Assembly (NCBI GenBank): GCA_019096065.1
Contig: JAGUCH010000004.1
Location: 2,480,001 to 2,544,000 of the forward strand
From: Paracyclopina nana
Lineage: Eukaryota > Arthropoda > Copepoda > Cyclopoida > Cyclopettidae
Reading direction: 5' to 3'
Length of the DNA stretch: 64,000 nt
Made by a program: the position numbers and the translations under genes
Notes under the pieces: generated by a model
Databases searched by the model: none
The model's input: only the letters and a program-made list of their open reading frames with translations
Told to the model about the DNA's origin: nothing
Part shown: piece by piece, positions 1 through 64,000 of the stretch
Position numbering within the stretch: position 1 is the first letter of the stretch
How the letters are laid out: every line of letters begins with the position of its first letter

Positions 1-530
1 CAAATCACAGCTAAGCTGAGCAAATCAAAGCTGAGCTGAGCATAAAACAGCTGAGCTGAACAAATCACAGCTGAGCTGAGCATGTGACAGCCAAGCTGAA
101 ATAGTTATAGATGAGACAAGAAAGTAACAGCCCATCTGAGCTAAACTGTGCCAGTTTTACCCTAGCTGAACATGTTACAACCAAGCTGAACAAGCCATAC
201 TACTCCAGAGCAATTCACAGCTGACCTGAACCAGTCTCTGTAGAGGTGAGCAAGTCATAGCCAAGTTGAGCAATTAACAGCCTAGCTGAGCAAGTCGCAG
301 CTCACCGGATCAATTCACAGCTGAGCTGATCAAGTCACAGCTGAGCTGATCAAGTCACAGCTGAGCTGATCAAGTCACAGCTGAGCTGATCAATTCAAGG
401 CTGTGCTGATCATTTCACAGCTGAGCTGATCAATTCACATATGAGATGAGCACGTTTTAGCCAAGCTGAGCAAGTCACAACCAAGCTGAGCAATTTACTG
501 CATCGCTGAGCAATTCACATCTAAGTCAAA
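1..530. repeat. 20-bp minisatellite array, truncated by window edge
   Basis: About 26 degenerate copies of a 20-bp unit, best version CAAGTCACAGCTGAGCTGAT, run head to tail and begin before the window. The cleanest copies are at 301-440 and the flanks are more diverged. Each good unit contains the E-box palindrome CAGCTG. No ORF of note crosses it. Confidence 0.9.
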
Positions 531-1844
531 GTCACAGTCATAAGTTATTGTCACTGATTTGAAATCAGCGGCACTTCAGGTTCTCAGTCCGTTTTAGTTT
601 AAGTCACCAGACTGCACAGCTGAAAGTTCTGGAGCAAAAGAAAAGAAGGATGTTGGTAAGAATGGCTAAGCTTAGTTGTTTGTGGTAGAATCAAATTGCC
701 CACTATAACTTTTCAGGAAATCAAGATAAACACTTGCGTTGTCATGTTTGAAAAAAGCTCAGTTTTTTTGGCGACTCATCTTTCCTGATATATCGGATTC
801 CCCCCGCCTACACACGCGTGAATCGAAACTGATATCAATTTTCTGGTTAATAAATGACAACCCTACTAAAAACCAGGAGGACAACCTTTTATGAGTCCTC
901 CTACTTGAAGTAGGCTTTTTTACAGCCTTCAAACGTTTCTGCAAAACAAGAGACTCTGCATAACGAAGTGTGCACGATTTAGAGCTTTTTTATGCCATTT
1001 CGTGCGAAAAATGCTCGGGCAAAACTGCAATAATAGGTATGCTGATTTGGCGAAATATTCAAGGATGGAAGAAACCCAACAATGGTAGCGTTATCAAGTT
1101 ATCTGGTTGCATGTGCCAAAGAATGCATTGTTGCTCTCGGTGGCAGTTTGACCGATTATTTTCTTGTCAATCACCTTTTTGGTTAGTCAAGTCCAGCTAC
1201 CCAATATGGCCATGTGTGGTTTCGTCCGGAATCCACCCACTGTGCTGAGCCTGGCGCGGCGGCGACGCTGCAGCTTTCTTCCTCAAGTTGAACACCTACG
1301 AAATGAACCCACCTTGTTAAACTCACCTGCGGAATACAACGTGGATTTTCGGCCACTTCCTACAGACCGATTGGGGCCAAATTTTCACCAGGCCTTCCTT
1401 ACTATGTGGGCATTGAGGCTGGCGAGAAAAATCCGGCCTCCGCACTTTCGAGGCCGTTCTGCGAGCCTTCAAAGGTACCAAGTGGCGTCTCGGGTCCGAA
1501 GGCTCCCACACGAAACTTTGGTTTGGAGCTGACACCTCCACATTTTCCTGGCGGCGATGGAACATTTAAAAAAGGGAATCCGCGCAGCTACGATGGATGC
1601 TTTTTGGATGCAATCATCAACCACGCGGAAAAAAATGGCAACCGCGCAGATTGCCGCTGCTCCATGGAAAATTGGATCGGGCGGTTGAAAACCGAATTAG
1701 CGCAAGACATGACGCGCACCCAATTAGACTATAAGGGAGGTCTAATCTTTTACCTATGCTTGCCGACACTTGCCTCTTAATTCCATGCTTTTCGCAATGC
1801 TTTTTTCGTCCATTTTAGGCTGATTTTCCGAACGTACAGCCTAA
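531..1844. other. Intergenic stretch with a local G+C-rich patch
   Basis: No gene could be supported. The part at about 1160-1760 is richer in G+C than its surroundings and has overlapping open frames on both strands. None starts convincingly or resembles a family I know. It could be a decayed element or an unrecognised exon. Confidence 0.4.
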
Positions 1845-1920
1845 ACGCGAATTTGCAAAAACGCGAATTTACAAAGACGCGAATTTACAAAGACGCGAAT
1901 ACACAAAAACGCAAATTAAA
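1845..1920. repeat. 16-bp tandem repeat, about 4.7 copies
   Basis: Copies at 1845-1860, 1861-1876, 1877-1892 and 1893-1908 follow the unit ACGCGAATTTACAAAG with one to three changes, and a partial copy follows. The two middle copies are identical. Confidence 0.9.
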
Positions 1921-2695
1921 AAATAGAGAAGCAAAAAAGTAGTAAATTACAACTTTTGCGGTTTTTCTCGTTTTTTCGCGAGAATTTTTACTCCAGAAAA
2001 CTTTATAGAATGTCTAACAATGTTCGCAGAAAATAAGATTTCAGATAAACTGAGTCGAAATTTTTTAGTTTTTATGATGTCAAAAAATTGAGGGACATTC
2101 TGTGCCTAAGAAAATATCATAGTGAATTGACATGCACAATTCATAAATTGCACATTTTATTGCTATGCACACTTTTCTACATATAAATGTGCATCTTATT
2201 AGCGTGAGAACAAAAATCGTGCAGTAGCCTGGCCACAAATCAACAATTAGCAGATTTTCCACGCCAAGAATCAAGAGGAGATTTTTATCGCGAGAAAAAT
2301 GTATCAAAGTGACGCCTTAGAGGCAGCAATAATAATATAGGAGGTGGCTTCAAAAAAGGTCCAGATGTGAGGGAGACTTGACAAATTGGTCTGCTTGAAT
2401 GAAGTTGTCCAAGGTGCAATCCACGTTTTTGGGCAGATTTAACCCTTGTAAATCTGACCCAAAATGGGAGGCAAGGCTACGCCCAAAGTGGACAACAAAA
2501 CTATAAATATCAACCATCACGAAAATCTCTATTAAAAAAAATAAGCCAGCACAACTACATTCTGCGTAGGCTCATATTCAATTATGACGCCAGACACTAA
2601 CTAGGTCAACAAGATGCGTAGGTAAAAGTACATTTATTTTGGTCTCTATTGCAATGTTAGTAAGTTCAGTCTTGACAATGCTACTGTTCACTCTG
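1921..2695. other. Intergenic, nothing recognised
   Basis: A/T-rich sequence with short homopolymer runs and no supported ORF. Its right end may include the 3' UTR of the minus-strand HLH gene that follows. Confidence 0.5.
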
Positions 2696-3115
2696 CTATC
2701 GCATTCTCACATTATGCCTCATATTTTCGTCTTTGCGTCCCACTTTTTTGTCACTCGCATTTATAGCCACTAATTTCGGCGGCAGATGGTGACACTGTAA
2801 GCTCGCTCGGGCTCTTTTCGACCCATCAGGGCCCCAGCTGTGGTTCAACTGGTTCTGCAGCGCTTCAATATATGCCACGCATGCATCAATGATTTCAAGC
2901 TGGAATTAAAATAAGCCATCGAATAATGCCAATTTAAAAAAAAATAGTATGGCATAAATTACCTCAGAAATATCGCTTCGGTTCGCCACTTGAGGAATGA
3001 GTGATTGCAAAATGTGGAATTCTGCCTGAATTAGAGTGTCACTATTGTTTTGCTGTGGTTGCAGTCCAGCGTCGGAGTTTTTCCGTTTTCTTGAGTTTTT
3101 GCACCGTAAAGTCAT
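2696..3115 (-). CDS. Id/extramacrochaetae-like HLH protein (no basic region)
   Basis: Two exons on the minus strand, 3115-2963 and 2899-2696, are joined by a 63-bp GT-AG intron in phase 0 and give a protein of about 118 residues. The helix-loop-helix spans roughly residues 33-70. Helix 1 contains LQSLIPQV, a loop with NRSDISE follows, and helix 2 starts LEIIDACVAYIEALQ. The split falls in the loop, and LEII plus the Y-I-x-x-LQ spacing is the Id/emc signature. Ahead of helix 1 is an RKRK patch but no E-x-x-R DNA-contact pattern. That suggests a dominant-negative HLH that sequesters bHLH activators. The ATG at 3115 was chosen because an in-frame stop lies 30 bases upstream. The tail is basic and unlike known Id proteins. 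The family call is by pattern only, and a divergent bHLH is the alternative. Confidence 0.65.
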
Positions 3116-3935
3116 GTTTAGGGCCTGGTGGTTGGCGCGCAAATGTCATCTTCAATAATTTCCGACATGGGCACACTGTGGATGCCGGCACTCCCGCGCC
3201 CGAATCTCAATAGTACCAAGAAACAGGTGAAAGAAGCAAACCGGCTCAGAAGCCACGAATGCCCATTCAACCATTCAATAGCTGGCAACAGAAAAATCAA
3301 TTCATATATGACCCTTTTTCGACCCCTCACATTAACACAAAAAATAGCTTGTTCTTGGAGGCGACCAGCCTTTTTTAAGGCGCCCAGATTTCAACTAATT
3401 ATTACTAAAAATGCCCAATTTTTGGCATTTGTTCGATATTTTTAGAGTTCTGCTAAGCCACAGTCGGCCTTATTAGGCAATTCTTGATAAGGCTGTTATT
3501 TTTTAACTTTTTTTTAGCTGTTGTACATTGCCTCATGATGTTTGCATAAAAACTCATTATAAGCTGCTGCTAAAAGGGCCTTTTATCGGAAAAAACCCGA
3601 GCGAAACTTTTTTATGCCGATTGTGAACTAGGGCGTCAATTTCAATAAGCTAACCAGGAACATTGCAGAAAAGAAAAGTCGGATTACTTTTTGCATTTCG
3701 AGCTCGGAAACAGAGCTGAAAACTCGTTTCTGCAGCACATGAAATGTTAAAAAGCATTGTGCGAGCACATGGCGCTACTCGCAGCAGCAGTTGTACACAT
3801 AACTAATCTTGCAACGCTGCACCGCAAAGAAGGAACTTGATCACAGATTAGAAGAAGCTCAAAGTCCAAAACTGAAATGTAATCTCTCTCAAATCAGCTG
3901 ACATTTGTCACTTATTTTCCTGACCTGATCTGAGC
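3116..3935. other. Intergenic between divergent HLH and seipin genes
   Basis: The two flanking genes are transcribed away from each other, so promoters of both should lie here. Short open frames occur but lack starts, splice signals or family resemblance. No TATA or initiator pair stands out. Confidence 0.4.
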
Positions 3936-4966
3936 ATGAAATCGTCCAAGTTCGCCCGATTCCGGGCCATTCCCGAAGCAGCAACGCAAAAGGCAGAGGC
4001 CCTAATTTTGTTGGCTCGCGCCCTCATCATCCAGTCCATCACCTTTGTCCTCGCTTCCGGTCTACTGTTAGTGGTCTCAGTGTTCATTTACGGCAGCTTT
4101 TACTTTGCATTTGTACCAGCGCCAGTGCACCAAGGACCGGTTCATTTGGTGTTTGAACCGTGCCAAGAACAAATGGGCAAATGTGGATTTTTGAACGCCA
4201 GCCTCACCCTTTCTGAGCGGAACCCCATACTGATGACAGGCCAACAATACATGCTCACGTTGAGCTTGGAAATGCCAGAATCTGACGTCAATCGCAACCT
4301 GGGCATGTTCATGACTTGCGCGCAGCTGAAGAGCGCAGGTCAACAGCTGGTGCGAAATGCATGCAGGTCAACCATGCTGAGATACAAATCTGAGTCAGTC
4401 CGATATTTGGGGCTCTATTTTCAATGGCCTTTCCTGCTGACTGGTTATTCAGATGAAAAGCAGTGGATTCATGTGCCCCTCCTAGAAGATTTCCTGGATG
4501 ACCCCCTGCACCCAGCCACAAGATTGGATTTCCAAGTAAAGTAAATCAATAACATAAAAGCCATTAACTAACAATTGCTGCTAATTGCCAGGTGCAATCT
4601 AGGTATGCTGAGGTGTACAGTGCCCACTACAGAATTGATGCGAAATTCAGCGGCTTGCGATACATCATGTTCCATTACCCAGCGACAGCTGCCATTTTCG
4701 GATCGGGGCTTAACATGTTCATTTTGGCGGGAATTTTGATTTTGTCTTGGTACAGATTTTTCGCCCAGCCACTATCTCCCAGTGAGGATATGGAGGAGTT
4801 CAAAGACCCCTTTGACAATTTGGAAGAGTCCAATTTATTGGGAGGAAGTGTGGAAACTCTGGTCAAGAAAGAAGGTGAAAACAAGGAGGACGCTAATGAG
4901 AAAAAGGAAGAAGATTTCGAAGACTTTGGATTGCCAGATTTCACATCACACAAAGATCTATGGTGA
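3936..4966 (+). CDS. Seipin: Seipin (BSCL2 family)
   Basis: Seipin is an ER membrane protein at ER-lipid droplet contacts that organises droplet formation. Two exons, 3936-4535 and 4592-4966, are joined in phase 0 across a 56-bp intron and give 324 residues. Another GT five bases downstream would break the frame. A first membrane helix lies at about residues 31-60. The lumenal domain includes FEPC, a C-G-F step, GQQYMLTLSLEMPES, the N-LGMFM motif and a conserved RSTML-Y stretch. A second helix spans about residues 230-257. An acidic, lysine-rich cytosolic tail follows, as in other seipins, and the length is typical for invertebrate members. A poly(A) signal candidate lies in the A/T-rich run near 5255-5275. 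Confidence 0.93.
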
Positions 4967-5982
4967 TGACAGTTCCTCGCAATGCTTCACAATATTTTTT
5001 CTAAATAGGCCTTTTCGTCACTTAAATGCTACTTTAAAGGAAAATGATCCTAGTCACCCTTGCAAAGCCTTGTGAAGCATTGCAGACCAACTTTTTTCCC
5101 CACCGAAAACACAAACAGAAGAAGGCTGGAAAAATGCAGTTTTCAACCGAGTTCAATAAGTTTTCAATCGATATTATCAGTCACCGCCATCAAGTTCAGA
5201 ATTGCAGCTAAGGTTGCGTGAATTCTATCATAAACTTTCCGCTAAAAAAGCACTCAAAAATAAAAAATTAATAAATATGTGCAAGAAAATCATTTTTTAA
5301 TTTTTTGAAACTGCAAAGCTGTTAAGCAATAAATGAGCCAATGTTTTTGCGAAAAAAACCTTACAATATTGGGGATCTCGCGAAACAGGAAGTGCCGGTT
5401 TAAAAATTCAACCCATGTCATAGGATGTTGCCACCCTACGTACGAAGCAACAGTAGACCCTGGTGAAAACAGTTTTACAGCACAGTGGGAAAACAGGGCA
5501 AAAAATGAGGAAATGCATAGGAGCATGCTTGGTAGTGATTTTTTGCAGGCAATGCTCCCGCTGTGCGCAATGTCACCAATACAGGAAGAAAAATCAGTCT
5601 TTTGTGAAATTTGTTCCATATAGCTACTCGGGGTGGAAAATGCTACACAAAATTACAATGCTAAATAGTAAAAGAAGTGGACGCAGTTGTGAAGGAGGAA
5701 ACCTGATCAAGTCGTTTGCAATGAATGCCGACTGGCTGAAATGCAAAAATTGTGCTTTTTGGAGCAATTGAATAAGTGCTACTAATAATGCTGCTCCACA
5801 GAAGAAAGACACAATTCAGCCAAGTTCGCTTAAACGTGAAGGTGAGTCATCACTTTCCTAACTATCTATTTCCTCATGATTAGGATTTTCTCAGCTTGAA
5901 GCCTGGTTATTTCAATTTTCTTGCAAAATATATCCTCTTCTCAAAATTGCTGACTTGCCAAATAATTTGTTTTCATCGCTTA
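4967..5982. other. Intergenic, nothing recognised
   Basis: Contains the probable seipin 3' UTR. No further ORF could be supported. Overlapping frames at about 5290-5800 look accidental because they lack real starts or family resemblance. Confidence 0.45.
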
Positions 5983-6204
5983 GGCATGGTTCACCAGCTT
6001 ATAATATCTGATATTTTGTCAAAATATCGGAGCGAAATACTGAGAAACAGAGAATTTAGATACTGTAGCAGGATGGCTCTTGGTACCAAAAGACCGAATC
6101 CGAAGAAAAAATCTAAAAAATGATTTTGGAAGTACTAGATTTTTGCAAATATCAGCATAATATCGCTCGATATTTTGATCATAATATCGCAAGTGAACCA
6201 GGCC
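5983..6204. mobile_element. MITE family A, copy 1 (PIF/Harbinger-like)
   Basis: A 222-bp non-autonomous element with terminal inverted repeats beginning GGCATGGTTCACC and ending GGTGAACC-like GTGAACCAGGCC. Target duplications TTA flank it at 5980-5982 and 6205-6207. A three-base TTA/TAA duplication and GG-starting ends are hallmarks of PIF/Harbinger MITEs. It has no coding capacity. It is about 85-90% alike to the neighbouring copy by eye. Confidence 0.88.
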
Positions 6205-6219
6205 TTAATTGGACACTAA

Positions 6220-6440
6220 GGCATGGTTCACCTGCATATTATGGCTGATATTTTGTCAAAATATCGGAGCGAAATGCTGAGAAACTGAGAATTTAGATGC
6301 TGTTGTAGGATGGATTTTGGTGCCAAAAGACCGAATCCGAAGAAAAAATCTAAAAAATGTTTTTGGAAGTACCTGATATTTGCAAATATCAGCATAATAT
6401 CGCTCGATATTTTGATCATAATATCGCAGGTGAACCAGGC
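6220..6440. mobile_element. MITE family A, copy 2
   Basis: A 221-bp copy of the same family and orientation as copy 1, only 15 bp away. It has its own target duplication TAA at 6217-6219 and 6441-6443. Its terminal repeats GGCATGGTTCACCTGC and, at the other end, GCAGGTGAACCAGGC are better preserved than in copy 1. A separate duplication for each copy indicates two insertions rather than a segmental duplication. Confidence 0.88.
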
Positions 6441-7625
6441 TAAGACCAGACAATAGGATATCTACTTCTGATTTAAAATTGCGAATAAACTTTAGTTTCA
6501 ATTACATAAAAGCAGTCTACTTATTGCAAGCAAAGCACTAGACAAATCTTCATTTTATCAGTGAGATTTTTCGTGTCAAATTTCATCAGAGTAAAAAAGC
6601 CATTCTTCAACAGAATTAGTTGCACGTGTCACCTCACCCAGTTTGCTTATAGTGATCTTGTTGTTGAGTTTTTCCTCTTTACGCGCTCGCACTTCATACA
6701 GCATTAATGTTTATGTAAGTAAACTAAAACGACCAGACAACCCTCACATGTCCAATAAATTCGGCTATTTCGTATCAATGTGTAAGCAATCATTCATCGC
6801 AGAAAATACAGAGACTTTCGAAAAATACAGCCAAATTTCCTTGGCATTTCTTCAAAGCATCCAAGTCCAGCTAGACCAGATAATTTATGACATTTCAGCA
6901 ATCACCCAATAATAAAGAAAGCTACGAAAATTGCGCCTTTTCACCCATCTAGTAAAAGAAAGCCTAATTTTCACGACTATGCTAATGTCATTAGCAGCAT
7001 CCACCCCCCCCTTGATTGCAGAAGAAAGTCATGTCAACCCCCCATACCTAGTTGAAAAAGCTCAAAATCGGCCTAATTTTCCCCATTGCGGATTCTATGT
7101 GTGAAAAATGCATTCCCGAATTCAAAATTTTTAGGCATGATAATTTAATGCAGTCATGAGTCTACAATTAGCAGCAAAGTCAATGTAGAGATGCTTTCTA
7201 CTGATGTTACTTCCTTTTCATTTTTTTTCGAGGTAAAAATAATTTCAAGACTTTCTGTACTTTCAGGAGAAAGCAGAGAGTCGTGACTTGACTTGAAGGA
7301 CAAACCTGGATCTGGATGTGAGCCCAAAAATATAATCAAGCTGTAGGAGATGTGAAGAAACGAGGATTTTCTTGTGCGTGCACTTCAATCACATCAAAAT
7401 AAAGGAAATTCGGACAAAGGAAGAAACGGCTTTTTGCCACCATTTTTGCCAACCGGAAATTCGAGCTCATCAGTAGATATCCTTTGAGGTAAGAGGGAAA
7501 CGTATGAAACAAGGACTGAAAAGTGCATATGCATGGCAATTTGTCCATTTTTCTAGCATAAAAGTTCCCTAATTAGTTTGCTTTCGGAAATTCACAGCTA
7601 CTATTTATGAGAGCTTTTCTCCCAA
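6441..7625. other. Intergenic, with one weak hydrophobic ORF
   Basis: A frame open from about 6595 to 6912 on the plus strand begins with a leucine-rich, signal-like stretch and ends just before AATAAAG. It has no ATG near its start and no family resemblance, so it was not called as a gene. The right end should hold the 5' region of the UNC13-type gene. Confidence 0.4.
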
Positions 7626-10600
7626 ATGAAACTGCTTTCTTCCTTCAACAATCAAATTTCTAGTCTTATTGTCGCTTTAAGGAGCCGAAGCATCAAAGAT
7701 GATCGACTAAAATCAGCATTGATCCAAATTAAAAAGATGAAACGAGTTGGGAGCATTAAACAGGCTTTAAAGCCAAGCTTGAAGTCGAGCAGTAATGCAG
7801 CAAACTCTGATGTGGCCAACAACAACGAGTCAAAGATGAGCAGCAATGGAGTGAGCATCCTGGGAAATACTGGCCCCAGTCTCATCAGCAATGGCCAGTT
7901 GAAGCCTGATTTTCACCTGCCAAAAAGCATCTCCAGCTTCCTCAAGATGGGGACTTTGGGAAGGCAGAAAAAGTCAAAATCAACCCAGGTAAATTTAGAT
8001 TAATGAGGAAGTAAAATTGCACTAGATTGCTGTATCTATTTTTTTTCTTACAGAAGCTAGATCTGATTGAATCAGCTCTCACCCCTCCAATGCCACCAAT
8101 TGCACCCACTGCCAAACTGAGGAGAATCAGCTCAAGTACTCTGTCACTCAGCAACAGAACTAAAAAGAAGCTTCTGACTGTAAGCTTAAAAGTAGTGCAA
8201 AAGGTCACCAATTTCGTAATTGAAAGTATTTGCAGATGGAAGAGTTGTATGTGGAGATTTTGTATTCCATTCTCCACATGATTGGCTGTGATGCAGAGAA
8301 AAATGAGACAGCCTCACTTGTGTCCCATTTGCAAGAAGCTTTTCACATGGAGGAAGAAAAGCACCAGCAACTGCTTGATATTGCCACCATGAGAGAAGAG
8401 CCATACTTGAAAGCCAATGTGGAGATCATTGGAGCAAGAGACCTCCTTGGAAAGGACTTCTTAGGATCAAGTGACCCTTACTGCACGTTTTACCTCACTA
8501 CAAATCCTTTGGCTAGATACAACACTAGCTACAAGCCCAAAACTCTAAATCCCTCTTGGAACGAGGATTTTGTGCTGTAAGTACACTTGCACTGAACAAA
8601 GAGAGGGGAAAAAATAATCTGTATTTTTCCAGAGACGTCAATAGCGTGGAACATGATTGCTTGAGGATTGACGTGTGGGACTTTAACCCAGAGGAGAATG
8701 TCAGCGAGAAATTTCGCAAGTTTGGAGACATCAAGGACTCCCGAGGGCTGAGGAAATTCATCAAGGAGACCTTGCATGCTTCAGCAGGCAAAACAACCTG
8801 TGACCTGCTGGGCAGCGTAGAAATTCCTCTCAAAGTAAGCCAATTTGAAAACTGGGGAATCCAAGGTCCACATTTCTTGCTTTAATTTTTGCTAGGACAT
8901 TCCCTCCTCTGGGATAGAAAAATGGTATCCACTGGCCAAGCCTGAAGCTAGGTCCAAGAAACCAAGGGGAGATATCAGGCTAGGGCTGACCTTGTCCACT
9001 GAAAAGGATCAAAATATAAGTGCCCATGAGCACCGCCACCTTTTGAAAATACTCTTTGCCCATGAACTTCAGCGAATTCAGGTGATTAAGACTGAGGAGT
9101 CCTAAAGGAGACATTTCGTGACTGAAAACGCCACTTTTTTCAGGCTGAGCCTTTCACGTGGGAGGGAACGCTTAGCCCAGAAGCCATAACCATTTTGGCC
9201 CAGCACGCCGTTCAAGGCAAGCTGACTGGCGCGGACACGGCGCTCGCGCGCTGGCTAGTTTTTGCTTACACTCACCATGACTTGCCATTGGACTATGGAG
9301 TTTTCATTCCCACTCTGGAGAAACTCGGATTGGCCCTTAACAATAATATGTTCCACCAAGAGGAAGAAACTCGCTTCCTTGAGGTGGTTGCGTTGTTCCT
9401 TGAAAACTGCAGAGAATATGTCAAGAAGCACAGGCATTTCATTGCCAATGAGCCTGAACTTCACTCTGACCAAATAGAGAGAGTTCTCAGGTAACAAGAG
9501 AATAAAAATTATGCGTACTATCATAGACATTGTTTTTGAATTTTTTAAGGAACCTGAATATTCTCAATGGCATTGTTGAGATCACTGATGAAAATGAAAT
9601 CGGGCTGAGATTGAAGAAAGCAGACGAAGATCAACACAATGGCCAACAGAAGCACTGCATTGCCATGCAAATTCAAATGGCTGCCTTAGAAAGTCTTGAA
9701 AGCTGGTTCAACATAATAAGTGACAAAATGCCTCTGGAAACAAACAGGCTTCTCAAACTGAAAAATGTCTCAGAAATGGTGAACTTTTTCACCAATGACC
9801 TAAGTGGGACCAGCTTAAAGCTCCAAAGGTCATTTCAAGAATCCTTGGGCATTGACTACTGCAGGCTTGCCTATGAAGTCTATGAAAAACACTTGACCGA
9901 AGCATCCAAGAGCCTCACTGAAAGTAGCTGTGACAAACTAAGGCCTGTCATTTTTGGCACTGAGAATGACTATGTGGAGGACACCATAGCCACAGGCACA
10001 ACCTTGTTTGAGCTCTATTTGGCCTTGCAAGAATTTGCCAAAGTGGGAAGTGACATATTCAAAGGGGTGGCAAGAGCTACTGAGATGTACAACAATCATT
10101 CATGGTTCACAAAGGCTGTGACAAGATGGTTGGACATTGCCTTGTACAGGGCCATGGAAAGGATCACCAAGGCAGTTGGCCTGGATGATCTTTTGCCTGT
10201 GGATGAATTTGTGCATCATAGCTCTTCAGCTGTTGACATGAAGACAGTGCTAGTTCAAATCAAGACATTCTGGAAGCAGCTCTCATGGCCAGATGTGGAG
10301 GCATCTTATGCATTCATCTCCAAAATATTGGATGTAAGTTTATTTATTTTCAATGGCATAGCTATTGTCTCTTACTGGCTAGGGCTCATTTTTTGCAACA
10401 ATGCTTTTCTATGGTTGGGCAAACAGTCAATAATGAGCAAGTTGGCAAGCCTTCTGTAGTGGAGTGTGGCTTTCATGAACTCTTCAAACTTGATCTTACC
10501 ATCTCCACCAAAATCCATGAGACAAAAAAGATTTTCCACATCAGCTGGTATCACAATTTGATCTTGATCATCTTTTTGGAGTTGGATTTTCCCCAATTTT

Positions 10601-12986
10601 ACCAGGGCTTCCACCATTTCTTCTTTGGATATTCTGCCAGATAAATTGTTGTCATAAAAATTGTAGCTCCTTCTCAGCTGTTGTTCCCTTGACAGACTTT
10701 CATTGGTGGTGAAAAGAAAGAGCATCAGCTCAGGAAACTCAATTTTGTTGTCATCATCAAAATCCAGCAAATTGAAGAGCTTCAAGGCTTCAGCCTCATT
10801 GTCTGGCATAATTTCAAACAATTGCTTGAAAGCACCAAAATCAATTTTCCCCTTCTTTGTTATTTGATTTGAAGTCCAACGCTTCCAGCAGAAATTGAGC
10901 TGTTCTTCAGTAAGGTCTGAGTGCCTCAGCAAGGTTTTCAAATCCCATGGTGGAGTTTCATCAAAGATCACACTTTCCACTTGTCCCATCTTGCAAGCTC
11001 TGCATCTGCTTATGAAGTCACAACAGTCATTTAAAAATCAATAGAAATACAGGCTTTTCACTTACCTTTGAAGCTCTTTTGATGCGACATCATGTTGAGA
11101 AAATTCACCAAAATTATTGCTTATCTGATAAGGTCATTGAGAGACATTGGAAAAGATTTTCTGTATTTTTAATAGTTAAAAACAGCAAACATTTTATGGA
11201 CAACCCTGTTTCATAGAATAGACAACAAGTGTGCAGTTTCTTATGTGCTGAGCTTTTGTTCTCCACCTGTTCTCAAAGTGGCTAATTAACCAAATACATT
11301 CTCAATTTCAGGATGTTTGCAGAACAACAATTTTCTATGCAGACCACATGTGTAAGAGGGTCTTGCTGAGTGAAGACACTCCCATTTATGAAGTGAACAA
11401 AGCTTTGCACTCAAACAAGGTGGAATTTGAAGTTACAGAAAAGCTCTGTCTGGCCATCAACAACATTGACTATGTTCTCCAGTACATAAGGCCTTTTGTA
11501 GCAGAGCTTGGCATTGATGGCATTGTTGAAAAGCTGAGGGTTCTCAATGGCGATTTGGTGGCCAATGCTTGCAGAAGGACCCTGACCACCCTCATTCACA
11601 ATGCTGTGGAAAATGTGGAGAACAAGATCTTTGAGGTTTTGGACTTGATTGGAGACAAAATGGCTCCAGTGATTCAAAAGTTCCTGGTTGAAGGTTGCAG
11701 TTTGGTGGCTTATGCTGGGAGAACCATTGACACACTCATCAATTACCTGGACACCAACTTGATTCTGCTCAAGGAGAAGTTGAATGAGTCCAACTTTGAT
11801 CGAGTTCTCACTGTGATTTGGGAATCTTCAGCCCATTCCCTGCATGACACAATCAGTGTGAGCATAGAGAGGAGGAAGCCGCCATCTTACTTCAAAACTC
11901 TGCTGGACATTTTGAGGGTGTTGATCAACTTTTTCTATGCTGACAAGGTGCCAAATGATGAGACTCTGCTCAAGATGGAGGCTCAGTTGCAGCTGTACGC
12001 TTCAGACAGTCAAATACTCATTTCCAGATACATTTGGGAGAGGCACAGAGAGCAAAAAGCGGTGCAGGACTTCAACTTGGGAAGTGTCAACATCCGGGTT
12101 CAATTACTCAGAGAACATCTCAGAGTGGAAGTTTTGAATGCCAGGCATCTGAAGCCACCAGATCCAAGATCAAGTAAGATATTTTCAGTAAACCTTTAAT
12201 AATTTTTTAATTACAATTTTAATTACAATCTCCTTTTTGGCCTGAAATGACCATATCATATCAACTGGTATCTATTTTTTGTTTTTCAGTTCGAATTCGT
12301 GATTCGAAATACTTGCCAGCACAAAGGAGAAGATTGTTACAATCTTCATCAAACTTGAGCCGTTCTCAGCGAAATTTGCGCTGGGTCAAGAGCAAATTCA
12401 AGTCTTTGAGGTCGAACCTTCACGAAGCCTCAGTGACGTTGCACAACAATGCCAATGATGGACTTTGTGATCCCTACATAAGTCTAAGGTTGATTCCAGC
12501 AAAAAAGTTCCCAGAATGCCCCAAGCACAGGACCAGAGTGCAAAATCGCACACTGTTCCCCTTGTTTGATGAAACTTATGACTTGTAAGCCAAAATAGTA
12601 ATTTCTCTTAACTCCATTTCTCACTACAATAATTAATGTTTTAGCGTGCTGAAATACGAGCCTCATCGGTTCCATGATGGCTACTTACAAATAATTGTCA
12701 AAGATAGGGGACTTTTGGGTAATGGCATTTTCCTGGGTGAAGCCTTTTTGCCCCTGAATGAACTCAACCTTGGGGACATGGATCAGAAATTGGCTGACTT
12801 GCCACAAATCCAGCTGGCTCTTACAAAGCCATCCGGCTTTGGTGAGACGCAACTTTTTGCCATTTTCACGCAACCTCTGAATTAATTTGTTCATTTTCAG
12901 ACTCTGATGTCATGCTCGCGTTGGATTCACGGCATTTTGACCAGGAAGCCAAGGAATTTTTGCAGAAGGAAAAACGAAAGCTGTGA
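7626..12986 (+). CDS. UNC13-4 / BAIAP3-type vesicle priming factor (C2-MUN-C2)
   Basis: Munc13-4/BAIAP3 proteins prime vesicles for Ca2+-regulated exocytosis by acting on SNAREs through the MUN domain. Eleven exons join in phase to about 1,262 residues: 7626-7988, 8054-8179, 8236-8576, 8633-8834, 8896-9081, 9144-9490, 9550-10333, 11312-12173, 12290-12584, 12645-12841 and 12901-12986. The first C2 starts near residue 220 and has KDFLGSSDPYC and VWDFNPEEN loops, so acidic Ca2+ ligands are largely kept. The MUN region covers roughly residues 480-1000, with WPDVEASYAFISKILDD and CRTTIFYADHM. The second C2 contains CDPYISLRLIP and a basic, serine-rich insertion. There is no C1 domain, which separates it from UNC-13/Munc13-1. 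The large 978-bp intron hosts an antisense gene. An additional 5' exon cannot be excluded. Confidence 0.9.
10372..10989 (-). CDS. Neuronal-calcium-sensor-like EF-hand protein nested in an intron
   Basis: A 205-residue, uninterrupted ORF lies antisense inside the largest intron of the UNC13-type gene. It starts MGQVES, a good N-myristoylation context with Gly2 and Ser6. EF1 (about residues 38-52) is degenerate, as in neuronal calcium sensors. EF2 (76-87, D-x-D-x-D) and EF3 (113-124) are canonical. EF4 (159-170) has Gly at the third ligand position and is probably weak. Layout and length match the NCS/KChIP group, whose members are Ca2+-myristoyl switch proteins at membranes. A strong GTAAGT donor on the minus strand at 11065-11060, and AG directly before the ATG, suggest a 5' UTR intron, also within the host intron. 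An intronless coding region suggests origin as a retrocopy. No lesions are seen. Confidence 0.82.
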   Translation of the reverse strand: MGQVESVIFDETPPWDLKTLLRHSDLTEEQLNFCWKRWTSNQITKKGKIDFGAFKQLFEIMPDNEAEALKLFNLLDFDDDNKIEFPELMLFLFTTNESLSREQQLRRSYNFYDNNLSGRISKEEMVEALVKLGKIQLQKDDQDQIVIPADVENLFCLMDFGGDGKIKFEEFMKATLHYRRLANLLIIDCLPNHRKALLQKMSPSQ

Positions 12987-13915
12987 ACATCAACGAAAAA
13001 ACAATGCTGCTGTGATCTAGAAAAGAAAGAAAAAAAGTATCTTTTTCTGTGCCATTTATGCTACTTCCCTTGCATCAGTTTCCGTTTTTTAAGTAATCCA
13101 AGTATTCGGAAAAATTGGAAAATATATCCCAAATCTTATTGTATAGCAGCGTTAATTTATATAATGCAGAAAAAGGGGTGATTCCTCTAAAGTAGCTTAA
13201 GAGCAATTTTCTGCGTCAGTTAATTCTCGATTGCATCATGAACAAATATTGCCACACTGTGTGGGAAATTGCCTGTTGAAAAAATAATACTGGGAAGTTC
13301 AGATGAAAATAGAAACCATGACTAATTCCGTTCACAGGCACTCAGTTTGAAAAAGATTGCACCTTTGTGGTGGAGAAAATCCAAGATTTTATTGCAAAAT
13401 GTCAAGGGCATAACGACTGATAAACCGGTAGTTTGATGATGCATAATTGCCAATTTGGCCCTTGCAAAGCAAAAAACCTGGCTTCTAAAAGAGAAAAATG
13501 TGAGAAATAAGTTCAACCCTGAGTGCAACAAACAAAGGTCATCCCTTTAGCGGTCCTGCTACACAGTGGGAAAAGTGGACCTCAAGCCAATTAGAATTTC
13601 AAACCTGAAAAATTAATACAATACAATTTATGATTTTAGATGCCCAGTGCCCAAAATGTGATTTTTATTGAGCTCATATGAAAACTGTGCCATTTCACTT
13701 GGATTCACACTGTGTGTGGTGGTCGTTGGTCTGTTTTCTCAGTTCAGTGTCAAATGTCAATAGGAAAAGAGCTTGAAAAGTGAAAATGTGCTGATACAGA
13801 AGTTATTATTAGTACCATAATTCAATTTAGGCATTTTAAGTAAGCTTATCATGATAGTTTTCAGCTAAATAGGCCATTTTTCAATCAAACGTACTTTTCC
13901 TCAGCAAATCAGAAA
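12987..13915. other. Intergenic, nothing recognised
   Basis: The 3' region of the UNC13-type gene and the 5' region of the peroxidase gene. No ORF or repeat could be supported. The words CACAGTGGGAAAA at about 13553 and CACACTGTGTGGGAAA at about 13253 may be remnants of an old element but do not form a clean pair. Confidence 0.4.
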
Positions 13916-16900
13916 ATGATTGGAAACTCGCTAGTGCTTTTAGTACCATTACTGACATTCAAAGCAATTATGTGCATCGATGTGGTGGAGGAAACACGAG
14001 AAAAGAGCAGCCATGAAATACTCAATGATATTGTCAACTATGGGCTGGAAAAAACTCGATTCTTGGTGGATGTCCTTGAGAAGAAAATCTACGACCAAGG
14101 GTTGAACCTGCAAAAAAGTGACCCCGCTCATTTCGTGGCAGTGTTCAACAAGCAGAAACCCAGATCCAAGGAGCTATCCAAATATGGATATGCAACTTTG
14201 GAAGCAAGTTCATTACTAACCAAACAGTAAGTTTGACGTAAATGCTCAAAATTGACATTTTGCATTCATCTACCTGAGCATATGTTTAAAAACCCATTTC
14301 ATATTTACAAACCTTCATTGCTTTTCAAACCCTATTTGCAATTGTAGACTTTCATTAAAATGAGAATTGTAAGACTTCATCTGTCTATAAAAGAAAATAG
14401 CTTATGCGAAGGTTTGAGATAGATGGAATATAATAATAAACAGGAGTTTCCTTCGATTATTTTAGATTCAAGCTGACAAGGCAACAAGTTGTGTATGGAC
14501 TTGAAAGAGTCGAGCTTCGATCCACAGACTTGTTTATGGAATGCCCGTTCAGATTTTCGATCGACATTGAAGGCCGTCAAAGGCCGGATTTGGACCCCCA
14601 GTGCAAAGGTCTGGACTTGCTATTCCGGACTGCAGATGGCACTTGCAACAATTTGCAAAATCCGGAATGGGGCTCAGCCTTTATGCCCTTTTTAAGATTT
14701 CTCCCTCCAGACTACTCAGATGGAGTTCAAGTAACAAGTCAAGCAATGACTCTGGATTTATTTATTGACATTTAATTTTTGACAGGCCTTCAGGGTCTCC
14801 AGGTCAGGCAAGGCCTTGCCTAATCCCAGGCTTATTAGTGCCTCAATTCACAGGGAATCAACAGCAGACACTCAACAGTTCACCATGCTAGTCATGCAAT
14901 GGGGCCAATTTTTGGACCATGACATCACTTTCACGCCCCAAAGCAGGGGCTTCAACAACTCCTTGCTCAAATGTTGCTCACCAGATGGCGCTACTGAAAA
15001 TGATCTTTTGCATCCGGACTGCCAGCCGATTTTGATACCAAACTCTGACTTGTTCTACTCTCAATTCAATGCCACTTGCATGGAATTTGCCAGGTCCAGT
15101 CCGGCACCAAGAAGAGACTGTTCTCTGGGCCCAAGAGATCAAATCAATCAGGTGACTGGATTCATTGATGCCTCCAATGTTTATGGCAGCACTGCTGAAG
15201 AGCAAAAAGCTTTGAGGTAGTATTCTAGATTAAAAATGGGTAGACTAACTAAAATTGCAATCAATTCAGGCTGGAACGCCATGGAAAGCTCAAATATACC
15301 GACCTTCATGTCAGAAAGGCCTTGTTGCCAGCTTTGGATCCCCACACAGCCAATGAAGAGTGCAGAATCACCACAAGAAATTTGCACTGCTTTGCATGTG
15401 GTGACAGTAGGTGCAATGAGCAGCCTGGCCTCACTGCAATTCATACTCTATGGATTAGAGAGCACAACAGAATTGCACAGGAGCTGACAGACATCAACCC
15501 ACAATGGAATGACAATAGGTAATTGAGTTGCCCCTGATACAGACTCAATACATATGAGGGCCTTTACAGGGTTTTCCATGAGGCCAGGAAAATTGTGGGA
15601 GCCATGATGCAGCACATAACCTACAATGAGTGGCTTCCCATCATTTTGGGCCCCAGAGTGCTTGAAATATTTGAGCTCAAGCTTTTGCCCACAGGATACT
15701 ATCAGCTCTATAATGAAACAGTGAACCCCACTGTGGCCAATGCTTTTGCAAGTGCTGCCTTCAGATTTGGCCACAGCCTTGTGAAAAACAGCTTAAGCAG
15801 GTAATTTTTGTCTAAATCCCAAAAAATTAGAAGTTCAATTATGAAACAAAGGATGCAATTTCAGGTGTAACAAAGATTTTAGAGAAGTTCCGTTTTTTAT
15901 CAAGCTGCACAAGGAGTTCAACAATCCAGCCAACTTACATAACTTTGGATCTGTGGACAGGCTGTTGCTAGGCTTAGCTTCCAAAAGGTTGGCAAGAAGA
16001 GATGAGTTCATCTCTGAAGAATTAACCAACCATCTTTTCCAGGTAAGATCTAAAAAAGCAAAAAGCCACTACAACCTTCAAGCATTTTTTTTCTAGACTC
16101 CAAGGCTTGGATTTGGCATGGACTTGGCTGCCATCAATTTACAAAGAGGGAGAGATCATGGACTGCCAGCCTACAACATATGGTACACACTTTTGGCAAA
16201 ATTACAGCTGAATTCACTTAAGTTAAAATCGCAGGAGAGAGCAATGTGGACTTCGACGTTTTTCTCGGTTCTCTGACATGACTGATGTCATCAATGTTGA
16301 AACTGTGGACCGCTTGAAATCAGTGTACGACCACGTGGATGACATTGACCTATTCACAGGCGGCCTCTCGGAAAGGCCAGTCACTGGGGGAGTAGTGGGT
16401 CCGACCTTTGCCTGCATTTTAGGCCAACAGTTCCTGAATCTCCGGAAGGGGGACAGATTCTGGTGAAAGCTCCAATTTCGAAAAGTGAACCTCGCCATTA
16501 ATTTCTGCTACTTAGGTATGAAAATGGAAACCATCCTGGAGCCTTCACACCTGGGCAATTGCAGGAGATCAGAAAGTCCAGTCTAGCTCGAGTCATTTGT
16601 GATGGCCTTGATGATGTTGAGTCCCTGCAGCCTTTTGCCTTCTTAACTGTGGATGGGTTCAGCAACCAAAGAAAGGCCTGTAAGGCAAGCAATGGCATTC
16701 CTTCAGTCAATCTCAGATTGTGGGCTGAAGATCCAGTAAGTCCACTAAGAAGTTGTTACAACACTTTTCAGCATCAATCCCATTTGGATTTCAGATCAAC
16801 CCTCAAGAGCTTTCAGCACAAAATCCCCTGTTGCCAAACATCAATGTTGGCTCAGAGAGCTCAGAATTTTCTCTGGTCGATCCAGAATTTGAGGAGTACT

Positions 16901-17148
16901 TGAAAAGCAAGCTGGAAGCAGAGGAAATAGCTTTGGCACCAAATAAGCTGGGCACAGATGAAATTCCACATCGACTCACCAAGGAAAATTACTTGAAGGC
17001 TTTTGACAATGAGCCTGATCCGTTGATTCCGGATGCGAAAGCCAGATCCGATGACAAATCCGGGGACAAAGACACCAACATCCATTTCGATGATCTTTTC
17101 AAGTCTGCTCGTGGAGAGGCTTTCAATGACAAAGACCTCTTCTACTAA
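13916..17148 (+). CDS. Secreted animal haem peroxidase (peroxinectin/chorion-peroxidase type)
   Basis: Ten exons join in phase to about 850 residues: 13916-14226, 14466-14730, 14786-15216, 15270-15518, 15570-15800, 15865-16042, 16097-16182, 16235-16462, 16516-16735 and 16795-17148. A hydrophobic signal peptide covers about residues 1-20, so the enzyme should be extracellular. The peroxidase domain has WGQFLDHD with distal His237 and Ca2+ ligand Asp238. It also has [18 protein letters not shown] and FRFGHSLV with proximal haem ligand His487. [11 protein letters not shown] and [17 protein letters not shown] blocks near the end are also family features. For exon 5 a nearer AG would leave a 24-bp intron and add an unconserved insert, so the 51-bp intron was chosen. 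The last 118 codons form an acidic, low-complexity tail beyond the usual end. Physiological substrate is unknown. Confidence 0.92.
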
Positions 17149-19834
17149 AACTTAAATTCTAGTCCATGTTCACCAAAAATATACCAATTCAGGGTTAATT
17201 AGCATAGTGTTTTTGCCTTTTTTGGGTCCAAGTTAGGCCTTTTTTAAGCAGTTGTTCAATTGCCTGGCTGCTTATTTTCTCATATTTGATAGCCTGTAGC
17301 GATATCAAAAACCAAGTTACCATCTCTTTTGGGCGTGCATTTTGCTGGCAAATCCAAGTTTCATAATCGAAAATGTTACAAATTGGATATTTTCGTACCA
17401 ATTTAAAAGTTGACATTTGAGGAAAAAGAGGGAGAAAAGCACTATTTTCCCCGTTAAAATGGATATCACTTGGTACAACCCGTTAAGTCGAATTATGCAG
17501 AGGGTGTTTTTTTATGCTTTTTTCAAGAAAAGTGAAAAAGCCTACCTGTTTTTTAATGATTCCATATTCTTGCTACTTGGTACTGCGCACTAGAGTTATT
17601 TCGTAAGATTGGTGTGAAGCACATGAGACTTTGTTTACGTTTCTTCGATTTTCCCGAATTTTCCTGTCACTGTTTTTACTTTTGTCTCAGCCAACCCGAC
17701 GCGATGAGCCTAATGTCGATGCTGTTGAAGTACTGACTACTGAGACTTGAATCACTAGATGGCTGATGCTAGCAACTAACTCTGCTCAGTGCTGACATGC
17801 TGAGTAGAGACTGGAGAGTTGCCAGATATGGCAGATTTCGACCAAACCAGCGCTTTTTTTAAATGGGTTAAAGCGCCAAATTGGAAGTTTTTAGTGCATC
17901 CAAAAATGGCTAATTTTTTTATTTCGCATTTTTCCGGGTAACTATTGTCTATTTTTGAAAAAGTAAAGGCGCAACCATACTGGCAGTTTTGGGATAATTT
18001 TGGCGGATATGTACATGTTCAATGAGCAGCACTGTTTGACCAGTGCACTGAGTGCAGCCCTCGCAAGTCGCAGCTGCTCTTCAATCAGTTAATTAGTGAG
18101 TAGTGACTCGGAGCGAGAATCTCAGCTTTGACTTCAAGGCTAAAGATGATTTTCAGTTTTCTGAAAGTCTCTAGTTCAAGATCAGTCAGTGCTTTTGATG
18201 GAAGGAAAAAAGGACTTATGAGGTAAGCCAACTTTCGACTTTTGATGCTTTTACAGCTTTCATAAATAATACGCTGCATTGTCAGTGCGAGCCTTCGACA
18301 CATAAATTCAATTTGGCCTTAAACATTCTTCTTCTTGTTTTGGAAGACCGAGTGACCTTTTTTTCAACCGAGCGTAGCGAGGTATCGAAAATTGTTCGAG
18401 GTTCATCTTTTTCTCTAACTCTTTGCTAGGGCAAACATTCACGAGAAAAATGGATAAATAATAAGTGAATGCTAGCCAAAAATATTTGGCTGGTTTTGCT
18501 CTGTTGTATGCTTTCATTTCTTGAATTTGAAAAAATAGTCCTAGGTTTTCCCGACCTCTCAGGGATTTTTCTTGGGGCCTAACATTTGCTGAGGCGGTAG
18601 GGAACTATTATTCACATTTACTCCTTGATTTACTCATAAAATGTCATTTTGAGAATATCCACGTGTTTTCTCCAGGCTTTTAAAAATAGACCCTTTTTAC
18701 TGAGTTTTATAAATATCAAAAAGATTTGCTTTATTTTTGGGAATCAGCTAATGGCTAAAAAATTTGTAAGGGAGGAAGATGTATTAATTATGTTAATCGA
18801 TGGAGAATGTTTTCTGATGTTGTGCTGACCAAGTTATGGTCGTTTGTCACATCCAATTATCGGAGTGAAGCGCTCTCCTATGGTCACAAAATCACATTAT
18901 AAATTAGCTTAATTCAAGCGAGCTAACATAGGGGGGAAATGAATCAACTTTTTACGTCTCAATGTTTTCTGTCTCTCTTTTTTGTAGCCAGTAGAGACTG
19001 GCTCGCTGCAGTTCTAATAGGAGGTTTTCGTTGCCATTTTTTCAATCTAATTATGGTCCCCCAGTTGGCAATAGAAATCATTGATTTCCCGCTTAATCAA
19101 ATCAGCTTTACCATCTCAAAGTTTGCCTAGCTGCTTTCTAAATCAATAATTTTGCACACAAACAGAAAAAAGCCAAACTTTTCCCCACCAGCCTCTCGCA
19201 TTAAGGTTACACACTTGAATTGGCAATTTCATAATACATATAGTACTATATCTTCAAAATGAGCATGCTTTGTTAAGCTTTCATTCTGCTTGGAAAGACT
19301 TGATCATTTGTGGACAATTTTTTTTTATTTTTTTGCCTTTTTTATCTCTTTGGCTGGGAAGGTTGTCAAAGTGATTTGTGACGATGGATTCAGAGATCGG
19401 CGAACGAGAAACAACGACCGCATTTCCAAGTCCCCTTTTTCTCTCCCAATACTGTATATACGTATACACTACATGTATGTACTTCTACTGCTATGATTTC
19501 GGTCGCAAAAAGGGGGAGGTTCCCAGCATCAAATGGCGGTTTGCTCCTGCTATACCATACACTTTGCACGCAAATTAGAAGCTTTTTCACGTTTTTATTG
19601 AATACCGACGAGTAACATAACATCTACCTACAATTCAATTGCGCATAATTATTATACGAGATTATATTTTTTGCTAGATGGTGTGTATATCCTGACAAAA
19701 AATACTATAGAAGTAGGGTTATACTTTTGACGATTGGGGATAACAGAAAGTGTGTGTGTGTACTAGTATACTGGATTTTTTCTTGGTATAAATTCTATCT
19801 TGTAGAGTCTCTATATTTAAGAGTACAGTACTGG
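17149..19834. other. Long intergenic stretch, no gene recognised
   Basis: A/T-rich and stop-rich on both strands between convergent peroxidase and SHOX-like genes. It should contain the 3' UTRs of both. A short GT run occurs at about 19750-19761. No RNA gene, transposon end or conserved coding block was recognised. Confidence 0.45.
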
Positions 19835-21342
19835 TTAATCCGAGTCCGCAAAGCCCATGGCTTCCTGGTGCTTTCTTGCCTTCTTCCTCAAGTCCTCAAT
19901 GCTTGAAGATTTGGCTGCAGTCAAGTCTTCTTCAGAGTCAGTGGAGTTCTCATTATTGTTGTTGTTTGTGGCCAAGGACAGGTTAAGCGGGAAGATGGCT
20001 CTGGGGTCATTGAAAGACAGAGTTTTAGCAGCTGTCGTGGCTGTAGCTGACATGATTCCTGGTGGGGAAAATGGAGTCAGAGGTGGTGGGGTGAACTGGA
20101 TGGGCTCAGCCGCAGCACCATTATTAGTGTTTCTTGGTGGGGAAAACGAGGTGCTTTTGCTGCTGTTGGCTAACATGCTCGCCAACAGCGCGTGGCGAGA
20201 GAAGATGAGATCATGCTGAGCGGCCAGAGCTGCATACTGCAAGGAGAAAATAATTGTGGCATTTTTCAACAATTCCTGGCCACATAAAATAAGCTTTACC
20301 TGGTGGGAGCTGAGACTAGACAGTCCAGCCAGCCCATTCATGAGTAAGCTGAGATGCTGCTGAGATGTTGATGTGTCCAGCTGATTTCTGAGTAGATGCT
20401 CAGTAAACCTGTCAGCTGACAAGCTTGACATCAGATTGGGATGGGTTAAGCCACCAGCAGCAGCAGCAGCAGCAGCTCCTGTTGTTTGTGGTGGTGATAC
20501 TGAAAGCCTCCTGCTGTCACTGAGCAGCCTAGATGGCGCCAGTGGTGAAGAGTCAGCTGACATGACCGGCTTTTGTTGTTGTTGTGGTGGTGGTGAGTGT
20601 GACCTGAGCATGCCGTTGAGCCTGGCAGCTGCTGCAACTGCCATGGCAGCATTTGAGGCGGCCAAGTTGGCTGAGCTGCCATTGGACGAGCCATGCCCAT
20701 TGTTGATGGTGATTGCCATATTGTTTGGTACTCCTTTGGAATGCTGAGACTCATGCTTGCGGCACTTGGCTCGCCTGTTCTGGAACCAGACCTGGAAAAT
20801 AGTGTGGAAGTCGTTGGAGCATATCAGGTACATTTGTTATTTGAATGATGAAGGAGCATCATCATCCACTTTCGTATGGAGTGGAGTGAGTCTGCATAAA
20901 AGATGGGACCATTTGGAATTGCGACATTTTGACCGAGCGAGCGGACGGACTAGGAAGTAAAAGCCCCATCCATTTTCCTTAATTACTGGATGTGCCATCA
21001 ATTCGGAAATGACCCATTAAAAGGGGAGAAAGCTGCTGCTTTCAAAACAGAAAGAGCTTCTTCGCAGTGACCACGTGAATTCGTGCTTAATTTTTGCCGC
21101 ATATTTGGCTACCTGAACTCGGGCCTCACTGAGGCCAAGCCTCTCTGACAGCTCTTCTCTCATGAATGCGTCCGGATAGTGAGTCTCCTCGAAGAGCTTC
21201 TCCAAGTCTTCCAATTGTTGAGGAGTGAAATTGGTCCTGGACCTGCGAGGCTTGGCAGCAGCGGAAGAAGACTTGTCTTGGCCTTGTTTGCAAGACAAAT
21301 CCAATGACTCAGTGCTCGTGGGCAAGCTGTCCTCGCCATTTC
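19835..21342 (-). CDS. SHOX: SHOX-type paired-like homeobox transcription factor (5' end not resolved)
   Basis: Minus-strand exons 21342-21113, 20791-20300 and 20236-19835 are supported. The homeodomain is split after residue 46 ([10 protein letters not shown]), the classic paired-like intron position. It reads RRSRTNF at the start, [17 protein letters not shown] in the middle and [12 protein letters not shown] at the end, with Gln50, diagnostic of SHOX/SHOX2. The C terminus has an OAR motif, [14 protein letters not shown]. Between them are Ser-, Pro-, Gln- and Ala-rich tracts, including a run of seven alanines encoded by a CAG/GCT-type repeat at about 20455-20477. The 63-bp segment 20299-20237 has good splice signals and is treated as an intron, but it is open in frame and could be retained. 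Upstream, 21343-21442 looks like a further intron (GTGATG...CTAG). The initiating exon was not found. Confidence 0.88.
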
Positions 21343-22971
21343 CTAGATGAATAGAGAAAAATCGGTGCTTTTTTGTGCGTTGAAAATTGACATGTCCCAT
21401 GGGACGGATACAGAGATTTGTTGAATTTTCGCCCTTGTCATCACCTAATGGAAAAGGGGATTGAACAAAGTGCTTTCTCGTATTAAGGAGCAATTGCTGT
21501 GAGCAATTCTTGAGCAATTAGGAGATTTAGCTGCGAAATCGATAAGATGACACTGCGATAATTCTTCCTATTTACCATGGAGCTTTCACTCTCTCTCTCT
21601 CTCAAAATGATGGGGAAAATCAGTTCCTGGATCATGATCCCTAATGAAAAGTATCCTAATTGCATCCCTACGGCTCAATGATCCCCTGGCTTTCTAATTC
21701 GCTCTGTAGCGTTGCAGTTGTAGTACAAGCAATCAACCATTAACAAATGTGCTAAGTAATTCCTGACTTTTGCTCAATAACAGAACTAAACTCTGGATTA
21801 ACCTTAGGCCCATTTTTTAGCCCGGTTCCAATATTAAAAATCAGTATAGTATGGATGCCTTACACTTATAAGTAGAATATTGATTTGGCAATAATATAAG
21901 TACTATTTTAATAATTTAGGCAGGTTTTTTGAATCAGAATTGGGCAAAAATATTTACAACAGTATATTGAGTTTAAATAGATTAAAATGTGTTCTTAAAT
22001 GTGGCACCACATTTATTAAGTGAAAGCAGATTATAAAAGTATGCTTGATGTGAGTGACATTGTTGCCAAGAGATTAGCTGCTAAAGCCAGTATAAGTAGT
22101 ATGAACTTAACAATTAGGCTGAGGGGGCTTTCTAAATGGTTGGACATGGTTTTCTCAAATTGTTCATGGTGCTCTGAGTTGATGTTATAGATTGGAGGGT
22201 GTTGCTTTCTGACACTTGTCACACAGAGTGAAATTCTCTTTTAAAGCAGTAGAGAAGTCCCTCACAATTTCACAATCATTTTTGATAAAGGTTTAGAGCA
22301 TTTGTGGATTTTGAGTGCTTTTTAAGGGTGCTTTTTCCTCACTGTGTGCTATGCTTGCTGCAAAATGGATGAGCCTCTGAGAAAGACTTCATCATCCATC
22401 TCAATTTTCGTGTGGCCACTGGACATCAACCGTAATCTAACAAATTAGGATATCCTTAAAAAATATGATTGCTAGATTACATACCAAAAATAACACACAT
22501 GTAGAGATTCTAATTTTTGTGGAATCACTTATAATAAAGGAAGAAGAGCTCCGCTAAAAAATTGTGTAGTGACCATAAATATTCATTGCAAATGGTAGTC
22601 CAGAGAATTGGTGGTGCATTGCCAGTAATATTTCAGAATTAGACCTCACTTGCACAGTGAGAGTGACTCAGCAAAAAAATGATCACTCTGTAGGCTGTAA
22701 TTGAATTATCCATCATGCATGCAAATTGAGCCAATATTTCTTTGCCTTTTTTTACTTTTGGTTAATGTTTGACCCCAGCAAAATATGCAAGGAAATTAGA
22801 TTTTCATTCGAGCTTCTCTCGCGCAAATCCCCTTGGTGGTTTATTTTGCGCAGCCTACGTAGTAGCATATTTTTGAGGGGTAGTGAAAAATGGCTCACAT
22901 ATGGAAGTACTTGATCAAATTGAAATCGCACTAAATCTCCATCCACCGCTGGTTTCACTCGGCCATTTATT
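21343..22971. other. Upstream region of the SHOX-like gene, no complete gene
   Basis: Probably holds undetected 5' exon(s) and regulatory DNA of the homeobox gene. A CT dinucleotide run lies at about 21588-21602. A minus-strand frame at 22222-22031 encodes a hydrophobic stretch ending SSILL but has no ATG, and no partner exon joins it in phase. It may be a last exon of an unrecognised gene. Confidence 0.4.
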
Positions 22972-25900
22972 TCAATTTTTCAAATTATTCACAAATCTGG
23001 CAAATCGCAGTTTAAATTCATCCCAGTGCTCCCTGCGAATGGAGAATATGATTCGGAACCAGCCAGGATTTTCACACCCGAATTCAGTTCCATTGGGGAT
23101 GTACAATTTGTGCTCGTTGAGCAATTTGAAAAACATCTCCTTTTCGGTAGCTGGCGATATGGCCAAATTGGACAGGGCGAAAAAAGGGGCGAAATCGATC
23201 CAAGCAAACAATCCGGCCTTGCATGGGTGAACTTTGCAGCCAAAGGACTCGAAAAACCGCCTGCAGTCCTCAAAAGCCTCTCTTAATTTGCGGATATTTT
23301 GTGGAAAGTAAAACGTGTCCAGCCATTGCTTTAATTTTCAGGTGACAGTGAGACCAAATTTGAGAATGATGTTGAAATAAGGCTCATTTTAAAAGCAGCT
23401 GATTTCTTCCATCAAGGGAGAATTTGCAATTCATATTCGTTAAACTATACTTCACATTAATGAGCGCTGACTAATGAGCGCAGTCTCATGAGCGCAGTCT
23501 CATGAGCGCAGTCTCATGAGCGCAGTCTCATGAGCGCAGTCTCATGAGCGCAGTCTCATGAGCGCAGTCTCATGAGCGCAGTCTCATGAGCGCAGTCTCA
23601 TGAGCGCAGTCTCATGAGCGCAGTCTCATGAGCGCAATCCGATGAGCGTAGTCTCATGAACTGATTTCTTTTGGCTAACTTTGTCAACTCAATTTTGGGT
23701 TCAATTTGTTTAGAAACCCTTCTGAAGTAATTTGATAGGTTCCTTTATCATATGACAGTTTTTTACTTTCCGAAAAGCAGCTTTGCACATTTTAAAACTG
23801 CCTTGCCAGCTTAATTAAGGGCCTGTTCACCTGCATATTATGGCTGATATTTTGGAAAGATATTTGAGAGAAATGCTGAGAAAATGAGAATTTTGATTAT
23901 GCTCTAAGGCCCTGATCATCTCGTAATTCAGCTTCAATTATGAGCGCCGTTACATCGATCGCAATAACAAGCATAACATGTGTCACTTGGTAATTTTACT
24001 GCACTTTTTGTTGGTTTAATATTGAGCTTTTTTGCTAAAATTCTTTCTTGCAAATTAGGCAGCATTGTATGCGCAATTATAATTATGGAAAAAACCATCT
24101 TTTCTTTCTTAAAAAGTCATCAAAATAGCAAAAATCAGTTTTAGAGGTTTGGTGAATTGCAATTTAAAAGTTGCTATGCTGATAATTCTCCTTGTATTAT
24201 GGTCAGCAGATGATCAACTATAATTCACCCCTTAATAATAAATTGAAGCTGATGTAACGCAGATAATATCGCCTAAATTACGGGCAGATGATCCATGCCT
24301 AAGAGGTCTTTTGGTACTTTAAGACCGATTCCGAATGCTAAATTCAAAAAATTATTTTGCAAGTGCCTGATATTTGCAAATATTAGCGCACATATCTCGC
24401 GTTATTTTTTTGATAATATTGCAGGTGAGCAGGGCCTAAATCAAGCAAACCAATTTGCAATTATCAATTTGATTTTTTTGCAAAAGTGGGAAGGCAGCTA
24501 ATGTTGATGAAAAGAATAAAACGAAGGAGTGCTAACAGGTTACAATTACGTTAAAAACCTAATGAACAATTCATGGCATACTATAGCACGCAGCTAATTA
24601 AGCCGAGTTTTTCTCTCTTTTTTAGTCTCACTGTACCCTGTCGCTGAGTATCTTAGCTCCAATTTGCTGGATATGCCCCTGAGTTCCCGTGTAGAGGCAC
24701 ATGCCATTCATGACCTTTAGTAAATCCTGATTGAGCGTGTGTATCACTCCGAATCTGAAGCTTGCCAGTCCAAAATCCTTGCTCATGCCCCAAATGAAAT
24801 GAGTTCTCAAAGGATCTGGCAAATTTTCAATGGTCAAGATGCTTTCAAACTTTGTGGACTCATCGTGAATGCTGAGAGCATAGATTTCGTCCGAAATGAA
24901 GTGGATTTCATGCTTGGCACAAACTTTCATTAGCTCCATGGTCTCAGCCTTGCTGTAGACATCTCCTAAAGGGTTGTTAGGGTTGCAGTGTAGGTAGCCC
25001 TTAACAAATTCTCCATTTTGCTTCAGGGCTGTTATGTACTCATCAACTAAATTGGGGCTAGCACAATTTCGTTAGGCAGATTGTTAGTCCTATTTGACAT
25101 TTTGGTTTACCTCAGCTTGAAGCCATTTTCAGCCCTTAAAACGGGCCCTTTCAGCTGGATTTGAGCCCTTTCGTAGATGTCAGACTTAAATCTGGGATAA
25201 GTGGGGAATGGAATTATGAAAGTGTCTCCAGGATCTCCGAGAGCAAAAGCCAAAGACTCGAGCAATGTTGTCACACCTAATCAGCCATCAGAAAAAGGAA
25301 ACTGACACTTATTGAATGTGAAAGGAGCTCTCTCTCCTACTTGTACAAATGTGCCCAATAAACATGTCATAAAAATAACATTACTCTTATTGAATGCAGG
25401 CACAGACTGCCAGCAAATATCTTGATCATCTGATCTCTCTAAAACATTGAAGAGGGAAAAAAACTTCCAAAAAAGAAGCTTGTAAAAAAGATTTCTCGGG
25501 AAATTCTTACAAAATATTTGACATTATAATTCAATAAAGAGTGTTTCACTTTCCAGTATTTTGGTTTTTTGATGGTATAATTTGCTTTGATTGATCTTTG
25601 AAGTTAGGTGACTCATCGAATTTTTCATTTATGAAAAGAAGTGATGATTTACCCGCTTGTAGAACGATATTTTGGGGATCCAATCTTATGGCAACTTTTA
25701 AGCGCTCTGTGAGAAACTCTGCCACAATCTCCCTCACATTTGAATGCCCACTAAAAAGCAACATTTTTCATTTCCTATTAAGCAGAAGTTGATCTATTAT
25801 TTTTGTGCCCAAAATTGAGAACCTGAAATCGTAGTAATGCTGCCATTCTGTTCGGTGCTCAATTCCATTTTTGGTAATCCATTCTTGAATTTCGTCTTCA

Positions 25901-26046
25901 TGCAAGGCATTCACTGATGTGCCCAAGTTGACATACCCATTTGGGTTGGAGTCAATATCAAAGCTATCACTGTTAGCAGTTGCCAAATTGCGCAATAAAA
26001 AGTCCTCAGCGCCCAAATATGCAGTTGTAATTCGTTTGGAGAACAT
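22972..26046 (-). CDS. ACCS: ACC-synthase-like PLP aminotransferase (ACCS family)
   Basis: This is a fold-type I PLP enzyme of the animal ACCS/ACCSL group. Animal members resemble plant ACC synthase but are not known to make ACC, and their substrate is unsettled. Five minus-strand exons join in phase to about 421 residues: 26046-25823, 25750-25653, 25276-25111, 25057-24637 and 23328-22972. Landmarks are GYVNLGTS near the start, NPNNPLGD (188-195), SDEIY (Asp219 and Tyr222 stack on and bind PLP) and WGMSKDFG with Schiff-base Lys256. FRFGVIHT follows, and ENPGWFRIIFS near the end supplies the carboxylate-binding Arg. The catalytic residues look intact. The fourth intron (24636-23329, 1,308 bp) carries a minisatellite and nested MITEs. 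The N terminus is shorter than in vertebrates, so an upstream exon is possible. Confidence 0.88.
23474..23655. repeat. 14-bp minisatellite, 13 copies, in an ACCS-like intron
   Basis: Unit ATGAGCGCAGTCTC repeats 13 times over exactly 182 bp. All copies are identical except the last two, which have a few substitutions, so the array expanded recently. It lies in intron 4 of the ACCS-like gene on the minus strand. Confidence 0.95.
23819..24436. mobile_element. MITE family A, copy 3, split by another MITE
   Basis: Left end GGGCCTGTTCACCTGCATATTATG and right end GCAGGTGAGCAGGGCC match the family A ends of the two copies near 6 kb. TAA duplications flank it at 23816-23818 and 24437-24439. Removing the 392-bp insert and one 3-bp duplication leaves 223 bp, the family A length. 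It lies within the fourth intron of the ACCS-like gene. Confidence 0.85.
23908..24299. mobile_element. MITE family B nested inside family A copy 3
   Basis: A 392-bp element with imperfect terminal repeats. The left end begins GGCCCTGATCATCT and the reverse complement of the right end begins GGCATGGATCATCTGCCC. TAA target duplications lie at 23905-23907 and 24300-24302. It interrupts family A at a homologous interior point. Its tip resembles that of family A (GGCATGG-TCA-CTGC), so both may use the same PIF/Harbinger transposase. No coding capacity. Confidence 0.82.
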
Positions 26047-28318
26047 TTTGACACAAAAGATAACTGCTACTGTTTCTTATCTCTCCTTTTCAAATGCTAG
26101 CTTTGCTTAGGGGATAATTTTAAGCAAACATAGTAGTGAGATAAGTGGTGGTCAATTCAAAGGTTAATCTTAAAAGTGAACTCGGAGCTTTTAGATGCTC
26201 TCTGCAATTATGCTTTTTAGCCTCAAATTAGATTAAGTGAGCTGCTTTCTCTTTTCTGACATTAACCTGATATGAAAGTGCCTTATTTTGGATAATTGCT
26301 CAGCAGATATCACTTACAAAACGGCAGAATTTTTTAAATCCTAAAGCTCACCAATTTCACCCAAGCTGTATTTAGTAGTACAAATAAGAGTTGGCAAAAT
26401 ACATACTATCTATGAGAGAAATAATTTGTTCAAGCCCATTTTAGCCAAGACAGACCAAACATTGTAGAAAATATGCTTTAAATTGCTTTTTTGGGCGTTA
26501 TTTTTGGCTAAAATACCTAAAAAGTATTAAACTTTGAATGAGTCATGACCAAATCTTTGTGACTGCAAAGTCATTTTGCAAAAATGCAAGTGTACCATAA
26601 ATTATCCTGGATATCTGACTTTTAGTTAAATCCCATGAAATGTTGAGCTGATTGAATTTTTGAGCATGATTTAAAATTGCCTCTTACCATTGGAGGAATC
26701 TGGCGGATGTGCGAAAATGTCCATTTTTCTTCTGGTTGTTGGAAAGGGAGCCAGAGTTGAAGTGAAAGGGAAAAAATGCGCCAAGAGCGGTAATTCTAGA
26801 GGAGCTTTCCCGCGGCCGCCAATACCGTGGGATTTTCTCTACGGCTTTCGTTGGAGGCGGAGCCTTCCCCTTCTACTCAAACCTTAATTGAGAGCGTAAT
26901 TACTTAATAAGCCCAGATTGCGAAGCCACCTCTCCGTTACAAAAGTGAAAAATACAAACAAGGTGGTGCGCCATTTGCTGAATAAAAAGAGCTCTTATTG
27001 GGCTCAATGCAGCCAATTGGGTAAATGGCGACTCTAAAGTAAGTGACTCAAAAGAGCTATAGACTCCAAAAGTTGTGAGGTATTGTTTTATGTGTAATTT
27101 TGCTCAAAAACAGAGATTGTACCCTACTCATTCACTTTTTATGCTGTTAAGGAAATTAGAAAGAAATTTGTATTATATCTATTTCTAACTTGCTGTTCAA
27201 AAATCAGGAAATGGCTTCAAAGACTTTTAAAGGCTGGCTTTGTATTGCAGCAGTCAAAAGTGATGGGTAATGGGTATAATTTTCATTGTGGGGCATTGGT
27301 CGCATTAGGAACCCCAGAGCGAGCTCGGAAATCGAATTAACCCGATTACAGCAACGAAGAAAACGTCGCGCCGCGGCTGGAGCTTCTTTCTCTCATGTCC
27401 AATTCCATCTTTGTCATCAAAATTAGATTACATTTTCCGCTCCAAAACCACCAGTGTGCAAATCAAAGGTTACACGAAAAGCAAGCTTTTGCAGGTGTAG
27501 TGCATTAGGTTTTTTTAATCCCCTATGCGTGATTTTGTCGGGGGCAACTTTTTTAATTCAATTGTGTTGACAAAGATTGAATCATTGCAATTTCTGCTTG
27601 TTTTCTACATCAGTTGTGAATGATTATGGCTCTCAATAAATGTTTGGGTAGGGCTGGGGATAGGATAATTATGATTTACAGTTGACATTATGTACCATAT
27701 CTATGGTATCTCTTCTTCCAGGTTTGCACATGGTCATTACAAAAGGGCTAACTATTTTATTATTTTGGGATCTGTGCTACTTGAGATGTAAAATTGATCA
27801 ATATATTTGTAAGTATCATGTGCAGAAATTAATTAATTGTTAAAAGAGAACTTTGTAGGTTAATAAGTGATATAGAGTCAACATAATGGGTAGGTTTCTA
27901 GCTTTCTCCCTCCCAACTCTCTGATGGGGAAGTGGTAATAGTGCTTTCACTAGGACACAAAGACATGTTCTGGTTGAGAAAGCACTGAACCACAGGATTC
28001 TCAACGTGACACATCAATCATACAGAGCTTGAGCTGACAGGAACAACCCAAAGTTGATTCAACATTGCCGAAAATAATTTGGCAATGTCATTTGATTTAG
28101 ATGACTCAGTACTATTGTCTAAATACACAAGCTAGACTCTTGTCTTTGTGTTGCACATACTTTATTGTTACTAGATTTGTTAGTTTCTGTAAGTTAGGTT
28201 GTAATTTTATGATGGCATATTTTTTAACAAGGTATATGGTGATAGCAGTGACATTAATGTAGACCTTACATACTAAATTAGTTTCCCTTACATGGCTATG
28301 TTAAAGTAATAAAATAGA
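26047..28318. other. Intergenic stretch, no gene recognised
   Basis: Lies between the 5' end of the ACCS-like gene and the 3' end of the Rab32-like gene. Two short G+C-rich patches occur at about 26780-26870 and 27300-27400. No ORF, RNA gene or paired transposon ends could be supported. Confidence 0.45.
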
Positions 28319-31300
28319 TTAGCATTTGCACCCAGATGCTTTCTTTTTCCTGTCATTAACTTCTAAAGTGATGCTATCACACTCTAGCTGATTTTCTTTA
28401 TCCCTGTTGGACGAGGAGGATGGATCCATTTCATGCTCAACAATCTGGAAATTAAATGAAGAATGTCAATTATAGTAATGGAAACTTTTTCCTTGATTCT
28501 GTGCTTCCAAAATTTTATGTGGTGTTTGTTGGTTTCATTACATTGTCATATTTTTTGTTTTCAAAATAGGTAACCCCACAATTATTGCCTAATTGTGATC
28601 ATGTATTAAAAATCAATTACCATTTTCAGCAACAAAGTCATAGCATCATTTATGTTGATGTCCTCCTTGGCTGAGGTTTGAATCCACCCTAAAAATACTA
28701 TGGTTCAACTTGTTTACTTGTTGAGCAATTTGAAAGTATACCTTGAAAGCCATGCTGTTGGCAAACCTTTGCATGTTGCTTGCTCTGGTGGGATGAGTCC
28801 TCAATCAAGTCACACTATATCAGAAACCAACAAAAACATTAGCAAAATATGTTGCAAGAAAAAATTGTCTTACCTTGTTGGCTAGCAAGAAGCATGGCAG
28901 AGTTGTCCCATCAGGTCTTTGAACCTTGGTATCCAACTCCTCCTTCCATGCAACTACTGCATCAAGTGTTTCTGGTCGGCTTATGTCACTTACAACAAAA
29001 GCACCCACAGCATCCTTGTAGAAGGATCTGGACAAAAGACTGAACCGATCCTGACCAGCAATGTCCCAAAGCTGAAGTCTTAAGGTTATATTTTCATTCC
29101 ACTTGACTACTTTGGCCAAAAAGTCTGCACCAATAGTTGCCCTAAAAATAAATGATTACAAAAACCTGTAATGATTCCATTTAAGACTATTTTTGTGCCT
29201 GTAAGATGGAGCAAAAGTTTTCTTGACATATCTTCTTATGATAGAAGTTTTCCCTGTTGATGAACTTCCAATGAATAAGATTTTGCAAACTTTTGTTCTT
29301 GTTGGAAGGGAACTCTGAAAATATTAAGGCTCACATAATGCAATTGATTGAATGACTGTTGCTCAAAATGTTCCACCAAAAAGTGCCCTACCTGTGGAGA
29401 CAGTATAGGCTCAAATCTTCTGTGTCTAATCCCATGAGCTCTTCTTGCCATTCTTCGCTGATAGATGCTGAAAAATTCTTGATCATCAAATTCATCATCA
29501 TTTGGTAAAACTCTGCTCCTTTCTTGGTAAAGCTTGGCAGCCCCAATGACTTCCAACTCTTTCTGTAGTTCATCATCAATGATGCTATGCTGGATTTCAC
29601 TGTCATTGCTTGAGGACTGAGAAATGTATGCATTTTCTTCAAGAATATTTTCATGGCTTCCGCTAGACAAAATTACTCCAGTTATTGATTCACAGATAGG
29701 CTCATTTATTTCTTGGTCTGACTCTTCAGTTGAGGTTGGCTCCTCTTCAATATTACCAACTTCAAAGGAAATTGGCTCTAACTCAGTATCCTTGTGAGTC
29801 TCCTCAGTATCACTTCTGAAAGAAACTTCTTCACAGTACAACACTTTTTTGTCATTTGGACACTCTTCAATGATATTGTTGGCATCTTCTGAATGCTCAA
29901 CTTCAACCACTGTCTCGGCAGATGAGTTATCTTCAGATTGCATTTTCTCTTCAAAAGCTCTGGCAACCTCTTCATTGGCTGCAATGCTGGATGTTGTTTC
30001 TGACTGATGATCATCTGTGCTATTGGATGACAGCTGACCATGTCCATCTGATATTTTTGGTAGGTTGTCAATTGATACAGATCTTAGATTTAAAATGGTT
30101 CCAGTATCAGTTTGTCTAATGTCAATACTGCTCTTGGCAAGAAGTTTTGATGATGATGAAATGTTCAAACAATCACCATCAAATGAGATTGTTAGAATGT
30201 CTGAAGCTTCTAATTCTTTCATTGAAACAGAGAACTTGAGAGTCTTCTTCAAGCTTGATTCAGAGTGACTTCTAACTAAGCAAAAATCCTCCATTGCCAA
30301 GTTTGATGATGCATCAGGCTCTCTGTCTTCAGGTTGGGATGCATTACTAATGGGCCTTAGATTATCATCATTTTCCCCAAACTCTGGGGAAACAGTTTCA
30401 AGTAGTTCTGATTTGCATTCTTCACTATCATCAATTTTGGTAGACATGTCTTCAGTGGTAGTCAATGTATCAACTTGACTGGGAATATTTGTAGGTAAGC
30501 AATCTCCAGTAGTTGTCTCAAAGTCAGTTTGGGCAGACTGATCAATTTTAGAGTCAAGATTTAGCTCAAAATTGGTTAATTGTAAACTTGACATAGCCTT
30601 TTTTCTTTGATTTCTGAGATGGCAATTGTGTGGTGCATCTCTCTCATTCATCAAGTTAAATAGCATGATCAAGTCTTCAATTGATCTGTTCCTCTTATTG
30701 CTTCCTTGCTGGTTGCTTTTGCAAAGGCTGCATGTAATACTAGGTAGCTCATCATCCTGATCAGTCTTGGAACTGGTTGTATTGGCATTATTATTTGGCA
30801 AAACTTGTTCATGCAATTGAAAACAATGAGGAGTTATGCCTTGCCCATTAGTCTCACATTGAACTGATGACTCTGAAGTTTTACAACCTGTGTTGCTAGC
30901 TTCAAGTTGAGTCTCTTCACTTTTAGGTTTTGTCTTATGAACTGTCTCATTAAGCTGCTCCATTTGATCACATATAATTTTGCCAATAAGTAATCCATCA
31001 TTTTGTGGTGCCATTAACTCTGATTCGTTTTTGAAAAAACATACCTCCAGCTTTGATTCATCTTCACCAGCACCAGAGCAATCACCATCTAGTGTCATGT
31101 TGAGCTTTTCAGAATTGTCAAAGAATCCATTTCCTTCATGTTTTTCAGTTTCTGCAGCTTTAACATTACCATGACTTGGTTCAATCAATAACTCTTTGGC
31201 ATTCTGTTTGTGCTCTTCTATTAGGTCAACATGTATCAAGCTTGTATCAACAAAAGATAAATCTTGAATCATTGCACTTTTTGATGGAACACTTTCTTCC

Positions 31301-34300
31301 TCACTTACCTTGGAGAAGCTTGCTCTATTAATATTTGACTCTTCAAGCATTGACTTCATCAGATCAAGTTCAAACAATTTCCTTTGCTCATAAACTGGGA
31401 GCAAAGGGTCTTCACTGACTCCTGATGATATTTCATTGGATGCTTCTAGTTGCAAGCCTTCAACTCTCAGGTCAAGTTCAACTTCCTCCACCAACCTTGT
31501 TTGACAGAGTTCTTCATCGTCATCATTATTAGCTGGAATGTTTTCCTTTGGAGCCCTCAGCATTTCCATTAGCTTTGCCATAGTTTCTTTCATTTCAATA
31601 ATGCTTTCTAGAGCAACTTTAAGTTCTTCTTGCTGCTTAGAAATTGACAAATCAGGCTTGCTTGAATAGCTTTCATAATTTTCATTTTCAATGCCTTGTG
31701 CTTCAGGACTAATATTTGTACCCTCAGAATTACCCATATTGCCTATGCCATGAACCTTGCTTGAGTCTTTTGGTTGCTCATAACCACTACTTATGCTTTC
31801 ATTTAAAAGTGGCTTGTCTTCTGCAGGGTAAGTATGTTGATCAAGGCTAGCATTCTCTAAAGTTTTTTCTTTTAAAAACTCTGATTCATTCCCATTGTTT
31901 GTTAGGTGTTTATTGCCATGGCAAAATATTGCTTCATTTTGATGAAGAGCTTTTTGCGCTGATAAATCTTGTGGTTTGTTTCTATCAACTTTGGGAGACT
32001 CAACTTTGTTTGATTCTCTTTCAGAAGGAGTTTCTTGTGCTGGTAACCCTATTGTTAGCTCAGGACCAATTTCAGATCCTAAATTGTTATCTTCAGCAAA
32101 AACAGGCGGCATTACTTTGACTGACTTCTCTTCTTCAATATAAAGTGGAAATTTCTTGTCTCCCATCTTGGCAGTAGATATATTCTCTGTATTATTGAAT
32201 GTGTTTTGACTCTCATGCCCTCTGACCTCTTCTGGACTGCTTTCTAAGGGATGGTGGGGCAAACTTATTTCATTGCATAATCGCTCATGGCTTTGCAGCT
32301 CTTTAATTGAAAAACTGCACTCACCCTCTCCAATCTCATTTTTCATCATGCAGGGCTCTTCAAGCAGTATTGATGCAGATTCCATTTCAGTCTGAGATTC
32401 TGGCTTAATGGAACCAAGCACCTTTTCTTCTTCCTCTATAGACTTGACTATTTCAACCTTTTCACATGCTAGGGCCTCAATATTATAAATGATCTGTTCC
32501 AATGCTGTAATAATAAGCTTTAGGTTTAGATTATCAAATTAGAAGGAATTTGGTTTTACCTGGATATTTGCGCTTGCCTCCATCAACCTGTTTTGAGTCA
32601 TTATCCTCATTAGTTTCCAGTGCATTGTTAATCAGGGTTTTGTCGATTTTGTAATGTCTTTCTTCTGCTTTTTTAGGCTCATTATATTTTTCAACATCAA
32701 AAATGAGCTCTGACAAAGTTTGGGCATTGTTTTTGAGAGAGGGCTTTACTTCATCCACCGATTTGGTGAAAAAACCTTGGATGTGCTCAGCAGATTTAGC
32801 AATGGGTAGTTCTATTTCCACTTCACCAGTTTTCTCGCTAATCTCAATGGAACTATTCTCTTCCTCATATCTTATTGAGTCCACTTCTGCTATCATTTTG
32901 TCATCAAATTGGGCAGTTGAGCTGCTTTGAGCCTGAACTTTACTTTCTGATTCTTGATCAAATCCAACATTTTTGTCTTTTGCAGGCTTATTGATAATTC
33001 TCAAGTCGTGGCAGATGATCTCTGATTCAATTTCCTCTCTTTCATTTTCTGTTTTTGTTTCATTGCATTTTTGCAAGTGAAACTTAGTATTTTCTGATTC
33101 TGTATTTTTTAGGATTGTTGCTTCCTCAACTGTTAAGGAAATTTTTGAATCATCTGTTTTGTTTCTTAAATTTTCTGATTTTCTCCCTGCGCTATCCATG
33201 AGCTCACATTGACTTGCACTGCTTACAGAGTCAATATGAATATTTTTTGACTGCTCTTCAATTTGAGTACCTTCACAAATATATTCTTGCCACATGAATT
33301 TGTATTTGGCACTCTTCACATATTTATCACTCACTGATGAAATCATAACTTGCTCTTGATCATTGTCTTCTAGTAAACTCTCATTGATTCCATCCAATGA
33401 CTTCACTGAAGCCATCTCATCTCTGATATGATCAAGATCATTGTCATCAGCATCATCTTTTACTGCTCCAATTGAGTCTTCATCATTCAAGAGAATTTTG
33501 TCTTTTTCTCCAAGATCCTTTTCCTTTTCTTCAACTTCTGAATAAATTATGCTCTCAGATTTGCCAGCTTCCTCAGTCTCTTCATCACAGTTTTTATCAT
33601 CATCACCATCATCTTCTCCAATGAAATTATCTTCATTAATTAAATCCATTTTTTCTCCTTTCTTGTCATTGTCCCAGTCATCCTGGTCAATATAAACAAT
33701 GTCTTCAGTTGATTTTTCATTTCCTTTGGCAGATGAATCCTTTTTATGATCATGCCAGTCTTCTACATTACCATCATCTCCAGATTCTTCAGCAGCATCA
33801 CTTTCTTCTGCTTCTATATCAGCTTCGTCTATCAGAACTTGATTATTCATTTTAATGTCTTCCATGTGAATTCCACTTTTATCTAGAACAAGATCATCAC
33901 TTTTTTCAAATTTTATTTCATTTTCATCAGTAGATGAATCAGTTTTATAATGATCTTTGTCATCTCCCTTGCTATCTTCTCCAGATTCTTCAATATCATC
34001 ACTGTATTCATATTTAGTATTGTCATCATCTGTCAGATCATTTTCATCTTCAAATCCTGCTTCAGTTTCATTAGTAAATGAAGCAGTTTCATCATAATTC
34101 TGGCCAAATCCCTCACTATCTTCTCCAAGCTCTTCACCATCATTGCTATCCTCAATCTCAATATTGTCTTCCTCTTTCAGATCCTGATTTGTCTTTTTTA
34201 TTTGTTTACAGTTTTTGTCCCTATCATCCAAGTCCATTATATCACTTGCTTCATATTCTTTTTCATTTTCTTTAGCATAAAAATCAGTTACATCTTCATC

Positions 34301-36340
34301 TTGCTTATCTTCCTCACTATATTCCCCAAATTCTTCATTACCATAACTATCTTCTTGTTCAATATTGTCTTCCTCTACCAAAGCTAGTTCGTTCTTTTCT
34401 AGGTCATCCTTGTCTTTGTACCTGTCAGTTAAACATTCTTCATTTTCATCATCTTGATTGGTCTCCTCAGAAATATCTTCACTACCACTGCCATCTCTTT
34501 CAGAAATGTCATCTTCTTCATTACCTTCATCACTGTCTTCATCAGATTGAACTTTGTTGCCCTGATCTTCTTCTTGCTCCTTTTCTTTTGATTTGTTGAT
34601 TTTTTCAGATTCTTTTCCTTCAAATGCCTTTTCTTTTTCTTGAAAAAAGTTATGACTTTCTTTTTTATCCATGTCACTATCCTCATTTATACTCTCTGAA
34701 GTACTTTCTTCTTCTTCATGAGTAAAAATCTCAATAGGATTAGATTCTGATAGAGGCTGCTGTATACGATGTTCCAAATTGAAGTTCTCATTCTCAGAAT
34801 CATCATTCAAAATTAAGGTTTCTATTGAGGGTTCACCCTCATCATTAGATGTTGCTTGATCAGAACTAGCTGGATTTGAGTTTCTTAAATCAAGATCAGA
34901 ACTATCTTCAGATTCCTGACTGGTTCCAGCTTGCTGCTTTTTAAATAGCTGAGAAATAAGCTTCAAATTTACAGGAGCCTTTTTTATGGCTAGAACTTGC
35001 AGCAGTTTCTCAATATCAAAAGTTTCTTCATCAATTCCTTTTTCAGATGTTTCGGGAGGCTTCGCTTGTTCCATCACAGACTTCTTTAAATTAAATGGTC
35101 TTACAGGTTTAACAACCTTAGCTTTCCCCTTAGGCTTTACGCTGGGGTTGGATAATTTTTTAGCTGTTTCTTCCCTGTGAATTTCATCTTCCATGTTTGT
35201 TTTGTATGAAATCAGCTTTGGTGCTGAAGCTGACTGGTTGGAACTTGCATTTTTGATAGCAGAAACTGATATACCTAGAGCTGATGTTATCTTGTTATTT
35301 TTTTTCTTTTTTTCATAAGCTGAGCTCACTTGAAGTACTTCTTCATCAGTAGCTTGTTTAAAATCTGGTTCATTAGTAGAATTTGATAGTCTAAGCTTTC
35401 CATCTGATCTCTTGAGAGCCTTCATCTTCCTTGTATCTGGCAAAGGTACTTTTTGCTCTTTAGAGCAGGGCTCTTCATGACGATTGATTTCTCTTTGCTT
35501 GCTAATAGTGACATTTTCTTTGGAATTATTTGCAAAATCATTAGCACTTATTGAGGCTTCTCTCTTTTCCCCTCTCCTGGCTTTAATTTTTGAAGGCAAT
35601 GTCAAAACTGTGGACACCTCATTTTCAATCTTGGTTTCATTTGGGTTTGTGAGTGAGGTACCTAAACTCCTTGATTTTTCATTGCTCTTAAGACCATGTG
35701 TTATGACTTTATTTTTTTTCTCTTTCTCTTTTATCCTTCCACTTGTTAACTTGCTCTCTGGCAAATTATTTTTTTGTCCTATTGTTGATGTGAATTCAGG
35801 GGATTCATTGGAAACTGTGTCAATTGTGGGCTGACTACCTTGGGATTGTTTTTGGTCTATGATTAGAGGACTTGGCTTAGTCAAGTGTTTTCTTTTAGGG
35901 CTTGGGGATCTAGCATTCTCATCAATTAAGGCAGAATCAATTTTGTATGAAATTGATCTTGCATTTCTCTTTATAGGACTTAAAGATCTCGGTTGGATAT
36001 TATCAACTGCCGGTGAATCAACCTTTTCTCTATGTTTAGCAATTGATTTGTCAGTGGCTTTGTCTTTTCTTGCAGTTTTAGGCTTTAACTGCTTGGATTT
36101 GCTTTGGGGGATAAGTTCTTTAATGCTGTCAACTTTGGGTGCATCTCTTTCAGGTGCTATTTTGGTAAGTGTTTTAGTAGGCAATTCCTGGCTAGCAGAT
36201 AAAGAGTCCACGTTTTTCTTTGGCATTGAAGAAGCAGCCATTCTCTTTTGGAGATCATTTTGATTGCTTGATGATTTCTTCGTGGCCAATCGTGGAATAC
36301 GAGTTTGCTTGGGCTTGGCGGAGTCCTCATTTTTAGGCAT
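28319..36340 (-). CDS. Rab32: Giant Rab32/38-family GTPase with about 2,300-residue N-terminal extension
   Basis: Seven minus-strand exons stay in one frame and predict about 2,514 residues: 36340-32560, 32504-29392, 29314-29199, 29141-28874, 28814-28742, 28688-28621 and 28444-28319. The last about 215 residues are a complete Rab. They show P-loop GSSSTGKTS (2314-2322), switch I ATIGADF, WDIAGQ (Ile instead of Thr is the Rab32/38 signature; catalytic Gln2367), NKCDL, TSAKE and a C-terminal GCKC for double geranylgeranylation. Rab32 proteins act in biogenesis of lysosome-related organelles. The first two exons (1,260 and 1,038 codons) are polar, Ser/Glu/Asp/Lys-rich and likely disordered, with an acidic repeat region. 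The ATG at 36340 is the first in frame. An alternative is a short transcript starting nearer the Rab domain. The intron at 29198-29142 needs a GC donor. Confidence 0.85.
33680..34375 (-). repeat. Degenerate acidic repeats inside the Rab32 extension
   Basis: The coding sequence for about residues 655-890 reads as roughly four diverged units of 50-75 residues. Each pairs an EDNIE.ED or similar start with E-S/L-GEDS and a DETAS/KTDSS-type core, then ENE...DDL. They are rich in Asp and Glu. Only amino-acid similarity is clear, so the duplications are old. Confidence 0.6.
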
Positions 36341-36342
36341 TT

Positions 36343-36444
36343 TCAAGCTGATTTAGCTGCGATCAGAGCTCCTGTCCCAGTTAAGACAACAACAAATATG
36401 ACTGAGCTGATCACAACCAACAGCAAGATGAACTCAGTAGGCAT
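36343..36444 (-). CDS. 33-residue hydrophobic micropeptide ORF directly upstream of Rab32
   Basis: An ATG at 36444 opens a 33-codon frame that stops with TGA at 36343-36345, two bases before the Rab32 ATG. The peptide begins MPTEFILLLVV, continues with a Val/Ile-rich membrane-spanning core of about 20 residues and ends GALIAAKSA. An in-frame TAG lies six bases before its ATG. A candidate splice acceptor (TTTTAG) lies further upstream. It may be a translated membrane micropeptide on a bicistronic mRNA, a regulatory uORF, or chance. The long hydrophobic run makes pure chance less likely. I recognise no family. Confidence 0.45.
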   Translation of the reverse strand: MPTEFILLLVVISSVIFVVVLTGTGALIAAKSA

Positions 36445-37412
36445 GATCTAGCCAAGCATCTAAAACAAAAATAATGCTCAATATGTTTTGTAAACTCGTG
36501 AGTCTTTGCTGTGTTAGGTTTTATTTTAGTGGCTTTATAGAGGAACTTACCCATTAAAAATTCATAGTAATTGAACAGCTGTCCAAATGTCATTTCAAGT
36601 CCTTCTAGCTGAGCTCCAGAACAAGAAATGATTCTTACATTCGTGAATGCAGAATACTATCTGAATCAGGCAACAAGTGTCTTGGTGTAATGGAATCTAC
36701 ATTTTATAATCCTGTGTAATTCCTTGATTTGATGGTTAACAAGTGTTTGAAGAAACTTTATCTTCCGAATGCTTTATAACTCCTACAAAGAAACTTGACA
36801 AAACATCTCTCTGACTTTTCATTTACAAGCCATTCAAAGATTTTATTTTGGCCACCATACGGTCATACTTTATTTTGAAATCTTTCTAATCATGCCTGCT
36901 GCCATGTTAACGTGGCTGCAAAAATAAATAATTACCAAACGTTAAATAATGTTCGTGCACAAAGTTAGCTAGAAGTGGCAAAAAGAGCTCATCTTTTATC
37001 GAAGTCGAAAGTCTATTGCAATTTTTAAGTTTAATCTAAAAAATGCTATGAGCATGCAGCTCATTACTTTAGCATTAATTGCTTGAAAATATTAGCCATC
37101 AGTGAATAGTTACTACATCAATTTCTAAAAGTACATAATTTGATTTATTGCCTATCTTTGCATGTGCTCTTGTGAAATGTGCTTTAACAGCAAAATGCAT
37201 GGAGGCAATTTTATGAGATGTACCTATAAAAATGGTAAAACCCACATTACATAAAACTCGTTTCTGTGCAATGCATGGCTCTATACAACTCTTGAGGGTT
37301 ATCAAACGAGATGAATAGTGTAATCTGATCCTTCACCTGAGGTGCTGAGTCAAATTATTTGCATTTTCATTGATTACGTTCTGATTTCATTCAAAAGCTG
37401 CATTTTCTTGCC
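36445..37412. other. Intergenic between divergent Rab32 and SLC35G genes
   Basis: Should contain both promoters and the 5' UTR exons of the Rab32 transcript. No additional coding block, repeat or clear core-promoter pair was recognised. Confidence 0.4.
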
Positions 37413-38694
37413 ATGATGGAGGACAAAGGTGAAATAAAGTGCGAGGCTCAATTTGCCAAAGTTGAATCTGTTACAACGTGGAAAAAAGTAGTAGTTGGTG
37501 TGATATTGGTTGTGCTTGCTGGCTGCTCTTTTACTTGCTCGAATGTGATTCAGAAGATAATTTGTCCCACTTTGAGCTTTTGGACGCTGATGCTCGTTCG
37601 CTCTCTTATGCAAACCACAGTTATGGCAATTCACGTCATGGTGACAAAATCCAGCATATTGAGCCAGTCAGAATTGCAAACAAAAGTATTACTCCAAGGA
37701 TTTCTGGGAGGAATTCAAATATTGGCTATTTACGTGGCAGTGAAAAATATTCCGTTGGGAAACGCATCTGCAATTTTCTTTTGCACTCCAGTAAGCCTAC
37801 TTCACTATTATGTCACATTAAAACTGATACTTTTGAAGATAAATAATTTTTTCAGGTTGCCACGTTCGCATTGGCAATTTTTATGCTGAAGGAAAGATTT
37901 GGCATGTATAGAGGTCTGATTTCTGTTCTCATGATTAGTGGAGTCATTTTGATTACAAGGCCAACTTTTATTTTTGGCTCTGATTTTGCTAGTGTTTCTA
38001 ATGATTCGGAAAATAATTCCACAGCCCCAACCAGCATTGGTGAATTTTCCTTAGAGTCATCTAATGGCATTGGCTACTCAGCTGCCTTTGCAGTTCCACT
38101 TTTACAAGCCATCAATTCAATCCTATCAAGGCAGTGCAAAGCCATAAAACCATCAGTTCTCATGTTTTGGTTTGGCGTTGGCATCTTCATAAGTGGCATT
38201 GGAGGTGATTTTTAATTCTAGTGAAAAGCTTTGTTTGCCATCATTGTGCTCTTCTAGGGATTGGCACAGCTTTTCTTGTCTCTGCTGCTGGTAAGCCATC
38301 CAAGAATATACTCAAGATTTTACTACTAACCTCAAAAGTGTGCTTATTAACAAATGCTATTTTAGGTGGTCTATCAATGAATTATGAGAGTATTTTATTC
38401 TTGGCTGATGTGGAAATAATCTTTGCTGTCGTCATTTCCATTGTCGGTACAATGGGTAATTTATTTCTCATTCTTGCTGTCAGGTATGTTTATTATGGAA
38501 TTGTCCTTCTCAAAGAAATTAACAGAGCATTTTGAAGGTACATCAGCCCGAGCAAAGCTAATGTATTTCGCAGCTTTGAGGTGCTGCTCAATTACTTGCT
38601 CCAACTTTTTGTGGAAAACTTGCCTTTCCATCCACCTGACATTGCTGGCATCATTTTTCTCATCGGTGCTGTATTTGCCACTGGATTTGAGTAA
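37413..38694 (+). CDS. SLC35G1-like drug/metabolite-type transporter, copy 1
   Basis: Five exons, 37413-37790, 37856-38204, 38258-38290, 38366-38483 and 38538-38694, join in phase to about 344 residues. The protein has the EamA-type ten-helix layout of SLC35G: a first half with CSFTCSNVIQKIICP and LGNASAIFFCTP, then FALAIFMLKERFG and ISGVILITRP at the end of repeat one. A second half follows with WFGVGIF and PSKANVFRSFEVLLNYLLQ. A glycosylation-prone Asn/Ser loop separates the halves. SLC35G1 has been linked to ER-plasma membrane calcium control and citrate transport, but substrate here is unknown. The second gene with identical exon phases starts 392 bp downstream. Confidence 0.88.
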
Positions 38695-39085
38695 GAGGTC
38701 ATGAGCAGAAAAATACATGCAATGATGTGAGGGGAAAAAACTTCCATTAAACCCACTTAATTCAGAGGATGAGATGTCTCAGCATCTCATTATGAGAGCG
38801 TTACGTAACTCAAGACTTCCACTTTATGCAACTACCAATTTTGCACAGCTGAAAGTGCTAATGAAATAAAAACTGCTTTCAGCAATTTTTAGGCCCAAAA
38901 ACCCTTTTAGATATGCCATAGTAAGCAAATGAGTTTTTTCTATAAAAAAAACATGAAAATACGTTCGTTATTTGCTGTGTTCACCATTTGAGCAATGAGT
39001 TCATGAGTCGAATAAAATGCGAGATAAATGTAAGAGAGAGAAAATCTAATTGTTGAAACAGTTGGCCACTGAATGTGCGGTCATC
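38695..39085. other. Spacer between the two SLC35G copies
   Basis: Holds the 3' UTR of copy 1 and the promoter of copy 2. No other feature is visible. Confidence 0.5.
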
Positions 39086-40377
39086 ATGATGTCTGGTCAG
39101 GGAGAAATCCTTGATACCAAGCCAAAGGTTGAGCAAGGCTTGTCATGGAAAAAGCTCCTGATTGGCTTTCTTTTTGTCTTGGGAGCCAGCTGCTCCTTCA
39201 CCCTTTCAAATGTGCTCCAGAAGATCATTTGCCCCACGCTGGATTTTTGGACCCTGATGATCATTCGGTCCTTGTCTCAAATGTCCATCATGAGTGTGTA
39301 CTTGGCTGTGAAGAGGATACACTGGACCAATGACAACGAGTCGCTGTGGATGATTTTGCTCCAAGGCTTCCTTGGCGGTTTGCTCATTTTGGGTGTTTTT
39401 GTCACCATCAAAAATGTACCTCTGGGAAATGCCACTGCCATTTTCTTCTGCACCCCGGTATAACAATAATAATTTGGTACAAATAACAGTAATTTTCAAA
39501 TTATGCAATTTACAAGGTCGCTACGTTTGCCTTGGCTACTTGTACTTTAAGGGAGAGATTTGGTCTGTACAGAGGACTGATTTCGGTTGTCATGATTAGT
39601 GGAGTGATTTTGATCACGAGGCCTCCTTTGATATTTCCACAAGAAGACTCACCCCAAATTTTAGCAGCAAATGGGACTTTGGGTGAGCTAGAAGATTCCG
39701 CGGCAAATGCTATGCCTTGGATTGGCTACTGTGCTGCCATCTGCGTGATGCTTTTGCAAGCCATTCTCTCTATTTTGATGCGGCAATGCAAATCTGTGCC
39801 ACTTCCTGTGATCATGTTCTGGTTTGGAGTGGGCATTTTTTCCGTTGCCATTGGAGGTAATAAAAAAGCCAATTAATTTATTGCTATTATTATTACTTTT
39901 TTGGTGTGTGTGAAATTCTAGGAATTGGAATTGGCCTTGTCATCACAGCAACAAGTAAGAGTGAATTTTCTGAATTGACTTTCTCAGTGTAATTTCCTGC
40001 TTTTGAATAGAAGAAGGAGATTTTCAAGTGGATGACATCTTTGATTTGAGCCTGGTGGAAGTTGCTTGTGCATTTGCCATTGCTGGGCTTGGAATGACTG
40101 GCTATGTCCTATTCATCTTTGCTATCAGGTATACACAGCTTCAATTGATAGTTTCACAAGAGTCAACTTTTGCCTTGCCAAAAGATGGATTGGGCCCAGT
40201 AAAACCAATGTTTTTCGGAGCTTTGAAGTGATTGCGAATTACTTGCTGCAACTATTCGCGGAAAATATGGCTTTCCACATTTCTGACATCGGAGGCGTGT
40301 TTCTCCTCGTTTTGGCTGTTTTTGGAATCGGCTTCGAGCAAGAAGTCATGCGCCGGAATTTTCACCGTTTCTTGTGA
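39086..40377 (+). CDS. SLC35G1: SLC35G1-like transporter, copy 2
   Basis: Five exons, 39086-39457, 39517-39856, 39922-39954, 40011-40128 and 40185-40377, give about 351 residues. Every exon boundary and phase equals that of copy 1, including a 33-bp third exon in both, so the pair arose by tandem duplication. Shared blocks are FWTLM-IRSL, LLQGFLGG, LGNATAIFFCTP, RFGLYRGLIS and SKTNVFRSFEVIANYLLQLF. The C terminus is longer than in copy 1 and ends in a basic stretch. Two adjacent ATGs (39086 and 39089) could both serve as start. AATAAA lies at 40378-40383, directly after the stop. Confidence 0.88.
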
Positions 40378-40826
40378 AATAAATGATATTTTGCTGAACT
40401 AAAGTATCCACACCATTTTGGCGATTTCGTCAAATGCCATATTCATTTTTTTTTCTACGTAGCATGTTCACATTTCTTGAACTTGAGCTTATGAAAAAAT
40501 TAACTTGATTTGCCTTCATATTTTTGGCCTTGCTGACATTTTCTTAATGTAATTACTGGCTCACCCTAATGAAAGACGCACGTCAAAAACGGCTTTTTTA
40601 TGACAATATTTTGAAGTACAGATATAAGACTAAATTTTGTGAATTGGTTTTTTTCTCGAAGAGAGGAGATTATGATCTGCGCTTTTTTGCTCCAAACTGA
40701 ATGAATTGTGTTAGTAATACAATGATAAAAATATATAGAGCAACTATATGAGTAAAGAGGGGTGTTAGTACATTCGAAAGTTGTTCTTTGGCATCTTGAA
40801 AATTGGCTGGTGTTGTGGAGCCTGGA
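40378..40826. other. Convergent 3' flanks of SLC35G copy 2 and MsrB
   Basis: The two genes face each other, so this stretch should be mostly 3' UTR. Nothing else is supported. Confidence 0.5.
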
Positions 40827-41613
40827 TTATCGCATGTTGGCAGTGGATTGCTCTGCACTTTTCTCCTCTGGATTCACCTCTCTGACTTCTGAGCCACTTT
40901 TGGGCCTCAGCCTGCAAATCCCATCGGCTCCACAACCCCCTAAAGTGGCAGGGTGGTGGATTTCCTCAGTGTCTTCAGCTTTCACTGTGCCATCCACCTC
41001 AGTTTCAGGCAAAAAGTCCAGAGAGCATGAATTGATGCAGTACCTATCAAAAAATTATCTGTAACTCTCAATTACCAAATGGTTCACTAAGTGTCTACCT
41101 TTGACCCGTGGGCTTGGGCCCATCGTTGAAAATATGGCCCAAATGCGACCCACAATTTTTGCAGCTCACTTCAGTGCGAATGAGCTCAGGTCTCTTCACG
41201 ATGAGAAGCAAGTTTCCGCCAACTAGAAATTTGCATGAGCAAAAATCGAAATTTTCATGAGAGAAAAAAAGACTCACTGCCTGATGCGTCAGCCCTGAAA
41301 GTGACCTTGGCCTTGTCCACAACATCGAAAAATGAAGGCCACCCGGAGCCAGAGTCATACTTTGTGCTGGATAAAAACAGACTTTCACTGCACACTTTGC
41401 ACACGTAAACACCTTTCGAGCGATGCTTGTAGAATTTGTTGGAGTAAGGCCTGCAAAAGATCCAGTTCATATACTATAATAATTGCTCTTCAAATTATGG
41501 TACCTTTCGGTGAGTTTTTCCTGAGTAACTTGATACTCCACCGGAGTCAAACGTTCTCGCAGCTCAGCTTTATCGAAAATTACATTGGGCCCCGAATCCT
41601 GTTTCATGGGCAT
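40827..41613 (-). CDS. MsrB: Methionine-R-sulfoxide reductase B
   Basis: MsrB reduces the R form of methionine sulfoxide in proteins using thioredoxin. Minus-strand exons 41613-41504, 41450-41278, 41222-41099 and 41043-40827 join in phase to 207 residues. The domain starts [19 protein letters not shown]. It has the zinc cysteines Cys54/Cys57 (CKVC) and Cys115/Cys118 (CKNC), [22 protein letters not shown] and catalytic Cys138 in RYCINS, so the active form is Cys rather than Sec. The ATG used is the first in the first recognisable exon. That exon is open back to an AG at about 41632, so an upstream exon with a targeting peptide is likely. About 60 C-terminal residues beyond the domain are acidic and not conserved. 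Confidence 0.9.
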
Positions 41614-41631
41614 GTTGATAAACTCTGAAGC

Positions 41632-43288
41632 TGCAAGAGGAAATGAGCATATTTGAATACACTCGCAAAAAAAGGTTAATTAGACAAATCCAGGTAAATA
41701 GCATGACATGGCAACACTGACATTGCATTTTAGACCTGCTGACCTTCACAATTGGCAAATATCCCTTTTTTTCTTATTGGGCCACAAAAATTAATAGAAA
41801 CACAAATTGCAATTATTCATTGCTATCACGCAACTGGCAGAGTAACGTAAACTAATGTAATGTGACCCTGAAGGTCATGACTCTTTCTGCTGAGATGGAG
41901 CACAAAAATGCCTTTGTCTCAAAAGATCCAGGCAAACTTACTGTATGCTTCCTAATATGGTTATGGTTATGAGTCACAAGATACTGAATGTCTTGAAGTG
42001 TCTATTTATTCACCACTGCTTTCTATATTCTCTGTTTTCACTGACATTGCCCTTTTAACTTCCTCACTTTGAGCTCAAGTTCTACGGAGTTGAATGTTTT
42101 GGACCAGAGCCCAAATCTCAATAGAAGTGTAGTAGTAGTTGTAGTGTGAGTCAGGCTAGCACATGTGAGCACACACACGTACATACGCACTCGAGAGATG
42201 CTTCCGACTTCATTTGGCCTGACTGTAAAGCAATGTGAACACTGCAAGGTGACTCCTTACTACTGCTAGGCATCATCATAAAAAAATAAGGTAGAATCCG
42301 CGTATGTATTAATTTTTCGTCCAGAATATTTAGCTTGAATATGTCAATAAAAGTTATTATTAAAAAAAATTTTTTGCAATGTTAAAGATAACTTTAAAGA
42401 ATCCTATGCAAAGAATGGTAAAGTAGGAAGAGCTCCACCTCGAAAAGTGACTTTGTGCGTGCACTTTCATCAAGTCTGCAAAAATTCGTCCCTTTACTTA
42501 TATATTGTAAAAAGAATTCAAGACACATTCGAGACCACAATTGGTATATGAGTTGATGCTGCACAGTGTTTTGAATTGCTTCAGTGAAAATCATCAAATT
42601 ATCCCACTTTTTTCCATTTTTTCCATTTGGAGGGAGCGCAGCAGAGCATCACGTCACAGCAAACATTTTTCCCATTAAATATAGTGCTATATGTGTAACT
42701 ATACTACAATGTAGCAGTCATGCCTACGAGCAAGGCCTACATTTTCACGGGCTGAAAAAATAATGCGGTTGGCCATTAAAATTCCTCCATTGTGTCATCA
42801 CTCTTAAAAATTATAATTGCTAGTGAATTTCATACTCTTTGTATCTAGTAACTTTTGACTATAAAATGCGCTTATAATGAATGTCAGATCTTTTCTGAGC
42901 ACAGCAGTGACGCATGTTTGGTTTCCTAGCTTCATTTTGGTATTGTTACGCTCTCCTCTTTTGAGATTCTTTCTAGAGCCATTTGTTGTCAACTCACCAC
43001 AATGAATAGATTTTTTCTGAAAATTAAATGTCAATGTTTACTTACTGAATTAATATATCGTGACGACTTTTAGCAGCTCTTTATTGGGGACGCTTCAACG
43101 ATTTATCGACTTGTGTTTGAATGCCACTTTCGTCGTCAGCATCGTCGGCTTTCCTTTTCATGACGTGTCCTGGAATCAGCCAAAACACAGCAGAAATGGT
43201 CAGAAACGTCAAAGGGAAAGCACAATAGCCATTCTTTTCATTCATTCATTTCTTTTAAGGTGATAACAGTTTATGAAGTGACCCCAAG
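41632..43288. other. Intergenic, probably includes the first MsrB exon
   Basis: A candidate N-terminal exon for MsrB was sought, but none joined in the required phase with conviction. A short GTA-type run lies at about 42127-42141. No other gene or paired transposon ends were seen. Confidence 0.4.
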
Positions 43289-44753
43289 TCAGTTTTGAAA
43301 TATCACATATTCAATATGTTCATTGACATCTTCACTTTTACCTTCGTGCTGTCTCATATGGCTTTTGTACGAGTCTTCTCTAATAAATAGGGCATTGCAT
43401 ATGCTGCAATTGAAGTTTGCTGAAAACGTAAAAGTTGACTTTGAAGCTTCCTTCTTGGTTGCCGGTTGAGCGAGCTTTTTCCCCTTCCCTAAATTCTTTT
43501 TTCCACATCTACTTTTAGGCTCGGTAGTAATAAGAGCTTCGCTATGACTCTTCTTTTGATGCCGGCTCAATATCACTTTAGATGGTGTCGAAAAGTCACA
43601 ATGCTCGCATTTCATATCATTAGTTGATTTGTGGCTTTTCGAGTGAGCTTTCAAAGAAGCCTTGCTTTCTGTTTCAAAATCGCAGACTGAACATTGGAGT
43701 TTTTCCGAATGGGTCGTCTCCACATGCGTTTTAACAACTTGAGGCAATCCACTCTTGAATGGGCAACGGGAGCAAATGTGCAATTTTGTGTGCCGCTTCA
43801 AGTCAGAATTGGTCTTGAATGACGACGTACATGGCTGATGTGGACACACAAAAGGACGATCATTGGTATGTGTTCGAAGGTGAACGGTAAGTTGGGAGCT
43901 GTCACGTGACCTGTAAGTGCAAATCTGACATCTGAAAATGAGGAGAAATTTTCACAAGCTGCCCATTAATGTTAAGGTAAATTCTACTTGTATGGCCGTT
44001 CGTCCATGTGAACACGCATGTGCTTCTTGAGTGACCCACTGTCATTGGTTCCATAAGAGCACAACGCACAAGAAAAGGGCTTTTCGCCAGTATGGATTCG
44101 TTCATGGTTCTTCACTTTGTCAGCCCTGCTGAAAGCTTTGCTGCAAAATTTGCACTCGTAAGGCTTTTCTCCGGTGTGAACTCGCATGTGCCTGGTTATG
44201 TCTTTCATGTGGGGGGCAGAAAAGGAGCAGCCAGGAACTGAGCAAGGCAGTCGGTTGTCCTTGACAATCTATGGCAAAAAGCACATAAAATGGTGCAACA
44301 CGTTTAATAAGAAGACTCACTTTTATCTGGTCATCCGATTTGAAGGTTTGAATTGACGAGTTCGTTTGGGCCTTCTTTTTGGTGGTCTTTTTGGGAATCC
44401 CGGGATCAGCAATAGCTTCAAACTCGTCCTTGAAAACGAGGGTGAGCTGATCGAGATCATCACCACTCCTTTGACTGCTCAACTGGTTAGCAAGCAATGA
44501 GATGACGGCCGCTTCGTCAGTGGCCAAGGTCTTGGCCTCGGACGCTCGTTTGCATTGCTTTTTGTGACTAAGAAACTCGGAGATGTCTGCAAATGTGAGG
44601 CGGCAACGGCCGCAAAAATGCAAATCCTCATCTTCGTCACCATTGTCAATCAACAGCAAAGGTGGAACTGCAACAGCGAAAAGATTCCTCAGTTCAGGGC
44701 GTTCAATTTTGAAAACGGTGAATTGCCTCACTTTCCGACGTGCTCATGGTCAT
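43289..44753 (-). CDS. ZFP64: ZFP64-like multi-C2H2 zinc-finger protein
   Basis: Minus-strand exons 44753-44732, 44667-44321, 44268-43988 and 43931-43289 join in phase to about 430 residues. An N-terminal C2HC-type finger ([22 protein letters not shown]) corresponds to the first finger of ZFP64. Nine C2H2 fingers follow. The block [48 protein letters not shown] and [12 protein letters not shown] parallels ZFP64 fingers in order. TGEKP linkers mark it as a DNA-binding protein, and ZFP64 activates transcription at some promoters. The 22-base first coding exon rests on a good GTGAGG donor and exact phase. Later fingers have shorter, basic linkers and a Lys-rich insert before the last finger. Confidence 0.85.
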
Positions 44754-45101
44754 TGTTTGGACTTGACGTTTGTTTACTACGGTTTGTTCGTCAAATCTTT
44801 TAAAAAATCGCTGACAGTTTCGCGGAAAAAGCGTGAATTGTTAGCAAAGAAGAAAATAATGGACGCTCGCTTCGTCTGTTTACACTTTGTACCAGATTGG
44901 CTTTTTCGTAACGCAAAATAACGACGAAGTAAAGAAAAGAGCCAATTTTTTAAAGTCACGATCTATATTATAGATAGGTTGCAAATACGAGGGAAACAAA
45001 CAACAAATGCACATTTCTTCCGATTCAAAGCTGAATACTTGGTAATATTTTATAACTGGTGATGCGAGGGTTCCTTTTTTGGCAAAAACTAGACGAAAAC
45101 T
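44754..45101. other. Short spacer, ZFP64-like 5' side and V-ATPase 3' side
   Basis: Both neighbours are on the minus strand. The V-ATPase 3' UTR and ZFP64-like promoter must share this 350 bp. Nothing else is visible. Confidence 0.5.
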
Positions 45102-47904
45102 TTATTGACTATCGGAGCCCTCAGCTTGCTCCAGAATGACTTCAAATGAGAATGGGATGAAAATGTAGCCATCTCCCTTGTAGAACTTGGACTGGAACTC
45201 CACCCAGTGAAGACGAAGCGTGTGCAGGAAAGCTGACAAGCCTTCCATCAAGCAGAGAATACTGACCGTCAACATGGCCCAAAAGGCAAAGATCACCCAC
45301 AAAATGACACCTCCATACCTGCAGACAAAAATAACTGTCATGAGCATAATTATGCAATGAAAGGCAACAAATAGAAATTACCAAGTAGCAATGGAAAGGC
45401 CATTTCTCAAGACCATGTTCCACAAGACTTCGGACAACTGCGCATGAGCTAGAGACAAGGCCCACAACCTCAAGTATGAAGCGGTGTGAGAGACAGAGCC
45501 TAGAACGTATTCGATGGTGTGGATTGCCTGCAGAATGAAGCATTCCACGGTGTCAAAGTTCTCCTCGTGAGAGTCCACTGCCCCACCAGATCCGTTAACG
45601 TTGTGCTGTCTAGCAGACGCTTTTTGGTTATGTTGTCGCATCAGCATGAACGGTTTTACAATCAGCATCCAGGGCACGCACAAAACTGCCACGACCACAA
45701 GCAGCTTTTGGATGCCTCCTTGCCCAGCAAACATGTAGCCATCACAGCCAGGCTCAGCTAAATATGTAAAATTAGCACGAGTGCATGATGCATTGGGAAA
45801 TGTCACATTACCTGTGTTGTCTTTGAACAAGACCATGTTGATGAACGTGATGAGAATCGAGGGTGCACAACGCTCAGAATTGGCAAAATCCTCAGCATTG
45901 GCGCCATACATGGTCCACTTCATCCACATGAGAATGGTCAAGTAGCCAAACATGCAAGACATGAAGATGACCTGCGGGATGAACTCGGCAAAAATGTTAA
46001 GCGGTTTCTTGAAGTAGGTCGCGTTCCAGTAAGACAAGAAGACTCCAAACATCATGTGGATCACGCCGAGAATGATGGAGACCTTCATTTTGAAGGAATT
46101 CAAGAAGACGATCTTGTTTTCCGAAATCTGCCACGCGGGGTCAATACCGAACGGATAGGGAGTTCCGTAGTAGTCAGTCGGCCTTCGTGGGTTGATCAGC
46201 ATGTCCTTCCTGTCCATGATCTCCTCAGGAGTCAGGCTCGCCTGCCAAGACGATCCAAAGACATTGAGAGACTTTGAAAAGATGTCGTTGTAGATCAGCC
46301 CAGTGTATATGGAGAACATCGCCATTAGTGTGATAAGATAACGGCCGTTAAAGAAGTACTTCCAGATCTCATTGTCGATTTTGCGAGCCTCCAGCATCTT
46401 CTCTTTGATGCACATGTAGAGGCCAAAGCAGAGCATGATGACCCCATGGCCAGCGTCGCCAAACATGACAGCAAACAGGAAGGGAAATGTGATGATTGTG
46501 TATACTGCAGGATTGGCCTCTTGGTAAGTGGCTACTCCATAAGCATTGATCAAGGCCTGGAAGGCTCCCGTGTACTTGTTGGTCCTGAAGAACGTCGGAG
46601 GCGACTCTCTTGTGTTCATCTGGTTCAAGATTGGTGCCACTGTTGAGCCAGACTTTTCAGTGCCTCTTCTTAGCGCCAATTGGATGGCCTCAATGTCAGC
46701 CGTTGGAATCCAGCATTCGGCGATCAAGCATTTTTGGGTGACGTCCAGATTGAACATGTTCAACGTGTGGTAGATGGCCTTGATTTTCCTGACCTTGACA
46801 AACCAGCACTTGATGTTTTTGGCTGCTGCCACTAAAACACGATGGCGATGGTCGTTCGTCTGACCGAGCACAGTGTTTAAATCCTCCAGCCTTTGCATGA
46901 CTCCAACGGCCATTTCTCTTCTGTCCGCAGCTTGGTCGGGGCAAGGATATAAGGTGGCTCTGAAGCCTTCGCAAATTTTCTTCACTCTTGACTTGAGTTG
47001 CTCGCCTTGGAAAAAGATGATGAACACAGATTTGTACACTTCATCTCCTTGGCCAATTTGTGGATCTTCCAGAGGATCTTCAATTTCAGCCTGGCGCAAA
47101 AATACGTTTCCTCGGCAAGCTCGCCAGAGCATTCTTTCAAAAGCTGGAATCCTCTCCCTAATGAAGAGATGGCCATAAAAAAGCTAATGACTGTAGATAG
47201 CATTGATGATCTCACCTGAGAATGACACCAGCTACAAATCCAAGCTGAAGGCCGCTAGTTTGTCCGCCTTCGTCACTGATGAGCTGCTGGTGCTGCCCAA
47301 CAGGTCCGCCTTCAAGTTGGTCTTGCTCTTCGAAAAATTGCTGGGTCTTACGCAGAATGTGCTTCAGCTCTGTAAGCTCTAAAAAGTTTTTCTTCAAGGC
47401 TTCCGCGTTTTGGTTCACTTCTTTCAGCTCGTGCTCAAGTTTCTCAAAGGTCGCCTCCAAATCAATCATTTCCCTTGGCTGAGGGGCTTCCATGGAGGAG
47501 TCTCCAGAGTCCATCATTGGGATGTCGTCTTTCTTAATCTCCTTCTCCAAAAACCTCAACTTGCGCTCCATTTCATCGCATCTTCGTACCTCGTTGACAA
47601 ACTTGCGCTGAAAAGCTGAAGTGTCTGGATTCAAGTCCCTGAATTGGACCAAGCCAAGCTCTCCAAGCTCTGACACGCAAGCATAGGCAGCCTCCGATTG
47701 CAAAAAGAGCTGACAAAGGGCCATCTCTTCGCTGCGAAATAGGCTGCTATTTCCTCCCGATGAAGTGATGGGTCCACCGCCGTACGCCTGGCCTTGTCCA
47801 TTGTTGTCATAGCCTTGCTCCTGGAGCTGGTAATTCTCGCCATAATCCTCAGTGCCATATCCCTGAGTGTTGTCGCCATTGTAGGCGTAGTCTTGATCCT
47901 CCAT
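45102..47904 (-). CDS. Vha100: V-type H+-ATPase 100-kDa a subunit with novel N-terminal extension
   Basis: Subunit a of the membrane V0 sector supplies the proton half-channels. Minus-strand exons 47904-47216, 47157-45812, 45757-45382 and 45318-45102 join in phase to about 875 residues. From residue 57 the family pattern runs [36 protein letters not shown], then the membrane half with FGDAGHG and [19 protein letters not shown]. Arg775 in that last block is the essential proton-path arginine. The 54-bp intron 45811-45758 is open in frame but has clean splice signals and removing it restores the family spacing. The first about 56 residues are Gly, Tyr, Gln and Asn rich and are absent from usual a subunits, which begin MGxLFRSEEM. 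An AATAAA overlaps the stop codon. Confidence 0.92.
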
Positions 47905-49294
47905 GGCGACAGCCTGTCAAAAGAATAAATGGGTCAACGTTTTCAACAGGAAGTCGAAGAAATGCTTGAATACCGATATAGCGGCTTGCAAACAAAGCCG
48001 AAGTTTTTCATTAAAAAGAATCATGACAGAGCTATATATAGTTTTTTGCCTCGGTCGATTTGGCGAGATCTGTTATTAAGATAAATATAGCTGAATTCTT
48101 ACCCGAGCAGCAAAGAATTTCCCACAAAATTCGCTAGGTCACGAGAGTTGCTATTGATTCGCACCAGATGTTGTGGAGAAAGCTCAAGTCTCTCCTTCCT
48201 TGGCTAGCCTGACCACCTTACTCAAGCTTGGAGGCTAGAAAGGCCTTCTCTAAAAAAGACCAGGATCTGACAGCAAGGCACGGCTAGAGAAACGACTGTT
48301 CGAACAGAAGAACAAGCAAATCTTTTGTTACATATTTGAAGAATTTTTAAGGGCTAATCTCTAAAAATGACCTATGATTTGCAAATTCTATTGTGGTTTT
48401 TCATTGTAAATTAAGTTCGATTTATGTTAGATTTTTATGTAAAATAGTAGTTTCAATTGCAAGGATTCATGAAGGTAGCTTGAAATTTTTGTTTGCACTT
48501 CTTTGTCGAGAGAGATTTTTACGGGGAAAGCGTATTAACAGTAACTATTGTATCCTTTTTTCAGTTACGCGCTGCCAGTGATTCATAATTTTAAGTTATA
48601 AGAAATCTTCCCCGTTAGGCTGTGCGCGGAAAACTAAATATCATGAGCAATGACCATTTTTACAATTAAAATCGTATTAGGGTGAGTAGAACCCATAGAA
48701 AGATGCCCGAAATCTTCCATTTTAAGCTCCACAACCGAAGAGCGTTACCAAAAAAAGGGATGCCGTTGATTTATACAAGCTCATGTTTGGTTAAAGTTCT
48801 GTCAACAAAAACTTCTGTTCGTTGATCAGCTTTTGTTGGCAAAATGCAAAAATTGCAAATGCTCTGATGATTGCTATCTTAATAAATGCGGCAAGATTAG
48901 ACGGAGGTCGAGCCGTAAAATCTAAGGTGCAAAATAGCGTCACTCACTAGATTTGATAGGAAGAGAGTGTTAAAATAGCCTAACATTTGCACACTTTAAA
49001 GAGTTTTTGAATATTGAGAATGAAGTATTTCGAAGGAGTGGGAGGAATAAGCTATAATTTTGATCATTTGGAGCAGGAAAAAAGTTGGCTCGCCTTGAAA
49101 ATTCGATCCTTTGGTCACTTTTTGCTTGTTAGTTGTTACCGCACGACTTCTGCAGCAGCGTTGCTCCATGGCTTTCTAAAAGTCAGCCGCGGCCAATAGC
49201 CGACAATGTTTTGCATCGATCGAGCTGCAAAGATCGCAGTGGCCGCTTTCCATGAGCAGTTTTAAGAAGAATCCGGCCGATTAGCAGGAAAAGT
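47905..49294. other. Intergenic between divergent V-ATPase and ZDHHC24-like genes
   Basis: Expected to contain both promoters and V-ATPase 5' UTR exons. A CTATATATAG word lies at about 48031-48040. No coding block was recognised. Confidence 0.4.
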
Positions 49295-50152
49295 ATGGCT
49301 CGCAGAAAAGGCCGCCTTTTCCCCCGCCAAGTGTCTGACATCGGCGCCTTCATTTTCGTGTGCTGCATGATTCCAGCCACCTACGTGTACGAGGTGGGCC
49401 TTGTGCTGCCCAACCTCTACTACCAAGAGGCTTACATGAGCTACCTCATGCACATGGCCGTCGGCTTTTTCCTCCTGTTCAACCTCACGGGCAACTTTTG
49501 CGGCCTTTGGCTCACCGACACGAGCACCAGGTTCGTCGTGCTGCCCTCGGTGATCAAGAATTCCAGGTGGAAGTTTTGCGCCTCGTGCGAAAGTGTCACT
49601 CCTCCGCGCTCCTGGCACTGCAACATTTGCAACATTTGTATTCTGAAGAGGGAGCACCATTGCATGTTTGTTGGGTATTGCGTGGGCCATCGCAATCATC
49701 GCTACTTCTGCCTCTTCCTCTTCTACATGTGGGTCTCTGTCATCTACTGCTCCTACTTCAACACGGCCTTCCTGGTGCCCCAACTCAGCGAGGCCTCGTG
49801 GTCGCAAATTCTTAAGTTCATTTTCCCCATGGTCATGCTGATGACAGGCCTGGATGCATCCTGGCTCCAGGTCTACATCTTCTTCTGGAGCGTCCACTTT
49901 GCGGCCTTCCTGCTCACCTCGGTCCTTCTCTTGTACCATGTCAATCTTGTGCTGAAAGGCCGCACAACCTTCGAGAACAACAATAATGTCAACATTTACC
50001 ACTTGGGCTGGAAGCAGAACCTGCTGGAGGTCTTTGGCCGCAATTGGCGCAAGGCCATCATCTGGCCAATGGCTCCTTCCTCTCTGCCCCACAATGGAGT
50101 TGACTGGGACACCGCCGAGTCCTGGAGGCAGGAGGGACCAAAGAACAGATGA
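49295..50152 (+). CDS. ZDHHC24: ZDHHC24-like protein S-acyltransferase with EHHC motif
   Basis: A single-exon gene of 285 residues. DHHC enzymes transfer palmitate from CoA to protein cysteines through an autoacylated Cys. The cysteine-rich domain has FCASC, PPRSWHCNICNICILKRE, then HHCMFVGYCVGHRNHRYF. The motif is Glu120-His-His-Cys123 rather than Asp-His-His-Cys. Several hydrophobic helices lie on either side. The C-terminal YHLGWKQNL, RNWRKAIIWPM and NGVDWDT align with the ends of ZDHHC24 proteins, so the length is normal. The gene is clearly more G+C rich than its neighbours and lacks introns, unlike most genes here, which suggests a retrocopy. Asp to Glu keeps the charge, but in tested DHHC enzymes changes in the motif often lower activity. 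Confidence 0.88.
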   Translation: MARRKGRLFPRQVSDIGAFIFVCCMIPATYVYEVGLVLPNLYYQEAYMSYLMHMAVGFFLLFNLTGNFCGLWLTDTSTRFVVLPSVIKNSRWKFCASCESVTPPRSWHCNICNICILKREHHCMFVGYCVGHRNHRYFCLFLFYMWVSVIYCSYFNTAFLVPQLSEASWSQILKFIFPMVMLMTGLDASWLQVYIFFWSVHFAAFLLTSVLLLYHVNLVLKGRTTFENNNNVNIYHLGWKQNLLEVFGRNWRKAIIWPMAPSSLPHNGVDWDTAESWRQEGPKNR

Positions 50153-50359
50153 GGGTTAGAGTTGGCCTCGCTTATGCAAATGAGTGAGGCCATCGAGGCG
50201 GGCAGATTTCGCTTCTCCGACCAGAACAGCCCGCAAGGTGCGTCAGCTAATGGGATGCCTGATTTCAACCACAAGAACCCAGCAGACTGGCTCCACAAGA
50301 GAAATGCCCCTGGCCCATCCGACGAGGAACTCGAGAGCCTTTTGAGAAAGTGCGAATAA
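50153..50359 (+). other. 68-codon ORF in frame with ZDHHC24 behind one TGA
   Basis: Directly after the TGA at 50150-50152 the same frame stays open to the TAA at 50357-50359. It encodes a polar, protein-like segment that includes RFRFSDQNSPQGAS, PADWLHKRNAPGP and SDEELESLLRKCE. No intron with usable signals would remove the TGA. It could be a readthrough C-terminal extension, a recent nonsense mutation, or an independent small ORF starting at the ATG at 50174. Confidence 0.45.
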
Positions 50360-50414
50360 TAATGCAGCTTAGAGTGTACAGAATCGAAATTGTCAAAGCG
50401 CTAGTCCAAGCAAG

Positions 50415-50420
50415 AATAAA
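50415..50420 (+). terminator. Poly(A) signal AATAAA of the ZDHHC24-like gene
   Basis: AATAAA lies 56 bases after the TAA that closes the in-frame downstream ORF, followed by an A/T-rich run. It suggests that this ORF is on the same mRNA. Confidence 0.6.
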
Positions 50421-50611
50421 AAAATCCGTTTAAGTCCATCAATTATTTTTTATTTCATTTTTTTAAAAAGAAAGACGTCGCCAACATGATTATGAAGAAT
50501 GGCTGGAAGACAGTACCATCATTTTTATAGTATATATGATACACAGGGCACAGAGGCTGTACAGCGTTTGTAAAAACACCAATTACTATGGTTCTAGTAA
50601 ATGGTGTAATA

Positions 50612-51288
50612 TAGTGATGGAACGAGTCGAAAAAATTGGGTCCGAGCGAGTTCCGAGTTGCTGAAAAAATTTCCTAGCGAGTTCGAGTTGCCTCTAATGG
50701 AAAACGAGTTCGGTCGAGTTGGCAAAATCCAAGTTATTTCGAGTTTCAAGCATTGCTGCATAACCTGCATTCAGTGCATTGTTAATTGAATTTTTTATCA
50801 TATTTTAGCTAGAAATTAATTGATTGGAAAACTGTCCTACAAGAAGATATCAGTCAAGAACAATTCACAAGTTACTTTGCAAAAGTATTAGCAAATTTTT
50901 AATTAGCCATATTTGAATATTGAGCAGTTTGGCCAAATTGTTCCGAGTTCTCCCGAAATTTTTTTCGAGCGAGTTCGAGTTAAGGTCCTTTCCATGTGCT
51001 CACTTTTGGTTTTGAGGCACAAAAAAATGTACCACGCAAAATCGTTTTTGCAAGACCGTTTTCATTGTTTATTTACGTTTTTGTTTACTTTTTACGCACT
51101 GGATGTTTACTTATTTGTTTACTTCTTTTGCTACTTGCCAAAGACCAATTTTTTTGTACCATCAAAAACCGTTCTTCAGTTTTATTTTTTGAACAAGCAC
51201 ATGGAAAGGTCCTAAATGCCTATGTCCGAGTCCGAGTCGAGTTAGCCTTTCGAGTTACCGAGTCGAGTTCAAACTCGTTCCATCACTA
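50612..51288. mobile_element. hAT-like non-autonomous element with GAGTT-rich ends
   Basis: The 677-bp element starts TAGTGATGGAACGAGT and ends with the exact inverse, ACTCGTTCCATCACTA. TAGTGATGG-type tips resemble hAT ends. The sub-terminal parts are packed with GAGTT/CGAGTT words. No clear 8-bp target duplication is seen, so insertion is old or flanks have diverged. It is itself interrupted by another element. Confidence 0.65.
50984..51213. mobile_element. MITE family C nested in the hAT-like element
   Basis: A 230-bp insert with inverted ends GGTCCTTTCCATGTGCT and, at the right, AGCACATGGAAAGGTCC. It is flanked by TAA at 50981-50983 and 51214-51216. The TAA duplication and GG-starting tips again point to the PIF/Harbinger group. 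No coding capacity. Confidence 0.78.
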
Positions 51289-51364
51289 CATCAGCTGATG
51301 CAAAGTGTCCCTACTTGTGTATACAAGGCTTTGGCTGGGTCCAAGTTCTGGAGTCACTATCATC
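51289..51364. promoter_or_regulatory. Short 5' flank of the coiled-coil gene
   Basis: Only 76 bp separate the transposon edge from the ATG of the following gene, so the hAT-like element probably forms part of its promoter or 5' UTR region. No TATA box is visible. Confidence 0.3.
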
Positions 51365-52609
51365 ATGGCTTTACTGCTGGAACTCACTGAAGAATTGGAG
51401 GATTCTTTAGAAGTGTTGGACGTCTTGAGTACAATTCATGAAAAAGAGCTACGTGAGTGGAAAGTGAAAGAGGCTAATTTTGTGAAAACACAAGTTGAAC
51501 TCATATCCAAGAATGATGCCTTGAAGGCACAAAACTATGAGCTTGTCCAATCGTTCAGCCTTCTCAAGGCCGAATTTTCAGCTTTGCAGACCGAGCATGT
51601 CTGTAGTGCAGACAAAATTGCAGCTTTAAGGAGCGTTGCCAGAGCTCTGGAGGCTGAAAACCAACTACTGGCTTGTGAAAAAGAGCATTTGGAGCAGTTC
51701 AAGAACCAATTTTGCAGAGACAATGGATCATTAAAGGTTGCCGTGGACCAGATCGACTCCTTGAGGCGACAAGTCAACACTAAAAATGAAGAGCTCAAAT
51801 TCCTGCATAAGCATGCTGAGTACCAAGAAGCCGAGAAAATCAAAATCGTCCAAAAGTTGGCTCAAGTTGAGCACGACTGTGATCTCAAAACGCATTCATT
51901 GAACAATCTGAAGGCTCAATTGAGCGACAAAACTGACACTCTCGAGGCACTGAGATTGGCTAAGCGAGATGTGGAAGTGAGGCTGCAAAATAACTGGATA
52001 GACAAGAAAGCCCTGAGTCAAAAGAATGACCAATTGGAAGCCTTAAAGTCGGAGCTTGCCATGCAAGAAAGCATGATGGAGGAAATGCATGTGAACCTCA
52101 GCAAGCAAATTGACGAAATCAACTTGTCCAAAGAGGCCGAAATCCAGGGCATAAAAGACACCTTTGCAAGCCTGTTTGACGAAAAAGCTCAGGAGTTGGA
52201 GCAAATCAGACAAGAGCATGAAAATGCAAAGGCAAAAATTGAGTCTCAGTCAAGAATGATCAGTGATTTGGAATTCAGGGAAAAGGAGTTGAGCAAAATG
52301 CTGGAGAAAAAGCAGGACTGCCACCACAGAGAGTTTGACAAAACGTACAACCAAATGGTTGACGAGATAGCTATGCTGCAACGAAATGCCAAGACCAGTG
52401 AAGGTGAACTCAAGAATCTGAGGCTGCTATTTTACGACTTGCAAAACTTTGTGAAATCTCCACCACCATTACCCTCCATTAGCGTAGAAAACAAAGCTGT
52501 CCTGGTTGAAGCTGATTCTAGTCAAGACTGCAATGGCGTTAGTATAAATGAGGATTCAAGAAACCATACGACTTCCAAAAAGAAACGAGGAAGAAGGAAC
52601 AAAAGATAA
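51365..52609 (+). CDS. Long coiled-coil protein, family unknown
   Basis: A single-exon ORF of 414 residues. The ATG at 51365 is used because the codons upstream belong to the transposon flank. From about residue 5 to 365 it is almost unbroken heptad-like sequence rich in Leu, Glu, Lys and Gln with no Pro, typical of an extended parallel coiled coil. After that come a proline patch (SPPPLPS), a Ser/Asp-rich stretch and a very basic tail (SKKKRGRRNK) that may be a nuclear signal. I recognise no named family. It stands 172 bp upstream of the RNF212-like gene on the same strand. Confidence 0.75.
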   Translation: MALLLELTEELEDSLEVLDVLSTIHEKELREWKVKEANFVKTQVELISKNDALKAQNYELVQSFSLLKAEFSALQTEHVCSADKIAALRSVARALEAENQLLACEKEHLEQFKNQFCRDNGSLKVAVDQIDSLRRQVNTKNEELKFLHKHAEYQEAEKIKIVQKLAQVEHDCDLKTHSLNNLKAQLSDKTDTLEALRLAKRDVEVRLQNNWIDKKALSQKNDQLEALKSELAMQESMMEEMHVNLSKQIDEINLSKEAEIQGIKDTFASLFDEKAQELEQIRQEHENAKAKIESQSRMISDLEFREKELSKMLEKKQDCHHREFDKTYNQMVDEIAMLQRNAKTSEGELKNLRLLFYDLQNFVKSPPPLPSISVENKAVLVEADSSQDCNGVSINEDSRNHTTSKKKRGRRNKR

Positions 52610-52781
52610 ACTACTGCTCTTTTAGCTTGTGACATTTTAACCTCTTCCAAAGAATTATGCACTTTCAAACGAAATCATAAACGACAAATTACTATGGATT
52701 ATAATCGGGATTAATTAATTAATCAATCTAAGAAATTTTCCGCGAAACAGTCGAGAGTCAAAAATCCATTTGTAAGAAAGC

Positions 52782-53479
52782 ATGTTTTGGGTTCATTGCA
52801 ATAGATGTGGCCTTTTTATGGAGGACGCGATGGCCTCCATGTCTAATAATTCAGGGCGAGGTTTTGCCTTCTTCTTGACAAATTGTGGCCACATTTTCTG
52901 CTCAGGTTGTCTAAACCCCGAATTGAAATCAAAGTGTCACGTTTGCTCAGCTTTGGAAGTACGCTCGATTAAGCTGGAAAGTGGGATGAAGCCTGAAGTA
53001 AAAAGTGCTTTTTCGGATCTTGGTGCAATGTCCAAGTCCTTGAGCAAGACTCTTGACTTTCAACAAAGTCAGCTCAAAGTAGTTATGGCCATTTTTCGCC
53101 GAAACATGGCAGCCCTTGGAAATCAGTTAAGGTACCTAATTAAAAATTGATTGCGTGAATTTCAGCTCTATCTCGAAATAGGTTAATGAGCCAAGAGTCG
53201 ACAATGCTGAAAAAGCAACTTATGGAAGCTAACACGAAACTCAGGATTGTGGAGACTGAAAACGAAAAGCTGAAAGCAGCATTAAAAAGCCCCAGGCCGA
53301 GTCCCCATCTAGTGCTAAATAGCAATGGCAAGCCGGCAAATGCTGGATTTTTTAAGCCACTCGTCTCGCCTCAAGTCACGAGAAAGAGCGCTACAGAATT
53401 TATGGCATCGCCCTCTACGTTCAATTTTCACCTAAATACCTCTACTGGGTCTAGACGCACCTTTGCTGGATTATTCTAG
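52782..53479 (+). CDS. RNF212/Zip3/Vilya-like meiotic RING protein
   Basis: Two exons, 52782-53131 and 53182-53479, join in phase to 215 residues. The N-terminal RING-like domain has Cys6/Cys9 (CNRC), LTNCGHIFCSGC supplying Cys35, His37, Cys40 and Cys43, and Cys52/Cys55 (CHVC), a C3HC4 set. The order FCNRC ... LTNCGH-FC and a following coiled coil (residues about 95-150) plus a Ser/Pro/Thr-rich tail is the layout of the Zip3/RNF212/HEI10-related group. That group includes Drosophila Vilya, Narya and Nenya, SUMO or ubiquitin ligases that stabilise crossover sites in meiosis. The loop between the second and third cysteines is unusually long (25 residues). An AG 16 bases further upstream would run into a stop. 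Confidence 0.75.
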
Positions 53480-54706
53480 CGAATATTCAACTAATTAAAT
53501 CAGTAGATGTAACATATCCCAAGACATATCCAAGGAATGGTACATGATAGCTACTAGACATTTCCAGTTCAATTCACTGAGCTCGCGCGTCTTACGCTGT
53601 GATCATATCCTGATTGACGTTCAATAATCATTACCTGACTCCACATTGGCGTGGCTGGAAGCTTCCCAACATCTGTATTATTCTCAAGGTTTGTTCATCT
53701 ATTATTGATTCATATCAAGCTCCGTTTTGTATCATGATTATTATGGTCATTTTAAGTTACTACTATTTTTAATGCTTTTAAAATTAGCCTTTTACAAACG
53801 AACTTGAATTTTGTTGTGAACTTGATACATATGATTTAACATTTTTTTCGCTATTCAAAGCAAGTTTGATCCCAAGCGTTTTTAAGCTATACACAAAGGA
53901 GTAACGTGGACATTTCCTGCAAAGACTAGCTTGAAAAGAGTGTGCTACAGGTGTGTATAACTTAGATTAGAACTAATATTAGTTTTTGAGCCTAGACGTG
54001 GGAAAGCTTCTTTTTTTGGCATATTTGAATTGTCGTGCAAAGCATTTTTATAGATTCCCAAAGAGCACGTTGCTGAATTACAGCCAAAAACGTGAACATT
54101 TTTCAATCCTCTAGTCAAGCCTTTGTCTGACAGTTATCTGTGATGAGCCAATAAATCCACCTTTTTTGTTTTTTACATTAGCGTGATGTTCTGTTGCAAC
54201 CTTTCAATATTTTAACAAATCGAATTTTAAAGCGAAAATCAGCAGTATATCACAAAAAGGAATTTTTGTCAATCTAATGTTCCATCAAATTAAATTGTTC
54301 AATAAGGCAATTTGATTTCTGCGACTCTGCATAGCAAATGGATACTACCAGTTTCAGCAGCCTCAGCCAGGTTCGAGGTCATCCTCGGGTTTTAGAGCTG
54401 AACTAAGTTAGCAGTGCGCATGTCTCACGAGCACAATATCATATATTGCACAGAGGGGCAACTCAGCTTCATGTCTAAGTAGGTCAATCGAAAGCCACCT
54501 CCAGTCTCAGCCTCTTCCGTGTCAAATCTAGAATATTTGAGGCTTGAAAAGTTGGTGTGTTTTTTTGGACTTTGATTTACTCCAGAGTGCTTGCACGTAG
54601 AACTTGCAAGCGAGGAGTCAGCGCAGTTGACGTCAACGACTTGCCAGATGATGTCTGCCTAGGAAAAGTTTCATCAGATCAGCCAGTATTTTGCAGGCAA
54701 TCAAGC
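53480..54706. other. Intergenic before CHAC2, nothing certain
   Basis: No ORF or repeat was supported. The frame of CHAC2 stays open upstream of its ATG back to about 54557. A TTTGCAG acceptor 11 bases before the ATG suggests a 5' UTR intron instead. Confidence 0.4.
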
Positions 54707-55763
54707 ATGGCAGAAGATTACAGCAACAGCTTGTGGGTTTTTGGATATGGCTCCTTATGCTGGACGCCAGGCTTCAAATATGGTGATAGTGTCATAGGCC
54801 ACATTAAAGGTTTCTCAAGGAAATTTTGGCAAGGGAATACGACCCACAGAGGGACTCCTGAAAAGGTAATTTTTTCGCAGCCCCTATAAAAAAAGTGAGA
54901 TTTCATAGCTTAGCTGATTTAGCATTTTTGCGATTTTAAAAGCATCAAGTTCAAGCGTAGAATGCTTCGCTAAGCAAATAACTGGCTGCGCACGGAACTT
55001 TTTTCTTGCTTTCCCATACATGCTGTTCACTCTGTACAATAAGGGTCACGTTTGTTTTGAATGCTTCTTGGCTCGTGTCCTTGATATAAAATGCTTTCGT
55101 GCATGCATGCACTCACGCGTTTCTAACCAAACAATTCCAGCCTGGGAGAGTTGCGACCTTGATAGAAGACCGCGAGGCTATCACATATGGCATGGCCTTT
55201 CAGCTGATAAATGATGCGGCCTTGGACTATTTGAACAACAGAGAGGTTGCGCTTGGAGGCTACATATCTCACATCACGCTATTTCAGCCTCGAGACAAGT
55301 CGAGGTCGCCAATGCCGGTTCTGCTCTATGTGGCAACGCCTTCAAACAAGCACTGGCTTGGTCAAGCTCCAGTTGAGAGCATTGCTGACCAGGTACTTAA
55401 CAATTGACCATATGCACTCAAGGGCTTGATAGTTATGAACGATTTCTTCTGAAGGTTGTCGAGTGCCAAGGAGCAACAGGGCACAATGTCGAGTATGTCC
55501 TCAAGCTAGCTCAATGGATTAGACGGAGTCTTCCGGAAGTGCAGGATGAGCACCTGTTCGGCATAGAAGAGGCTGTCCTTAGGAAAATTGACGAACGTGG
55601 CCTCTGCCTTGTGAGCCTCATGGGCGATTCTGACGAGTTCCACGCTCATGCCTTGGAAAGTAACTCAGAAGCCAACCACGGCCACTCCAGTGATGAAGAC
55701 AAGGCCAAGCTTGGATTTTCTGCGCAAGTACGGCCCAAGTGCTTGCGTTGTGTCAAAGTGTAG
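54707..55763 (+). CDS. CHAC2: Glutathione-specific gamma-glutamylcyclotransferase (ChaC family)
   Basis: ChaC enzymes cleave cytosolic glutathione to 5-oxoproline and Cys-Gly. Exons 54707-54865, 55141-55392 and 55455-55763 join in phase 0 to 239 residues. [10 protein letters not shown] (residues 10-19) is the gamma-glutamyl-binding loop. [21 protein letters not shown] follows it, as in CHAC2, and the general acid-base residue is Glu88 in [10 protein letters not shown]. The region [21 protein letters not shown] and EDEHLF-like [10 protein letters not shown] completes the domain. About 50 residues of tail go beyond the usual end. Two extra residues sit between the Glu and the GGY turn. AATAAA occurs at 55857-55862, 94 bases past the stop. 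Confidence 0.92.
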
Positions 55764-56347
55764 TAATCTTTCTAAAATGCGCATATTGTGTATTACTTTT
55801 GGCATGACTTTTTAATTTATTTTTGAATGATCCTCGTGGAGTGATGCAGAAAAAGCAATAAAACCCTTTCCAAAATCATGAATTTTACAAGTCCTCGCGA
55901 GTTATTTCTAGTACGCTTTTTTCCTAAGCAATACTGAATGGTGTGCACTTAAGGTCGTCAGCCAAATTACAAACGTATTTGACCTTTCAGGGCCAACAAT
56001 CACGAACACAAAGTTACTACAGCTGCATTGTGCATTAATGAAGGGAAATGCCATAACGAGTAGAAAAATCCTTTCACAGAACAATGTGCTCCAAAGAATG
56101 AACAACGAAAAGTGTGCTAACCTAGAAAATTGTTGAATATCTTAGGCTAGGATAAAAGTAGTAACAATGTCACTCGTAAAGTCACAAGTTGGCCCAGCTT
56201 TCTGGGTTTCTGCCCTGCCGTGAGTGCCGTTGTTGAATTTCCCGCGACAGCTGACTCAAGAGTTTTTCCGTCAAATGGCAGCTTTGTAAACAAAACGTCC
56301 TTTCATTTTGTTTGTTAGTGAAATATGCGTGAAACGAGAGCCGTTTC
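55764..56347. other. CHAC2 3' UTR and phosphatase promoter region
   Basis: Contains the CHAC2 poly(A) signal. No other gene or repeat is visible. Confidence 0.5.
55857..55862 (+). terminator. Poly(A) signal AATAAA of CHAC2
   Basis: A canonical hexamer about 94 bases after the CHAC2 stop, followed by a C-run and A/T-rich sequence. Confidence 0.6.
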
Positions 56348-58006
56348 ATGAAATTCATCACAATGAGCTTCACAACGATTGTGCGCAGCCTTAATCGGCA
56401 ATCATGTCGATATCTTTGGACCTCCAACAGCCTCGCTGAGGCCGCCAGAATGACGCCTCAAGGTGTCAATCAGATTCTGCGAAAAGAAGAGTTCTCCTCA
56501 GGTGATTTGTTTCCTGAGGGCTCTGTGTCTGTTAGATACTTTGAGACCAACAAATTAGCATCTAATCGACCCATCGAGGACAGCCATTCTGAGGCCATCA
56601 TACATCCAAACAGAACTGATGGGCCTCCTGGTAAAGACCATTTTTTTTCTTAATAGGTCTCTTTTAGCAGTCCTTGTTTCAGCATTGCTCTTCGGGATTT
56701 ACGATGGCCATGGAGGCCCTTCGTGTGGAATTGTCACAGCCAATAGGCTCCAGAATTACATAGCAGCCTCACTACTTCCTAGTGAAGAGCTTCGCATCCA
56801 TCTGGACAATTTGAGAAACGCCCACGACGACGTTGATGCTGTGCAGGCAGAGATGAGTAGCATAGTGCTGCCATTTTGTGCTGACTGGGAAATGGTGCAT
56901 GACCTCAAGAAGACTCATCAAAAGTCCTATGTTGAATTTGTGGCTGACATCCAGCGCGAACGCATCAATGAGGCCGAAAACAACTTCAGTACCACTGTGG
57001 CTGAGAGGATATCTAAAGCATTCATTGCTCTAGATAACGACATGTCCAATGAAGCAATCAACAATGCAGGCGACGATGAGGTTGGACTCATGACCTCAAC
57101 AGTTGCAATGAGTGGAGCTGTGGCTGTGGCAGCCCTCATCGAAGGTGAACAACAAGGCTTCTTTTTCTTCATTTTGGCTTGGCTTTTTAACTTGTTTTCT
57201 TCCAGGGCCTATGCTTCATATTGCAAGCACAGGGGATTGCGTAGCTGTTCTGGGCTCTTTGTCTGAAAATGACACGTGGATTGCAAAAAAGTTGACAGTT
57301 GACCATAACACTGATAACCAGGCTGAAGTCAAGCGGATCCTTGAGGATCATCCAGGAGAGCAGAGAAGGAATATTTTCAGAGGGGATCGCCTACTGGGCA
57401 TGCTTGCACCTCTACGAGCTTTTGGAGATTTTCGCTTCAAATGGGACGCTGAAACAATTAAAAAGACTATAGAAAACCTGATTGGGCCTTCTGCTATCCC
57501 AGAGCATTACAAAACCCCTCCATACCTCACAGTTGAGCCTGACGTAGTGTCCCAGAGGCTGTCCCCCAAGGACAAGTTTCTTGTTCTTGGCTCTGACGGC
57601 CTCTGGGACATGATGACCCCTATGCAGGTCATTCGGTTGGTTGGTGAGCATATGCAGGGCAAGATCACTCTAAGTCCCTTGGTGTTGAGCAACGATGTTG
57701 ATGTCAAGTTTAGTACGCTGAAGGCTGTGCTCAAAAAGCGTCAAGCTGCCATGAAACTGAAGCCCCAAGATCTCAATTCCGCCACTCATCTTATCAGGTA
57801 CAGCGCTCTCCTTTTTTTAAGAGTAACTCCACCTTCATGAAATGGAAAATGATCACAGGTCAGCTCTGGGTGGTACAGCTTATGGTGTGGACCATGGAAG
57901 GCTTTCACAGATGCTCACTTTGCCTCCAGATATGGTGCGGATGTTCCGGGACGACATTACTATTACAGTCATTTTTTTCGATCAGGAGTTCCTGAGGCAT
58001 TGCTAA
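56348..58006 (+). CDS. PDP1: Mitochondrial pyruvate dehydrogenase phosphatase catalytic subunit
   Basis: This PPM/PP2C phosphatase dephosphorylates and reactivates the pyruvate dehydrogenase E1 alpha subunit in the matrix. Four exons, 56348-56630, 56683-57144, 57206-57797 and 57859-58006, join in phase to 494 residues. The N terminus (MKFITMSFTTIVRSLNRQS) is a basic, acid-free presequence. Metal-site motifs are present: FGIYDGHGG with Asp102, STGDCVAVLG, LGSDGLWDMM and RDDITITVIFF. PDP-specific blocks include FSSGDLFPEGSVSVRYFETN-type N-terminal residues, GMLAPLRAFGDFRFKW and HYKTPPYLTVEPDV. An alternative ATG five codons downstream exists. Confidence 0.92.
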
Positions 58007-58095
58007 GCAACTGATGAAACATGCGAGATTCTTTCAGATTTTTCATGAGCTTAATTATCTTTTAATGCAATTCAGCAATGACAAAAAAACTATGA

Positions 58096-58216
58096 CTAAA
58101 AACTGATGGAGGGATCTGTGAATTTGAACATTCCTTGGGCATATTCTTCTTCAGGGAGATCATCATATTGCTCAGGGTAGCAGGTTGGAAAGTATCTTGG
58201 ACTCACAGTCAGCCTT
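58096..58216 (-). other. Possible terminal coding exon, orphan
   Basis: After a good acceptor (CATTACAG) a frame of 39 codons runs to TAG at 58096-58098 and encodes a protein-like tail: RLTVSPRYFPTCYPEQYDD, then LPEEEY and FTDPSISF. It needs an upstream exon ending with two bases of a codon, and none was found. It may be a lost or alternative end of the seven-helix-like gene upstream. Confidence 0.3.
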
Positions 58217-58286
58217 CTGTAATGACAAAAAGACCCAACTCATTAGGCAATAGTAAAAATCATTTATTGCCACAAAATATTAGAAG

Positions 58287-59199
58287 TTAGTGTCTTCGCA
58301 AATAACGGTGTTTAAAAAAGTTAATAATATTAGAGTTCCTCAGTGAGATCATCAATGGAATTCCCAAGTTCATTATTAAGCCAGAAAACATAATGAATAA
58401 AATTGTCTTGTCAGCAGCTTTGGGTTGGATAATCAAAAAAGCTAAACAAATGGCAATGCTAAATGCAACCAGGGCCAAAATTGGTGGTAAAAGCTTGGGA
58501 CTTTCTTCACCCATGAGCACACATGAATTATCGAAATGTATGCGAACTTGGCAAAAGATCAGGACAGAAAAATTGGCCGACAGAGAAAATACTGTTCCAG
58601 GCATAAAAGCCCTGACGTTGGTGAACCTATTGACAAGTATTTGAAAAATCTTCATCTGTTCCATATTGCCTTCAGGTCCCAAATCCACTAGGCACAATAA
58701 AATCCCCAATACGACTGAAAAAGCCCTGGCAACCCTCAGAACTTTAAGGTCTAAAATGTTGCTCAGAAGCGACTCCTTGTACCAGAGAGACAATGACGGC
58801 TAACCAGTCCGGAATGGGCGCAAGTGAGGTTAACACCACCACCAAGAATGTGAGATGTAAGCAGCTCGCAGCACTCTAAGCAACCAATTCCATCATGAAT
58901 AGGTCGAACAAAGTTTGGCTTCCAATTGTTTTACCAGACAAGTAGCTCCATAAGAAGTGAAGGGTGAGCAAAGCAAAGACAGCGTAGACAAGAAAAGATA
59001 TTTTCAATTCAAGACTAACCATGGCAAGCGATGGAGTTGTACTAATTTCAATTTCTTGTGATCTGTCACTTGACACTAAAATATAATTCGTGGTATCCTC
59101 CAGCCTAGAGGTGTATAATCCTATAATAGTGGCTATCACTCCATAAAAGCTTTGCTTATCCAGAAAAATGAAAAGCGCAGAACACCCAAGATGTTTCAC
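58287..59199 (-). pseudogene. Seven-helix-like membrane protein, apparently broken
   Basis: Two minus-strand frames, about 59199-58876 and 58793-58287, together encode six to seven hydrophobic helices. They end in GIPLMISLRNSNIINFFKH, which resembles a GPCR helix 7 to C-tail junction without the NPxxY motif. The first part has no ATG (an in-frame TAG lies just upstream) and ends at a TAG at 58878-58876. A helix-like stretch continues in the same frame, but the next segment is in another frame. A 118-bp intron from a weak GTTGCT donor to a TACAAG acceptor would bridge both breaks but drop one helix. The inverse of TTTATT at 58263-58268 is a poly(A) signal after the final stop. Either a pseudogene or a gene with unusual splicing. 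Family uncertain. Confidence 0.4.
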
Positions 59200-59440
59200 C
59201 TTCTACTTAATTAATGCGTCAAATTCAGGTCTGATGGCGCTAGTTGCATTTTGAAGTAACTCTGTTTGTGGGCTTTTTTTTTGGAATCAAATGGCCTATT
59301 GCGGTATCTGTCGTCAATTAATACATACAATGTACAAGGTTGAAACGCCGGCCTGCGTTGATAAAATCACGCACCTGCTTTTGTTCGTGCCCAAATTATG
59401 ACGTCATTTTGATTTGAAGAGCCCTCTGTGTACGAGTGCA

Positions 59441-59451
59441 GCGCCATCTAG
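59441..59451 (-). promoter_or_regulatory. CTCF-like motif CTAGATGGCGC
   Basis: The minus strand reads CTAGATGGCGC, which fits the AGRKGGCGC core of arthropod and vertebrate CTCF sites. Occupancy is unknown. Confidence 0.35.
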
Positions 59452-59868
59452 GTATAATTTGGCATTAATCAAAGCTTGAGGCAAGCTTTTCGCAATTGAG
59501 TTGAGCTGGACCAAAAAAGTCAAGTTCCATCCGCGATCTTTCAAGCGCGAGGCCTTTTTGTTTGAGACTAGCAGCATATGCCAAAGTTGATGCAGCCATA
59601 TTGCTAAATAAAAGTTTTGCAAATCCAGATTCATGAAAGGTGGAGAACACCTGAAAGTTTGCACCTTCCACAGCCTCTTTGGCACCAACTGAGCTGAGCT
59701 GGACCAAAAAATTTGCATTCCATCTGCAACCTTTCAAACGCAATATTTCCTTTAAAAAAATTACTGATGACCTCTTTCATAAGCCTTGAAACAGAATCAG
59801 GGGTGAGGTCCCATTTGCGCTCCCCTGCTAGCTGGACTCTGGTCCCTATAGTGTTTTACAAATATTGG

Positions 59869-60330
59869 TGCATTTTCACGTTTTTCAACTCCAGCCAAAC
59901 GACTATGTGGCAAAGTTTTTGAGTTAGGACCAGTTTTGGACTCTTTGGGACCTAACTCATGAGGTCCAATAAGCATTTGGACCTCAAAGTAATTTTTGAT
60001 TCATTGCCTTTTTTTACTTCAATGGGTGCGTTTTCGCGTTTTTTGGCTCTAGCCAAACGCACCATTGTAGTATTCTCATATACTTCACGCGTAAACACGC
60101 TGCAAAGCGAGCTCTCTTGCTCTCGCTTCTCTAGTATATAAACCCATCGTTCATGATGAAATACAGCTTCACTTATGTCTAGCTCACACGCGTCGTCGTA
60201 GTCTATTACCACAAGATACGCCAGACGCATCAACCATGTTGCAAAGTTTTTGAGTTAGGACTAGTTTTGGACTCTTTGGGACCAACTCAACAGGTCCAGT
60301 CAATATTTGGACCAAGAGATGCCTCAAAGT
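59869..60330. repeat. Direct repeat of about 130 bp, second copy carrying an insert
   Basis: The block that begins near GGTGC-TTTTC-CGTTTTT, passes CCAGCCAAACG and continues GAGTTAGGACCAGTTTTGGA to AGGTCCA occurs twice. The first copy is at about 59869-59985. In the second copy the left part is at about 60023-60062 and the right part at about 60241-60325. They are separated by about 178 bp that include a TATATAAAC box. Confidence 0.65.
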
Positions 60331-60884
60331 TTCACTAGCATTGCTTCATTTTCCATATTTCCCATTAATTTAATTTAATTTTTCATATTGTTGACATTAA
60401 TAAAGATTTTTAATTAATTAATCTGTTGAATTATTTTTATAATTTTTGGTTTGGTGCGGTTTTTTGTACATGCGTACTTGCCTATAGATTCAAGCAGTGC
60501 TTTCGTTTTTTAGCTTTATACCAGTATGGTCAAACAAAAGCCAAAATCGCCTGATTTTCTGCATTTTTCTTATTTTAAAAACGGCTACAATGGCTCAACG
60601 AAGATGATCGTTATTTTGAAATGACGCCAAGAAAAGAAGACCACGCGTTGTTATTTTGTGAGCGTTCTCTCAAAGGGATTTAAATATGTGCTATCACGGT
60701 AAATTAACTTGAGTGCGCTGTAACGGTAATGTAACCTCGACTTAATAATTTTGAGCCTCCTTATTTTCTTTATTTGACTTTTAATAATAAGTGCTGTTAC
60801 GGAAAATAAAACTATTATAGGTTGTGAAGTAAGCATTTTTATGGTTTCTAAGAAGTTGTGTAGTTTTTTCAAATTTTATAGATG

Positions 60885-61280
60885 CACAGTGGGTCAAAAG
60901 GCCATTATCACGCGCACGAGAAAATCCGCCAAATCGCCCGAATTCTCATTTAACCTCCAATTTTCAACTTCTACTTGGGTGGACTTATAGGCAATAAAAA
61001 GAGTCAAAAATGGTTTGAATTGACTTCAAAAGAAAACTTTGCTTGAAATAGTGTTCAGCAAGGAAAATGGTAGCCTGTTTTAGTAGCCACAACTTTTGGT
61101 TGGAATCAATTTAAAATTGTCTTTGATTTAGTTAAAATTCATCAAAATTGGCTGCGGAAATTCGCGGAATAGGGAGCTCTGATTGTCAATTTTTAGCTTA
61201 CTGCCCTATGAAAATTGACTCCCAACGATTTCGCGAGATTTTTCCTCGTGCGCGTCAAGAAGGCATTTTGAGCCACTGTG
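60885..61280. mobile_element. 396-bp element with about 50-bp terminal inverted repeats
   Basis: The left end CACAGTGGGTCAAAAGGCC and the reverse complement of the right end, CACAGTGGCTCAAAATGCC, stay alignable through an ACGCGCACGAG block to AAATCG about 50 bases in. No coding capacity and no obvious target duplication. CACAGTGG tips occur in several DNA transposon groups, so the superfamily is left open. Confidence 0.72.
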
Positions 61281-61444
61281 CCACGGTGGCGCATTAGCAT
61301 CATAAAAAGGACGCTATGATGCGAATTTGATGGCGTCCCAATTCGCAAAGTGGTCGGGTCGGGCGATCTCGCTATCATAGGAGGATGCTAATTAAAAGGG
61401 GTTGGACAATTATCGGCTATCGTCCTCCTGATCCCGGTTTTTAT

Positions 61445-61481
61445 TATAAAAGATACCAGTGGTACACCGGTGATCTTCAGT
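61445..61481 (+). promoter_or_regulatory. Core promoter: TATAAAAG plus TCAGT initiator
   Basis: TATAAAAG at 61445-61452 is followed by TCAGT at 61477-61481, placing the initiator A 34 bases from the TATA start. This is an arthropod-type arrangement. It lies 40 bases before the ATG of the next gene and implies a very short 5' UTR. Confidence 0.6.
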
Positions 61482-61520
61482 CTCTTCCAAGCCTTTCCAC
61501 TGTTAACAACCCTCGCTAGA

Positions 61521-64000
61521 ATGGCTTACCCTCAGGATACGCCATATTTTAGTCCACCCTTGAAAGCCGAATTCAAGGTAATTACCTTGAAGGGAAGCTA
61601 CAACCTGATTACCCGATCCGACTTTCCAGTCACCCTACCCGTTTACCTTCCCTGCATCATGAGGGAGATGGACCGGTTAGTGCTAGTGGACAACTTCACG
61701 GGCATCGTCATCGGGTACACGAGGGACCGAATCACGTTCCTAAAGCCTGGCTGGAAAAACATCACCATTGACAGTAAGCTCTTTTCACTATTTTTCAAAA
61801 AAACATTTGATTTACCGTGATAGCACATATTTAAATCCCACTGAGAGGAAGCTCACAAAATAACAAAGCTACTTCAAAAAGCCAAGGCTAAATGAGTAAG
61901 CGCAACATTTGAAAGCTTTCAATTCAATCCATGCTATGTCGAGGGTCATTTACCGTAGCCGCGCTAACTTGAGGGCATTTGAGAATATTTTCTGTGTTCA
62001 CCTATAAGCCTTTGGAGGGACAAACTTTTTCGCTAGATGGCGCTTTTAGGGCAAGTATATTTGGAAAAACTGTCGCGCGCAAAACTTGTCACGTGATCAT
62101 GAGCGCCAATTTGATTGGCTGATCAGCGGAGCCAGGCTAGAAAAATTTGGTTTCAACCATGAAAAGCTTGGAAATTTGTGTGAGTTGCACATGGTTTTAT
62201 AGATTGAAAGGGTGCCATTTTATCCATGGATTATTTCATATTAGTAAAGTTTTTAGAATTAGTGCACCCAAAGCCAAAAAATAGCCCATTTGCGATAACC
62301 TATGTAGTACAGCCATGTTTAATGTGCTAGGCAAAGTTGCCGGGCTAGATGGCGCATGGAATCTAGCGACTTTACGCCTTTGGCTTATAAAGGAAATTTT
62401 TTCCTTCCGTTAAATTGCGTTTTTTGTTGCGCTTTTTTTAATAGCTACTAAATTAAAAAGATTTTGATATTAACATAAAAGTCAGCTGCTTATTCACATT
62501 TGATCAGTTATATTTTTTTTGGCAGGAATAAGACCGTAAGTAAAAGTCAGCAGTTTATAAACATTTTTCTGTTACATTTTTCAACAAGAATAAGACTTGT
62601 TATCAAACTTATAAGATAATATTGAGCTGTTGCGCATGTTGCGTATTTTAGATTTTAGTAGCTTCTAAAATAACCAACAAACTTGAAGTCTATGTTGCTG
62701 GTAATAAAATCAATCAGTTATAAATTATAACATAAATTATAATTTTTTTTCACAACTATTTTCAAATTATTTTGTCAAGCTCACATTTTCAATTAGATTG
62801 TATTAGAAGCTAACAATAGTAAGAAAGTTAAATATGGTAGTTTAAAAAAATATAAAACACTATCACAGAAATTGTGCTTGTTTAGTAGTTGCGTATATTA
62901 GTATATCCCGAATGAAGACGTTGGCTATGAGTTCTGATTGTATTCCTGTTTGCAGGCATGAGGTTTGTCCCTGGGAACTATGTCATCGCCTTGAAAAGGC
63001 TCAAGTTCCCATTCAACAATCCGTCCAACTCGGATTTGTCCATCCTTGCGGATATCAGAGGCTTGACTCGGTTGGAGCCAATTCGGTGCTCTTCCGACTA
63101 CATCAACAACGCTTCGAGTGACAATCGGCTGTGGAGGTACACCTGGTTGTCCATCAAGAGCGCGGTCAAGAAGCAATTCAACGATGCTTTCTTCCGCATC
63201 GTGACACGAAAGGTAAACGCTCCTTTCTTGCTTTTTAATAAACGACTAATGATTTCTTCTTCGAATTCCATCAGATCAAACCGCAATTCATCTTGCCACT
63301 CCTCGACCACGAAAGTCGGACTGGCAACCTATTCAGGCGCTTCTGGTGCTCCTGGAAGCCACTCATGACCAATTACTTTGAAGAGCTCTACTTGGTAAGC
63401 CTTCGTCTAAAATTGCTAATATTAAGTGGTTTTAAATGAAATGATTCTCCCTGTTTCAGCCCCGTTGCATTGTCATGGGGAGAAAGCAGAAGAACTCGCA
63501 TCTTCTCAGGAGAGCTTTCGAAGTCTCCTTCCTGGACGAGGAGCAAGCCAAGAAACTGATCCTGCTCATTATGCAGGACCACGACCGCTACAATGACCTG
63601 CTTCTCGACCGCAAACGGCCCGAAAACCTCGATGTGGCCGTCATCAACTGCATCCGGTTCAGCTCCATGAAGTCCTTGCCCCATTTCTACCTCGAGGAGT
63701 TCGAGCGGCACATCTTCCACGACATACCCAAGACATACATCATGGTCACCAACTTGAGCAGTTACGAGGTAAATCCTTATGCCACTCACTATAAACGATA
63801 TGCATTCCAATGAATTGTTGCATTTTGCAGCCGCCCAACTACGATGGCAGTCTTTTCCCTGATGAAAGGCTCCAGACCTTGCTGCCAAGCCACGAGGGCT
63901 TGCCACTCTCCACATTCGACGCCCATGTCAAACTTCAGGTCGACATGGACAAAGCACACCAGGTGGAGAAGATGGAGGCCCATCATGCTCAAAACGAAGT
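61521..64000 (+). CDS. Unrecognised gene, 5' part, runs off the window
   Basis: Five exons, 61521-61773, 62956-63212, 63275-63394, 63460-63768 and 63831-64000 (open), join in phase and encode about 370 residues so far. The first intron is 1,182 bp, the others 51-66 bp. The product starts MAYPQDTPYFSPPLK without a signal peptide or membrane helix. It is rich in aromatic and basic residues, with blocks such as GNYVIALKRLKFPFNNPS, LWRYTWLSIKSAVKKQF, FRRFWCSWKPLMTNYFEELY and LPHFYLEEFERHIFHDIPK. It looks like a globular, cytosolic protein. Codon use is G+C rich compared with most neighbours. I recognise no family. Its promoter is visible just upstream. Confidence 0.75.
62033..62043 (+). promoter_or_regulatory. 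CTCF-like motif CTAGATGGCGC in the long first intron
   Basis: Exact CTAGATGGCGC, matching the CTCF core pattern. The 1.2-kb intron around it has no coding block or paired transposon ends. Confidence 0.35.
62345..62355 (+). promoter_or_regulatory. Second CTCF-like motif in the same intron
   Basis: Exact repeat of the word CTAGATGGCGC, 302 bp further on and in the same orientation. The downstream half of the intron is A/T rich and otherwise featureless. Confidence 0.35.

Follow-up and report, generated by a model that had tools for sequence, protein, structure and literature searches.

Large Rabs in which a long N-terminal region precedes a C-terminal Rab domain have been described as Rab44, Rab45/RASEF and Rab46/CRACR2A-L. 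In the available text of PMC8303950 and PMC7818423 these proteins are about 70–150 kDa and carry EF-hand and coiled-coil regions, and an excerpt of PMC3425129 places Rab44 and Rab45 in Rab group I; lysosomal exocytosis and melanosome transport have been reported for Rab44, likewise in partial text. The gene model described here would share this layout if it is made as one protein, but it differs from Rab44, Rab45 and Rab46 in having no detected EF-hand, a Rab32-like G domain (group III) and a predicted mass of about 283 kDa. With Rab32 and Rab38 (lightoid in flies, GLO-1 in worms) it has in common the G domain, WDIAGQ, YRATIG and a CxC end, whereas FLAK in place of FALK, an altered switch II and a 2,298-residue extension set it apart from them. 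Rab32LO (Rab32B) is, according to an excerpt of PMC4728774, a protostome sister class of Rab32/38, but the pair of histidines by which its switch II is recognised does not occur in the DRFSLLSRSFY found here; Rab29/Rab7L1, placed by the same excerpt in the same FALK-bearing clade, scores lower (157 bits) than Rab32. The initial annotation had pointed to moderate N-terminal extensions in some insect lightoid isoforms; no long lightoid isoform is described in the accessible portions of PMC8016483, PMC5068940, PMC13093652 and PMC3279429, and among the open-literature matches listed for long Rab32 or giant Rabs no title or abstract opening describes a Rab32 of this kind.

Our best reading of the sequence is a new large Rab that would lack the EF-hand of Rab44/45/46: one gene, to which we assign a probability of roughly 0.6, would encode a giant Rab32-family paralogue (2,514 residues, about 283 kDa), with a GTP-gated tether as its proposed mechanism. 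The window, by which we mean the whole 64-kb stretch of DNA analysed, comes from a genome that carries (TTAGG)n arrays; TTAGG being the usual arthropod telomere repeat, these indicate an arthropod. A search for a mitochondrial marker found none. The predicted gene lies on the minus strand of the window, with its CDS running from a start at 36340 to a stop at 28319, and comprises two large open exons (36340–32560 and 32504–29392) and five small ones (29314–28319), as follows.

32560–36340, minus strand: exon 1; ATG at 36340; codons 1–1260 plus base 1 of codon 1261
32505–32559, minus strand: intron 1; 55 nt; CCAG/GTAAAACC ... TTACAG; phase 1
29392–32504, minus strand: exon 2; remainder of the extension, up to residue 2298; acidic, Ser-rich
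29315–29391, minus strand: intron 2; 77 nt; ACAG/GTAGGGCA ... TTTCAG; phase 0; links the extension with the Rab domain
29199–29314, minus strand: Rab exon 1; G1 (GSSSTGKT) and the beginning of switch I; no ATG 5' of G1
29142–29198, minus strand: intron 3; 57 nt; GC-AG type; required for an intact switch I
28874–29141, minus strand: Rab exon 2; ATIG, WDIAGQ, NK
28742–28814, minus strand: Rab exon 3; CDL of the NKCD box
28621–28688, minus strand: Rab exon 4; TSAK box
28319–28444, minus strand: Rab exon 5; encodes the hypervariable tail with its GCKC prenylation end; stop codon TAA
28161–28166, minus strand: poly(A) signal AATAAA, some 150 nt past the Rab stop
29449–29451, minus strand: internal in-frame ATG (Met 2279); initiation context favourable, with A at -3 and G at +4; candidate start of a 236-residue short Rab

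The seven-exon CDS amounts to 7,545 nt, or 2,514 codons and a terminal stop, with every joint in phase and introns of 55, 77, 57, 59, 53 and 176 nt in order. Two stop-free large exons, the junctions 32560/32504 and 29392/29314 and the limits of the CDS had all been described in the initial annotation and were recovered unchanged; its further claim, an in-phase splice into a Rab with the G boxes, WDIAGQ and a CxC end, is borne out by the 2,514-codon CDS ending in CKC, given a GC-AG intron 3.

The two large frames, open over 1,272 and 1,100 codons, are the longest in the window. Exon 1 has no in-frame stop, whereas its two alternative forward frames contain 69 and 222, and exon 2 has none as compared to 54 and 158; in Markov simulations (500 per exon) the longest open stretch was 138 codons for exon 1 and 167 for exon 2, so that chance is ruled out as the origin of open lengths far above this maximum. 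Codon usage is common to the two exons (r = 0.945), and their GC3 (0.27 and 0.30, with 0.42 in the Rab exons) is the lowest among 16 stop-to-stop frames of at least 250 codons drawn from the window plus four 10-kb samples, the other 14 lying at 0.38–0.76. Synonymous choice in the coding frames came to -0.13 and -0.11 bits per codon, and their codon scores fall below both the base-composition expectation and their other forward frames; codon bias thus failed as proof of coding and gives it no support. Repeats in the acidic block were examined as a possible trace of selection: the best segment scored 73 against a shuffle mean of 52 and maximum of 76 (60 shuffles), so that the repeats barely attain the shuffled range, and third positions were clearly the most divergent in two of six segments, with no consistent third-position excess.

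Because the first Rab exon, scanned 5' of G1, contains no ATG, an upstream coding exon is required. A search for AATAAA or ATTAAA from the end of exon 2 (29392) to the Rab stop returned none, and a divergent EamA-type ORF begins at 37374 on the plus strand, 1 kb upstream of the predicted gene; nothing but the two large exons, two introns and a leader of 1 kb separates that ORF from the Rab exon. Taken together, the missing ATG, the missing hexamers and the divergent ORF make a single gene, in which the large exons and the Rab exons would be fused in phase, the simplest reading of the sequence. Scored over the stretch 28000–37400, the two large-exon donors come 3rd and 7th when set against 349 GT sites, and their acceptors 23rd and 51st of 818 AG sites. 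A poly(A) site between the large and the Rab exons had been named initially as an observation that would speak against fusion; no such hexamer lies there, but nine lie inside the large exons, which is a point against one gene. One could instead envision two genes, with exons 1 and 2 encoding a separate disordered protein whose frame runs across intron 2 (77 nt) and terminates at 29236–29238, and the Rab being an overlapping downstream gene. The exon 2 frame does stay open for another 51 codons beyond its donor, and GC3 is unlike between the extension (0.27–0.30) and the Rab exons (0.42); however, no AATAAA or ATTAAA follows from that stop to the Rab stop, the Rab exon would lack an ATG before G1, and the junction is in phase with a high-scoring donor, and we regard this arrangement as improbable. 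About equally improbable is a splicing variant that trims the extension by joining donor 31308 or 31044 of exon 2 to the Rab exon, yielding 1,875 or 1,963 residues: these donors score 9.8 and 8.6 as compared to 7.8 for the modelled junction, all in phase 0, but the remaining 551–639 codons of exon 2 are stop-free up to 29392, which is unexpected for intron sequence.

A start just before the Rab domain, as the only form, had also been raised as an argument against the fused form; none occurs in the Rab exon before G1, and an in-frame ATG is present at 29451 in exon 2. Alternative promoters could yield a functional Rab that is an ordinary 236-residue protein, the giant form being one, possibly minor, isoform. 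The in-frame Met 2279 precedes the end of exon 2 by 20 codons and has a favourable context (CGAAGA/ATGGCA), and large mammalian Rabs have long and short forms according to an excerpt of PMC8303950; such a start would nevertheless leave 2,278 open upstream codons without a job, and we consider this explanation unlikely.

The integrity of switch I depends on intron 3. Seven in-phase, stop-free introns of at least 20 nt can be placed there, and two of them preserve switch I: the 57-nt GC-AG intron (29198–29142) and a 24-nt GT-AG intron. The other five, four GT-AG (63–126 nt) and one GC-AG (111 nt), delete it. We rejected the alternatives, the 24-nt intron as too short and all others because they remove switch I. 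Every GT-AG choice of usable length thus loses switch I, and intactness hinges on the GC-AG intron.

Given that intron, the joined protein has the G boxes and WDIAGQ, and its C-terminal 216 residues form a Rab32-family G domain ending in CKC, with the prenylation cysteines in GCKC directly before the stop. Against PDB entries this domain scores 209 bits with Rab32, 188 with Rab38, 157 with Rab29 and 116 with Rab7, and Pfam Ras scores 125 bits over a cut-off of 21.6. WDIAGQ is the Rab32-family form, as opposed to WDTAGQ elsewhere. In a 32-row tree the domain groups, at support 96/94, with Rab32 and Rab38 of human and with both further Rab32-like genes of this genome, and its membership in the Rab32 family (Rab32/38/32LO/29) is supported by the PDB scores and the tree. 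In the part of PMC4728774 available, DIAG belongs to the consensus, a FALK stretch after switch I marks the Rab32/38/32LO/29 clade, and the deuterostome Rab32/Rab38 switches read FSxxYxxTIGVD and DIAGxERFGxMTR. The switches of the gene in the window, FAPSYRATIGAD and DIAGQDRFSLLSR, match that consensus only in part; its switch II is altered (DRFSLLSRSFY vs ERFGNMTRVYY of Rab32/Rab38), and it has FLAK where FALK is the signature, the other two genes having FALK (contig C3, Rab32) and FQLK (contig C7).

The Rab32 identity proposed in the initial annotation therefore stands for the family of the G domain, by PDB scores and tree, and falls for the gene itself: since a canonical short Rab32 exists on another contig (C3) and another Rab32-like member on a third (C7), this is not the genome's Rab32. 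In separate queries C3 reaches 274 bits with human Rab32, more than the 209 bits of the gene in the window with Rab32, and in the tree C3 groups with Rab32/38 and the gene in the window falls outside, at modest support (82/80). We thus rejected it as the Rab32 orthologue (lightoid); as judged from these comparisons, it is a divergent paralogue of the Rab32 family. This calls for caution, because a Rab32 named from a single match in such genomes may be a divergent paralogue.

The extension of 2,298 residues is about ten times the size of a Rab and brings the predicted protein to its 2,514 residues and approximately 283 kDa. Residues 1–500, in exon 1, are basic (pI 9.9, net +34), residues 501–1000 of the same exon are strongly acidic (pI 4.05, net -139), and the exon 2 part has a few helices predicted at low confidence, two of them immediately before the Rab domain. 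Pfam searches of both large exons found no family at E<=1, and hence no EF-hand; a PDB search with the extension gave no match at E<=1, and the same genome held no second match to it at E<=0.001, which led us to reject a known domain protein. The charge-hydropathy index is positive in 21 of 23 100-residue blocks (residues 1–2300), and AlphaFold2 pLDDT is below 50 for 975 of 1,037 residues in one run and 1,194 of 1,200 in another. Because these folds were made from single sequences and the index also labels block 2401–2500 of the Rab domain disordered, composition and low-confidence folds only indicate that the extension is mostly disordered. The originally noted fusion to some 2,300 mostly disordered-looking residues thus holds as the simplest gene model from the in-phase CDS. 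Two [ST]xIP sites occur where 0.95 are expected; one, at residues 13–16 (QTRIPRLATKK), resembles an EB-binding site and lies in the basic head, but it is flanked by two acidic residues and fails a stricter filter. LIR-like motifs are clearly under chance (2 vs 7.8 expected), and the remaining short linear motif patterns tried in the extension were near or below chance.

How might such a protein work? The initial annotation had suggested that it could be a scaffold on lysosome-related organelles. Since the G domain has the motifs for binding and hydrolysing the nucleotide and ends in CxC, geranylgeranylation and on/off membrane cycling like those of other Rabs would be expected. From the N terminus, the predicted layout is a basic head and an acidic block, each about 500 residues long, then an acidic Ser-rich stretch with a few short helices that lead into the Rab domain. 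Most likely, the Rab end would, when GTP-loaded, serve as the anchor on a membrane of late-endosomal or lysosome-related type, and the extension could then serve as a long flexible GTP-gated tether by which the basic head or short binding motifs are offered to partner membranes or the cytoskeleton; the Rab would thus bring its own effector arm. A flexible extension would probably let the Rab switch reach far from its membrane.

More tentatively, and with less than even confidence, we suggest a new large-Rab class in the Rab32 branch: a prenylated GTPase of about 283 kDa whose 2,300-residue disordered, charge-segregated effector arm would act as a GTP-gated long-range tether from lysosome-related membranes to the cytoskeleton or other membranes. 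If true, a Rab32-branch gene about twice the upper size of Rab44/45/46 would have a disordered arm replacing their EF-hand and coiled-coil regions, large Rabs would have arisen more than once, and a Rab could carry its effector in cis.

The two longest stop-to-stop frames in the window both lie on the minus strand (1,272 codons, 32537-36352; 1,100 codons, 29239-32538), and the initial annotation's proposal that they hold two very large stop-free exons splicing in phase into a Rab was borne out: the joined coding sequence is 7,545 nt, or 2,514 codons, with a single stop, at its end. We favor, with a probability of roughly 0.6, one gene for a giant Rab32-family paralogue, with these coding exons:

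36340-32560, minus strand, exon 1 of the joined model
32504-29392, minus strand, exon 2
29314-29199, minus strand, first Rab exon
29141-28874, minus strand, second Rab exon
28814-28742, minus strand, third Rab exon
28688-28621, minus strand, fourth Rab exon
28444-28319, minus strand, fifth Rab exon

Across 500 first-order Markov simulations per exon, open stretches never exceeded 138 codons for exon 1 or 167 codons for exon 2; base use across codon positions is strongly periodic. Third-position GC is 0.27 and 0.30, respectively, lower for the two giant exons (29239-36352, minus strand) than for all 14 other frames of at least 250 codons in 104 kb (the window plus four sampled stretches). Codon choice is alike in the two (r 0.945) but resembles that of other window genes only loosely (r 0.53 and 0.60, whereas the Rab exons reach 0.77). 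Such a pattern is consistent with weak codon selection where a disordered region evolves fast, and we do not take codon usage as evidence for coding.

The six introns measure 55, 77, 57, 59, 53 and 176 nt; splice scores were trained on the genome's 20 clearest introns in Rab genes, seven of which are 55-66 nt. Set against the 349 GT sites between 37400 and 28000, the donor at 32559 ranks 3rd and that at 29391 ranks 7th; the acceptors of these introns rank 23rd and 51st among 818 AG sites. The weak point of the gene model is intron 3 (29142-29198), with seven in-phase, stop-free choices of at least 20 nt: five delete switch I and two keep it (57-nt GC-AG and 24-nt GT-AG), the former restoring YRATIG, exactly as in Rab32. 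This GC-AG intron, on the minus strand inside the Rab domain, has the donor boundary CAG/GCACAA, and the 3′ end of the exon 5′ of it is the top-scoring acceptor-like site in 28000-37400. A 5′ leader intron at 36550-36460 is suggested by its donor (9.0) and acceptor (9.8) scores.

Bearing on a division into two genes, the first Rab exon is without an ATG 5′ of G1, and no AATAAA or ATTAAA was found between the exon 2 end and the Rab stop; nine lie inside the large exons. Upstream, the interval is bounded by an EamA-type transporter ORF that runs divergently from 37374 (plus strand), and downstream by an AATAAA at 28166. Alternatively, an in-frame ATG at 29451, in favorable context, could start a 236-residue Rab, and splicing from the in-phase exon 2 donors at 31308 or 31044 could yield shorter forms. 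Around the single gene that we prefer, a tandem pair of EamA-type transporter ORFs lies head to head with it at 37374-39876 (plus strand), and a 33-codon ORF (36343-36444, minus strand; MPTEFILLLVVISSVIFVVVLTGTGALIAAKSA) that reads as a single transmembrane helix stops 2 nt 5′ of the gene's ATG. This short frame matches no Pfam family at E<=1 and may represent either a micropeptide or an upstream ORF. Further ORFs are:

45381-47183, minus strand, V-ATPase 116-kDa subunit (601 codons)
49256-50149, plus strand, DHHC palmitoyltransferase

For exons 1 and 2, we found no Pfam family or PDB relative at E<=1 and no second match in the same genome at E<=0.001. Net charge is +34 (residues 1-500), -139 (501-1000) and -133 (1001-2298). 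The charge-hydropathy index predicts disorder in 21 of 23 100-residue blocks of residues 1-2300, but is not specific, because it likewise calls block 2401-2500, inside the Rab domain, disordered. Single-sequence AlphaFold2 gives mean pLDDT of 34.7 (exon 2) and 32.3 (residues 1-1200), weak support for disorder because it was run without an alignment. The helices it predicts in exon 2 fall at approximately residues 290-314, 977-995 and 1007-1028 of that exon, and the second and third adjoin the Rab domain. The disorder first described for the N-terminal region of ~2,300 residues stays a prediction.

In a PDB search, the Rab part matches Rab32 at 209 bits, Rab38 at 188, Rab29 (Rab7L1) at 157 and Rab7 at 116, and a 32-row tree places it in a clade with human Rab32 and Rab38 and a further pair of genes from this genome (support 96/94). 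The annotated Rab32-family membership therefore stands, but the gene is not this genome's own Rab32: the protein branches outside a group of Rab32, Rab38 and one of those genes (82/80, modest) and pairs weakly (87/39) with the other. The former (on another contig, 1779086-1779989; 274 bits to Rab32) is a canonical short Rab32; the latter (on a third contig, exon around 6794039-6794386), which scores about 160 bits with both Rab32 and Rab38, is a second divergent Rab32-like relative. In the latter's region (6793000-6796500), three translation-alike copies of the stretch FVGHKKANESQFALICPGFVGQSWPD... lie between its exons, at 6793196-6793843 (minus strand). The window Rab retains G1, the switch I T, the WDIAGQ Q, NKCD, TSAK and CKC, with FLAK where FALK is expected and an altered switch II. 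FALK and the Rab32LO histidines are published markers (PMC4728774), and according to a review switch II alone classifies Rabs consistently with phylogeny (PMC7818423).

The large Rabs Rab44, Rab45 and Rab46 contain EF-hand and coiled-coil regions and have masses of about 70-150 kDa (PMC8303950), and C. elegans has relatives of Rab44 and Rab45 (PMC3504004). The giant Rab gene differs from these in branch, size and content, and a literature search returned no Rab32 of this kind among the matches listed. The protein has the motifs to bind and hydrolyze GTP and to be prenylated, and the gene structure is in phase; we infer that the Rab end would anchor the protein to a membrane, with GTP gating exposure of the extension, which would be a long flexible arm reaching cytoskeleton or other membranes. 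The Rab32 family acts in lysosome-related organelles (PMC3425129 and PMC7818423), which by analogy suggests these as the site of action, although, because a canonical Rab32 is present in the genome, the window paralogue may have another task.
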